From NCBI GenBank assembly GCA_019321725.1, contig CM033108.1, positions 14,588,060 through 14,652,059 of the forward strand: 64,000 nucleotides of DNA, in the 5' to 3' direction. How positions within the stretch are numbered: the stretch's first letter is position 1; each line of letters begins with the position of its first letter. A program made the position numbers and the translations under genes. The notes under the pieces were generated by a model that did no database searches, was not told the origin of the DNA, and worked only from the letters and a program-made list of their open reading frames with translations. Origin of the DNA: Paulownia fortunei. Its lineage: Eukaryota > Streptophyta > Magnoliopsida > Lamiales > Paulowniaceae. Below, piece after piece: positions 1 through 64,000 of this stretch.

Positions 1-237
1 AAAGCTCTCGACTTGAAACTTATTTAAGACCAAAGCCTTAGAGGCATGTTCCATGATCACCATCATATGCGCGACCATGCTCCATAGCTAAATTTGATTT
101 AAGGACTTTATCTAATATGCAGAAATAAAAGATGCAAGACATAAGATAAAGAGAATACCTTTTTATTAATGAGATTGTCTTTATAAAAGAAAAAATTATA
201 ATACACCTAATCTAATTTGGGTATTGGGCATCCTATT
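1..237 (-). other. 3' flank of a copia element (possible 3' LTR start)
   Basis: This stretch lies downstream, on the minus strand, of the copia polyprotein stop at 238-240. It is AT-rich and has no coding signal. In an intact element it would hold the polypurine tract and the start of the 3' LTR. I could not find a clean TG start or match it to a 5' LTR copy within the window, so the LTR assignment is inference from position only. Confidence 0.35.
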
Positions 238-790
238 CTAACAGCTCCAATTGCCCATGTATCTAAGATCCATCTTGTCAAGATGTCCATCGAACATCTT
301 CTGTGTTATGGGCTTAGTAAGTGGGTCTGCTACATTTTCTACCAAGGCAACTCGAACCACAATGATATCGCCTCTACCAATGTTCTCTCTGATCAAGTGA
401 TATCATCTCATATATGTTTGGATCTTTGATGAGATCTTGCCTCTTTTGCTTGTGTAATGGCTCCATTGTTATCACAGTAAATCATAATTGGATCAATAAT
501 AGATGGAACTACACCCAACCCTTGGATGAAGTTTCTAATCCAAACAGCTTCTTTTGCTGCATCTATGCAGCAATATATTCAGCTTCGATAGTAGAGTCTG
601 CAATCATCTCTTGCTTAGAACTCTTCCAATTGACTGCACCAGCATTCAGGGTGAATATGTATCCGGACATGGACTTTGAGTCATCTATATTGGATTGAAA
701 ACTAGAGTTTGTATATCCCTCTAGTTTTAGTTCTCTATTGCAGTATATCATAAAGATATCCTTAGTCCTTCTCAAGTACTTAAGGATCAT
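238..790 (-). pseudogene. copia RNase H domain, end of polyprotein (decayed)
   Basis: Minus-strand reading gives copia-type RNase H: YLRRTKDIFMIY, then LEGYTNSSFQSNIDDSKSMS, a SGYIFTLNAGAVNWKSSKQ block and ADSTIEAEYIAA. These correspond to the family's conserved D, 'SGY.F', 'W.SKKQ' and 'S..EAEY' stations. After a frame change the C-terminal tail reads VADPLTKPI and ends at a TAG at 238-240, the usual end of copia polyproteins. The usual YADSDW-type motif has become YTNSSF, so an acidic residue looks lost. It follows the RT domain (803-1760) on the same strand. Remnant only. Confidence 0.9.
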
Positions 791-802
791 TTTAATGGCT
801 TT

Positions 803-1760
803 CTAGTGTTCTTCCCCTAGATTGGACTGATATTTGCTCGTAATACTCAAAGCATGTGCTATATTAGGCATTGTACATAACATTGTATATATTATACTCC
901 CTATTGTGGAAGTATAAGGTATGCGAGTCATCCTTTCTCTCTCTTCAGGTATCTTGGGAGACATAACCTTAGAAAATGAAACCCCATGACTCATAGGCAG
1001 GAATCCTCTCTTGAATTCCTCCATGCTAAACCTTTTTAGCACTTTGTCTATGTATATGGACTGGGATAGTCTGATCATCCTTCTAGATCTATCTTTATAG
1101 ATCTTTATCCCTAGGATAAAAGATGCATCTCCAAGTCCTTCATGAAAAACTGATTAGATAACCAAGTCCTCGTTGACTGCAACATCCCTACATCATTCCC
1201 AATGAGTAGGATATCGTAGAGCACAATAAATGTAACTGCACTCCACTAACCTTCTTGTAGGCATATGGTTCATCCGATTTCTTATGAAAGTTAAACATTT
1301 TGATCGTTTCATCAAACTCGATGTTCCAACTCCTCGAAGCTTGTTTTAGTCCATAAAAGGATCTATGGAGCTTGCAAACCTTTTGCTCACTCCTACTGGA
1401 TATGAAGCCTTCTGTCTGCTTCATATAGATATCTTCTTTAATGTTTTCATTAAGGAAAGCGGTCTTCACATCCATTTATCATATCTCATAGTCATAATAT
1501 GCAGATATGGCCAGCAGTATCTGTATAGATTTAAGCATCACTACTGGTGAAAAAGTTTCCTTATAATTAATTCCTTACTTCTAAGTAGTACCTTTTGCTA
1601 CCAATCGTGCCTTATAAGTCACTACCTCTCCATCTACTCCAAGCTTCCGCTTGTAGACCCATTTGCAGCCAATGGGAATAATTCCCTATAGTGGGTCCAC
1701 CAAAGTCCATACCTTGTTGGAGTACAAGGAATCTATTTCAGACTACATAGCTTCTTCCTA
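803..1760 (-). pseudogene. copia reverse transcriptase (RVT_2) remnant
   Basis: Read on the minus strand in pieces. The N-terminal part near 1640-1740 reads GCKWVYKRKLGVDGEVVTYK then ARLVAKG, the opening of copia RT. The middle (1188-1475) starts MDVKTAFLNENIKEDIYMKQ and includes YGLKQASRSWN. The C-terminal part (803-1078) holds KRFSMEEF, PYTSTIGSIIYTMLCTMPNI and the following palm/thumb segment. Several frameshifts and stops separate the pieces. At the catalytic site, normally YVDD-ILL, the minus strand reads LYDILLIGND, so two residues including one catalytic Asp are missing. The enzyme cannot be functional. Confidence 0.92.
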
Positions 1761-2830
1761 TTTCTCCGAGTCGATGTCAGACATCACCTCTCCATATCTT
1801 CTTAGATCATTATCCAAAGGGAATCCCTCTTCTTTGTTCTCTAACAACAAGTTGTACCTCTTAGGTACCCTTGAAACCCTTTCGGATCTTCGAAGAGGTT
1901 GTGCCTCAGAAGGTCCAGCATCAGCTGGTGTACCATTTACTGTGTCAGTTGGGGTGTTCTATGGTTCTTAAACCTCTTCAAGTTCTACGACATTACCACT
2001 TCCATCTGAAATAAATTTTTCTTCAAGGAATGTAGCATTCCTCGAAACAAACACCTTTTTTCCGTAGCATCATAAAAATAGTATCCAATAGACTCCTTTG
2101 GATACCCCACAAACTTGTATAAGCTAGATCTCATATCCAACTTATCTTACACTTGCTGCTTAACATAAGCAACACACCCTCATACCCTAAGGTATTTATA
2201 GTTGCATTTCCACACCACATCTCATATGATATTTTGGGCATGACTTTAGATGGCAACCTATTTAATAGGTATGTCGTCATTTCCAAGGCATAGCCCTAGA
2301 ATGAAAGAGGCAATGAAGTGAAGCTCATCATAGATTGAACCATGTCCAATAAGGTTCGATTCCTACATTCTGCAACTCCGTTGAGTTGGGAAGTAGCAAG
2401 AGGAGTCCACTGTGAGAGAATTCCATTATCTTTTAGATAATCTAAAAATTTTGTGCTTAAGTATTCACCTCATCTATCAGATCGAAGAGTTTTTATACTT
2501 AATCCAGTTTGTTTCTCTACTTTAGTTCTGAATTCTTTGAACTTTTTAAATACTTTAGACTTATACCTTAAAAGATACACATAACCATGCCTAGAGAAGT
2601 CATCGGTAAAGGTTAAAAAGTAGTTATAGTTCCCACGAGCACTATCATTTAGTGGCCCACATATATCTGTATGGATCAAATCCAATAGATGCTTGACTCG
2701 CTCCACTTGTCCAACAAATGGAGATTTGGTCATCTTTCCTTTGAGACAGAATTCACATGTTAGCAGTTCTTGCTCTTTCTTTAGATCAAGCAATTGTGCC
2801 AATTTGTTAATCATTTCCTAAAAAATATGT
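1761..2830 (-). pseudogene. copia integrase and linker (decayed)
   Basis: The best open piece is 2470-2814 (-). It holds LTCEFCLKGKMTKSPF, which carries the CC of the HHCC zinc site and follows a degraded N-terminus. Next comes the rve catalytic core with HTDICGPL (first Asp), YNYFLTFTDDFSRHGYVYLL and TLRSDR (second Asp). The glycine codon after RSDR is TGA (GGA to TGA type change), which breaks the frame. Beyond it the minus strand still reads GEYLS, QWTPLATSQLNGVAECRNRT (catalytic Glu in NGVAE), and then a variable linker toward RT with RRSERVSRVPKRYN. Order gag-INT-RT-RH defines Ty1/copia. Confidence 0.9.
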
Positions 2831-3239
2831 CCTAATCTTGCTTGTCATAGGCTCATGGAACTATGATTATCTAATTTTCTCTTATTTTGTTGAATTGTGA
2901 AAATAGGGTTATGGAGAATAACAATATATAAACAATTCATCAAAGAACCAGAATAGATAAAATCAGAACATTTGAAAATGGAGCAACTTCCATTCTCAAT
3001 GGTAAATCTAAAACCTTCTCTATCCAAAACTAGAATAGAGATAATGTTCTTAATAATATCCGGAACAAAAAAAATAATTGTTTAAAACTATTATAGAACT
3101 ATTTTCAAAAGCTAGATTAACAGTCCATATAGCTAATGCAGCAACTCTTGCTCCATTTTCCATTCTGAGGACCGTCTCTCCTCCATTCAGCTTTCTACTT
3201 CTTGCCATCATCTGCAAATCATTGCAGATATGTAAGCCA

Positions 3240-4100
3240 CAACCGGTATCTAATACTCAAGAAGTATTGTTAACTGACAAATTAACTTCAACAAAATATA
3301 TACCTGAACTCTTCAGACTTGCAAGATACTCCTTGTAATTCCTCTTCCAATGCCTTAGTTTGCCGCAGTAATGGCACTTGTTATTGGCTTGAGAAGAAAC
3401 TTTTTTGACACTGCCCTTAGCTTTTATCTTGTTGGGTTTAGAGGAACCCTTTCCTTTCTTCTTTCCTTTCTTGGGCCTTTTAGCATTTAATCTGAAAGAA
3501 GATCCAACAAGCAGAACCGGCTTATCCTTTTTCATGGTGGACTCAGCCGTCTTTAATATATTTACAAGCTCAGCGAGACTAGTCTTCATGTTGTGCATGT
3601 TAAAGTTGACAACAAAGGTGTCAAAAGATGGAGGCAGAGGCTGTAGTAGAGGTCTGTATAGAGTTCGTTCTCCATAACGACTTAAGGGACGCCAGTCTTT
3701 CAATGAGGGCTATCATCTTCAATCCATGATCATGGACTGAAGAGCCCTCGGTTATACAACATCTGAAAAGCTCTTTTGAGATCTGATATCTCATCTGTCG
3801 AGTTCTTTACTATACAACTCTTGTAGGTGAATGAGGATCCCATAAACAGTATCTTGATCCTCGTTCAGCCTTTGCAGTTCATTTGACATCGATGCCAACA
3901 TGTAGCATCGAGCCTACAGATTGTCATTGACATGACGTAAATAATCTGCATAAGCCTCTGAAGTAATATCCTCCGATGGAATTAAAGGAGGCACAGTGTC
4001 AAGGATATATACCTTCTTCTCCGACTAAAGAACTATCTTCAGGTTTCTTAACCAATCGACAAAGTTGTTCAAGGATTGTTGCAAGTGGATTCTTTGCCAT
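3240..4100 (-). pseudogene. copia gag with zinc-knuckle remnant
   Basis: A start codon lies at 4098-4100 (-) and reads MAKNPLATIL; a frame change follows, then FVDWLRNLKIVL, a recognisable copia capsid motif. Internal stops interrupt the capsid part. The C-terminal half is open at 3257-3703 (-). It has NMHNMKTSLAELVNILKTAE, a lysine-rich stretch (RPKKGKKKGKGSSKPNKIKA) and a nucleocapsid knuckle CHYCGKLRHWKRNY whose fourth ligand is Tyr instead of Cys. In the family this protein forms the particle shell and binds RNA. This copy is inactivated by stops and frameshifts. Confidence 0.88.
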
Positions 4101-5161
4101 TTTAGTAGAATAATCTACAAAACATGCACGAAGTAGAAAATAAGTAAACTATGGAAAAAACATATTCATTTATTATAAAGTTTTTAATACTAAATGCCTC
4201 CCACTATTTTCTTCGAATTCTATCACCCCTAATGAAATTTTGAGAAATCAAATTTCCTAGTGAGCTTGAGGTCCAATGGAAATATTTCACACCTCAATTT
4301 TATGAGCCCATGAAATATTTCTATCGGTAGTCAACTCTTTGACGATTGTATTACTATACAACCTTCAAGTTTGTTTTGCCTCACCTCTTCTCATATACCC
4401 TAATTTTATGAGTCCATATAGTACTAAGTGTCAAACAATACCCATCAAACATTCATATAGATAGAGCATCACGATGTCCCACAACTCATCGCCAACATAA
4501 TAATGATTCCATCCCACGAGCATCTCAATGCTTGGTAGAGATCACAACTTTCCAACACTAGACCACCCTACGATTCATGGCCAGTGATCAAGTGCGATAT
4601 CGGTCATCATGTCTCTATCTTTGATAGTAGGTATGAAACGATAGGTCCTACCTAACTTATCCATTTTTATTTGAAATCGAATTTTCAAAAAAAAAATTCT
4701 TTTACTTAATTTTAATAAATTAAGTGGGGTTTAATTTTATCCAAGACCTCATCTAATTTAAATTAGGTTGGTTATTTAATGTGGTGAAAACATAAAATTA
4801 TTAAATAAAATCCTAAGCATGCATCTAGTACATACTTAAATAAATGGATGATCATAAACCAGTCCTATGCGGTCCACTTAAGTAAAAAATGGACCTAAGA
4901 TTAGTCTAAAAGTAAAAAAATAGAATAAAACCTATTCTATTATATAATTATATAATTTTCAGTCACGTAGGGAGAAGTAAAAGAAAAATTAAGCATAAAA
5001 CGTGAAATAGAAAAAGGCACAATAATATTTTATTTATTCGGTACTACTACAAAGTCACTAATATATGTCCGTATTACTTATTGAATTCAATATATTCCAA
5101 TCAATAAAAACAAAAAATAAAAATCACTATATATATGTATATATACAAGCCAAATTATAGA
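4101..5161 (-). other. Leader and possible 5' LTR region of the copia element
   Basis: No coding signal on either strand. The stretch is directly upstream (minus strand) of the copia gag start. It contains a block at about 4190-4680 of moderate GC that resembles copia leader or LTR DNA by position. No primer-binding site complementary to tRNA-Met and no TG...CA ends were located. From about 4680 the DNA is AT-rich intergenic sequence leading to the 3' end of the EGF-like gene. Confidence 0.35.
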
Positions 5162-5181
5162 GAGACCAATATGAGAACTCC

Positions 5182-6551
5182 TTATTTCAAGAAAATCATA
5201 GCAGCAGTTACAAGCAAGATTGCCATCCAGTTGAACTTCCCCAGAGAGAATGCTGCTATAGCTGCATGTATACGAAGGGCAGAGTAATCATTTTGAGTGA
5301 AACTTTTTATGTGGTAGAATGTAGTAAATCTTCAATTCATGCTTAAATGATAGTTACTTGTACACTTTGTGATCAATCTACAAAGTTTCAGAAGTTGATT
5401 ATTTTTCAGTTTATTAATGTAGTAGTTCAATTTGTTCATTATTTATAAAAAAATATATTTAATTTTATAAATTGTTGTATAATCCCTTCTTTTTTCGTGT
5501 AATTTTTATATATAATCCTGATTTGCTATCATTATTAAATTAAAATTTATGTGGCGTTATAGAATAGAATGCAGCGACCAACCATTGGGTTAATCACTGA
5601 CTTTGGAATACTACAAAAGAAATATATATGTATCTCGTACTTTCTCTATTTTAAAATTATTAAATTTATTATTATTATTTTTTTGGAACATTTAAAATAA
5701 GACTTTATTTATTTAAATATAAATTATTTCTTAAATTTATTTTTTCAACTAGTAATTATATGATACATTTAACTCTTAAAGTTATTATTTTTAAAAGAAA
5801 AAAAATATTAAATCACTCAAAATTTATATTTTTAATTTTGTCTAAAGTTTCATATCAAACTATACTAAACCTATAAATAAAACAATTTTCACGACTTTAT
5901 ATAAACCAAGTACAACACAAGTACCCACAAATTATATTATACACGCAGGCTTTGAACAATTGTACGACGTCAATTTTGACTTGTTCACTTTTTCTGATTC
6001 TTGGGTATGGGTAAGGAAGGACTATGACACGCTTCCTTCGGCTGGAGGCCAATCTTAAATCTTAAATATTATAAACGAATTTTGGATGAGTTTTGATTTT
6101 AATTTTTTAATTTAAATCTGTTTTATTAAAATTTTATATTTATTATATATTTGTTTATGTGATTTATTTATATATATATATATGTGAAAAATTGAGTATA
6201 TTTTATACATACTAACATATCTAATATAAGTATAATATTTTTATATTTTAAAAATATTTTTTTAAAATCTTTAAAATTACAGAACGAGGCAAACGGTCCA
6301 ATCTAGCAAATTTGATTCGGAAGGAATTTGAGTTTACATCATAAAAATCTTAACTAAACAGATCAGGCATTTTTATATAAACCCATGCCGGCCATGGATA
6401 TAGCATTTTTATAAACCCATGCCCGCGATGGATATAATATCATAAGAGATTGAATTTTCCAATAAAACTGCGTGCCCTGGGCAACCATTGACTTTATTGT
6501 CGATTAACGAAACTATCCCACTCGTGGACGGCTTAAACAAGATTCCGCAAG

Positions 6552-6588
<37 letters not shown>

Positions 6589-9500
6589 TTCACTTTTCTT
6601 GAAGAAATTAATTTGATGTTGACCTTAGCCTTATAAACTACCATAAGATAACAACTATCCAAATCTTCATATTTGTTTACTTTTTGAATCATTTGGATAC
6701 CTTACAAATTATATATACTTTCTTATAGATCAGTTTTTTATTCTTGTTTTTTAGTGTGTATGAGATGTTCAATTTTATTTTATTTTTTTTAACTTTATAA
6801 AGGAAGAAATAGGAACTGGATTGACCTAAATTAATTATGAGAATCTTAATTATTAATTTCTTTAATTTAATTTTTTTCTTTAATTTATGTTCCATTAAAA
6901 TTCTTCATTTTGTAGAGCATTACATATAACGCTCAATTCTCATTAGAACAATCTTTGATATATGAGAATTTTTAACTTCAACTTTACAATTCTTTTAAGT
7001 TAATCAATTTTTTAGTTTTTCAATATATAATTAATTGTAATGAATTATTCCCACCTTGATTATTATCGCCAGTAGATGGATTCGAAGTAGAGCTAGCGAC
7101 CCTTATCCCAAGCCTCTCACACGATTCCGAGCCAATAGCACCTAAAATCATTTAATCAAAAGTAGTACATTGTTAGCACTATAGGGACACAATTATTAAT
7201 TTTAATTAGCTTAGTTAATTAATTAAAGAAAATAATAATTATTGATGAAAATAATCTTACAGTCGCTGTAGCAGGGGAAAGCAGAGATGTTGAGGAGATT
7301 AGAGTAGCCCGGATTGCACTGACATGTATGTGTATGTGTTGCATTCTTTGTGCATGTTCCTTCTCCACAGTAGATCCAATAGCAAGCTAATGACCAATTA
7401 TATACAACACATTTACAAGTATCAGAAAAAAAAGAAAAAAAAGGTTAGCACAAACCATTAATTAATTATACTTTTTCAGTTCATAATTAAATTCCGTGTT
7501 GGCTACAATACAAAATCAAATAATATTTATTTTTTTAGGCTAACATACTATAGTGATATTATTTGGTAATATTTATATTGTTGAATCGCCGTGTTTGTTA
7601 TATTGTTTATCATTATAAAAGTACTTTTCAATATAAATTATCAAACTTACTCTAGGTTATATTGATGAAAACAATTAAGTTGGCGGATCAATATCATTTA
7701 TTGTGGATTTGAAAAGTGTAGTATTTATTTTTAAATTAGTAAGTTCAATTTTTGGACCTAAATATTTATGTGAAAAAAACATTGAGGAAAACTTTTTGAT
7801 TTAATTTGGTTCTCAAGGGAAATATGAAAGAAAACCAGTATAATTATGAGAGATACATTATCTTATACATCTATTTTATTTTAATGTTTTATAATACTCA
7901 GCATAGTTCAAAAAAAAATTAAAATCGTTATTGTTCAAAAAAAAAGAGTGTGGGTGGTGGGGGAAATGAAACTTAATAAAATCACTCTGATCTTGGTCAA
8001 GACTGAAATAAAACCAACCCATTAATTAACAATGTACAAAAAGACTAAGGCATAAAATAAGAAAATTACGATCAAAGAAGGATAAGTTGTATGGAACTGC
8101 TGGAACTGGAGGAGCGGCTGGCATACACGAGTAGTCAAGGGAACCTGCATATATATATATATATATATGTACCAAAATGGAAAATGTAATTAATGTGACG
8201 TAACAATATTTAAAATAATTTTTGTAACAAGGCAAACATGCATAATTATGCTACATGTAAATTGATAAGATGCATATATTGAATAATAACTTCAGTTAAA
8301 AGTTTAGAAGATTGTTAGGCATGGGATAAATGCCTTTTTTAAAAAAAAAAAAAATCCAAATTTATTACACTTATGTTATGTTTTTAGAAGTTAGAACATT
8401 GACTCAGATTTCTAAAAATTAGAACTTTTTCCAAATATATCATCCGCTTAAAACTAATGAGTTTTAATGATATAACATAGCTAACACACGGATTATTATT
8501 TTTAAAAATATTATTATGATATTTTTAATTTTTATTTAAAACTTTATAGTATATTCTAAAAAAGTCTTAATTTTGAAACAGGGGCGTAATATATTTAATA
8601 TGAGTCATCATTTATATGTTTGATTCATTTCTTTTGTTCTTTAATAATTATTTTTTTTTAACAAACACGTGGAATCGGTTCATTTCTTTTGTTCTTTAGT
8701 AATTTTTTTTTTAACAAACACGTGTAATTGTCATAATTGGTGTTCAATGCATATTTGCAACAAGAAAGCAATGGTTGGTCATGTATAGGATCATATACTA
8801 TATAATAGTAACAACAAATTTGATTGATCAAACTAAGTTTTGTCAAATTATTACTTTGTAATTACAACAATTAATTAGAAGAAATGGTAAGAAAATAGAG
8901 AGAGAGGGTACTCACAGTTTGGAATGATGCATGGAAGGAACTCTAAATTTTGCTCATCATCTAAACGGGTACGCTTCCACCCATCCTCGCAGTTGCATCT
9001 GAAGTTGAAAGGGTAACCTGGAGCTGCCTCGCAACTTCCCTTTCCACATTCCACCTCATTACATAAATTCTCTGCAGTTTATCCATCAAATTAATAATTA
9101 CTTTAAGCACACCTATTTTGTGATTGAAGAAAGACAATCAATCTCTTGAGTCTATCCCTCCTTGAGGGCACACAGAAATTTTTGTTGCAAATTTTTATTA
9201 TTTTCTCTGTTATATTACATTAATTATGTACAAAGTAAATATCTATCAGCAATTAGTGTGATATAATAAATGTTGCAATAGAAGATTCTATCCACCTGAG
9301 CCACATAGCAACAATTCTTAAACAACAAAAACTCTACTGTCATAGTACCTAGTATATATGTTGGTTGTTTGCGAGTCCTACGAAGAAAAATAGAACAAAA
9401 GCATACACACATGACATAATCAAACAAGATATTTGCCCCTAAAAATCAAGCCATTATTTGGTCCCTTTGCCCTTTGGTTATAGTGGGCAGGTGTTACGGA

Positions 9501-9819
9501 TGAACCAATAGCAAAACACCCGATTCATTCTGGAATTTTAATCCGATAAATAAATGAGACGAATTAATAGATACAAAAGTTTACTCGATGAACATAAAGG
9601 CAGAAGCATGTGTAGGCAAAAACTGCCTGTCCATCTAACTATTCTTCTCTAGAATCAATCAAATGAAGTGTGATAAATACAAGAACTATTAAGAGGAGAG
9701 AGAAGAGTATGAGTACCGAAAAAGGGAGATAGAATAGGAGGAACGTCATCTCCTTTGGCTGCTATGGGTAGCAAAAGCAGCAAAATCGCCACCAAAGGTT
9801 GAAACTTAGAGAAAGCCAT
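5182..9819 (-). CDS. Secreted EGF-like cysteine-rich protein, six exons, 208 aa, intact
   Basis: Exons on the minus strand are 9819-9717, 9071-8916, 8144-8070, 7386-7261, 7141-7055 and 5261-5182 (TAA at 5182-5184). All five introns are GT-AG and phase 1, and the spliced frame is open (627 nt). Residues 1-23 form a signal peptide (MAFSKFQPLVAILLLLLPIA). A first cysteine module spans residues 38-87, with CGKGSC and RCNCEDGW. A linker with PAAPPVPAVP follows. A second module spans 113-154, with CGEGTC, HTCQCNPGY and FPCYSDC. Possible N-glycosylation sites are NLS (106-108), NAT (126-128) and NIS (144-146). Residues 194-208 are hydrophobic (WMAILLVTAAMIFLK), either a GPI-anchor signal or a membrane tail. 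This resembles plant small EGF-domain proteins often named 'neurogenic locus notch-like'. The molecular role is unknown; an extracellular or cell-wall location is inferred. Confidence 0.88.
6554..6585. repeat. (AT)n microsatellite in intron 5
   Basis: Sixteen uninterrupted AT dinucleotides lie inside the 1793-base last intron (7054-5262) of the EGF-like gene. Likely length-polymorphic. Confidence 0.95.
8149..8168. repeat. (AT)n microsatellite abutting a 3' splice site
   Basis: Ten AT units end four bases before the exon-3 boundary of the EGF-like gene (minus strand ATGCAG, exon starting at 8144). The repeat replaces the usual pyrimidine tract directly upstream of the acceptor AG. Confidence 0.9.
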
Positions 9820-9867
9820 CTGAAAGAGTTGGGGTGTGAAGAATGGTTAAGGCAAGTAATATTCACT

Positions 9868-9877
9868 TATATATAAG
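9868..9877 (-). promoter_or_regulatory. TATA box of the EGF-like gene
   Basis: The minus strand reads TATATATAAG about 49 bases upstream of the ATG at 9819. With a usual spacing of about 30 bases the transcript would start near 9840, giving a 5' UTR of roughly 20-25 bases. The position fits the exon-1 start chosen by the signal peptide. Confidence 0.6.
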
Positions 9878-9879
9878 AA

Positions 9880-10850
9880 TGGCTGTGTGCATAGATTGAC
9901 TCTTTCTCTATAGAAGCTTCCGCAGCTCCTGCTCTAATACCAGGCAAAAATTTCAAAGATTACAACCGCAGAGTCTTGTCCGCAGGTATTGTTTACATTC
10001 AGTTAAGAAACTTTCGGCATTTTCCAGTAACTTATTAATAGTTGACAGGAACATCAACTGACCAATTACACCAAACAACAAAATCAACACATAAATTACA
10101 TGTCTAAGAACCAGTTTTCTTTCAACTATAGCTATATATTAAGTTTTAAGGTTATATTGCATAAACGGTTTGATCTATATATTAAAAAAGAAAGGTCTAA
10201 GGTTTTGAAAACCACAAAAAATACTCCATTGAGATTTACATCTATTTTACAAATATACCCCTTAATAGTGTAATTTGTAAAATAAAAATAAATATTAAGA
10301 ATTTTTTTTTAATTTACAGAATTAGTAGGGTTTTTCTTATAAATAATTCAAATTTTAAGAATAGTTTTTATAATTTATTCAAATTTTAAATTTTAATTGA
10401 CTTTTCATACATGGTTGGTACAAGAAAGTCAGAGATGGACAGCTGTTTTTTTTCTAAATAGAAGCTTCTAATTAAGGAAATAAAAAAATGTGTGAATTTC
10501 TCATTTGAGACCAGAAAGATAAAGAATCCAGAAGGTCGACTTAGATAGTGTGGTAGGGGAAGATAATATTGTGGGACTTGACTTGGAAAATGTTACCAGG
10601 ACACTTTCGTGCTAATTTACATAAATCATTTAGTTAAGCAGTCTCCACCTCTAGAATGGAAATGTGCCTTGTTCAATGACCCAACTTGAAAATCCATGAT
10701 CAAGTGAGTGGACCTTGAGTACAACTCAATTCAAATAGAACTATGACAATATCCCATAGGGATGTGAAGTCATGATTGGCCTATATTACTCAAATTAGTG
10801 ACTAAGAGGAAATAGTGATATCTTGTATTAAATAAAGCATAGGCAAGTTA
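9880..10850. other. Intergenic, upstream of the EGF-like gene
   Basis: No coding, RNA or repeat signal was recognised on either strand. The part next to 9880 is the promoter side of the minus-strand EGF-like gene. Confidence 0.6.
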
Positions 10851-10854
10851 GTCA

Positions 10855-11085
10855 ATCACTTGCTCAATATATAAGTTGAGAATGTGAATGACCTGTTATG
10901 TGTATAATGTGAGCTATTTATTGTTCGATGTATTAACGTGTTGTATAAGTTATATATTGCATAACCTATTAGCATGTTATATGAGCTATATATTACATAA
11001 CCTACTATATGTGTGGTGCACAACCTATATATTGTAGGACTTATACAGGGCATGTCATACCTCCTAGAGGGACTCACGACCTTCA
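10855..11085. repeat. Short degenerate repeats of a TATATAT-CATAACCTA motif
   Basis: The core 'tatatattgcataacctatta' recurs in degraded form several times at roughly 40-base spacing ('tatatattacataacctacta', 'caacctatatattgtagg'). Copies are too diverged for a firm unit length. Confidence 0.45.
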
Positions 11086-11480
11086 GGTCGGGTCAAGTCA
11101 CGTGGAAAGATGGAACGAAAAGGTTATTATGGAAAAATGACAGAAAATCTTATTTAGAGTAAATCAAGGGAGATGATGATGTGTACCAGAGATAGTTATA
11201 ATGAATTGAAGCCTAAAATCTCTTTTCTACCCTTGCTTTGAAGTAAGAGGATTTACTTCACAAAGTATGTTACACTATTCATATTTGATACATATATTTC
11301 CTGTATATTTTTACTTTCTTCTCCAAGTGTCCAACTGCCTTAAGTGTCGGAGATCTTATGGTGGACCAACCCATCGTCTGTTTTACAGGTTCCCCGACCA
11401 ATGGAGGAATGAGAAAAAACAACGGATCATCATTTAGGGTGTACCTATTGAATTTGGTGCGCTACACTGTGGTCATGTAT
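11086..11480 (+). other. LTR-end-like fragment
   Basis: Less AT-rich than its flanks. The part at about 11330-11410 has 'ctgccttaagtgtcggag' and later 'tttacaggttccccgacc'. This style is common at the R/U5 ends of gypsy LTRs in plants. No second copy was found nearby, so it could be a solo or truncated LTR. Weak call. Confidence 0.25.
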
Positions 11481-12760
11481 AATGTATGCACATCATTAAA
11501 AATGCACATAAAGTAAATAAAAATAAAGAAATTTTTTGATATCAATTGAATAAAATAATTTATACAATATATTTTTATTGATATCAATTTGTTGGCTTGT
11601 AGATTTCTACTCTAATAAAGATAATCCATTTTGCTGTAAGAGTAAAAAGAGTTTTGTATGATTGTTTGTCATTTCGTTTCATTTATTTTTATTGTGGGAG
11701 AGAATAATGAGGAAAAATTATTTTGAAAAAAGAAGAATGAGTTAGTAATTTGATGTGGGATGAAAATGTAATGATGAGACTTGATGTGATGTATTTTTTT
11801 TTTTAAAGTGTGATTGGAATGGAGAATTGTTTTAAAGAAATTTAAAAATGTTGTTTAGAAGTGGATTTTTTTTCTAATTTATTTTATTTTTAATTTTTTA
11901 ATAAATATTAATTATTTTTTTAAACTTTTACTATTCAATTAGTATTAAGTACATAACTTAACGTACAACTTCTACGCTTGTATTTATATATCATGTATAT
12001 CTATGTACGTACATAAATATGTATACTAATTTTTATAGAAATATTATAAAATTATTTTCTTAATTCAAAATGATTTTTATAAATTATTATCAATTTCTTT
12101 TTATATACCTATATACATTCATAATCAAAAAATTATTACAATCACATATACAAACTAGGATGTATGATAAAACTTTTTGCATGTTTGTATAAGTAATATA
12201 TATGTAAATACATTCTCATATATTTTAATTAAATTAGTATCAATACAAATATTAAAAAATAAATCATAAATATTAAATAGATTAAAATACAATATTTTCA
12301 ATAATATAATAATATTATAATACATAGTTTAATGTAAAATAAACTCGTGTGTCATTTCTTAAAATAAATTTGTATTGTCAACAGTATAATAATATTCATA
12401 CATCATGTGTATCTATGTATGTACATATATATGTACTGTAATATTTATAAAAATATTATAAAATCATTTAATTAATATTTTCATTTTTTGTTTTCTTTTT
12501 TAAATAATATTCATAATTATTTTTTATTTGTAAAAATAAGAAAAATAATATAGTTCTACTTTTAGTTTTTGTTGAATATATATTGTTAGTTAAATACAGA
12601 CAGCACAAAAAATGGTCCACATTTCAACTCTGCCATAATTTTACATATAGATAATGATACATATATATTAATATGTGTTTTATATATATGATTATGCATA
12701 TATAATTATGCACCCACTCTGACTTAATTACATATATTTTTGGTGTACTAATATTTAATT
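11481..12760. other. AT-rich intergenic DNA
   Basis: Extremely AT-rich with no supported gene. It contains short near-repeats such as 'catgtatatctatgtacgtacataaatatgta' (about 11993) and 'catgtgtatctatgtatgtacatatatatgta' (about 12403), a decayed duplication about 410 bases apart. Confidence 0.5.
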
Positions 12761-13403
12761 TGGATAACCTATATATGTGTATATATGTTGTCTTGTCTAT
12801 TCATGAATAGTGGCATTACTGTTGAAGTGAGAGGGACTTGTTTTGGGGAAGGCGTGGATTCGGTTGGTTCAAAGAAATGAAGAGGATTAGTGGGCCTACT
12901 GAGATAAGGAAAACAGTACATTTGTAAGGACTTTATGGAAAAATCTGACAACCAATCAGGACATAATCAAAAAACAAAAATTGGGAGCGATTTTTTCCAG
13001 AAAAATCCTACAAGCAAACACTGCCTTAACTTTTCAATTAATATTAGAATGGCAGCATAACATATCTTGCAATATTTCAATGAGTAGCTTTCACATTCAA
13101 ATTTTCTTGAAAGGAATTAATTTGGTGGTGAACTGAAAAACGCCAAGTGTAAATCCATATATTGGTTATAAATTTAAAATTTTCTATTTATATTTTAGAA
13201 TTTAGCAAATTTAATTTTAAAATAAATAGATCATTTGTTTGATATTTTAATATATATTTTATCACAAATCAGACATCATCAAGTGCTATCTTATCAGATC
13301 TCATCTTGCAAGCTGATAAGGTAAAAGGTAAAATGTAAAATGCGAACCAAATTACACCATGTGGTGTAGTTAAATATGTGATCCAATCAAATCAGGATAA
13401 AAA
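12761..13403. other. Unidentified moderately complex segment
   Basis: A short minus-strand frame at 12769-12951 has no recognisable domain. The edge near 13010 reads 'gcaaacactgccttaac', similar in style to terminal inverted repeats of small DNA transposons; no matching inverted end was found. Otherwise nothing recognised. Confidence 0.25.
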
Positions 13404-13452
13404 TTTGATATTATCTCTTTAGTAATATATATGGTGAAGAGATAATATCAAA
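13404..13452. repeat. Perfect 16-bp inverted repeat (hairpin), 17-base loop
   Basis: The left arm at 13404-13419 (tttgatattatctctt) is exactly complementary to the right arm at 13437-13452. It could be the core of a small foldback element or a chance AT-rich palindrome. No gene adjoins it. Confidence 0.8.
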
Positions 13453-13990
13453 CGAATGAGGGTTTGCTTAAATAATAAGATTGAGACTAAGACTTTATAA
13501 TTAATGAAAGTTTTGGGTTCGAGTTCTATTTATTTGTGGGTTTTAGTATACTTTCAAGATAACTTCTTTCCTTTAGTTTGATTCTACTCAATTAATCTTT
13601 GGCATCAAGTAAGGTTACGTCTCTTTTAAAAAAAGAGTCAAGAGCCATGGTCCATAAAAGACATAACAGTTCAAGTTCGAAGGACCGACTAGGATGATGG
13701 ACTAAAATAACAATAAAATTCAATAGGTTAAGTTCATAAGATCTATAGATTAATAAATATATTGAAATATAAAACTTAGGCTAAGCCATTGAGGCCCTAA
13801 AGCTTAAACCTAAGAAGATCTTCCAATATACACTATAAATACCATCAATCTTTATAATTTAAAGGTACTTAATTTAATATGCATTTTCTGCTCTTAAACT
13901 TTATGGCTTATATCTATTTGTTTTGGGTCTGATTTGAAAGTCGAAGGATTTTCATTGGGTTAACCCTTTGATACCCATAACGACTTTGCG
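13453..13990 (+). other. Possible 5' LTR/leader of the gag-protease element
   Basis: Non-coding and directly upstream of the gag-like region. It has a TATA-like 'ctataaatacc' near 13843 followed by 'gtgatgcagg' near 13990, a layout seen in gypsy LTR U3-R-U5 ends. No matching 3' LTR could be aligned by eye. Confidence 0.3.
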
Positions 13991-13999
13991 TGATGCAGG

Positions 14000-16460
14000 T
14001 AATGACCTACCAAGCAATCAACATCCCATAGGAATATTACGAGAGAGAAGTGATGCCACAATATTTTGGTACTGAGTTAGAGAAGCCAACACCTAAGGAA
14101 TGGAGGTGACCTTTCTACAGGGGGCGCTTGTAGTAATGAAGGCCACCCCTATCAGGGACACTAGTAGTAATGGAAACAACCCCCTGCTGGGGGTGCTCGA
14201 GGTAACAAAGATAACTAGCCCCCACCTCCAGTCAATCCAAGAGACTCGTCTCATTGTTAGGGTGAGCCAATAGTGTTATAGATAACTTAAGAGGCACTGA
14301 TAAAGATGATCAAGGATACCAGAGCTACAGCCCAAGTAGTAGCTCAGTTCATAGCCAAGTAGCATGAGCCTTCTCTAATCACCTCCCACTAGCTGAGACT
14401 TTTTTTCTACTATGGAGAGGACTGAGTAGAGGCATGAAGTGCTTAAACGTAGAGATGCTTAGGAGGACGTGAGCAGCCTCCCCTTCCCTCCAGAGGACCA
14501 CACAAAATGACATGGGAATTCTGAGGCGATGCATACCATACCACCTATGCTCTAAGTAGGCTTAATGACAAAGATAGAGGATTGCCTTTCTCTTGTCGTA
14601 GTACTATTGAAAGACAACCTATTTTTCCCGTTATCTTAGCTGAATCCCTTTTGAAAGGAGTCAAGATGGCCAACCTTACTAAACATGAAGATGGACTTAT
14701 ATGATCTGAGCGATGTTGCTTTTTGCAAGATACTCCGAACTACTCTATCAAATTGCGTAGTGAACTTGGTTTAACCAAATGCCAGCTGTACTATTACCAG
14801 CCTTAAACAATAGACACAGAGGTTCTTTCACTAAATCTCCATCATGTGTAAGTACCCAAAAGCTGTGACACACCTAATCACAGTCATTCAGAAGGATAGG
14901 GCACCACTCTATAAACATGCAAAGCACTTTGTGGAGACGGTTCATGAAGTCCCCATGTGAACCATGAACTATTGGCTGGCATCATGCAATAAAACCTTTG
15001 ATACGAAAGGTTCAAGGAGTCCATTGTAGGGAGACCCCCGATTATTTAGAAGAACTCTTAGCTCTAGCAGAGAAATACATTTTGATTAAGGAGATAACCG
15101 GGGCGGTGCTCCTAAAAATAGAAAATCAAAAGAAGAAAAAAGACCTGAGAGAAGCAAGAATGAAGAATTGAGATATGCTCCTCAAACAAGCTATGCTAAT
15201 TTAGCCCCATTCAATGCTAGACGCAATAGGGATTGGTCCAATCGCCTGAGCAAATGAGAGAGATTCTAAGTTGATAAAGTTTGAAAAATACTATCATTTC
15301 CATTGAGACTGGGATCATACGATGAAAGAGTGCCATTACTTAAGAAAATCGAGAGACTCATTCAAAAAAGACATTCAACATAGTTCATGCATAAAACTAA
15401 AGGTAACTGCTGAGGCGATAGGTGCTTTGATGCCCCAAGATCCTACAACCCACCTTAGGAACATCCTAGTGGAGAAAGCAAAGAGGTCGTGAGAATGATA
15501 ACTTGCATACAGTAGGAGAAATAGAAGTCATCTCTTGGGGGGCCACTAATGCAAGGAAGGGGCTCCTATGAGCTGCCGTGAAAGTGAATTCCCTAGCTAA
15601 TTGCCCTATGGAACAAGTGTTCCACCTATAAAGTGCCAAACTTTTGGCGACTCAGACTTAGATGAGATGGAGGAAGTACATAATGATGCCTTGGTCATAT
15701 CAGTCATAGTGTCCAACTTTTAGGTGAAAAGGATCTCGATGGATAGTGGAAGCTCCACAGATATTATCTTCTATGATATGTTTGCATAACTTATGACAGA
15801 TAATACTGAGCCGAGCAAGGTCAACACCCTACTTACAAGTTTCAATAGAGAGTTGGTAGAGGCCCTTAGAGAGATTGAGCTCCCCCTTTCCTAGGGATCA
15901 CATCCCAAAAGAGCAACAAAAATGGAGTAGTTCCTCATAGTTAAAACTCCTTCCATATACAATATAATACAAGAGAGGCCAAGCTTGAACCTTTTCCAGG
16001 CCTCTACATACTATATGAGGCTAAAGTTCCCAACACTAGAATGGATTGGGGAAGCTGTTAGAGGTAAGAGAGTGGCTAGGGAGTGCTATACCAACACTCT
16101 GCGTAGAAGCCATGAGCAACTAAAGAGTCAAGGGGGTGGAAAATATGCTTCCCTCAAAGGAAAATAGATAAACACGCCCCTCGAAAGAGAGATGCCTTAC
16201 TAAAGAGAAGGTAGACGAGCAAAAGAGGATGCTTAATGAAAAGAGCATGGAGATTGTCCAGGAGATGAAAGTTTTTAAGTTTGCGGCTATATGCTAAATC
16301 TAAGATGGCTAGGATGGATCCTTCTTCCAAGCTACCAATTGAGAAGGATCCCCAAGTATGTTGAGAGAAGAAGGCATCTCGCCAAGTGGAGACATATGAG
16401 GCAGAGAATTCAAGGATATCCTATAATAAGGCGCATTTAAGGACTAAAATAGTTGGAAGC
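14000..16460 (+). mobile_element. Gypsy gag-protease remnant without RT (TR-GAG-like)
   Basis: Broken plus-strand frames give gypsy gag pieces: KYPKAVTHLITVIQKDRAPL and FVETVHEVP (about 14850-14960), then a zinc-binding-like HFH.DWDHTMKECHYLRKS (about 15290-15350). A retropepsin-like part follows with VKRISMDSGSSTDIIFYDMF, whose Asp-Ser-Gly is at 15742-15750. It ends with KFPTLEWIGEAVRGKRVARE (about 16026-16085). These are the usual landmarks of plant gypsy gag and protease. No RT, RNase H or integrase follows before the sequence becomes non-coding, which fits a non-autonomous TR-GAG-type element or a truncated copy. Many stops; not functional. Confidence 0.7.
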
Positions 16461-16489
16461 CAAATAAGGAAAAGTGATGATGCAACTTG

Positions 16490-16501
16490 CCCCCCCCCCC
16501 C
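16490..16501. repeat. C12 homopolymer
   Basis: Twelve consecutive C followed by 'actctctctc', at the end of the gag-protease remnant. Pyrimidine-rich on the plus strand. Confidence 0.95.
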
Positions 16502-17250
16502 ACTCTCTCTCAAGGGGTGCAAAAAGTGGTAAATTGAAGACCAGAATAATTAGATGGAAAGAGCATACTCCACTCACAGAATGTGGACCACTTTAAAAAA
16601 ATTCATCCATGGTGTTCAGTAATTTTACTTAGATTATTTTTTAATTTATCTATTTTTATTAGAGTTTTCCCATAAGAGACTGCTATCTTTCTCGCTCGCT
16701 TAGTAGAAAGTTAGAATTTCTTTCTAAGTGAATCCTAGTTTATTTACTTAGCAATTTCTGCAAGTTCAATAAAATATTTTATTTTTCGTAACTACTTGTG
16801 CATAATTGCTCTCAACCCTGAACATAATGCTTATACTGCCACAACCCTAGAAATCAATGAGATTCTCTTGAGGTCACTAATGAGTCTAGCCAGCTCGACT
16901 TTTCTTGGGGCCAAAGGCAAAGATGTCTCGGGATATCCTGCCATCCCATGAGGTTCGCCTAGGCCCAAATGGTCTAAGAAGAATCCTCTCGATATGAAGT
17001 ACTTGAAAGTCTAATCAGATTCCCAAGTGATAAACTTAATAAGATAGGAGTAATTAACATAAAGCAATGAAAAAAAACTAAGTTCTACAAGTTGAATCAA
17101 AGATGAGCCACAGTCTCATGCCAAATGCCGAAAAAAAAAACTAGCTTAGTCTATGAAGGAAACTAATAATTGTTTATACATATCAAAAACATGAAACTAA
17201 TGAAAAATATCCCAAATCTATGCAGGTTTTATAACTGCTCCGTGTAATAC
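16502..17250 (+). other. Non-coding 3' flank of the gag-protease element
   Basis: No coding signal. Blocks such as 'ctgctatctttctcgctcgc' (about 16681) and a moderately GC-rich stretch at about 16900-17030 look like LTR DNA by composition and position. No terminal match to 13453-13990 was seen. Confidence 0.3.
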
Positions 17251-17252
17251 CA

Positions 17253-17264
17253 CCCCCCCCCCCC
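17253..17264. repeat. Second C12 homopolymer
   Basis: Twelve consecutive C, 763 bases after the first C12 tract, in otherwise AT-rich DNA. Confidence 0.95.
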
Positions 17265-18544
17265 AAACACTAAATATAGGTATTGGTATAGCAATACTTT
17301 TAACAATGTAGCACATGTGTGTATATATATATATATTTACTTTTGTCAAATGTAGCACTTTGAGAAACAATAAAGTATTTTTACACATATAACCCTTTAT
17401 ATAGAAAGATCACCATTTATATAAAAACACAACACCCATCACAGTCATGCTATTCTCAGGCTGATTTGCTATCAAATTTCAAGAGTTATATAGGACACGA
17501 CATCCCAAAGTTATAATATGAGAGACTTAAAAATAAAAATAATAGCTTTTACTTTCGGAAGAAGTAAGAACATTTTACATCTTGTAGCCCTTTATATATA
17601 GTCAGCAATTTACATAATAATAATGAATGTAAAAATTAGAATATGCCCGCAATACAACCTAATAGGTCGTCATCCATGTACACTCATTCTCAGAACCTAT
17701 AGAAACCCCAACAGCTTGCCCAGTAAGTCCATGGTATCAAGTAACACCAGACTCACCTACAATACATAAACTATATGAATTAACGCTCAGCAAGTAAAGA
17801 TTATGCATGTGAAAGAATAATCCACAACATCAAGTCATGCATCTTAAAATGCTATGTCCACAATGCAATTCCATGTATCAAAACATTTCTCTCAAAATCA
17901 TTTTTTTCTTGGGCCCCTGACCAATGCTACTATCCCATGCACTGGAAAAGAGCTCTGCACAACGCTATAATCCAATGACCAATAATCATAAAAGCATGCA
18001 AATCCATGCACACTCGTACACATGCATTTACGCGAACCTGCAAATCCATGCATACAACCATACAAATCCATGCATGCTTCGCTGCACTAATAGTGGTTAG
18101 TAAAATATTTTCCTTTCTCATAATCATGCCGTGCAATGCAAGATTTATCACAATGCTCGTATATGATGCATGCACATAGCAATGACAATGCCCATGTATG
18201 TATGCTCAATGAAGAACCCTCTACTATGCATATATGATTTATGATATTATCTAATTCACACATCTACTATGTCTATGCATTGTAGTTGCAAATGAATCTT
18301 TACTTATTTTTTATTGTTGTGTGTTACTTCTAAGTTTTTTAAGTATTACTCCTCAACCCTAGATGTGAAACAATCTGTAAAAATACAATATATCAATCAC
18401 CATCCTCAATTAACAAGTTCATTATACCTAATGTAGTATAAAGATCTTAAAACTCAATTTAACTAAACAACCTTATCACTTAGAAACTATAACCGAATAC
18501 AACCTTCTATGTACCTTTGTTCCACATCTTAAATGTATACTAAC
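17265..18544. other. Intergenic with short 'aatccatgca' repeats
   Basis: No gene recognised. The motif 'aaatccatgca' occurs at about 18000, 18041 and 18063 and gives a false minus-strand frame at 17930-18175. The stretch ends at the flanking repeat of the gypsy element. Confidence 0.5.
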
Positions 18545-18549
18545 CTCAT
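18545..18549. repeat. Target-site duplication, left (ctcat)
   Basis: Five bases directly before the TG start of the 5' LTR. The counterpart at 27301-27305 is ctcac, one mismatch. The pair supports a single integration event. Confidence 0.65.
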
Positions 18550-20159
18550 TGATAAATGCATACTTTGATATATTTTTGTATCAAATCCTTTATACTTTTC
18601 TTGCTTTATTCTTGTTAATATTATTATTTTATTAATATTTTGTGTTAGGGAATAAATGGAAGCATATTTCCAAACTTATGCAGTTTTTGTAATTTGAGCA
18701 TAACTTTATGATCAAAAGTCTTATGGACCTGAAGCTTGTTTCATTTGAAAGAAAAAGATAGAGGTACAATTTTTATGTTGGAAGCTCAGCCCAATTCAGT
18801 TTTGATGATAGTAGAAAATTTGTCCAAATAGTTACACAAAATGAATCACCAAAATTCGGATAAGAGTTCAGCCCAGTATTGACTTATTTCAGCAATTCGG
18901 TTATATATCTTGAGCCTAAATTTATTTTGGGCTGAAATTTGGATATGTTATACCCAAGAGTAAATAAACAAGTTTGCTAAAGACAAGATGGTGTGAAAAT
19001 ATGTCAAAATGGTAAAACCATAGGCTGCAAGTTGCTGCTGATGTTAAAGGGCGGCTCTTGGACATGACTTGATAATTTGACTATATCTCGTTCATTCGAC
19101 CACCAAATTTAACAAAAGATATATGAAAATATATCAGCGCTGAAATATATACAATTTTTATTCTTCACATATCTTCAAAATATGGTTGTATCTGATCGAA
19201 AAATATAATTTAATTCAATAGGTGAGAAATTTGTGTAACAACGTACCAACTCTTGGCAACTAGCATACCACTTGATTAACCCCTCCATTATTTGTTTGGC
19301 CTCTAGCTTACTCCAAGTACTATAAATAGGCCATGTATTAAACTTGTAAGAGGAGGGGGGTACAGGGTTTCTTTAGGCTAAGTTATCTAGTTTGTATATT
19401 TTTTAGTATTGTAAGTTTTCTAGTAGTAATAGAAATACATTCTCTAGTTTCTCTTATATTTTTAATCTTTGTTACTTTTATTATGTCTTTTTAAATTTCA
19501 TTTTGTTGAGGAAAAAGGGTGAGTCTCTTGATGGATGAAGAGAAATGGTTATAAGGGTAGAAATTGTTTAAGTATGTTGTATTATTATTTTTATTTTTGA
19601 TCAAAATCCTATTTGTTTTGTGGTGATTCTTAATTTATGTATCTCCAATGGCACAACAAATACTTAGGTTCATTTAGCTTATTGTACGGTTTTACCCTAC
19701 CGACTGCTAATGTAAAACCTTGATTTATTATTGACGAAGGTGTGCATAAATGCTTGATCTTATAAATAAGTATTGGCGTTAAGAGATAATTTGCAATAGT
19801 AAGACAATATCATGATTACCTTATTGAATGAGTTACTTGATAATATCTTCTCATTGGAACCTTCATTATGTATGGATTCTAATTGTGGTAATTAATAGAG
19901 GTAAAAAGAATAAATAACCATTTCTCTATCCAAAACTCAAGAGTGGATCCATAATCTTCAGTACTTTTATTACTTCAATTTTTCTTCAGTTACATCATAC
20001 ATTAATTGTTCATATATTTTGATTCACATAGACTCCATCTTTTTAGAAATATAAACTTGAATTCTTCAAACAACTTCCCTGTGGATCGACCTTGAACTCA
20101 CGAGAAATTTATTACTTACTACAACCTGCACTTAGGTTTGAAACCTTAAAGTTGTAGCA
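18550..20159 (+). repeat. 5' LTR (1610 bp)
   Basis: Starts TGATAAATGC and ends TTGTAGCA. It aligns along its length with 25690-27300. A TATA box 'tataaatagg' lies at 19321-19330, so the genomic transcript should start near 19350. Confidence 0.93.
19321..19330 (+). promoter_or_regulatory. TATA box in 5' LTR
   Basis: TATAAATAGG, conserved in the 3' LTR at 26462-26471. Expected Pol II promoter of the element. Confidence 0.65.
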
Positions 20160-20165
20160 AGTTTT

Positions 20166-20183
20166 TGGCGCCGTTGCTGGGGA
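20166..20183 (+). other. Primer-binding site, tRNA-Asp type
   Basis: TGGCGCCGTTGCTGGGGA begins six bases after the 5' LTR end. It complements the 3' end of plant tRNA-Asp (CCCCGGCAACGGCGCCA) with one mismatch, as is usual for Athila/Tat gypsy elements. Confidence 0.88.
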
Positions 20184-20480
20184 AGACAAGGTAAGTATTC
20201 AGGTTTGTTAATATTTTTTCTTTGTAAATATAGTTTGTTTATTTTCTTTATGGATATATGGTTATATAATATCGTAGTCATAATTCTTAACGTTTAGTAA
20301 GAAATAATTCCAAAACTTTGTTAAAAAGAAAAATAAAAAGGATATAAATAGATAAACTTAGTTATTTAGCCAGAATTTATTTGATCGGATCCAACTTGAG
20401 AACAACAATCTATAAGTTAGTGCCTTTATATTAGTATTTTTACATAAGCAACAAATACCACCAGCAGATTTGAGTGGGTA
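20184..20480 (+). other. Shortened leader; site of internal deletion
   Basis: Only about 300 bases separate the PBS from the end of RT, where a complete element would have gag, protease and RT. No coding signal is seen. The deletion joint lies here or just inside the following frame. Confidence 0.6.
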
Positions 20481-22334
20481 ATGAAATTGATTTATGAGTT
20501 AACTAGTATAAAAAAAACTATAAAACGTCTTATGGGGTTTGTTAAGCTTAAAAGCATGCTTACGTCTGCTTCAATCATACAACCTCCAGATTGGACTTTA
20601 CCTTTTGAAATAATGTGTGATGCTAGTGATTATGCAGTTGGAGCTGTCTTGGGACAAAGAAAGGATAAAAAACCATATGTTATTTACTATGCAAGTAAAA
20701 CTTTAAATGGTGTTCAATTGAATTATACAACAACTGAAAAAGAATTACTTGTTGTAGTTTTTGCATTGGATAAATTTCGATCTTATCTTGTTGGCTCACC
20801 AATTGTTGTTTTTAGTGATCATGCAGCTTTGAAATATCTTTTGTCAAAAAAAGATGCTAAACCAAGACTGATTAGGTGGATTCTCTTACTCCAGGAATTT
20901 AATATTACTATTCAAGATAAAAATGGAGTAGAGAATGTAGTGGCTGATCATTTGTCAAGACTTGTTTGTGATAACTCATTTCAAACCACACCTATTAATG
21001 ACATTTTCCCTGATGAACAACTATTTAATGTTTCTATTTTACCTTGGTTTGCTGACATTGTTAATTTTCTTGTGACAGGAAAGATGCTATCGCATTGGAA
21101 CTCTCAAGACAAAAAGAAGTTTTTGACTGAGGTTAAAATTTTTTATTGGGATGATCCATACCTATTCAAATATTGTCCGGATCAAATCTTTCAAAGATGT
21201 GTGCCTGACAATGAGATAGGTAATATTGCCAAATTTTGTCATTCAAAAGCATGTGGTGGTCATTTTTCTGTAAAGAAAACTACTGCAAAAATCTTGCAAT
21301 GTGGATTTTATTGGTCAACTCTTTTCAAAGATACTCATACTTTCTACAAAAGTTGTGAAAATTATCAAAAGTTAGGGTCCCTTTCAAAGAGAAATATGAT
21401 GCCCCTACACCCTATCTTAGTGATTGAAATCTTTGACTGTTGGGGTATTGATTTCATGGGGCCATTTCCATTATCATTTGGTTTTCTTTATATATTGATT
21501 GCCATATATTATGTTTCAAAATGGATCGAGGCAATTCCTTGTCAAAACAATGATCACAAAATAGTGATAAATTTTTTGAAAGAAAATATTTTAAGTCGAT
21601 TTGAAATTCCTAGATCTATTATCAGTGATGGGGGAAAATATTTTTGTAACAAAGTTTTCGGAACTTTAATGAAGAAATATGGAATCATACATAAAGTTGC
21701 AACCCTTTATCACCCTCAGACAAATGGACAAGTTGAACTTGCAAATAGGGAGATAAAACAAATTTTGGAGAAAACAGTTAATCCAAACCGTAAAGATTAG
21801 TATCTTAGACTTACCGATACACTTTGAGCATATAGAACTGCTTTCAAAATATCATTAGGCATGTCTTCTTATAGGATAGTTTATGAAAAACCTTGTCATT
21901 TACCTGTTGAACTTGAACATAAAGCTTATTGGGCAATCAAAATGTTTAACTTCAGCCTTGATGAAGGTTCAAAATTGCGTAAATTGCAAAACAATGAACT
22001 TAAAGAACTGAGAAATGATGCATATGAGAATTCTAAAATTTATAAAGCAAGAATTAAAGAATTTCATGATAATAAAATTTCAAAAAAAAATATTTGAGGT
22101 TGGTCAAAAGTTTTGCTTTATAATTCTCGATTGCATTTGTTTCCTGGAAAATTGAGATCAAGGTGGAGTGGTCCTTTTGTTGTAAAAAAAGTATATCCTT
22201 ATGGGGAAATTGACATTGAAAATCCTAGAAATGGTAACATATTTAAAGTAAATGGACAAACAGTTAAACCATTTCTAGAAAATCAATTTTCACAAGAGGA
22301 AATTCTTTTTCTTTCTAACCCTTGTTATGATTAG
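20481..22334 (+). pseudogene. Gypsy pol: RT C-terminus, RNase H, integrase
   Basis: The first frame (20481-21800) opens in the RT tail (MLTSASIIQPPDWTLPFEI). It continues with RNase H landmarks: MCDASDYAVGAVLGQ, YASKTLNGVQLNY.TTEKE, FSDHAALKYLL and VVADHLSRL. Integrase follows. Its zinc-binding region (CHSKACGGHFS and CENYQKLG) leads into a catalytic core with Asp in WGIDFMGPFP, Asp in IISDGG and Glu in NGQVELANRE. A TAG at 21798-21800 and a TGA near 21826 break the frame. The remainder reads through 21861-22097 and 22113-22334, ending in a chromodomain-free tail ([19 protein letters not shown]) typical of Athila/Tat integrase ends. Catalytic residues remain, but stops make it non-functional. 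Confidence 0.92.
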
Positions 22335-22433
22335 TGTTGTATATACTCATTTTTCTCTGACATTATTTTTTTTTCTTCTTCTTTTATTTTTTTTTCTTTC
22401 CCGATTAAATGGCGGATAACGGTACTCCGTGGC

Positions 22434-22441
22434 TATAAAAG
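22434..22441 (+). promoter_or_regulatory. Possible internal TATA box
   Basis: TATAAAAG lies 42 bases before the first ATG of the accessory ORF and 93 before its second ATG, in the non-coding gap after integrase. It could start a separate transcript for the downstream ORFs. Sequence match and spacing only. Confidence 0.35.
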
Positions 22442-22475
22442 TCGGACTTGTCAGTTTCCCAAACAACTGAAATCT

Positions 22476-23085
22476 TTGTACAAATTTTCTTTACTTTTCT
22501 CATTCTCTTTTCTTGTTCTTTTCAAAATGGGTGATATTTTTCTAACTCTCAAGAATCGATTTCCTTTTCTTCCTAAAAATGCAATTTTGAAAATTTATAA
22601 AATTAGGATTGAAAGATTGAGGATGCTTATGCACAAGAACATCCCGACGAACATACAATGGATAATTGAAGCAAAGGTAAGGGCAGATGAGTTTTCATAT
22701 GAGTTTCCAGATTTACTTATTAGATACATGTCTGGTTTTGGTAAAAGCACATATTCAAAAAAATGAAGGACGAAAAAAATGAAAGTTTATCATATTTGTG
22801 CTAGATGGACTTGCAACACAAAGTGTCGTTCTTTAGGAATGGTCTCTAAAAATCGAGAAAATAAACTTAAATTCATTATGGATGGACTGAGTAAGGAGTC
22901 TTTAGATCACATTATATTGACTCTTGAGACGCATTCATGTGGATTGGTACAACGTGCAATTCTTGATTTATGAGATTGTTTTCGAAATGAATATGAGTTT
23001 TACAGTCTTGGGAATCTGACATTAAAAGACCCTATTTGCCAGTTTATAAGAAAACTGGATGGGAAGTATATCCTTGACCCATAGA
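22476..23085 (+). pseudogene. Accessory ORF of unknown function in the gypsy element
   Basis: Two consecutive plus-strand frames (22476-22766 and 22779-22973), and a continuation to about 23085, read as one interrupted protein of roughly 200 residues. The first part may start at the ATG at 22476 or at 22527 (MGDIFLTLKNRFPFLPKNAI). It is rich in Lys, Arg and Ile with IERLRMLMHKN and WIIEAKVRADEFSYEFPDLL. The second part has KLKFIMDGLSKESLDHIILT and, after a TGA at 22971-22973, FYSLGNLTLKDPICQF. I recognise no domain. Position after integrase matches the extra (env-like) ORF of Athila elements, but no signal peptide or clear transmembrane segment supports an envelope role. It may be element-specific or a second captured host fragment. 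Confidence 0.55.
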
Positions 23086-23318
23086 GGGCGTTTAAGCCGT
23101 TACTGGACGTAAACCAGAGAAAGATGTGAGCCACAATCACAACTACATGTACATACACGTATTAGTAGGTAATTTTTAAATTTCGTATGTGTCCTTATTT
23201 TCAACATTTTTGACAAAAGAAAAAGACATGCAATAAATACATTCCCTGTTCACACCTCAATAAATATCACCGTACTCACTTTATTTTTGCACAACTTATT
23301 TTCAAAAAAGAAAAAAAA

Positions 23319-23960
23319 ATGGAAGTTTCTTCAACTCGCAAATTTAATTCCATTTGTATTTTTTGTGGATCCAATCTATGAAAAAATGGTGAGTTTATAG
23401 GGGTAGCCAATAACCTTAGTAGAACTTTAGCAGAAAGAAAAATTCATTTAGTGTATAGGGGAGGCAGTTTAGGGTTAATGGGGTGTTGTTATTTCTGCTT
23501 ATATAGGAGGTGTCAAAGTTTTGGGACTTATCCCAAAATCTTTAACAGTACAGAATATCACGAGTATGATCATTGGAGATAAGCTAAAAGTGTCACATAT
23601 TCAGGACAGAATGCCTAACATGTTAAACAATGCGGATGCATTCATTATTCTACCTGGCGGTTTTGGTATACTAGAAGAATTATTCCAAATTGTCTCTTGG
23701 GCATAACTCAACATTTACCAAAAACCTATAGGTATTCTTAATGTTTATGGTTTTTATGATGGTTTGCTATCTTTTGTAGATCATGATGTGAAAAAAGGTT
23801 TTATTTCAACTTCTGCGAGAAGAATCATCATTTCTACTCCGACTCCTGACCAGCTGATTGATCAACTTCTAGCATATGTGCCAAAACCTGATCCAACCTT
23901 AGCCAATGTGGATTGGTCCAATAGGAACAATGGTAGAAAATACAAATTGAAATTGACTCT
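23319..23960 (+). pseudogene. LOG-like: Intronless LOG (cytokinin riboside 5'-monophosphate phosphoribohydrolase) copy
   Basis: LOG enzymes release active cytokinin bases from their ribotides. The copy starts at ATG 23319 (MEVSSTRKFNSICIFCGSN; family ICVFCGS). It continues with LSRTLAERKIHLVYRGGSLG (family LVYGGGS-G, here G to R) and LMG. After a frameshift near 23480-23486 it reads YIGGVKVLGLIPKSL, then DRMPNMLNNADAFI (family RK..M...DAFI, here K to M). The signature PGGFGILEE is at 23653-23679 (family PGG.GT.EE, here T to I), followed by PIGILNVYGFYDGLLSFVD and GFISTSARRIIISTPTPDQL. In-frame stops are TGA 23379-23381 and TAA 23704-23706. Plant LOG genes normally have several introns; none is present here. 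It is in the element's sense orientation between integrase and the 3' LTR. Clearly a pseudogene. Confidence 0.9.
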
Positions 23961-25650
23961 CAGTCTGAGATACTTATTGTTAATAATTTTATCTAATAGT
24001 ATGTGTTTTTTTTGTTTCAACTTTGTTAGCCGCATTTCAGGTGATATCTTTCAAACTCTACTTTTCTATCTATTTTTGGCATTGGGGACAATGTCTCGAT
24101 TAGGGTGGGGGGAGGGATAATTGATATCATGACTTGTATATTCAATGTGTGTTTTTCTGGTATTTAAAAAAATTAAGAAAAATAAATAAAAAATATAAAT
24201 CAAGCGTGTTTTTTTATGGGTCCGTTGAAAGCATGAAAAAAAGTGGCTGAGTAAAGGGTAATTATAACACTCTTGAGACGTATTCCTATTTTTTGCATAA
24301 CATGGCAGGTTTGTATAGTTTTTAACAAATGTTTGTGAATTATCAATTATTTTTTTTGAGTCGTATAGGTTTTTCCAACTTCAATGATTAAAATTAAGCA
24401 TGAATAATATGGTTTGATTGATGATGGGTGTTGTTTTGGACTTTGATGTTGTTATTTGGTTAATATATTTTTGCGATAATTATACTCAAATTTTATTTTG
24501 CACAAATAATTATGTTATTTAGTGTGAAGACAATCATGTCAAAATAGATAGTTCTTATGCCCTTACTCTAATCATCACTTGAATCTTCAACATGTAGGGG
24601 TTGAGTATTAGAACTTTTACTTTTGGTCTATCGAGGCGAACGATTGATAGTGCACCACTAGAAAAATGATTAAGACATTAGGCTTTCTAGCACCATTGCC
24701 AAATCAGCTTGTTCCCTATATGATGTTTCAAGAAAACATCCCCCTAGTAAACCACTTTGAGCCTTACAATAAATAAATATTTTTTTTTGTAACCATATCT
24801 TTTTACCTAGCCTAAATACACTATTATCCAATCCTTATTCTAAAAATGATTGGAGTTTAAAAGACATTCAATTGACAGCTTGAACTTACAAAAGAAATTC
24901 AGGTTGGAATAGAAGATAAGTGTGGGGGAGTTTCTTTAAAAAAAAAAACAATAATAATAAAAAAAGGTTGCGAAGTGCTACAAGTTGCAACTAAAAATGA
25001 GATGTTACAAGATGAATAAGAGGGGTCCAATTCAATAACAATAGACCCCAGTGTGAAATTTGTGGAGTTGGAGAATTCTTCATCAATAAATTTTATGTCT
25101 ATAATTTCATGAAATTTTTAGAACCTAGTTGCATCATATCCTTTTATTTCTTAGCTACATCACCACCATTTGGCTCCATTACAATCTTTGTTGAAGACCT
25201 TTTGATTTCGTGTGGTGCCTTCAGTGTAGTGGAGATTTGCACCAAAGGAAGAGCCTATGATGTTTAACTTTTTTGTTAGAGATTGGGTGATGGTTTTTGT
25301 AAGGTTTTATGAGAATTCACTTATTTGAAACATGCATAGTTTCATCACTATTGACATTAACTGTCCACACACACACTTGAGTATGCTTATTGTGGAAATA
25401 TATTGATTTTTGAATGACTAAGAGTTAAACTCAACACTTGTTTGATTTTATTTCCATATTACTTTGTTGCTTCATGAGAATAAAAGTTGGAAGATAGTTA
25501 TTATAGGTGTTTGTAGGCATCACTGCTGGAAACCTTTATGAGACTATAACTCGTCCTCTATGGGCCACCTAGGGGTTTAAAGACTTGTTCCATATGCTAA
25601 ATGCAATGGTGATTTTCTACGAAAGTGGATTAGTTTATGTTTATTTTAAG
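23961..25650 (+). other. 3' non-coding part of the gypsy element
   Basis: The frame after the LOG similarity continues to a TAA at 24118-24120 through hydrophobic, low-complexity residues and is probably not coding. The motif 'ttggggacaatgtctcgatt' (about 24082) resembles a conserved non-coding block of Athila/Tat elements. A polypurine-like 'agtgtgggggag' at about 24919-24930 duplicates the core of the true tract at 25676-25689. The rest shows no gene. Confidence 0.6.
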
Positions 25651-25670
25651 CTTGCTTGAGGACAAGCAAG
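25651..25670 (+). repeat. Small hairpin next to the polypurine tract
   Basis: CTTGCTT (25651-25657) pairs with AAGCAAG (25664-25670). The sequence 'cttgaggacaagcaa' here is a well-known conserved block just before the polypurine tract in Athila/Tat-type elements. Confidence 0.6.
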
Positions 25671-25675
25671 GGTTA

Positions 25676-25689
25676 AGTGTGGGGGAATT
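25676..25689 (+). other. Polypurine tract
   Basis: AGTGTGGGGGAATT immediately precedes the TG of the 3' LTR. Primer site for plus-strand DNA synthesis. Confidence 0.85.
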
Positions 25690-27300
25690 TGATAAGTGCA
25701 TATTTTGATATATTTTTGTATCAAATCCTTTATACTTTTCTTGTTTTATTCTTGTTAATATTATTGTTTTATTAATGTTTTGTGTTAGGGAATAAATGGA
25801 AGCATGTTTCCAAACTTGTGCAATTTTTGTAATCTGAGCATAACTTCATGATCAAAAGCCCTGTGGACCTTAAACTTATTTCATTTGAAAGTCAAGAGAT
25901 AGAGGTACAACTTTTATGTTGGAAGCTCAGCCCAATTCAGTCTTGATGATAGTATAAAATTCGTCCAAGTAGTTACATAAAATGGATCACCAAAATTTGG
26001 ATCAGAGTTTAGCCCAGTATTGACTTATTTCAGCAATTCGGTTATATATCTTGAGCCCAAATTTATTTTGGGTTAAAATTTGGATATGTTATACCCAAGA
26101 GGTAAATAAATAAGTTTTCTAAAGATAAGATGGGTGAAAATATGCCAAAATGGTAAAACCATAGGCTGCAAATTGCTGCTAATGTTAAAGGGCAGCTTTT
26201 GGATATAACTCGGTAATTTGACTATATCTCCTTCATCTGACCACCAAATTTGACAAAAGATATATGAAAATATATCAGAACTGAAAGATCTACAATTTTT
26301 ATTCTTCACGTATCTTCAAAATCTGGCTGTATCTAATCGAAATATGTAATTCAATTCAGTGGGTGAGAAATTTGTGTAACAACTTACCAACTCTTGGCAA
26401 CTAGCATACCACTTGATTAACCCCTCCATTATTTGTTTGGCCTCTAGCTTACTCTAAGTACTATAAATAGGCCATGTATTAAGCTTGTAAGAGGAGGGGG
26501 GTAGAGGTTTTCTTTAGGCTAAGTTATCTAGTTTGTATGTTTTTTAGTATTGTAAGTTTTCTAGTAGTAATAGAAATGCATTCTCTAGTTTCTCTTATAT
26601 TTTTAATCTTTGTTACTTTTATTATGTCTTTCTAAATTTTATTTTGTTGAGGAAAAAGGGTGAATCTCTTGATGGAGGAAGAGAAATGGTTATAAGGGTA
26701 GAAATTGTTTAAGTATGTTGTATTATTATTTTTATTTTTGATCTCAACCCTACTTGTTTTGTAGTGATTCTTGATTTATGCATCTCCAATGGCACAACAA
26801 ATACTTGGGTTCATTTAACTTATTGTATAGTTTTACCCCATCGACTGCTAATGTGAAATATTGATTTGTTGTTGACGAAGGTGTGCATAAATGCTTGATC
26901 CCATAAATAAGTATTGGCGTTAAGAGATAATTTGCAATAGTAAGACAATATCATGATTAGCTTATTGCATGATTTACTTGATAATATCTTCCCATTGGAA
27001 CCTTCATTATGTATAGATTCCAATTATGGCAATTAATAGAGGTAAAAAGAATAAATAACCATTTCTCTATCCAAAACTCACGAGTGGATCCTTAAGCCTC
27101 TATACTTTTATTACTTTAGTTTTTCTTTAGTTACATCATACATTAATTGTTCATATATTTTGATTCACATAGACTCTATCTTTTTAGAAATATAAAGTTG
27201 AATTCTTCAAACAATTTCCCTGTGGATCGACCTCGGACTTACGAGAAATTTATTACTTACTACAACTTGTACTTGGGTTTGCAACCTTAAAGTTGTAGAA
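25690..27300 (+). repeat. 3' LTR (1611 bp)
   Basis: Starts TGATAAGTGC and ends TTGTAGAA, where the final CA has mutated to AA. It matches 18550-20159 throughout. Minus-strand frames at 26073-26309 and 26820-27023 fall inside the LTR and are not genes. Confidence 0.93.
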
Positions 27301-27305
27301 CTCAC
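27301..27305. repeat. Target-site duplication, right (ctcac)
   Basis: Matches ctcat at 18545-18549 at four of five bases, placed exactly at the 3' LTR end. Confidence 0.65.
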
Positions 27306-28955
27306 TTAATTGATGTATTATAACTCTTACAATATTTTCTTAAATATTGGGAATCAAATGCACCACATCTATGCTGGAACATGTTAATGAACCAAATGGG
27401 ACAGATTCACTACTTCACATTTTCTTGCTGCCACATTAATTTGCATGATAATTTTGACACCTTTAGACATATTCATTCACTCCAAAAAATTTATCACACT
27501 TATCTAACATCAAAAATAATGTAACCATATCATAGAATGGCTAAAACTCACGGATATAGCTTCCCAAGTTCAGCTCCTTTCACAGCATACTGAAACAAAT
27601 TTTTTCTATCGTGATAATTTTACGTACTTTATGACATTAATGATTTTGGCACCCTTAAGTATATTCAATCACTCCCAAATTTTCACCACAATTATATAAC
27701 ATATAAAAAGAGACAACCAGGTCATATCCTTGCCAAAACTAATGGATTTAATACTGTAAAACTAGTCCATTTCACATAGGACAGAATCTGAAATTCGATG
27801 GTGACAGTTTTGAGCATCTCTTCAATATCATGCCCTATTTTAATTTCTAACCGATGAAAATTTATTACAATACTCTTAACCCATATATAAAAATATATAT
27901 GATGATAATTATAGGTTTTATTCAATATACCATACACTTTTGAAGCCTAAAACACAAGAAAACAGTAAGGTGATAGTTTCTACCACAAGTATTTCCTATT
28001 AAGTGTTTGTCATCAAAACCCTTTCTTTGTACACCAAAGTCTAACTAAAAACTTCCTAACACTTTTATAAGAGATATTGAAAGCTTATTAAACAATAAAA
28101 TCATTTAGAATAATCTAAAAACCAAAGGCAAAACCGTAAATAAGTGTTACCTATGCAGATTTTGAGGCTAAACTTGATGGTAATCACTTCTCCTTTGCTT
28201 TTCTTGCTTTTATTTCAACTTGGAATCAATTTGGAGCACTTGGATACCTTAAGGTGTGTGTTTGGAAGATGAAAATGGCTAAAATGAGGGTCTGGTCGTG
28301 GCTTAAGGGTGAAGGGTTTGAGGTGTTAGCTTGTGATGTTAGCTTAAGCTTAATAAGAAAGCATGAGGTGGCATGTAATGGTATAATCTGATTTTCTCCC
28401 TTATCTTGCAGCCCTAATCTTGTGTGTCTCACATATTCTTATTTGGTTGCAATCTATCTTAGTCACCATTCATTCTCATAGGTAATTTCTATGTTCGTTC
28501 ATTCGATCTCCAAATCGATTGACATCCGATTCTTAAATGATTATCTAGTTTGCATTTCTAAAATCATATGCACATATAAACCTTGTATTATGACACTTAA
28601 ATCACATTATATCATGTCCAATATCCCAAGTATGTTAATCCATGGATGTATACTTTTAAAACACCTCGATCTAATTAAATCGAATCATATAAACTTACTA
28701 GTAACACATTTAACACTTCCAAAACTATAACATATAACCTATGAATATTCAATATATCGATCAATCTATTCTTTTTCTTATTTAAATATAGAATTTCTTA
28801 ATTAGATTATAAGATCTCAACCACTTATATTATGTGATAGCATTAGAGGTCTAACGATTAAAAATGCTATATAAGATGCCATGTAAATGTTAATGCAAAT
28901 TAGCATATAAGTAGAATGTAATGCATAAATCACATTGACCAAGTGAGTTGTGAGA
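27306..28955. other. Intergenic with a decayed ~190-bp duplication
   Basis: The block starting at about 27447 ('tgataattttgacacctt...atattcattcactcc') recurs at about 27640 ('tgattttggcacccttaa...atattcaatcactccc'), each followed by a similar 'tatctaacat'/'tatataacat' tail. The remainder to 28955 has no recognised gene; the short frames at 28226-28432 (-) and 28491-28730 (+) lack any domain. Confidence 0.5.
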
Positions 28956-28959
28956 GGTT

Positions 28960-30090
28960 TGGGTATCACACTCCGTAAGAGAGCTGGCAGGGCAGCTATA
29001 TCGACTATCTCGATTGCGGTATAACCATCATCCCCACCAGCTATGTCAATTATCTCCTTGCCCTCTACCGCCATAGTAGGCACCACAAGGGGAGCTCCAC
29101 GGGCTAACCACCATCCAAATCTTATATCTAAGGCTTAAATAGCATCACTATATCCTCGGACACACAACCCAACTCCCTAAGCATCTGCTTACAGTAGCAA
29201 ACAATGCCATCATATACTGTTAGGGCATGCTGCATGAACACCTCCTTGAACACAATGAAAGACTAATATGCAATGATAGTCTTTACATCAACAAAAAAAT
29301 CCTTAGTGGTATTAGATGCAAGAAACTTCTTCTTGAAAGACATCTCGCACTCGTACTTCTCCCTCACCACTTTGTAATCGACAGTCAACTTCTTATTTTT
29401 CTTCTACAACTACTGGCCATATCCTTGTACTCCTCTCAGTGACTTCAAAAAAGTTGGAAGCCTCCTTGTAGCTCTCTCTATGCTCGCCCAAAATGGTCGC
29501 CAATGTGGTGTACTAGGAATAAGAAAGAAAGATTAGTGAGGCAACAAATTAAATAGAGTAAAGTTGAAAAAGAAAAGCTAATTAAATAGAATAAGCATTA
29601 TGATGGCAAGAAAACTCACGCGAGCAAACTCTTCTGTGAGCACCTCCACTATCTCGCAATTAGGTCTCACCTCAAAGTGATTAACATTGTACTAGCTCAC
29701 AAGGCTGTGAGTCTTTCTCTATCCATTGCATGTCATCCTAAAGGGATTCTACTCTCTCCGTGTGGTTCGTCCCATATATGAAGAATCCCTTCCCTACATC
29801 GTGATGAGGGGCAAATGCAATCGAACAATCATGAGGCCTTTTCAAGTTGGCCTTTATTAGGGGCCTCCATAGACTAACATCCAGTAACTCCGAAAGCATC
29901 ACGAGAAGATGGCCTATACTTGTTGCATTTTCGAGGGGAAGAGGAAGGCCTACCACCACTCCTACTACTACTGCCGCTACTACCTCTACTTTGGCCAATG
30001 TTGGTTCTATTGCTTGAGAACACGCCTCTTCTATTGGGGGATGAGAGGGCCATGAGCTGGACTCCTTGAACTTACGAGAGTGCATGGAGA
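28960..30090 (-). pseudogene. Possible plant retroelement gag-like ORF remnant
   Basis: Minus-strand frames are broken. A helical, charged part at about 29220-29420 reads KKLTVDYKVVREKYECEMSF then FMQHALTVYDGIVC. Upstream (29738-30085) is a proline- and valine-rich part. A possible GT-AG-like break lies near 29620. The pattern of a charged coiled stretch followed by a C-terminal helical cysteine-containing part resembles gag-like proteins of plant 'transposase (putative) gypsy type' genes. I cannot exclude a degraded host gene. Confidence 0.28.
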
Positions 30091-30559
30091 CAAAGTCAAG
30101 TTTTTTAGCTCAAATGATAATAAAAGTATTAGGTGCAAGTGACAAATAAAGTAATAAAAATGCTAAGTAAATGGACTACACAATCAACAAACAAAGAAAT
30201 AATGCAACAAACACATAAAACAAAAGAAACAAAGTATGTCAATACTGGTAGGGAATAAGAAACTAGGATTGGACAAAGTCTCTAACAACCTCATTGCACC
30301 ATATTGAAGGTAGAGGTTGTGATGAATTTCACTAAGATGAACCTTTGAGAAAGAACTACTACATGCTATAGTGACCACTTAACCACTATCTAAGATATTA
30401 AAAAATCAGTCCTTACAAGGACCACAGGAAGAAGGACACCTCCCATGAACCTAAATCCCTTGTGAGGGTAGAAGTAAAAGTAAGGCTCATGGGGTACTCT
30501 CCGTACCATGAACAATGCATAAAAGCTATCCAAGATTATAGGGAGACCAAGCCCCTCTG

Positions 30560-31420
30560 ATAACAGAAGCCTACAAAAAATATCAAGAAAAAGGTAACAT
30601 GATTTGGACGAGTACAATAGAGTCTATGTTACTGTTGGTATTCATGAGTGAAATATTCTTTCTACTCACCTTGTGGGGGCTAAGAAAGTTTTCATCCCTA
30701 TTCAATGCGTCCATAAATACGCATGAGTCATTTTTGCTACCCTGCCACCCCCGTAAGAACATAAGTAAACATTAAATTAAAATCGCAAACAACGATTACA
30801 TTTTATAACATTCTCATTTCCTAGAATGGTATGTGTTCTGCTTGCTCATAGGGACCCAAGTGGACACGAGAGTTTCATCAATCTCGCCAACACAATCCTA
30901 CATAATTTGTTTACATTGATATCATATAAGTAGACTTTGTAATAAGAAGGAATAATTATGGAATACAAAAATGTAATCAACATAGGAACTGTATTTTGTT
31001 ATCGTACCTTGAAGTACGAGTAAAGATGAAGGATATTTAGTATCTTAAGATGAACAATTTCAAAGTTTGGAGGCCTTATCAGACCCGGAGCCAACTTTTT
31101 CAAAGCCTTAACGACACGCTTTATATATCTTGAGATGATTTCCAAAGAATATTGAAATTACTCACACATCATGCATTGGCTAGTGTAGAAACCAATACCC
31201 ATAATAAATATTGCAATACATTCACTAAGACCAACCCTTATCATTCGACTTGGTTTCAACAAGTCACAATATGCTACAAAATTGGCAAAAGGTATTGAAG
31301 GAATGTTTTTTCACTTTAAGATTGTTTAATTTGCAATCAAGGTGGCCTTTTTGAAGTTCTTTGAACTAATCTTAGCCCTGCAATATACTAGTGTGTATTG
31401 GACATTTTGGATAAAAATAA
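30560..31420 (-). pseudogene. PIF/Harbinger transposase (DDE_4) remnant
   Basis: Minus-strand pieces in order: RMIRVGLSECIAIFIMGIGF (about 31180-31255); SLEIISRYIKRVVKALKKLA then PGLIRPPNFEIV (31070-31170); DCVGEIDETLVSTWVPMSKQ (30845-30905); NDSCVFMDALNRDENFLSPH (30670-30740). These match the family's N-terminal helix region, the RPP segment, the first catalytic Asp (normally GAIDGTH) and the second (normally NDSRVF.DAL). A donor-like GTGAGT follows at about 30669, and the third catalytic region beyond it is not recognisable. Stops and frameshifts throughout. In active elements this protein cuts transposon ends together with a Myb/SANT-like partner, whose remnant is at 32050-32945. Confidence 0.82.
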
Positions 31421-31837
31421 GTTTGGCAAAACACCTCAAATAGGAAAAAGTTACTCATCTCCCGTTTTGAGTCACTACTCTCTGTAGAGTTGGTAAATCA
31501 TTATTTGAGAGACTAGAAAAACTATCATCAATGGACGGTCCTTTGATGTGTTCCTCTATATTGATGTTATCAAATCCCACACTATCCATCTCACATAACA
31601 ACACTACTCCTAAAATTTATGTATAGGAAAGGGTGAACAATGTGGTTAGAAAACATGTAATATATTATAATATTGTTCATCTACTGCATGTCCAGTAATG
31701 GGCAGCATCCTCAAAGTCAACCAATATGAGCATAATTTTGTAAAGCACTGCACAACAACTTTATTAGTATTCACCTACTACATGTTTGGTTAATGGCTAA
31801 AATTGAAAATTAAAACATAAGTGAGCAAAAAAGTTTG

Positions 31838-31880
31838 CACAACAAAATTGGCACTTGGAAGTGCCAATTCCATTGTTGTG
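31838..31880. repeat. Long imperfect palindrome
   Basis: An 11-bp perfect inner stem, AATTGGCACTT (31846-31856) and AAGTGCCAATT (31859-31869), with a two-base loop. An outer stem CACAACAA/TTGTTGTG extends it, with a small bulge. It lies between the transposase and Myb/SANT remnants. Confidence 0.75.
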
Positions 31881-32049
31881 GGAAATTTCAGGTGGGCCAG
31901 ACCTCCCTACAAGTACGAATGTGCATTATATTTGTTTTAATATTATAGAACCCAATAGTAGCAAACTGAAATTGTGATTACAACTTTGAAAATAAATTTC
32001 AACACAACAACTAACTCAAGCACACATCATCCTAAATAACATTAAGCTT

Positions 32050-32945
32050 CCTCAACCTAAGCTCTCATTTCCTTATCGTTTATCAAAAGAAACCTTTTTC
32101 GGCGCATTTTTCTCAAAAAAGCACCTGGGCTATGAAAAATGGGCGGCGTGGAAGGCCTTCTATGTAACTAAGGGCAGTCATGCAATCCTCGATAGAATGA
32201 GTTACATATTTGACCAACTTAAGCACCTTAGCATTGTTCATGAGGCCCATGTGTCCAATGCGTGGTCTATCCATGATGAATAACTACTTTTACTTTTTTT
32301 TTCTTTCTTTCACCCTAGGTCTGGTAGAGCTCTCTGGAATATCAGTAATGATAAAAGTAGAGCATGTGCCTACATTGCCAACAGAAGGACTCCCACCAGT
32401 ACAAATTAGATAATTGCTCACAGCACTACAACTACTGTTACGGTCATCCTCATCATTGGAGTCCGAAATGTCCATTCCGAATGACTGTGCAATATCTCCA
32501 GTTGCAACCATACAGACAAATATTCTATGCATATGTTGTAATAAAAGAGTCTGCTCCTCTATAGATTAGCTTTCCAAGGATTTTCTATAATGTGACACGA
32601 CGACACATATTATTAGGTGTAATTTTTTTAGGATGGACTATTGACTACTAACTAAAGTTTCTTACACCAGAACAATTTATCCTAGGCCCTTTAAACAGAT
32701 CCCACCAAATTTCCTGGATCCTGAACAATATATAACTACTGCAATCTAGGCAGCCAACACTCCACCGCAGTTATAGTGCAGGTCAAATGATCCCACCTAA
32801 AGCTTTTTTTTCGTGATCAAGTTATAAAATTTGCGCCATAATATCCTTAGCCTACAAGCCTTTCCTTTGAAGTGCCCTACCTTGTACTCTATTTTGGTTT
32901 GCTCGTACATTTCCTTCATTATGTTGCTCCAAATTAGTCACTAAA
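32050..32945 (-). pseudogene. Myb/SANT-like transposon-associated protein remnant
   Basis: The minus strand begins near 32935 with WSNIMKEMYEQTKIEYKVGH then FKGKACRLRILWRKFYNLI, the core of the plant Myb/SANT-like DNA-binding domain (usual form W..I...F...TG..Y...QLK.K...L...W..). The expected TGLGWD part is broken. Next comes VATGDIAQSFGMDISDSNDE, and the C-terminus (about 32110-32215) reads SIEDCMTALSYIEGLP, like the C-terminal helix of L10-interacting MYB-type and Harbinger ORF1 proteins. It lies directly upstream, on the same strand, of the PIF/Harbinger transposase remnant. Several stops; not functional. Confidence 0.7.
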
Positions 32946-32959
32946 TATAAAGGGCAACA

Positions 32960-35235
32960 ATTAACCATTTTGGAATTGCACATATATAAACTCTAAAAGG
33001 ATAGCTATTATAGAAAGGTCCCACCAAGCATCATTTTTCAGAGTACACCCTGTCCCTGATTCATTTGAGTTAGGTTCCGTGTTACCTTCTAAATTAACTA
33101 TTTATCCTTTCTCTTTTCCTTTCTTAATCATCTAAAATCTACAACTCTCCGTAGTAAGACATTAAATTTTTCAGAACATCTTATGTTCATATAGTAATAC
33201 ACTTTCATAGTAAACCATGCAACTGGAAATAAAGAAAAAAGAAAAAAATTAACATGTAAATACCTTAATTTCCTAACACCTACCTAGTGTATTGTGTAAT
33301 CTTGACATTATACATTACACTTCATAAGCAAGTACATGTCATCCATTTTTCATTTAACTGGTCTATGCACGCTCAAGAAATGTTTGGATGGGTTTCAAGG
33401 CAAAAGACAATAGTTGTTGTTAGTGTTGATAACCCAAATCCCAATTAATGTGTAGTCACGAAAATATAGTGGTCTTTTTGAACTCATCCTATATGGAAAA
33501 TCAACGAATTTATTGTAGTGATACCAAGACACAACAAAAACATATGGATGACTTCACTATCATGCTAAATGAAACAATTCATTAATAATTATAGAAAAAA
33601 AAATCGCACATATAGCTCCATAATGTATATGATTCACTACATGATCATTTCCCAAACCCCAGTAACAATTTTTTGACGTTATTCTACCTATAACGTGCAA
33701 ATTCTTTAAATGTTGACATGCAAATACACATTATGTGACCACTGTATCATTTTGGATGACTGCTCTACACAACAGGTAGCACACACGTAAATACACCGTT
33801 ATTAATACATGGTATATAATCATAGTTAATGCAACATTCCTTATAAGTTAAGTACATACATAACACTAATTTATTGTTAATGATATGTAAAATGTTAAAA
33901 CATCTCAGGAAATTACGCAAACAAAATGTATGAATAAGAAATTCATAATATAGTGACATTTGAAGTGCAATTTTTTAAAATTAGGGGGTTGACTAAGTTG
34001 CACACTACATGCGTGCATACTTGAAGCATGCAGCCTTTATTAACAAATGGAAAAGTAGATTCAAATTCTTCCCTAAACCATTAACTGCATTACAAAAAAA
34101 AATGGTAATTCCTCCTACATGCAGTACCAATGCCACATACAATGCATTAATCATTATTGTAAATCAAACTTGTACTAATGAACCACATACAAACAAAATT
34201 TCCTTATCTAAACACTATTATAATTATGAATAAAAAAATAGAAGTAAATGATAATAATTAACACTAAAAGAACCATGATAGCATTGCAATGTCCATAGTC
34301 AAAATCATCCCCATTATCGTCCCTTCATGATCGCAAGCATTACGTACACAAGCCCAACAACCAAAGTAGTCCCAAGGAAATATATCACTACCTTCGCCAA
34401 TAGTGAGACAAATTGATGTCATTTTCAGAAGCACAATAATATAGAAAAGGACTCTCAACAAGTATATTTTGCACAAATCCAACCTTAGACATACTTCACC
34501 CACCACCTTTAAACCCTAACACCTAATGCACCATAACAATTTTTTTGAGCGATAACCTAAACCCTAAATATTGCCAAAATATTTTGCTCTTACAAAAACC
34601 CATCGAATGAAGTACAACATTTTAAAACTAATAGATCTACAAATAACAAAAGAGTAGCACAAGCTTTGCCCCTATTAGGACACAAAACCTATACTTTAAA
34701 TCCTCCATAATGAAAATTTTCAATGATCTTTGTAGACTTCAGATCAGTAGGAATAACACCCACCAAGGAGTTACTATATTATTCAACAAATAACTTTCAT
34801 TTACCTTTAATTTTTTATTTTTTTTATTTTGCCCGTAAAGAGATATTGTTTTCACTAGAAGAAGACTCAGGTTAACAACCCGTTTTTACATTTGTTTCTC
34901 ATAAAAGTGACACCAGTAGGAGGACTTTGGGGAGTATGGGGAGTATGGGGAGAAAGAATGAAGGGAGAAGGCATTTGGAGCGTTCAAAAATAGTAACAAA
35001 TAAGATAGCTGGATTGTTACTTCCCAAACAGCCATGAGAAGATTGAGCGGAACTTTGAATGATAGTATGCAAACTAGCTATAGGAGCAGCTTTGAAAATG
35101 GTCGTTATTCTGTTGCCTAAGTTTTGAGAATGGCATTTTTTCATTAAAAAGGCCCAAAACAAACATAAAACGGACTTCTTGCATAGTAAAACTTTGAAAA
35201 ATGCCCATGGAGAACAAAATCAAACAATACCTTTG
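32960..35235. other. Intergenic, no gene recognised
   Basis: AT-rich. Short frames at 33765-33959 (-), 34009-34233 (+), 34264-34506 (-) and 34899-35162 (-) show no domain. Isolated telomere-like 'aaaccctaa' occurs at about 34511 and 34559. A ten-base repeat 'ggagtatggg' occurs at about 34930-34950. Confidence 0.5.
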
Positions 35236-35239
35236 TTTC

Positions 35240-36001
35240 CTTATAGAAGTATGTGCTTGACTTATTGAAAGAAATTGGGAAGTTAGCTTGTAAACCTACT
35301 AACACGCCAAATGGATTCAATCATAAGGTTGTACAAAACACGAATGATGCTATTATTGATCGGGAAACTATCAGAGATTAGTTGGTCGATTAATTTATCT
35401 ATCCCACACAAGCCCTAATATTGCATATGTTGTCACTGTAGTTAGTTAGTTCATGCGCAATCCTAAAGAAGTCCATCTTCACGTGGTGTACTGAATATTG
35501 CACTATCTCAAAGGAGCACCTACGAAAGGGATTTTGTTCAGAAAGGGGACCGGTTTGACACTTAAAGCCTATACTGATGTTGATTATGTCGGTTCAATGG
35601 TTGATAGACGATCAACATCAGGCTACTGCACATTTTCAGGTGGAAACCTAGTTATATGGATGAGTAAAGCACATATTAATATTGCAAGATCAAGTGTTGA
35701 AGCTGAGTTTAGATCAATAGCTCTTGGAATATGTGAACTACTATGGCTGAAGATAATTCTTGAAGTTTTGATGAATAAATGGGAGGCACCTAGGAGACTA
35801 TACAGAAATGATAAGTCAACTATTAATATTACACATAATATTGTACAACCTGACCGCACAAAATATGTTGTAGACAGACATTTCATCAAGGAGAAGTTGG
35901 ACACTAGTCTCATTTCCACACCATATGTTTCCATAAATGGAAAAGTTACAGATGTTTTAACCAAAGGATTGAGTAATGTCGTGTTTCTTTACGATAATTA
36001 G
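35240..36001 (+). pseudogene. copia RT C-terminus and RNase H fragment
   Basis: The plus strand reads RKYVLDLLKEIGKLACKPTN from about 35245 (copia RT thumb), then broken frames with NPKEVHLHVVYRILHYLKGA. An open RNase H part at 35498-36001 has LKAYTDVDYVGSMVDRRSTS, GYCTFSGGNLVIWMSKAH and ARSSVEAEFRSIA, and ends with KYVVDRHFIKEKLD and a TAG/TAA region at 35999-36003. The family motifs YTDADWAG, SGYC.F.G.NL..W.SKKQ and SSAEAEYRA are all recognisable. No gag or integrase lies upstream, so this is a 5'-truncated copy, unrelated in position and strand to the copia element at 238-4100. Confidence 0.92.
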
Positions 36002-36034
36002 TAAGTTAGAAATGTATGATATACAGTCACTAGC

Positions 36035-36047
36035 TTGAGGGGGAGTG
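36035..36047 (+). other. copia polypurine tract
   Basis: 'ttgagggggagtg' lies about 35 bases after the RNase H stop and directly before a TG that should begin the 3' LTR. Confidence 0.7.
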
Positions 36048-36200
36048 CAAAAAATATGTTTAATTTTAGGAACATATGAGTTTATAAATAGGTAAATATT
36101 GAAAGTTATTGTAATCCTAGATTTATAGGGATTGTAATTAGGCTTGATTCCTTTTTTTTTCTTCTTAAGAGAATACTAACCAAAATTATGTTCCTATCCA
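36046..36200 (+). repeat. Partial copia 3' LTR
   Basis: Begins TGCAAAAAAT right after the polypurine tract and has a TATA-like 'tataaata' near 36073. The 3' boundary could not be fixed because no second LTR copy is present. Confidence 0.5.
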
Positions 36201-37018
36201 TCAACATGTCCTTCACAGGTTCAAGCTTTATAACGTATAATGGGCAACTAGAGGAATTTTTCGTAAAAATGGAACAAAGAAATTCCAAAAAGGTACTCTG
36301 CTTGGCCAGAAAACAAATAGCCATTTATTCATTCACTTGCACGGGCCTAAATTACACACATTCAGACTCTCATCGTCTACCAAATTGTATGACCATCACA
36401 AATTCATCAAATATCGAACAAAGACAATAGCCTAAGTTGGGTGAAAAGCAGAAAAATAGGCGATCATCAACAAAGGATAGGAAAAATGACAGAACAAATC
36501 AGTACCTTGGTTAATCAAGCTTAATTGGCTAGGCAAATACACTGACAAAGAGGATTGCGATTCCAATAAAAGTGCTATGACTAAGATTTCCAACCATAGA
36601 CAGTCCATTCATCCCATTCAAGGTAGGTTTTCAGACTTTGACTGATAATAAATTTGGCACTGGTGACTTGGATGTCTCCCAACTTAGCCATTTCTGATTC
36701 TATTCATCAACTCTAGCCTCCACTGAGTTTGTATTGATTCTTTAGCCTTCTCACCAACAATGGACTTCTAGAAAAAATAAGGATTAATAGAACCTGACCG
36801 AGGTCAAAATAATACATATGTATATATGTACATGAATTGTATTAATGTGACAACAAAGGTGAGGGAGATGAAATACTTCACCAGGAATCTCTACCATCTG
36901 GGCCACTGCCTAGATTGGTAGTTTGAAACTTTGTTGTTCCGATGTTCTGGTAGTTATTTTAATTTTCCTTTTTTGGTGGTAAAAGGAAGATCACACTAGA
37001 AACCAAGAATCATGTGGA
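36201..37018. other. Intergenic between copia fragment and satellite
   Basis: No supported gene. The plus frame at 36188-36430 and the minus frame at 36106-36324 overlap each other and show no domain. Confidence 0.5.
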
Positions 37019-40000
37019 ACAATTAGAATGTGGTACGTACTTTTAAATTAAGTTTCATAAAATATAGAAAAACCTTTAGCAATTATACATTCAAAATTAA
37101 ACTATTTTTAAATATTTTTAATTATTCTTACACCGATCTTGTAAAGATAAATAAAATATATATATCAACTAAACACTATCTAAGGAACTAAATGTATTTG
37201 CTTTTAAAATATTTAATACATAAAATATATTTCTATATTTAAATTATATTATTTTTTTGTTAGTTGTTTACTTTTAAAATATTATTAAATCCTTAGTTAT
37301 TCTAAATAAAAACTATTTAATCCCCTTAAGAAAAATATTTTTAATTATTCTAGACCTAAATCCTAAAGTTAAATTAATTGTATATTTAAAATATATACTA
37401 TCTAATGAATTAAATATTTTTACTTTTAAAATATTCAAAATTTATTTTTTAAATTTTAATTTATTTTATATTGTATTTTTATTAATTTTTAAATTTTTAA
37501 ATGTTTGGATTTTTTTATTGTGCTGGTACGGTTTAGTATATACTTTTAAATTAAATGTCAAAAAATATGGAACTATATAATTAGTATTAAAATGTATACT
37601 TCAGTTATTCTAAATAAAAACAACTTAATACTATATAAGGAATTAAAATATATTTACTTTTAAAATATTTATTACATATTATTTGTTTTTCTTTTAAATT
37701 TTCATTGCATTTTAATAGATTTTGAAATTTTTAAATATTTATATTTCTTAGTTATTGTGCTAGTAAAACTTTGTATATACTATTAAATTAAATTTCACAG
37801 AATAAAAAAATAATATTTAATTAAAAATCTTTTAAATCTATTAATTTGCCTCAAACAATAACAATAAATATGAAAACAAAGAGAAGACAAAGTACTCCTA
37901 TTACTCTTTTTCTCAATTTATAAATTATATTTCAGCTTTGTATTTATATTTAACAGTAAACCTTGTGCACTAGAAACCTTTTGTAATTATACTTTTGAAA
38001 TTAGAATATTTTAAAATTTCTTTAATTACTACAGATCATTTTTTTAAAGTGAAGATAATTGTATATTTTAATCAAATATTGTCTAGGAAATACAATATAA
38101 TTTCTTTTAAATTATTCAATGCAAATTATGGAATTAAAATATATATCTACTTTTAAAATATTCAATACACATTATTTATTTTTGTATTTAGTTTACATTG
38201 CATTTTTTTAGATTTGTAACTTTTTTAAAAAAAATATTTTGACTTATTGTGCTAGTAAGATTTTTGTATACAATTTTAAATTATATTTCAAAAGTTATAG
38301 AGAAATATTTCAATAATGAATCTTTTAAATCTACTACTTCACCTCTAACAATGACAATAAATAAAAAAACAAAAAGAATTGCATTTTTGTTAGATTTTAG
38401 AATTTTAGAATATTAATATACTGTTTAGGTACTCTCAATAAAAATGCTATAATACTATCAATGGAACTGTAATAAATTTTATTTATTTCTGTATTTAATT
38501 GATTTCATTGTTTATATAATAATTTTTTAAATATTTATATTTTATGTTATTGTGCTAGTAAAATTTAGTATATACATTTAAATTTAATAGTGTAAACTAA
38601 AGAAACCTTTAATTACACATTCAACATTAATATATAGACTTTAGTTATTCAATATAGAAACTATTTAACACTATCAACAAAAAAATGTTTACTTTTGAAA
38701 TATTGAAAACAAATAATATATTTATTTTTTATTTTTATTAGATTTTAAAATTTTAAAATATATCTAATTCTTAGTTATTGTGCTATTGGAATGTGGTATG
38801 TACTTTTAAATTAAGTTTCATAAAATATTGAAAAACCTTTAGCAATTATACATTCAAAATTAAACTATTTTTAAATATTTTTAATTATTCGCACACCGAT
38901 CTTGTAAAGTTAAATAAAATATATATATCAACTAAACACTATCTAAGGAACTAAATGTATTTGCTTTTAAAATATTCAATACGTATAATATATTTTTTTT
39001 ATTTAATTTATATTGCATTTTTGTTAGGTTTTTTACTTTAAAAATATTAATAAATACTTAGTTATTCTAATTAAAAACTATTTAATCCCTTTAACAATCA
39101 TACTTTTGAATTTAGAAAAATAGTTTAATTATTCTAAGACCTTCGACCTAATGTTAAATTAATTGTATATTTAAAATAAATAATTTCTAAGGAATTAAAT
39201 ATATCTACTTTAAATTTTTCAAAATATTTTTTTAAAATTTTTATTTAATTTATATTGTATTTTTATTAATATTTTAAAATTTTAAATGTTTGTGTTTGTT
39301 TTTACTGTGCTGGTAGGGTTCAGTATATACTTTTGAATTAAATGTCAAAAAATATGAAAAAATATTTAATTATATAATTAGAATTAAAATGTATACTTTA
39401 ATTATTCTAAATAAAAACTTCTTAATATTATATAAGGAATTAAAATATATTTACTTTTAAAATATTTATTACATATTATTTGTTTTTCTTTTAAATTTAG
39501 ATTGCATTTTAATAGATTTTGAAATTTTAAAATATTTATATTTCTAAATTATTATGCTAGTAAAATTTTGTATATACTATTAAATTATATTTCAAAAATA
39601 AAAAATATTTAATTAATTTTTTTTTAAATCTTTTAATTTGCCTCAAACAATAACAATAAATATGAAGACAAAGAGAAGACTAAGTACTCCTATTACTCTT
39701 CCTCTCAATTTGTAAGTTATATTTCAACTATGTATTTATATTTAAAAGTCAACTTAGGGCGCTAAAAACCTTTAGTATATACTTTTGAAATTAAAATATT
39801 TTAAAATTTCTTTAATTACTATAGACCAAATTTTTAAAGTTAAATTATTTGTGTATTTCAAACAAATACTATCTAGGAAATAAAATATATTTTATTTTAA
39901 ATTATTCATTACAATTTATGGAATTAAAAAATATATTTTCTTTTAAAATATTCAATACACATTATTTATTTTTGTATTTAGTTTATATTGCATTTTTTTA

Positions 40001-42490
40001 GATTTTCAACTTTTTAAATATTTATATTTTTGACTTATTGTGCTAGTAAGATTTTTGTATATACTTTTAAATTATATTTCATAAATTATAGAGAAATATT
40101 TCAAATAATGAATTTTTTAAATCTACTACTTTGCCTCTAAATATGATTATAAATTAAAAAACAAAAAAAATTGCATTTTTGTTAGATTTTAGAATTTTAT
40201 AATATTTATATACTATTTAATTACACTGAATAAAAATGCTATAACACTATCAAATGAACTGAAATCTATATACTTTACAAATATTCATTACATATTATTT
40301 ATTTCTGTATTTAATTAATTTCATTTGTTTAGATATTGAATCTTTTAAATAGTTATATTTGGTGTTATTGTACTAGTAAAATTTAGTAAATACATTTAAC
40401 TTTAATAGCATAAACTAAAGAGAACCTTTAATTACACTTTCAATAATAATGTAAAGACTTTAGTTATTCAATATAGAAACTATTTAACACTATCAACAAA
40501 AAAAATATTTTCTTTTGAAATATTGAATACAAATAATTTATTTATTTTTAACTTTTATTAGATTTTAAAGTTTTTAAATATTTCTATTTTGAGGTATTGT
40601 GCTAGTAAAATTTAGTATGTGCTTTTAAAATTAAATTTCATAAAATATAAAAAATCTTGAGTAATTATAGTTTCAAAATTAAACTATTTTTAATTATTTC
40701 TAATTATTCTTAGATCGATATTGTAAAGTTAAATAAAATATATATAACAACAAAACACTATCTAAGGAACTAAAAGGGATTTACTTTTAAAATATTTAAT
40801 ACATTTAAGATATTTTTGTATTTAAATTATATTGCATTTTTGTTAGGTTTTTTACTTTTAAATATTATTAAATCCTTAGTTATTCTAAATAAAAACTATT
40901 TAATCCCCTTTAACAATCATAATTTTGAATTTTGAAAACTATTTTAATTATTCTAAGACCTATATCATAAAATTAAATTAATTGTATATTTAAAATAAAT
41001 ACTATCTAATGAATTAAACATATATATATATATATACTTTTAAAATATTCAAAATATATTTTTTAACTTTTTATTTAACTTAAATTGTATTTTTATTTAT
41101 TTTTGAAAATTTTAAATGTTTGTATTTATATTTATTGTGCTGGTATGATTTAGTATATACTTTTAAATTAAATGTCAAAATGGAAAAATATTTAATTTTA
41201 TAATTAGAATTAAAATGTATACTTTAGATGTTAAAAAAAACTACTTAATATATATAAGGAATTAATTTATATTTACTTTTAAAATATTTATTACATATTG
41301 TTTTTTTTTTAATTTTGATTGTGTTTAATAGATTTTAAAATATTTATATTTCTTTGTTACTGCACTAGAAAAATTTTGAATATACTATTAAATTATATTT
41401 CATAAATTAAAAAAAATATTTAACTTAAAAAAAATTAAATCTATTAATTTGCCTCAAACAATAACGATAAATATGAAGAATAAAAAAAGACAAAGTACTC
41501 TTGTTGCTCTTCCTCTCAATTTATAATTTATATTTCAACTTTGTATTTATATTTAAAAGTCATCTGAGTGCACTAAAGATCTTTAGTAATTCTACATTTG
41601 AAATTAAAATATTTTAAAATTTCTTTAATTACTATAGATCATTTTTTTAAGTTAAATTAATTATGTATTTCAACCAAATACTATCTAAGGAAATACAATA
41701 TATTTTTTAAAAAATTATTCAATACAAATTTTGGAATTAAAAATATATTTACTTTTAAAATATTCAATAGACAAAATTTATTTTTGTACTTAGTTTACAT
41801 TGTAATTTTTTAGATTTGTAACTTTTTAAAAATTTATATTTTTGACTTATTGTACTAGTAAGATTTTTGTATATACTTTTAAATTATATTTCAAAAAAGA
41901 TAGAGAAATATTTCAATAATGAATCTTTTAAATCTATTGTGTTGCCTCTAACAATGACAATAATTAAAAAACTAAAAAGAATTGCATTTTTGTTTGATTT
42001 TAGAATTTTAGAATTTTAGAATAATTATATATTATTTAGTTATTCTAAATAAAAATTATATAATACTATCAAAAGAACTGAAATATATATACTTTAAAAA
42101 AATTCATTACATATTATTTATTTCTGTATTTTATTAATTTCATTTGTTTAGATTAAATTTTTTAAATATTTATATTTGGTGTTATTGTGGTAGAAAAATT
42201 TAGTGTATACATTTAAATTTAATAGTGTAAACTAAAGAAAACCTTTAATTACACATTCAACATTAATGTATAGACTTTAGTTATTCAATATAAAAACTAT
42301 TTAACACTATCAACAACAAAATGTTTACTTTTGAAATATTGAGCACAAATAATTTATTTATCTTTAGTTTTTTAGATTTTAAATTTTTTAAATATTTCTA
42401 CTTTTGAGCTATTGTGCTAGTAAAATTAAGTATGTACATTTAAATTAAATTTCATAAATATTAAAAAGAACTTGACCAAATATACTTTCA
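37019..42490 (+). repeat. Satellite family A, first array (about three 1.8-kb units)
   Basis: A phase marker (TGGTACGTACTTTTAAATTA and variants) occurs at 37031, 38794, 40613 and 42428, giving units of 1763, 1819 and 1815 bases. Each unit holds several diverged sub-repeats sharing the motif 'attgtgctagtaaaattt', then 'agtatatacttttaaatta' and 'tttcataaaatatagaaaaa', at spacings of about 230-480 bases. Family A is therefore a higher-order repeat of an older, shorter monomer. Very AT-rich, non-coding. Confidence 0.88.
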
Positions 42491-45400
42491 AAATCATATC
42501 TTATGCAAAATAAACTTATCTTAATGTATATTATAGGATTTTTATTTTATTTAATATAAGTAATTTATTGATTTGAATGGTGCACATCTTATGGTGATGT
42601 ATATTTAGGATTTTGTTTAATATCAAAATTTGTGATTTTATTTATAATTATATTATATTTATTATAAGTATTTTATTTATTTTAATAGTATACATGAACA
42701 AGCAATTATTATTTATTTGCCATGTTATAGTTCAAAAAATAAATTTATATTTAGTATATTTTATTTTGTTATTTAATTTTAAAAAAAATCAAATTACAAA
42801 GTGTATTTCTTTGATCTTTAGTTTTTATTATTTTATTTTAAAAAATAGTATTTTGTTACATTATAATATAATTATAGTTTCGTAATTTTGAATGGTGCAT
42901 GTAAATTAGATTAGTTATATATAATATTTGGTATGAGTAATTTATTGATTTAAACGGTGTATGTGAACAAATATTTATTATTTATTTACAAATATATTCA
43001 ATATGACTAAAAATAAAATTGTGATTTTAGAATTTTAATATTTTATTTAGAATTATATTAAAAATGAGTAGATTTTTTATTATTTATTTATAATCATATT
43101 ATATAATTTTATTTTGCATAAATTATGATTTAGGGTTTACTTATATTTAATATGAGATTTTGTGATTTTAATTATAATTATATTCAATATAGCATTTTAT
43201 TTATTTAAATGGTGTACGTGAAAAATAATATTTACTATTTATTTATAATGTATATTCTATATAAGTAGTTGATATAAAATCATAATTTAGGAAATAAACT
43301 TATGTCTATTTTAGAATTTTACGATTTTATTTAACTGAATATTAGTAAGTTATTGATTTGAATAGTGTACGTAAATTTTAATTCATCGTATATTTAGGAT
43401 TTTGTTCAATAAGAAAATTTGTAATTCTATTTATAATTCTAATTATATTTAATATAAGTATTTTATTTATTTGAATGCTATATGAGAAGAAGTATTTACT
43501 ATTTATTTATCATGTTATAGTTTAAAAAATAAATTTACATTTTGTACATTTTATTTTGTGATTTAATTTTAAAAAAAACTCAAATTACAAAGTGTATTCA
43601 TTTGATCTTGTGATTTTGTTATTTTATTTTAAAAAATAGTATTTTAGTTACATTATAATATAATTATACTTTCATAATTTTGAATGGTGTACGTAATTTA
43701 TATTAGTTATTTATAATATTTGCTATGAGTAATTTATTGATGAACGGTTTATGTAAACAAATATTTATTATTTATTTAAAAATATATTCAATATGACTAA
43801 CAAATAAAATTGTGACTTTAGAATTTTAATATTTTATTTAGAATTATATTAAAAATGAGTAGATTTTTTATTATTTAATTATAATTATATTATATAATTT
43901 TATTTTGCATAAATTATGATTTAGGGTTTAGTTATATTTAATATGAGAATTTGTGATTTTAATTACAATTATATTCAATATAGCAATTTATTTATTTAAA
44001 TGATGTACGTGAAAAATAATATTTACAATTTATTGACAATGTATATTCTATATAAGTAGTTGATATAAGATCATAATTTAGGAAAAAACTTAGGTCTATT
44101 TTAGAATTTTACGATTTTATTTAATTAAATATTAGTAAGTTATTGATTTGAATGGTGTACGTAAATTTCAATTCATTGTATATTTAGGATTTTGTTCGAT
44201 AAGGAAATTTGTAATTCTATTTATAATTATAATTATATTTAATGTAAGTATTTTATATATTTGAATGGTATATGAAAAGAAGAATTTACTATTTATTTAT
44301 CATGTTATAAGTTTAAAAAATAAATTTACATTTTGTACATTTTATTTTGTGATTTAATTTTTCAAAAAACTCAAATTACAAAGTGTATTCATTTGATCTT
44401 GTGATTTTATTATTTTATTTTAAAAAATAGTATTTTAGTTACATTATAATATAATTATACTTTCATAATTTTGAATGGTGTACGTAAAATATATTAGTTA
44501 TTTATAATATTTGATATGAGTAATTTATTGATTTGAACGGTTAATGGGAACAAATATTTATTAATTATTTACAAATATATTCAATATGACTAACAAATAA
44601 AATTTTGATTTTAGAATTTTAATATTTTATTTAGAATTATATTAAAAATGAGTAGATTTTTTATTATTTATTTATAATCATATTATATAATTTTATTTTG
44701 CATAAATTATGATTTAGGGTTTACTTATATTTAATATGAAAATTTGTGATTTTAATTATAATTATATTTAATATAGCATTTTATTTATTTAAATGGTGCG
44801 TGAAAAATAATATTTACTATTTATTGACAATGCATATTCTATATAAGTAGTTGATATTAGCTCATAATTTAGGAAAAAACTTATGTCTATTTTAGAATTT
44901 TACGATTTTATTTAATTTAATATTAGTAAGTTGTTGATTTGAATGGTATACGTAAATTTTAATTCATCGTATATTTAGGATTTTGCTCGATAAGGAAATT
45001 TGTAATTCTATTTATAATTATAATTATATTTAATATAAATATTTTATTTATTTGGATGGTCTATGAGAAGAAGTATTTACTCTTTATTTATCATGTATAG
45101 TTTAAAAAATAATTTATATTTTGCACATTTTATTTTGTGATTTAATTTTAAAAAAAACTCAAATTACAAAGTGTATTCATTTGATCTTGTGATTTTGTTA
45201 TTTTATTTTAAAAAATAGTATTTTAGTTAGATTATAATATAACTATAGTTTCATAATTTTGAATAGTGTATGTAAATTAGATTAGTTATTTATAATAGTT
45301 GGTATGAGTAATTTATTCATTTGAACGATTTATGTGAACAAATATTTATTATTTATTTACAAATATATTCAATATGACTAAAAATAAAATTGTGATTTTA

Positions 45401-48400
45401 GAATGATAATATTTTATTTAGAATTATATTAAAAATGAGTAGATTTTTTATTATATATTTATAATCATATTATATAAATTTATTTTGCATGAATTATGAT
45501 TTAGGGTTTACTTATACTTAATATGAGATTTTGTGATTTTAATTATAATTATATTCAATATAGCATTTTATTTATTTAAATGGTGTACGTGAAAAATAAT
45601 ATTTACTATTTATTGATAATGTATATTCTATATAAGTAGTTGATATAAGATCATAATTTAGGAAATAAACTTACGTCTGTTTTAGAATTTTACGATTTTA
45701 TTTAATTAAATATTATTAAGTTATTGATTTGAATAGTGTACGTAAATTTCAATTCATCGTATATTTAGGATTTTGTTCAATTAGGAAATTTGTAATTCTA
45801 TTTATAATTCTAATTATATTTAATATAAGTATTTTATTTATTTGAATGCTATATGAGAAGAAGTATTTACTATTTATTTATCATGTTATAGTTTAAAAAA
45901 TAAATTTATATTTTGTACATTTTATTTTGTGATTTATTTTTAAAAAAAACTCAAATTACAAAGTGTATTCATTTGATCTTGTGATTTTGCTATTTTATTT
46001 TAAAAAATAGTATTTTAGTTACAATATAATATAATTATATTTTAATTATTTTGAATGGTGTATGTAAATTAGATTAGCTATTTATAATATTTGGTATGAG
46101 TAATTTATTCATTTGAACGGTGTATGTGAATAAATATTTATTATTTATTTACAAATATATTGATTATGACTACAAATAAAATTGTGATTTTAGTTTTAAT
46201 ATGTTATTTAAATTAAATTAAAAATGAGTAAATTTTTTATTATTTATTTTTAAACATATTATATAATTTTATTTTGCATAAATTATAATTTAGGGGTTAG
46301 TTATATTTAATATGAGAATTTGTGATTTTCATTATAATTATATTCAATATAGCATTTTATTTATTTAAAAGGTGTATGTGAAAAATAATATTTACTATTT
46401 ATTGACAATGTATATTCAATATAAGTAGTTGATATAAGATCATAATTTAGATAAAAACTTATGTCTATTTTAGAATTTTAGAATTTTATTTAATTTAATA
46501 TTAGTAAGTTATTGATTTGAATGGTGCACGTAAATTTCAATTCATCGTATATTTAGGAATTTGTTCGATAAGGAAATTTGTAATTTTGTTTATAATTATA
46601 ATTCTATTTAATATAAATATTTTATTTATTTGAATGGTATATGAGAAGAAGTATTTACTATTTATTTATCATGTTATAGTTTAAAAAATAAATTTATATT
46701 TTGTATATTTTATTTTGTGATTTAATTTTTAAAAAAATTCAAATTACAAATTGTTTTCAATTGATCCTGCGATTTTATTATCTTATTTTAAAAAATAGTA
46801 TTTTAATTACATTATAATATAATTATAGTTTCGTAATTTTGAATGGTGCATGTAAATTATATTAGTTATTTACAATATTTGATATGAGTAATTTATTGAT
46901 TTGAACGGTTAATGGGAACAAATATTTATTATTTATTTACAAATATATTCATTATGACTACAAATAAAATTGTGATTTTAGTTTTAATATTTTATTTAGA
47001 ATTAAATTAAAAATGACTAAATTTTTTATTATTTATTTATAATCATATATATAATTTTATTTTGCATAAATTATAATTTAGGGGTTAGTTATATTTAATA
47101 TGAGAATTTGTGATTTTAATTATAATTATATTCAATATAGCATTTTATTTATTTAAATGGTGGATGTGAAAAATAATATTTACTATTTATTGACAATGTA
47201 TATTCAATATAAGTAGTTGATATAAGATCATAATTTAGAAAAAAAACTTATGTCTATTTTAGAATTTTATAATTTTATTTAATTGAATATTAGTAAGTTA
47301 TTGATTTGAATGGTGCACGTAAATTTCAATTCATCGTATATTTAGGAATTTATTCGATAAGGAAATTTGTAATTCTATTTATAATTCTAATTATATTTAA
47401 TATAAGTATTTTATTTATTTGAATGCTATATGAGAAGAAGTATTTACTATTTATTTATCATGTTATAGTTTAAAAAATAATTTATATTTTGTACATTTTA
47501 TTTTGTGATTTATTTTTAAAAAAAACCAAATTACAAAGTGTATTCATTTGATCTTGTGATTTTGCTTATTTTATTTTAAAAATAGTATTTTAGTTACAAT
47601 ATAATATAATTATATTTTAATTATTTTGAATGGTGTATGTAAATTAGATTAGCTATTTATAATATTTGGTATGAGTAATTTATTCATTTGAACGGTGTAT
47701 GTGAATAAATATTTATTATTTATTTACAAATATATTGATTATGACTACAAATAAAATTGTGATTTTAGTTTTAATATGTTATTTAAAATTAAATTAAAAA
47801 TGAGTAAATTTTTTATTATTTTATTTTCATATTATATAATTTTATTTTGCATAAATTATAATTTAGGGGTTAGTTATATTTAATATGTGAATTTGTGGTT
47901 TTAATTATAATTATATTCAATATAGCATTTTATTTATTTAAATGGTGGATGTCAAAAATAATATTTACTATTTATTGACAATGTATATTCAATATAAGTA
48001 GTTGATATAAGATCATAATTTAGGAAATAAACTTATGTCTATTTTAGAATTTTACAATTTTGTTTAATTTAATATTAGTAAGTTATTGATTTGAATGGTG
48101 TACGTAAATTTCAATTCATCGTATATTTAGATTTTTTTGCTCGATAAGGAAATTTGTACTTCTATTTATAATTATAATTATATTTATGTAAGTATTTTAT
48201 TTATTTGAATGGTAATGAGAAGAAGTATTTACTCTTTATTTATCATGTTATAGTTTAAAAAATAATTTATATTTTGTACATTTTATTTTGTGATTTATTT
48301 TTAAAAAAACTCAAATTACAAAGTGTATTCATTTGATCTTGTGATTTTGCTATTTTATTTTAAAAAATAGTATTTTAGTTACAATATAATATAATTATAT

Positions 48401-51400
48401 TTTAATTATTTTGAATGGTGTATGTTAATTAGATTAGCTATTTATAATATTTGGTATGATTAATTTATTCATTTGAACGGTGTATGTGAATAAATATTTA
48501 TTATTTATTTACAAATATATTCATTATGACTACAAAAAAAATTGTGATTTTAGTTTTAATATGTTATTTAAAATAAATTAAAAATGAGTAAATTTTTTAT
48601 TATTTATTTTTAATCATATTATATAATTTTATTTTGCATAAATTATAATTTAGGGGTTAGTTATATTTAATATGTGAATTTGTGGTTTTAATTATAATTA
48701 TATTCAATATAGCATTTTATTTATTTAAATGGTGGATGTGAAAAATAATATTTACTATTTATTGACAATGTATATATTCAATATAAGTAGTTGATATAAG
48801 ATCATAATTTAGGAAATAAACTTATGTCTATTTTAGAATTTTACAATTTTGTTTAATTTAATATTAGTAAGTTATTGATTTGAATGGTGTACGTAAATTT
48901 CAATTCATCGTATATTTAGATTTTTTTGCTCGATAAGGAAATTTGTACTTCTATTTATAATTATAATTATATTTAATGTAAGTATTTTATTTATTTGAAT
49001 GGTATATGAGAAGAAGTATTTACTCTTTATTTATCATGTTATAGTTTAAAAAATAATTTATATTTTGTACATTTTATTTTGTGATTTAATTTTAAAAAAA
49101 CTCAAATTACAAAGTGTATTTATTTGATCTTGTGATTTTGGTATTTTATTTTAAAAAATAGTATTTTAGTTACATTATAATATAATTATATTTTAATAAT
49201 TTTGAATGGTGTATGTAAATTAGATTAGTTATTTATAATATTTGGTATAAGTAATTTATTCATTTGAACGGTTTATATGAACAAATACTTATTATTTATT
49301 TAAAATATACTCAATAATGACTAAAAATAAAATTGTTAGAATAATAATAATTTATTTAGAATTATATTGAAAATGAGTAGATTTTTTATTATATATTTAT
49401 GATTATATTATATAATTTTATTTTGCATAAATTAGGATTTAGGGTTTAGCTTTATTTCATATGAGAATTTGTGATTTTAATTATAATTATACTCAATATA
49501 GCAATTTATTTATTTAAATGGTGTACGTGAAAAATAATATTTACAATTTATTGACAATGTATATTCTATATAAGTAGTTGATATAAAATCATAATTTAGG
49601 AAAAAACTTATGTCTATTTTAGAATTCTACGATTTTATTTAATTGAATATTAGTAAGTTATTGATTTGAATAGTGTACGTAAATTTCAATTCATCGTATA
49701 TTTAGATTTTTTTGCTCGATAAGGAAATTTGTACTTCTATTTATAATTATAATTATATTTAATGTAAGTATTTTATTTATTTGAATGGTATATGAGAAGA
49801 AGTATTTACTCTTCATTTATCATGTTATAGATTAAAAAATAATTTATATTTTGTACATTTTATTTTGTGATTTATTTTTTAAAAAAAATCAAATTACAAA
49901 GTGTATTCATTTGATCTTGTGATTTTGCTATTTTATTTTAAAAATAGTATTTTAGTTACAATATAATATAATTATATTTTAATAATTTTGAATGGTGTAT
50001 GTAAATTAGATTAGCTATTTATAATATTTGGTATGAGTAATTTATTCATTTGAACGGTGTATGTGAATAAATATTTATTATTTATTTACAAATATATTGA
50101 TTATGACTACAAATAAAATTATGATTTTAGTTTTAATATGTTATTTAAAATTAAATTAAAAATGAGTAATTTTTTATTATTTATTTTTAAACATATTATA
50201 TAATTTTATTTTGCATAAATTATAATTTAGGGTTTAGTTATATTTAATATGAGAATTGTGATTTTCATTATAATTATATTCAATATAGCATTTTATTTAT
50301 TTAAAAGGTGTATGTGAAAAATAATATTTACTATTTATTGACAATGTATATTCAATATAAGTAGTTGATATAAGATCATAATTTAGGATAAAAACTTATG
50401 TCTATTTTAGAATTTTAGAATTTTATTTAATTTAATATTAGTAAGTTATTGATTTGAATGGTGCACGTAAATTTCAATTCATCGTATATTTAGGAATTTG
50501 TTCGATAAGGAAATTTGTAATTCTGTTTATAATTATAATTATATTTAATATAAATATTTTATTTATTTGAATGGTATATGAGAAGAAGTATTTACTATTT
50601 ATTTATCATGTTATAGTTTAAAAAATAATTTATATTTTGTATACTTTATTTTGTGATTTAATTTTTAAAAAAAATTAAATTACAAATTGTTTTCAATTGA
50701 TCCTGCGATTTTATTATCTTATTTTAAAAAAATAGTATTTTAATTACATTATAATATAATTATAGTTTCGTAATTTTGAATGGTGCATGTAAATTATATT
50801 AGTTATTTACAATATTTGATATGAGTAATTTATTGATTTGAACGGTTAACGGGAACAAATATTTATTATTTATTTACAAATATATTCATTATGACTACAA
50901 ATAAAATTGTGATTTTAGTTTTAATATTTTATTTAGAATTAAATTAAAAATGACTAAATTTTTTATTATTTATTTATATAATCATATTATATAATTTTAT
51001 TTTGCATAAATTATAATTTAGGGGTTAGTCATATTTAATATGAGAATTTGTGATTTTAATTATAATTATATTCAATATAGAATTTTATTTATTTAAATGG
51101 TGGATGTGAAAAATAATATTTACTATTTATTGACAATGTATATTCAATATAAGTAGTTGATATAAGATCATAATTTAGGAAAAAACTTATGTCTATTTTA
51201 GAATTTTAGAATTTTATTTAATTGAATATTAGTAAGTTATTGATTTGAATGGTGTACGTAAATTTCAATTCATCGTATATTTAGGAATTTGTTCGATAAG
51301 GAAATTTGTAATTCTGTTTATAATTATAATTATATTTAATATAAATATTTTATTTATTTGAATGGAATATGACAAGAAGTATTTACTATTTATTTATCAT

Positions 51401-52198
51401 GTTATAGTTTAAAAAATAATTTATATTTTGTACATTTTTTGTGATTTATTTTTTAAAAAAACTCAAATTACAAAGTGTATTCATTGATCTTGGATTTTGC
51501 TATTTTATTTTTAAAAAAATAGTATTTTAGTTACAATATAATATAATTATATTTTAATTATTTTGAATGGTGTATGTAAATTAGATTAGCTATTTATAAT
51601 ATTTGGTATGATTAATTTATTCATTTGAACGGTGTATGTGAATAAATATTATTATTTATTTACAAATATATTCATTATGACTACAAAAAAAATTGTGATT
51701 TTAGTTTTAATATGTTATTTAAAATTAAATTAAAAATTAGTAAATTTTTTATTATTTATTTTTAATCATATTATATAATTTTATTTTGCATAAATTATAA
51801 TTTAGGGGTTAGTTAATATTTAATATGAGAATTTGTGGTTTTAATTATAATTATATTCAATATAGCATTTTATTTATTTAAATGGTGGATGTCAAAAATA
51901 ATATTTACTATTTATTGACAATGTATATATTCAATATAAGTAGTTGATATAAGATCATAATTTAGGAAATAAACTTATGTCTATTTTAGAATTTTAGAAT
52001 TTTTTTTAATTTAATAGTAGTAAGTTATTGATTTGAATTGTGTACGTAAATTTCAATTCATCGTATATTTAGATTTTTTTGCTCGATAAGGAAATTTGTA
52101 CTTCTATTTATAATTATAATTATATTTAATGTAAGTATTTTATTTATTTGAATGGTATATGAGAAGAAGTATTTACTCTTTATTTATCATGTTATAGT
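42491..52198 (+). repeat. Satellite family B, about 790-bp monomers, 13 copies
   Basis: The marker 'tttaggattttgttcgataa' (and variants) begins at 42604, 43393, 44183, 44974, 45764, 46552, 47341, 48126, 48915, 49701, 50489, 51280 and 52068: twelve spacings of 785-791 bases. Variant classes repeat with a five-monomer step: 46552/50489, 47341/51280 and 48126/52068 share the same marker variant, and 'ttgttttcaattgatcctgc' occurs only at 46751 and 50687, 3936 apart. Most monomers carry one telomere-like 'tttagggttta' or 'tttaggggtta'. Frames inside, such as 42613-42885, are low complexity and not genes. Confidence 0.93.
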
Positions 52199-52298
52199 NN
52201 NNNNNNNNNNNNNNNNNNNNNNNNNNNNNNNNNNNNNNNNNNNNNNNNNNNNNNNNNNNNNNNNNNNNNNNNNNNNNNNNNNNNNNNNNNNNNNNNNN
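52199..52298. other. Assembly gap (100 N)
   Basis: Exactly 100 N, a conventional placeholder for a gap of unknown size. Repeat orientation changes across it. Confidence 0.99.
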
Positions 52299-54203
52299 TA
52301 AAAAGAATTGGAATTTTTCCTATCGAATAAAATCCGAAATAGATGATGAATCGAAATTTACGTACACCATTCAAATCAATAACTTACTAGTATTAAATTA
52401 AATAAAATCGTAAAATTATAAAATAGACAGGTTTACTTCCTAAATTATGGTCTGTATCAACTACTTATACAGAATATGCATTGTCAATAAATAGTAAATT
52501 TTATTTTTCACGTACACCATTTAAATAAATAAAATACTTATTGAATACAATTATAATTAAAATCACAAATTCTCATGTTAAATATAACCAAACCGTAAAT
52601 CATAATTTATGCAAAAGAAATTATATTATATGATTAAAAATAAATAATAAAAAATTTACTCATTTTTAATTTAATTCTAAATAAAATATTAAAACTAAAA
52701 TCACAATTTTATTTGTAGTCATATTGAATATATTTGAAAATAAATAATAAATTTATACTCACATACACCGTTCAAATGAATAAATTACTCATACGAAATA
52801 TTATAAATAACTAATCTAATTTACATACACCATTCAAAATTATGAAACTATAATTATATTATAATAATGTAACTAAAATACTATTTTTTGAAATAAAATA
52901 ATAAAATCACAAGATCAAATGAATACACATCATAATTTGAGTCTTTTTAAAAATTAAATCACAAAATAAAATATAAAAAATATAAATTTATTTTTTAAAT
53001 AGTAACATGATAAATAAATAGTAAATACTTTTTCTCATATACCATTCAAATAAATTAAGTACTTATATTAAATATAATTATAATTATGAAAAGAATTAGA
53101 ATTTTTCTTATCGAACAAAATCCTAACTACACGATGAATCAAAATTTACGTACACCATTTAAATCAATAACATACTAGTGTTAAATTAAATAAAATCTTA
53201 AAATTCTAAAAATAGGCAGGTTTATTTCCTAAATTATGATCTGCATCAACTAATTACACAGAATATACATTGTCAATAAATAGTAAATATTACTTTTCAC
53301 GTACACCATTTAAATAAATAAAATGCTATATTGAATACAATTTTAATTAAAATCACAAATTCTCATATTAAATATAACTAAACCCTAAATCATAATTTAT
53401 ACAATATAAAATTATATAATATTGCTATAAATAAATAATAAAAAATCTACTCATTTTTAATATAATTCTAAATAAAATATTAAAATTCCAAAATCACAAT
53501 TTTATTTGTTAGTCATATTGAAAATATTTGAAAATAAATGATAAATATTTGTTCACATAAACCGTTCAAATCAGTAAATTACTCATATCGAATATTATAA
53601 ATAACTAATCTAATTTACTTACACCATTCAAAATTAGGACCCTATGACTGTATTATAATGTAACTAAAACACTATTTTTTAAAATAAAATATTAAAATCA
53701 CAACATCAAATGAATACCCATTGTAATTTGAGTTTTTTTAAAAAATAAATCACAAAATAAAATATAAAATTATTTTTTAAATAGTAACATGATAAATAAA
53801 TAGTAAATACTTTTTCTCATGTACCATTCAAATAAATTAAATACTTATATCAAATATAATTATAATTATAAAAAGAATTGGAATTTTTCCTATCGAATAA
53901 AATCCGAAATAGATGATGAATCGAAATTTACGTACACCATTCAAATCAATAACTTATTAGTATTAAATTAAATAAAATCGTAAAATTATAAAATAGACAG
54001 GTTTACTTCCTAAATTATGGTCTGTATCAACTACTTATACAGAATATGCATTGTCAATAAATAGTAAATTTTATTTTTCACGTACACCATTTAAATAAAT
54101 AAAATACTTTATTGAATACAATTATAATTAAAATCACAAATTCTCATGTTAAATATAACCAAACCATAAATCATAATTTATGCAAAATAAATTAAATTAT
54201 ATA
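52299..54203 (-). repeat. Satellite family B, inverted array, distinct subfamily
   Basis: The same monomer as 42491-52198 but on the minus strand. Markers 'gaatttttcctatcgaataa' (and a variant) begin at 52311, 53099 and 53881, spacings 788 and 782. The copies at 52311 and 53881 are almost identical to each other while the middle one differs, so the local unit is a dimer of 1570 bases. The variant 'agacaggtttacttcctaaa' here differs from the forward array, so this is a separate subfamily. Homology ends near 54203. Confidence 0.88.
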
Positions 54204-54610
54204 TTGGGAGTGAGAAAGAAATTTTAAAATAATTCTGCAAATAATGAAGGAAAAAAATTTTAATTTGCGGACTTAAAAAGTAAAATTTGAAGTCAAAAGA
54301 TTCTTGTAACAAATTACTGGATCGATAGCCCTTTGAGGTTTCATTAATGAATTTTGTTTTAAGAGCTCATGACTTCTCAAATTGTTGGTGGGATAATTCC
54401 AATTTTCGTAATCTAGTTAGGTAATTGAAGGCATTATTTCAAATTAATTAGATGTTGATCCACTTTTGTTTCAATTCAATGACTAAAGCCTTATATAATA
54501 TTAATTGTTAATCTTATTTAATTGATTCTTATATGCATTACAACAATAGAAGATTATATAAGTAATTTTATAATTAATGGGTACGTATATAATAAGCAAG
54601 AAACCCAGTG
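54204..54610. other. Unique spacer between satellites B and A
   Basis: About 400 bases that match neither satellite. It contains 'ttactggatcgatagccctt' near 54315. No coding signal or transposon ends seen. Confidence 0.6.
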
Positions 54611-57600
54611 CCATGTAAATATTTGTATTTTTAAATTATTGTGCTTGTAAAACTTTGTATACATAATTAAATTAAATTACACAAAATAAAGAAAAATATT
54701 TACTTCATAAAATCTTTTAAATCTATTAATTTGTCTGAAACAATAATACAAAATAATACAAAATGGAAAAGTACTCCTATTACTCTTTCTTTCAATTTTT
54801 TAGTTATTTTTAAACTTTGTATTTGTAGTTAAAAGGCATGCTTGTGCGATAAAATCCTTTACAAATAATTGTTTTAAATTTATGATACTTTAATTTTTTT
54901 AATTATAATAGATCAATATTTTAAAGTTAATTTAATTATATATTTCAACCATATACTATCTAAGAAAATAAAATATATTTTCTTTAAATTATTCAATACA
55001 TATTAAGGAATTAAAATATATTTAACTTTAAAGCATTATATGCAACTTATTTATTTTCGTATTTAGTTCGCACTTCTTTTTTTTTTTTTTACATCAGTAA
55101 CTTTTTATTATTTTATATTTTTGTATTATTGTGCTGGTAAGATTTTCTACATACCTTTAAATTAAATGTTATATAATGAAGAAAAACCTTTAAATTCACT
55201 TTTAAAATTGAATTATGCACTTTAGTTATTCTAAATAACAATGATAATAAATAAAAAGACAAAAAAAATACGTATTTATTAGATTTTAGAATTTTAGAAT
55301 ATTTAGATATAGTTTATTTACAGCAAATAAAAACTTTTTAATCCTATCCCAAACGAACTGACATAGATATACTTTAAATATATTCGTTACATATTATTAT
55401 TTTTGTAATTAATTGATTCTATTTTATTGATTTTAAAATTTTCAAAAATTTATATTTGGAGTATTTTGCGAGTAAACTTCATTATATACATTTAAATTAT
55501 ATTGTGTACATATTATAGTTATTGTGCTACTAATTTGATTTATACATTTAAATTAAATAGCGTAAAATAAAGAAAACCTCTAATTATACTTTTGATATTA
55601 ATGTATAGTATTTAGTTATTCATAATAGAAACGATTTAATACTATCGATTAAAATATATTTACTTTTGATTTATTAGAATACAAATTATTTATTTAAATT
55701 TAACTTTTATTTCTTTTTTATTCAATTTATTTATTTTAAAATATTTCTATTTTTGAGGAGTTGTGCTTGTAAAATTTAGTTTGCACTTTTAAATTAAATT
55801 TCATAAAATATAGAAAAACCTTTAGTAATTATACTTTCAAAATTAAACTATTTTAATTATTTCTAGGCCAACATTCTAAAGTGAAAATAAATTATTTATT
55901 TCAACTAAATACTATTTAAGGAACAAAAATGTATTTACTTTTAAAATATTCAATACGTATAATGTATTTCTATATTTAATTTATATTGTATTTTTATTTT
56001 CCAAATAAAATTAATTTAATCCGCTATAACTAGCACACTTTGGAATTTAGAGAAATATTTTAATTTTTCTAAGACTTATATCCTAAAGTTAAATTAGTTG
56101 TATGTTTCAACTAAATACTATCTAAGAAATTAAATATATTTTCTTTCAAATTATTCAAAACAATCTTTTTAACTTTTCAATAAATTTATAATTGATTTTA
56201 TTTTTTTGTGATTTTAAAGGTTTATATTTTTTATTTATTATGCTAATAGGATTCAGTATATATACTTTTAAATTAAATGTCAAAAAATATAGAAAAATAT
56301 TTAATCATATTATTAAAACTATGTGAACTTTAGTTATTTTATATAATAAACTATTTATTACTATCTAAGGAATTAAAATTTATTTTCTTTTAAAATATTT
56401 ATTACATCTTATTTATTTATGTTTTTAATTTTGATTGCATTTTATTAGATTTTAAAATTTTAAAATATTTGTATTTTTAAGTTATTGTGCTTGTAAAACT
56501 TTGTATATATAATTAAATTAAATTCCACAACATAAGGAAAAATATTTAATTCAAAAAAATCTTTTAAATCTATTAATTTGTCTGAAAAATAATACAAAAT
56601 AATACAAAATGGAAAAGTACTCCTATTACTCTTTCTTTCAATTTTTTAGTTATGTTTATACTTTGTATTTGCAGTTAAAAGGCATGCTTGTGCGATAAAA
56701 TCCTTTACAAATAATTATTTTAAATTTATGATACTTTAATTTTTTTAATTATAATAGATCAATATTTTAAAGTTAATTTAATTATATATTTCAACCATAT
56801 ACTATCTAAGAAAATAAAATATATTTTCTTTAAATTATTCAATACATATTAAGGAATTAAAATATATTTAACTTTAAAGCATTATATGCAACTTATTTAT
56901 TTTTGTATTTAGTTCGCACTTCCTGTTTTTTTACATCTGTAACTTTTTATTATTTTATATTTTTGTATTATTGTGCTCGTAAGATTTTCCACACACTTTT
57001 AAATTAAATATTATATAATGAAGAAAAACGTTCAAATTCACTTTTAAAATTGAATTATGCACTTTAGTTATTCTAAATAACAATGATAATAAATGAAAAG
57101 ACAAAAAAATTACATCTTTATTAGATTTTAGAATTTTAGAATATTTATATATAGTTTAGTTACACTAAATAAAAATTATTTAATGTTATCCCAAACGAAC
57201 TGACTTAGATATACTTTAAATATATTTGTTACGTATTATTTATTTCTGTAATTAATTGATTCTATTATTTAGATTTTAAAATTTTTAAAAATTTATATTT
57301 GGAGTATTTGTGCGAGTAAACTTCATTATATACATTTAAATTATATTGCGTTTATATTTGAGTTATTGTACTAGTAAAATTTAGTATATACATTTAAATT
57401 AAATAGCGTCAAGTAAAGAAAACTTTTAATTATACTTTTGACATTAATGTATATTTCTATTTTTGAGTTGTTGTGCTTGTAAAATTTAGTTTGTACTTTT
57501 AAATTAAATTTTATAAAAATAGAAAAACCTTTAGTAATTATATTTTCAAAAATTAAAATATTTTAATTATTTCTAGGCCAATATTCTAAAGTGAAAATAA

Positions 57601-60600
57601 ATTATTTATTTTAACTAAATACTATTTAAGGAACTAAAATATATTTACTTTTAAAATATTCAATACGTATAATGTATTTTTATATTTAATTTACATTGTA
57701 TTTTTGTTTTCTAAATAAAATTAATTTAATCTACTATAACAATCACACTTTTGAATTTTGAGAAATATTTTAATTTTTCTAAGACCTATATCCTAAAGTT
57801 ATATTAATTGTATGTTTCAACTAAATCCTATCTAAGAAATTAAATATATTTTCTTTCAAATTATTCAAAACAATTTTTTTAACTTTTCAATAAATTTATA
57901 ATTGTTTTTATTTTTTTGTGATTTTAAAGGTTTATATTTTTTATTTATTATGCTAATAGGATTCCGTATATATACTTTTAAATTAAATGTCAAAAAATAT
58001 AGAAAAATATTTAATCATATTATTAAAACTAAAATGTGAACTTTAGTTATTTTATATAATAAACTATTTATGACTATCTAAGGAATTAAAATTTATTTAC
58101 TTTTAAAATATTTATTATATCTTATTTATTTATGTTTTTAATTTTGATTGCATTTTATTAGATTTTAAAATTTTAAAATATTTGTATTTTTAAGTTATTG
58201 TGCTTGTAAAACTTTGTATATATAATTAAATTAAATCCCACAAAATAAAAAAGAATATTTAATTCAAAAAATCTTTTAAATCTGTTAATTTGTCTAAAAC
58301 AATAATAAAAATAATACAAAATGAAAAAGTACTCCTATTACTCTTTCTTTCAAATTTTTAGTTATGTTTAAACTTTGTATTTATATTTAAAAGTCATGCT
58401 AGTGCGATAAAATCCTTTAGCAATAATACTTTTAAATTTATGATATTTTAATTTTTTTAATTATTATAGATTAATATTTTAAAGTTAATTTAATTATATA
58501 TTTCAACCATATACTATCTAAGAAAATAAAATATATTTTCTTTAAATTATTCAATACATATTAAGGAATTAAAATATATTTAACTTTAACGCATTCAATA
58601 CACCTTATTTATTTTCATATTTAGTTCGCACTTCCTTTTTTTTTACATCTATAACTTTTTATTATTTTATATTTTTGTATTATTGTGCTAGTAAGATTTT
58701 TAACATACTTTTAAATTAAATGTTAAATAATGAAGAAAAATCTTTAATTCCACTTTTAAAATTGAATTATGCACTTTAGCTATTCTCAATAACAATGATA
58801 ATAAATAAAAAGACAAAACAATTACGTCTTTATTAGATTTTAGAATTTTAGAATTTTAGAATATTTATATATAGTTTAGTTATACTAAATAAAAACTATT
58901 TAATGCTATCCCAAAGGAACTGAAATAGATATACTTTAAATATATTTGTTGCGTATTATTTATTTCTGTAATTAATTGATTCTATTATTTAGATTTTAAA
59001 ATTTTTAAAAATTTATATTTGGAGTTATTTGTTCGAGTAAACTTCATTATATACATTTAAATTATATTGTGTATATATTTAGAGTTATTGTGATAGTAAA
59101 ATTTAATTTATACATTTAAATTAAGTAGCGTAAAATAAAGAAAACCTTTAATTATACTTTTGAGATTAATGTGTAGTATTTAGTTATTCATAATAGAAAC
59201 GATTTAATACTATCGATTAAAATATATTTACTTTTGAAATATTAGAATACAAATTATTTATTTAAATTTAACTTTTATTGGCTTTTTATTCAATTTATTT
59301 ATTTTTTAAATATTTCTATTTTTGAGTTGTGCTTGTAAAATTTAGTTTGCACTTTTAAATTAAATTTCATAAAATATAGAAAAACCTTTAGTAATTATAC
59401 TTTCAAAATTAAACTATATTAATTATTTCTAGGCCAATATTCTAAAGTGAAAATAAATTATTTATTTCAACTCAATACTATTTAACGAACTAAAATATAT
59501 TTACTTTTAAAATATTCAATACGTATAATGTATTTCTATATTTAATTTATATTGCATTTTTATTTTCTAAATAAAATTAATTTAATCCGCTATAACAACA
59601 ACACCTTGGAATTTAGAGAAATATTTTAATTTTTCTAAGACTTATATCCTAAACTTAAAGTAATTGTATGTTTCAACTAAATACTATCTAAGAAATTAAA
59701 TATATTTTCTTTCAAATTATTCAAAACAATTTTTTTAACTTTTCAATAAATTTATAATTGTTTTTATTTTTTTGTGATTTTAAAGGTTTATATTTTTTAT
59801 TATTATGCTAATAGGATTCAGTATATATACTTTTAAATTAAATGTCAAAAAATATAGAAAAATATTTAATCATATTATTAAAACTAAAATGTGAACTTTA
59901 GTTATTTTATATAATAAACTATTTATGACTATCTAAGGAATTAAAATTTATTTACTTTTAAAATATTTATTACATCTTATTTATTTATGTTTTTAATTTT
60001 GATTGCATTTTATTAGATTTTAAAATTTTAAAATATTTGTATTTTTAAGTTATTGTGCTTGTAAAACTTTGTATATATAATTAAATTAAATCCCACAAAA
60101 TAAAAAAGAATATTTAATTCAAAAAATCTTTTAAATCTGTTAATTTGTCTGAAACAATAATAAAAAATAATACAAAATGAAAAAGTACTCCTATTACTCT
60201 TTCTTTCAAATTTTTAGTTATGTTTAAACTTTGTATTTGTATTTAAAAGTCATGCTAGTGCGATAAAATCCTTTACCAATAATACTTTTAAATTTATGAT
60301 ATTTTAATTTTTTTAATTATTATAGATTAATATTTTAAAGTTAATTTAATTATATATTTCAACCATATACTATCTAAGAAAATAAAATATTTTTCTTTAA
60401 ATTATTCAATACATATTAAGGAATTAAAATATATTTAACTTTAACGCATTCAATACACCTTATTTATTTTCATATTTAGTTCGCACTTCCTTTTTTTTTA
60501 CATCTATAACTTTTTATTATTTTAGTATTATTGTGCTAGTAAGATTTTTAACATACTTTTAAATTAAATGTTAAATAATGAAGAAAAACCTTTAATTCCA

Positions 60601-60962
60601 CTTTTAAAATTGAATTATGCACTTTAACTATTCTCAATAACAATGATAATAAATAAAAAGACAAAACAATTACGTCTTTATTAGATTTTAGAATTTTAGA
60701 ATTTTAGAATATTTATATATAGTTTAGTTATACTAAATAAAAACTATTTAATGCTATCCCAAAGGAACTGAAATAGATATACTTTAAATATATTTGTTAC
60801 GTATTATTTATTTCTGTAATTAATTGATTCTATTTTTTAGATTTTAAAATTTTTAAAAATTTATATTTGGAGTTATTTGTGCGAGTAAACTTTATTATAT
60901 ACATTTAAATTATATTGTGTATATATTTGGAGTTATTGTGATAGTAAAATTTAGTTTATACA
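54611..60962 (+). repeat. Satellite family A, second array (about 3.5 units)
   Basis: Same family and orientation as 37019-42490. The marker 'ttgcacttttaaattaaatt' (or variant) is at 55781, 57491 and 59347: spacings 1710 and 1856. An independent marker 'cttgtaaaactttgtatata' is at about 54647, 56482, 58202 and 60058. The unit around 57430 lacks about 146 bases present in its neighbours. The last two units are nearly identical. The array is cut at 60961-60963 by the gypsy element. Confidence 0.88.
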
Positions 60963-62252
60963 TTATGGGGACGACCCATCCGCACAACTCACACTAATAT
61001 GCATGGCACTAGAGATACAGGACAACAGGTAGTTGGAGCTGACAATCAAGCAAATAGACCACGTCATGCTAACAGAGTTGGTGGACAGCAGAGGGTCGAT
61101 GGGAATTAACCAAATGGATGGTAGTGTCGTAAGTGGTGAAAATCTCATCCAAAATGAGCAAATAGGAGTGGTCAATCTACTAAAAAATGTGATTGGAGCT
61201 ATTCAAAATGGACAAAGTCAGGGTGACAAATTTGAAAAATTGACTAGGACTAATCTACCTACCTTTTAGTGTCTATCAGAGGCTAATGAGGCTGAGGGAT
61301 GGATTACCAACTTGGAAAAGATCTTTAGGAGATTAGATTGCAATGATCTACAGAAAATCTCTTATGCTACCTACACGCTGAAGGGAGAAGCATATGAATG
61401 GTAGAGGAGTCAGAGATGGAACCAACTACTTGGAAAGAATTCTAGGATTTATTCTATGAAAGGTTTTTTCCTGAAAGTGTACGTGACCAAAAGGAGACCG
61501 AGTTTCTTAACTTAAAGCAATGAGATATGAATGTAGTAGAGTATCAAGCCAAGTTTGCATCACTATGTCGTTTAACTTCTTACTATGTGGAGAATAAGGC
61601 TTGAAAGGCTAAGAAATTTTTGATGGGCTTAAGGACAGAGATTTGTGTACCATTGTCCGCTCAAACCTTAACCACCTACACGATGATTGTCAATAAGGCT
61701 GTTGATGTTGAATTAGAGTTAGGAGACCAACAACCAAAAGAAGCCAAAAGAGATAGATCTATTAACTTCCAAGCAAACCAAGTCCCTAATAAGTAACCTA
61801 GAAAGGAAAGCTTCCAAGAAAAGCAATCAGGAGAGCAACAAAGAGGAGAAAATGGGTGTGGAAGGTGCAGAATGATTAATATAGATGGAAATTACCCTAA
61901 GAGAGATGGAGCTTGTTACGAGTGTGGTCAGCATGGCCATCGTGTTGCGTCTTATCATAACAAGAGGTAGAATAATCTATGCCCTCGATGTGGGCGACCA
62001 CATGGTGAGAGTGATTATTTGTGGTATACTTGAGGATGCTTTGAGTGTGGCCAACTGAGTCATAGGGTAGCTTTTTGTCCAAATAAAAGGAATAATAAGA
62101 TGGGTCATCAGTTTTGGAAAAATCAAGCAAGCCAAGTTAATTATATCCCAACGGCTGGACAAAACAAAGGTGGGAATCAGAGACCACAAATGCAAGGAAA
62201 AATATATCCTTTTACTCAACAAGATGCTCATAACTCTAATAAGGTGATGACA
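60963..62252 (+). pseudogene. Gypsy gag with zinc knuckles (decayed)
   Basis: The N-terminal part near 60963 reads WGRPIRTTHTNMHGTRDTGQ in one frame. The frame at 61033-61269 overlaps; after it come EANEAEGWITNLEKIFRRLD and DLQKISYATYTLKGEAYEW, the retrotrans_gag capsid core (normally W.....W...). The nucleocapsid end has CYECGQHGHRVAS (from 61914), CPRCGRPHGESDY (from 61980) and CFECGQLSHRVAFC (from 62037). The third is a complete CCHC knuckle and the first has lost its last Cys. Many stops and shifts. Confidence 0.85.
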
Positions 62253-62811
62253 AGTATAATTCTAGTTGCATATGGATATGCTTATGTGTTATTTGATTCT
62301 GGAGCTACGCATATTTTTATTTCTATTTCTTATGCTTAGAAATGTAATTTGTTTTGTGAACCTTTGGATGTGACACTATTTATTAACACCCCTGTTGGAA
62401 GCATATTTGTTGCGGAATATATATGCAAATCTTGTGTTGTTAAGATAGAAAACTATGAGATGCTAGGAGACTTATCTCTATTAGACATGATGGCCTTTGA
62501 TGTCATTCTTGGGATAGATTGGTTGGCCACTTATTATGCTTCTATCAATTGTCAGTTGAAGAGAGTAGACTTTCATCCCCCTAGTCTACCAAAGTTCCAC
62601 TTTGCATATGGTATGTGTAAATCCCCTCTAAAATTGATTTCTGCTCTACAAGCTAAAAGATTGTTGAGAAAAGGTTGTACGGGATACCTCGCTACAGTTC
62701 TTGATGAATGAGAGATTGAACTTAAGTTAGAGAATATTTCTATTATTTGTGAGTTCCCAGATGTATTTCCAAAGGAGCTACCTGGATTACCTCCTGGCAG
62801 AGAGATGGAGT
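62253..62811 (+). pseudogene. Gypsy protease
   Basis: VLFDSGATHIFIS carries the aspartic protease D-S-G at 62295-62303. A TAG at 62337-62339 splits the domain, and 62349-62711 continues with VVKIENYEMLGDLSLLDMMA and FDVILGIDWLATYYASINCQ, the flap and C-terminal hallmark (ILGMDWL) of gypsy proteases. A TGA at 62709-62711 ends the frame before the RT linker (FPDVFPKELPGLPPGREMEF near 62755). Confidence 0.9.
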
Positions 62812-62814
62812 TCT

Positions 62815-63640
62815 CTATTGATTAGTGCCAGGTACTGGTTCTATTTCTAAGGCACCATATAGAATAGCTTCAGTTGAGTTGAAAGAGTTAAAGAAACAAC
62901 TACAAAAGCTCCTAGACATGGGATTTATCCAGCCCAGTGTGTCACCTTGGGGAGCACCAGTTATATTTGTTAAGAAGAAAGATGGTAACTTGAGACTTTG
63001 CATTGACTATCGGGAGCTAAATAAGGTCACTGTACGAAATAAATACCCCCTACCTTGAATCGATGACTTATTCAATCAACTATAAGGATCAAAGCTTTTC
63101 TCAAAGATTGATTTGCGAACTGGATACCATCAGTTAAAGATTAAGTTGGAGAATGTACCAAAGATAGCTTTTAGAACGAGATATGGGCATTACGAGTTCT
63201 TGGTGATGCCTTTTGGACTCACTAATGCACCAACAACATTTATGGATCTAAGGAACATGGTATTTAAACCCTATTTAGATAAGTTTGTTGTGGTTTTCAT
63301 TGATGACATACTCATCTACTCAAAAAGTAAGGAGGAACATAAGAGACATCAAAGGCCAGTTTTGTAAATTTTGAGAGAAAATAAGTTGTATGCAAAGTTG
63401 AAGAAGTGTGAGTTTTGGTTAGACAATGTAGCATTCCTTGGTCATGTGATTAATGAGCAGGGTGTCTTTGTGGATCCTCAAAAGATTGAAGCGGTAGTAG
63501 AATGGAGTAGGCCGACAACAGTTATAGAGGTTCGTAGCTTTCTAGGAATGGTTGGCTATTATAGACGTTTTGTTGAAGGATTTTCTCACATTGCTATACC
63601 ATTAACACATCTTATTAAAAAAGGGAGTAAGTTTGAATAG
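62815..63640 (+). pseudogene. Gypsy reverse transcriptase
   Basis: Frames 62825-63058, 63113-63367 and 63371-63640 form one domain. In order: [93 protein letters not shown] and [14 protein letters not shown]. The catalytic YVDD-type box is FIDD at 63296-63307 with both Asp kept. [14 protein letters not shown] marks the thumb. A TGA at 63056-63058, a nearby TAA, and a TAA at 63365-63367 interrupt it. Otherwise well preserved. Confidence 0.93.
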
Positions 63641-64000
63641 ATAGAAGAATTTGAGCAGAGTTTTCAAGAATTGAATATGAGGTTAGTATTCGCCCCAGTA
63701 CTTAGACTTCCATTGTGTGGTGAGGGTTATACTATCTATTGTGATGCCTCAAAGAAGGGACTAGCGTGCATTTTGATGCAGAAAGACAAATTAGTAGCTT
63801 ATGCTTCTAGACACCTCAAGCCTTATGAGCAAAATTACCCTACACATGACTTGGAGTTAGCAGTAGTGGTTTTTCCATTAAAGCTTTGAAGGCATTATCT
63901 TTATGGAGAACGATGTGAGATTTTCACTGATCATAAGAGTTTGAAATATATTTTCACACAGAAAGAGTTGAATATGAGACAAATACGGTGGTTAGAGTCG
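63641..64000 (+). pseudogene. Gypsy RNase H, cut by the window end
   Basis: A TAG at 63638-63640 separates it from RT. The frame at 63671-63889 reads [20 protein letters not shown] and [20 protein letters not shown], then after a [23 protein letters not shown] and [11 protein letters not shown] to the window edge. These are the RNase H stations D (CDAS), E (HDLEL) and D (TDHKSL). Continues beyond 64000. Confidence 0.9.

Follow-up and report, generated by a model that had tools for sequence, protein, structure and literature searches.

The window, a stretch of 64,000 nucleotides of Paulownia fortunei DNA, contains a dead, internally deleted member of a Ty3/gypsy retrotransposon family with an intronless LOG gene inside it. 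The reading that we favor, and consider likely, is that this family has recently been active at high copy number in P. fortunei and that its LOG is a long-held accessory gene kept by selection, of which the window holds one decayed copy. The parts of the window element are as follows.

18545..18549, no strand: 5' flanking 5-mer CTCAT, candidate target-site duplication, 4/5 match to 27301-27305
18550..20159, + strand: 5' LTR, 1610 bp, TG...CA, from LTR comparison
20166..20183, + strand: primer binding site, 17/18 to the complement of the plant tRNA-Asp 3' end
20448..21797, + strand: RNase H and integrase remnant (PF17917, 1.4e-35; PF00665, 9.7e-12)
21828..22330, + strand: integrase C-terminal remnant, by homology to the open frame of the relative L001
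22331..22526, + strand: spacer between pol and NABP, containing a block conserved in L001
22527..23084, + strand: broken accessory frame (NABP), C4 zinc-finger, Carla_C4/Viral_NABP type, stop codon included, from protein relatives
23082..23155, + strand: non-coding block past the NABP stop, with three stem-loops predicted both here and in L001
23319..~23966, + strand: intronless LOG frame, broken by one frameshift, two stops and loss of the terminal stop
24035..24160, + strand: conserved block 3' of LOG, common to the LOG-less relative L001
25672..25689, + strand: polypurine tract, by eye
25690..27300, + strand: 3' LTR, from LTR comparison
27301..27305, no strand: 3' flanking 5-mer CTCAC, 4/5 match to CTCAT

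The primer binding site was named from what we take to be the 3'-end sequence of plant tRNA-Asp. The LTRs of the window copy differ at 119 of 1609 positions (K2P 0.079), and LOG lies 4.8 kb from the start of the 5' LTR, compared with 8.0-9.2 kb in six copies that have two LTRs. The window copy showed no frame for gag, protease or reverse transcriptase; all three, together with RNase H and integrase, were found in pieces of the upstream frames of two other copies. LTRs, primer binding site, polypurine tract, the order gag-protease-reverse transcriptase-RNase H-integrase and a target duplication place the family in Ty3/gypsy, with the window copy itself showing only RNase H and integrase. Membership in the Athila or Tat lineages is a possibility; the pieces of upstream frames searched gave no match to a chromodomain or a second RNase H. 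To our knowledge, non-chromovirus OTA elements carry no chromodomain. Extra ORFs, a long non-coding region and a non-Met tRNA primer binding site are described for the OTA superclade (Athila, Tat), with an aRH in Tat only, in the available part of a published account (PMC6317226). By eye, the window has two further retroelement-like frames: that at 3257-3709 (- strand) includes a CCHC-like zinc knuckle, and that at 35495-36001 (+ strand) resembles the RNase H end of copia elements.

The LOG frame runs in frame 1 from 23319, shifts by one base near 23484 and continues in the next frame to its end. Translated through its breaks, each written as X, it matches Arabidopsis At2g37210 (PDB 2a33; E=1.2e-52, residues 6-201, 43% identity) and NCBIfam TIGR00730 (5.9e-41, 140.1 bits against a cut-off of 96.35), and it exceeds the curated score of Pfam PF03641 (4.1e-32), all well outside what chance would produce. 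The NCBI equivalog model CtkRMPhLog scored 94.2 bits, below its cut-off of 300, in a library made for prokaryote annotation. These matches bear out the initial annotation, which had read a LOG-family protein from end to end, in sense orientation and free of introns, between the integrase remnant and the 3' LTR, in an element whose flanks nearly match; the flanks are CTCAT and CTCAC, identical at four of five bases. Both the catalytic Arg and the catalytic Glu are present in the window copy. It reads PGGFGILEE, with Ile in place of Thr; among the 34 copies of this genome read with a full-length LOG frame, PGGFGTLEE is exact in 26 and altered in 8. At 16 of 213 comparable positions the window copy has a residue absent from 12 near relatives, in addition to its two stops; neutrality over the age of its LTRs predicts 16.9 missense changes and 0.63 stops. 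This LOG was probably intact when the element inserted and decayed afterwards. L040 and L055 also have the Ile in the PGGFGT motif, so the sixteen odd residues are not all private.

Searches of the P. fortunei genome (509 Mb, 1247 contigs) showed how far the window copy is from being alone. With the 642-bp LOG segment as query there were 2310 first-look candidates, and the best 40, which were scored, comprise the window and 39 other matches, at 94-95% identity, all spanning the query from base 1-5 to base 642. A canonical LOG protein gave at least 150 scored matches at 42-52% identity; each of the best 150 aligns without interruption over 178 or more of the 218 residues, and 99 of them, as counted from the table, have no in-frame stop. 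Both lists are ranked by similarity, and 24 loci were read from the protein matches absent from the DNA list. Spacer, LOG and 3' block occur at the same joints in all 30 loci compared (window included, 1.5 kb on each side), and NABP plus integrase end are matched in 29 of the 30, the integrase end in L038 being partial. At 51 of 54 own-genome loci the stretch upstream of LOG contains NABP. Of the 30 loci, which were ranked by how closely their DNA resembles that of the broken window copy, 12 have a full LOG frame of 217 codons; adding the further 24 makes 34/54, a figure that leans toward intact copies because the added loci were ranked by protein score. The NABP frame has its normal length in 2/30 loci and is longer in two more.

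Several of these insertions are young. Both LTRs are full in six of ten copies examined, and the six pairs have K2P distances of 0.0037, 0.0044, 0.0050, 0.0144, 0.0157 and 0.0641, five of them below 0.016; a common flanking 5-mer was found in five of the six. At a substitution rate of 1.3e-8 per site and year, five of the six datable elements inserted within about 0.6 million years. The initial annotation had proposed a check for other insertions that share the LOG segment at the same joints; every locus compared does so, and some have a full-length LOG frame.

A single processed pseudogene of a host LOG, nested in this one element, would also be intronless and broken, and an A-rich stretch seen by eye just before the start codon could be read in the same way. 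Against this, the joints are shared by the 29 loci besides the window, no poly-A tail was seen by eye after the LOG segment, and the proteins closest to the window LOG, among the matches listed, are other element-type copies and not host LOGs. The initial annotation had named an outcome that would count against its own proposal: a nested retropseudogene in a single copy, missing from all other family members. At least 39 further places and the common joints exclude it, and we give a nested pseudogene next to no credence.

The genome also holds remains of earlier LOG copies. A search with the pattern PGGYGT, aimed at the exons of native LOG genes, matched three old, broken element-type copies instead. 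L102, L103 and L104 are older broken LOG copies with 61-81% identity, where aligned, to the P. fortunei LOG protein P0001, and no NABP match was found within the stretch examined around them; being older and broken, they indicate that the family has older layers. Native LOG genes were approached with a C-terminal query, which matched 10 places in the genome; on four contigs two such matches lie 265-276 bp apart on one strand, an intron-like arrangement in which the query ranges overlap.

A relative that lacks LOG came from an alignment of NABP searched against prokaryote genomes, which returned a single locus, L001, with plant-like content. L001 is a 3330-bp contig (DAIEQH010000041.1) filed in a Candidatus Nomurabacteria metagenome-assembled genome, where from its sequence it is probably contamination. 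From RNase H to NABP its layout matches that of the window (blastn, 75% over L001 1-2419), and the block downstream of LOG is also present, scoring 68 where 1000 shuffles gave no more than 44. The NABP stop and this block are 188 bp apart in L001 and 953 bp apart in the window, and no LOG remnant was found between them in L001; therefore, LOG and its flanks form a discrete insert of ~0.76 kb relative to L001. Such an element can thus be without LOG, and the difference would fit either a gain or a loss of the gene. No member of the element family turned up in IMG/VR, for which the queries were P0001, two exact DNA patterns and the alignments of NABP and LOG; one of these searches returned 26 loci at 25-40% identity.

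The NABP frame, broken in the window, had gone unnoticed in the initial annotation. It has 344 relatives in the protein collection at E<=0.001, and intact ones are mostly about 182 amino acids long (180-186 in 89 of the best 120 of 344) and combine a C4 zinc finger with a basic stretch. Six relatives were scored with Pfam: all pass the cut-off of Carla_C4, the putative nucleic-acid-binding protein of carlaviruses, and four pass that of Viral_NABP; the own-genome copy in L064 also reaches the Carla_C4 cut-off. The window copy, which has lost one Cys, has no Pfam match, and the structure model of NABP is poor (pLDDT 59.7). Among the matches listed, relatives are named from Xanthoceras, Populus, Acer, Rhamnella and Orobanche.

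Non-coding blocks on both sides of NABP are conserved between the window element and L001. The block past the NABP stop (23082-23155; L001 2345-2419) is little changed though the elements differ by 25%, and the middle one of its three predicted stem-loops is kept through a two-sided change (CTGG/CCAG versus CTAG/CTAG); it may act in the RNA as a signal by which the next gene is read. Before NABP, positions 22395-22480 correspond to L001 1670-1745 (TGGCGGATAACGGTACTCCGTG and TCAGTTTCCCAAA.AACTGAAA), and an 18-base part of this block was not found in IMG/VR. An internal promoter ahead of NABP was considered and dropped, as the TATA-like stretch of the window is not conserved in L001.

Relatives of the element LOG extend to other plants. 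The protein collection holds 780, and the best 120 include 41 from Reevesia, 30 from Orobanche, 10 from Xanthoceras, five from Rehmannia, four each from Paulownia and Pterospermum and two from Diplodiscus; 84 of these 120 have 215-218 amino acids. Across Lamiales and Malvaceae the proteins have ~50-65% identity to the window copy. Their copy number, length and ends suggest that the LOG proteins of other genera also sit in elements, as is already in print for Citrus and Populus.

We built a tree from 74 rows chosen by hand for spread: the window copy, 45 of the 120 relatives, a bacterial LOG, one LOG8 and 26 proteins from the canonical LOG3/LOG1-type set of 120. A branch with support 98/86 has all 46 rows of element type (Lamiales, Malvaceae and Xanthoceras) on one side, in a tree where neither root nor bootstrap had settled. 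Paulownia groups with the window copy and Rehmannia joins Orobanche (supports 99/98 and 100/94). Orobanche and Rehmannia belong to Orobanchaceae and Paulownia to Paulowniaceae, both in Lamiales. Since Paulownia lies outside Rehmannia plus Orobanche, the order of the copies agrees with that of their hosts, a pattern that fits long vertical carriage in Lamiales. By this tree, the capture took place before the Paulownia, Rehmannia and Orobanche copies separated, and probably before Lamiales and Malvaceae did. The initial annotation had proposed that this element captured a LOG; an intronless LOG is indeed a component of the family, but by the tree its capture was not private to this element. Template switching on a spliced mRNA may have been the route, as had been suggested.

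Several independent captures of host LOGs by related elements could look like a single clan through shared selection or through sampling, and the canonical rows, which cover LOG3/LOG1 plus one LOG8, together with the root and bootstrap just described, leave some room for this. Nevertheless, the element type arises by one change in 98% of 200 bootstrap trees, the Lamiales copies follow their hosts, and 107 of 115 relatives have in common the replacement of an active-site Lys by a hydrophobic residue (Ile, Met or Leu). We therefore regard independent captures as distinctly unlikely.

Whether LOG has been of use to the element bears on an alternative in which it is a passenger, captured once and amplified with an element that gained nothing from it. 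LOG variants seen in single copies have a ratio of 1.4-1.6, neutral or above, as dead copies would be expected to show. Variants common to two or three copies gave 1.70, 0.92 and 1.38 in three sets; for those common to four or more, the values were 0.60, 0.56 (p=0.077) and 0.50 (p=0.075), in weak tests. Among 36 open copies, pairwise dN/dS was 0.83 (dS<0.02), 0.48, 0.39 and 0.35 (dS>0.08) from the closest to the most distant pairs, which are not independent of one another. With broken copies included, the corresponding LOG ratios were 1.93, 0.74, 0.46 and 0.55, those of NABP in the same bins 0.49, 0.56, 0.66 and 0.61, and those of the integrase end, framed on L001, 2.02, 0.76, 0.72 and 0.84; this last series replaced an earlier integrase control (1.73 for variants in four or more copies) whose frame was unsure. 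Compared with the three old broken copies, LOG has ratios of 0.65, 0.63 and 0.42, the last of these against L104 (dS 0.39, dN 0.165), where 37.8 changes at 124 silent sites and 62.3 at 421 other sites lie about 3.5 standard errors apart. Between the window and L001 the ratio is 0.30 for NABP (dS 0.85, dN 0.25) and 0.08 for the RNase H end plus integrase, with dS near saturation.

These values favor, though not conclusively, constraint on LOG in the lineages that transposed. The neutral singletons, the 18 of 30 similarity-ranked loci that lack a full frame and the existence of the LOG-less L001 all suit a passenger. On the other side stand the dN/dS of 0.35-0.39 for older open pairs, the low ratio even against the dead L104, and the full frames, catalytic residues and, often, C-terminal tail kept across Lamiales and Malvaceae despite their divergence. 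On balance we think it unlikely that LOG is a mere passenger.

The model of P0001 (pLDDT 85) superimposes on 2a33 with a TM score of 0.94, and the predicted fold of the element protein is that of LOG. Residues were tabulated for 115 relatives, with five of the 120 left out as fused, extended or irregular (P0013, P0014, P0040, P0097 and P0115), and compared with 120 canonical proteins of LOG3/LOG1 type, other LOG groups being represented only by one LOG8. Of the two catalytic residues of LOG named in the available part of a published account (PMC4979012), the Arg is kept in 104 of 115 relatives and the Glu in 109. Next to this Arg, the adenine-binding Lys (Lys100 of CgLOG) is found in all 120 canonical proteins and in only 6/115 relatives. 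A basic stretch with LxLxL ends 62 of the 115 relatives, some of which are cut short, whereas LxLxL occurs in the last 24 residues of 0/120 canonical LOG3/LOG1-type proteins. The tail is changed in Orobanche and lacks LxLxL in Xanthoceras, and in the P0001 model residues 202-212 fall under pLDDT 50. LxLxL is given as a consensus of the EAR repression motif in the consulted part of one source (PMC9956375).

The fold might have been kept for another role, in a protein located in the nucleus that either consumes some other nucleotide, N6-modified or signalling, or recruits a co-repressor through LxLxL. The lost Lys, the tail that canonical LOG3/LOG1-type proteins lack and the low model confidence in its region all point this way. 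Short motifs arise easily, however, the tail varies among genera as noted, and the canonical sample consists of LOG3/LOG1 proteins and one LOG8; we consider such a role doubtful, if not strongly so.

Cytokinin is the known product of plant LOGs. A further report, as far as its text was available, agrees (PMC11593424). Because the adenine pocket is altered, with its Lys kept in so few relatives, cytokinin is uncertain as the substrate of the element enzyme. Fuller members of the family consist of LTR, gag-pol, a carlavirus-type NABP, LOG, a 3' non-coding region and LTR. Under the favored reading, that of a long-held and selected accessory gene, LOG would have been acquired long ago without introns and carried since, with selection on transposing copies keeping the gene while each inserted copy decays. 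Element RNA driven by the LTR, or a shorter RNA derived from it, would yield a LOG-fold enzyme acting on an N6-modified AMP to release its base, chiefly active cytokinin split from the riboside monophosphate. Free cytokinin, or another N6-modified adenine, would thereby rise in cells where the element is active. A dividing or meristem-like state of the expressing cell might then favor transposition and transmission, to the benefit of the element.

A bolder version treats the two accessory genes as one virus-like module. A zinc-finger protein akin to pathogenicity proteins of plant viruses and a neofunctionalised LOG, stripped of its adenine-binding Lys and endowed with a basic LxLxL tail, would together act on the host cell through hormone or nucleotide signalling, silencing or co-repressor recruitment, and so favor the element, much as orchid elements acquired an m6A demethylase. 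One mandarivirus cysteine-rich protein suppresses local silencing, according to the part of the report available (PMC12172455), and a possible role of NABP in silencing or transcription is suggested only by analogy with such viral proteins. We judge the module improbable.

A tool of the hormone system may be travelling on a selfish element, and why a plant retrotransposon would keep a hormone enzyme is directly testable, with intact proteins in public annotation and several young copies in one tree genome. Element copies may swell the numbers of LOG genes counted in Paulownia, Rehmannia, Orobanche, Reevesia and others; some of them (P0015, P0016 and P0082) are already annotated as cytokinin-activating enzymes. 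The pairing of LOG with a carlavirus-type protein may also be a tie between LTR elements and plant RNA viruses.

LOG capture by gypsy elements is already in print, contrary to the initial annotation, which knew of no such capture by a plant retroelement. The YgdH domain of LOG proteins is reported in gypsy consensuses of Citrus sinensis and C. clementina and, without a count filter, of Populus trichocarpa, in a paper that cites Steinbauerova et al. 2011 (PMC9289625). The Paulownia family thus shares a LOG-type domain with these elements; the account of them, two sentences in the available text, gives no layout, zinc-finger neighbor, ages, catalytic-residue or selection data and does not name Lamiales or Malvaceae for the domain (PMC9289625). 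Among the matches listed in the open-access literature searched we found neither the NABP-LOG layout, the copy number and youth of the Paulownia family, a test for selection, the C-terminal tail or the change in the active site, nor any title joining a carlavirus-type protein with LTR elements.

Other known systems resemble the Paulownia family in part. Gypsy elements of Phalaenopsis have an accessory ORF for an AlkB m6A demethylase, kept over rounds of replication and, like LOG, concerned with N6-adenine chemistry, but this is a different enzyme, and its activity has been shown in vitro, according to the same partly available source (PMC9289625). Maize Bs1 likewise holds host gene sequence inside an LTR element, although, in the portions of two accounts available, it comprises segments of three genes, none full length, compared with one full-length gene in many copies in Paulownia (PMC13317346, PMC7264820). 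Gene-transducing elements of the Bs1 type are described there as having the captured sequence in one or few copies (PMC7264820), and the Paulownia LOG was scored at no fewer than 40 places by DNA and 150 by protein. The cysteine-rich proteins of mandariviruses and the nucleic-acid-binding proteins of carlaviruses have a zinc finger like that of NABP, whose relatives reach the Carla_C4 and Viral_NABP cut-offs (PMC12172455, in the part available); the element protein differs in having 182 amino acids and in residing within a retrotransposon. Finally, the element LOG has in common with At2g37210 and At5g11950 (PDB 2a33 and 1ydh) the fold, the PGGxGTxxE motif and the catalytic Arg and Glu, and is set apart from these Arabidopsis LOG-type proteins by its lack of introns, by Ile, Met or Leu in place of Lys beside the catalytic Arg and, in many copies, by its basic LxLxL tail.
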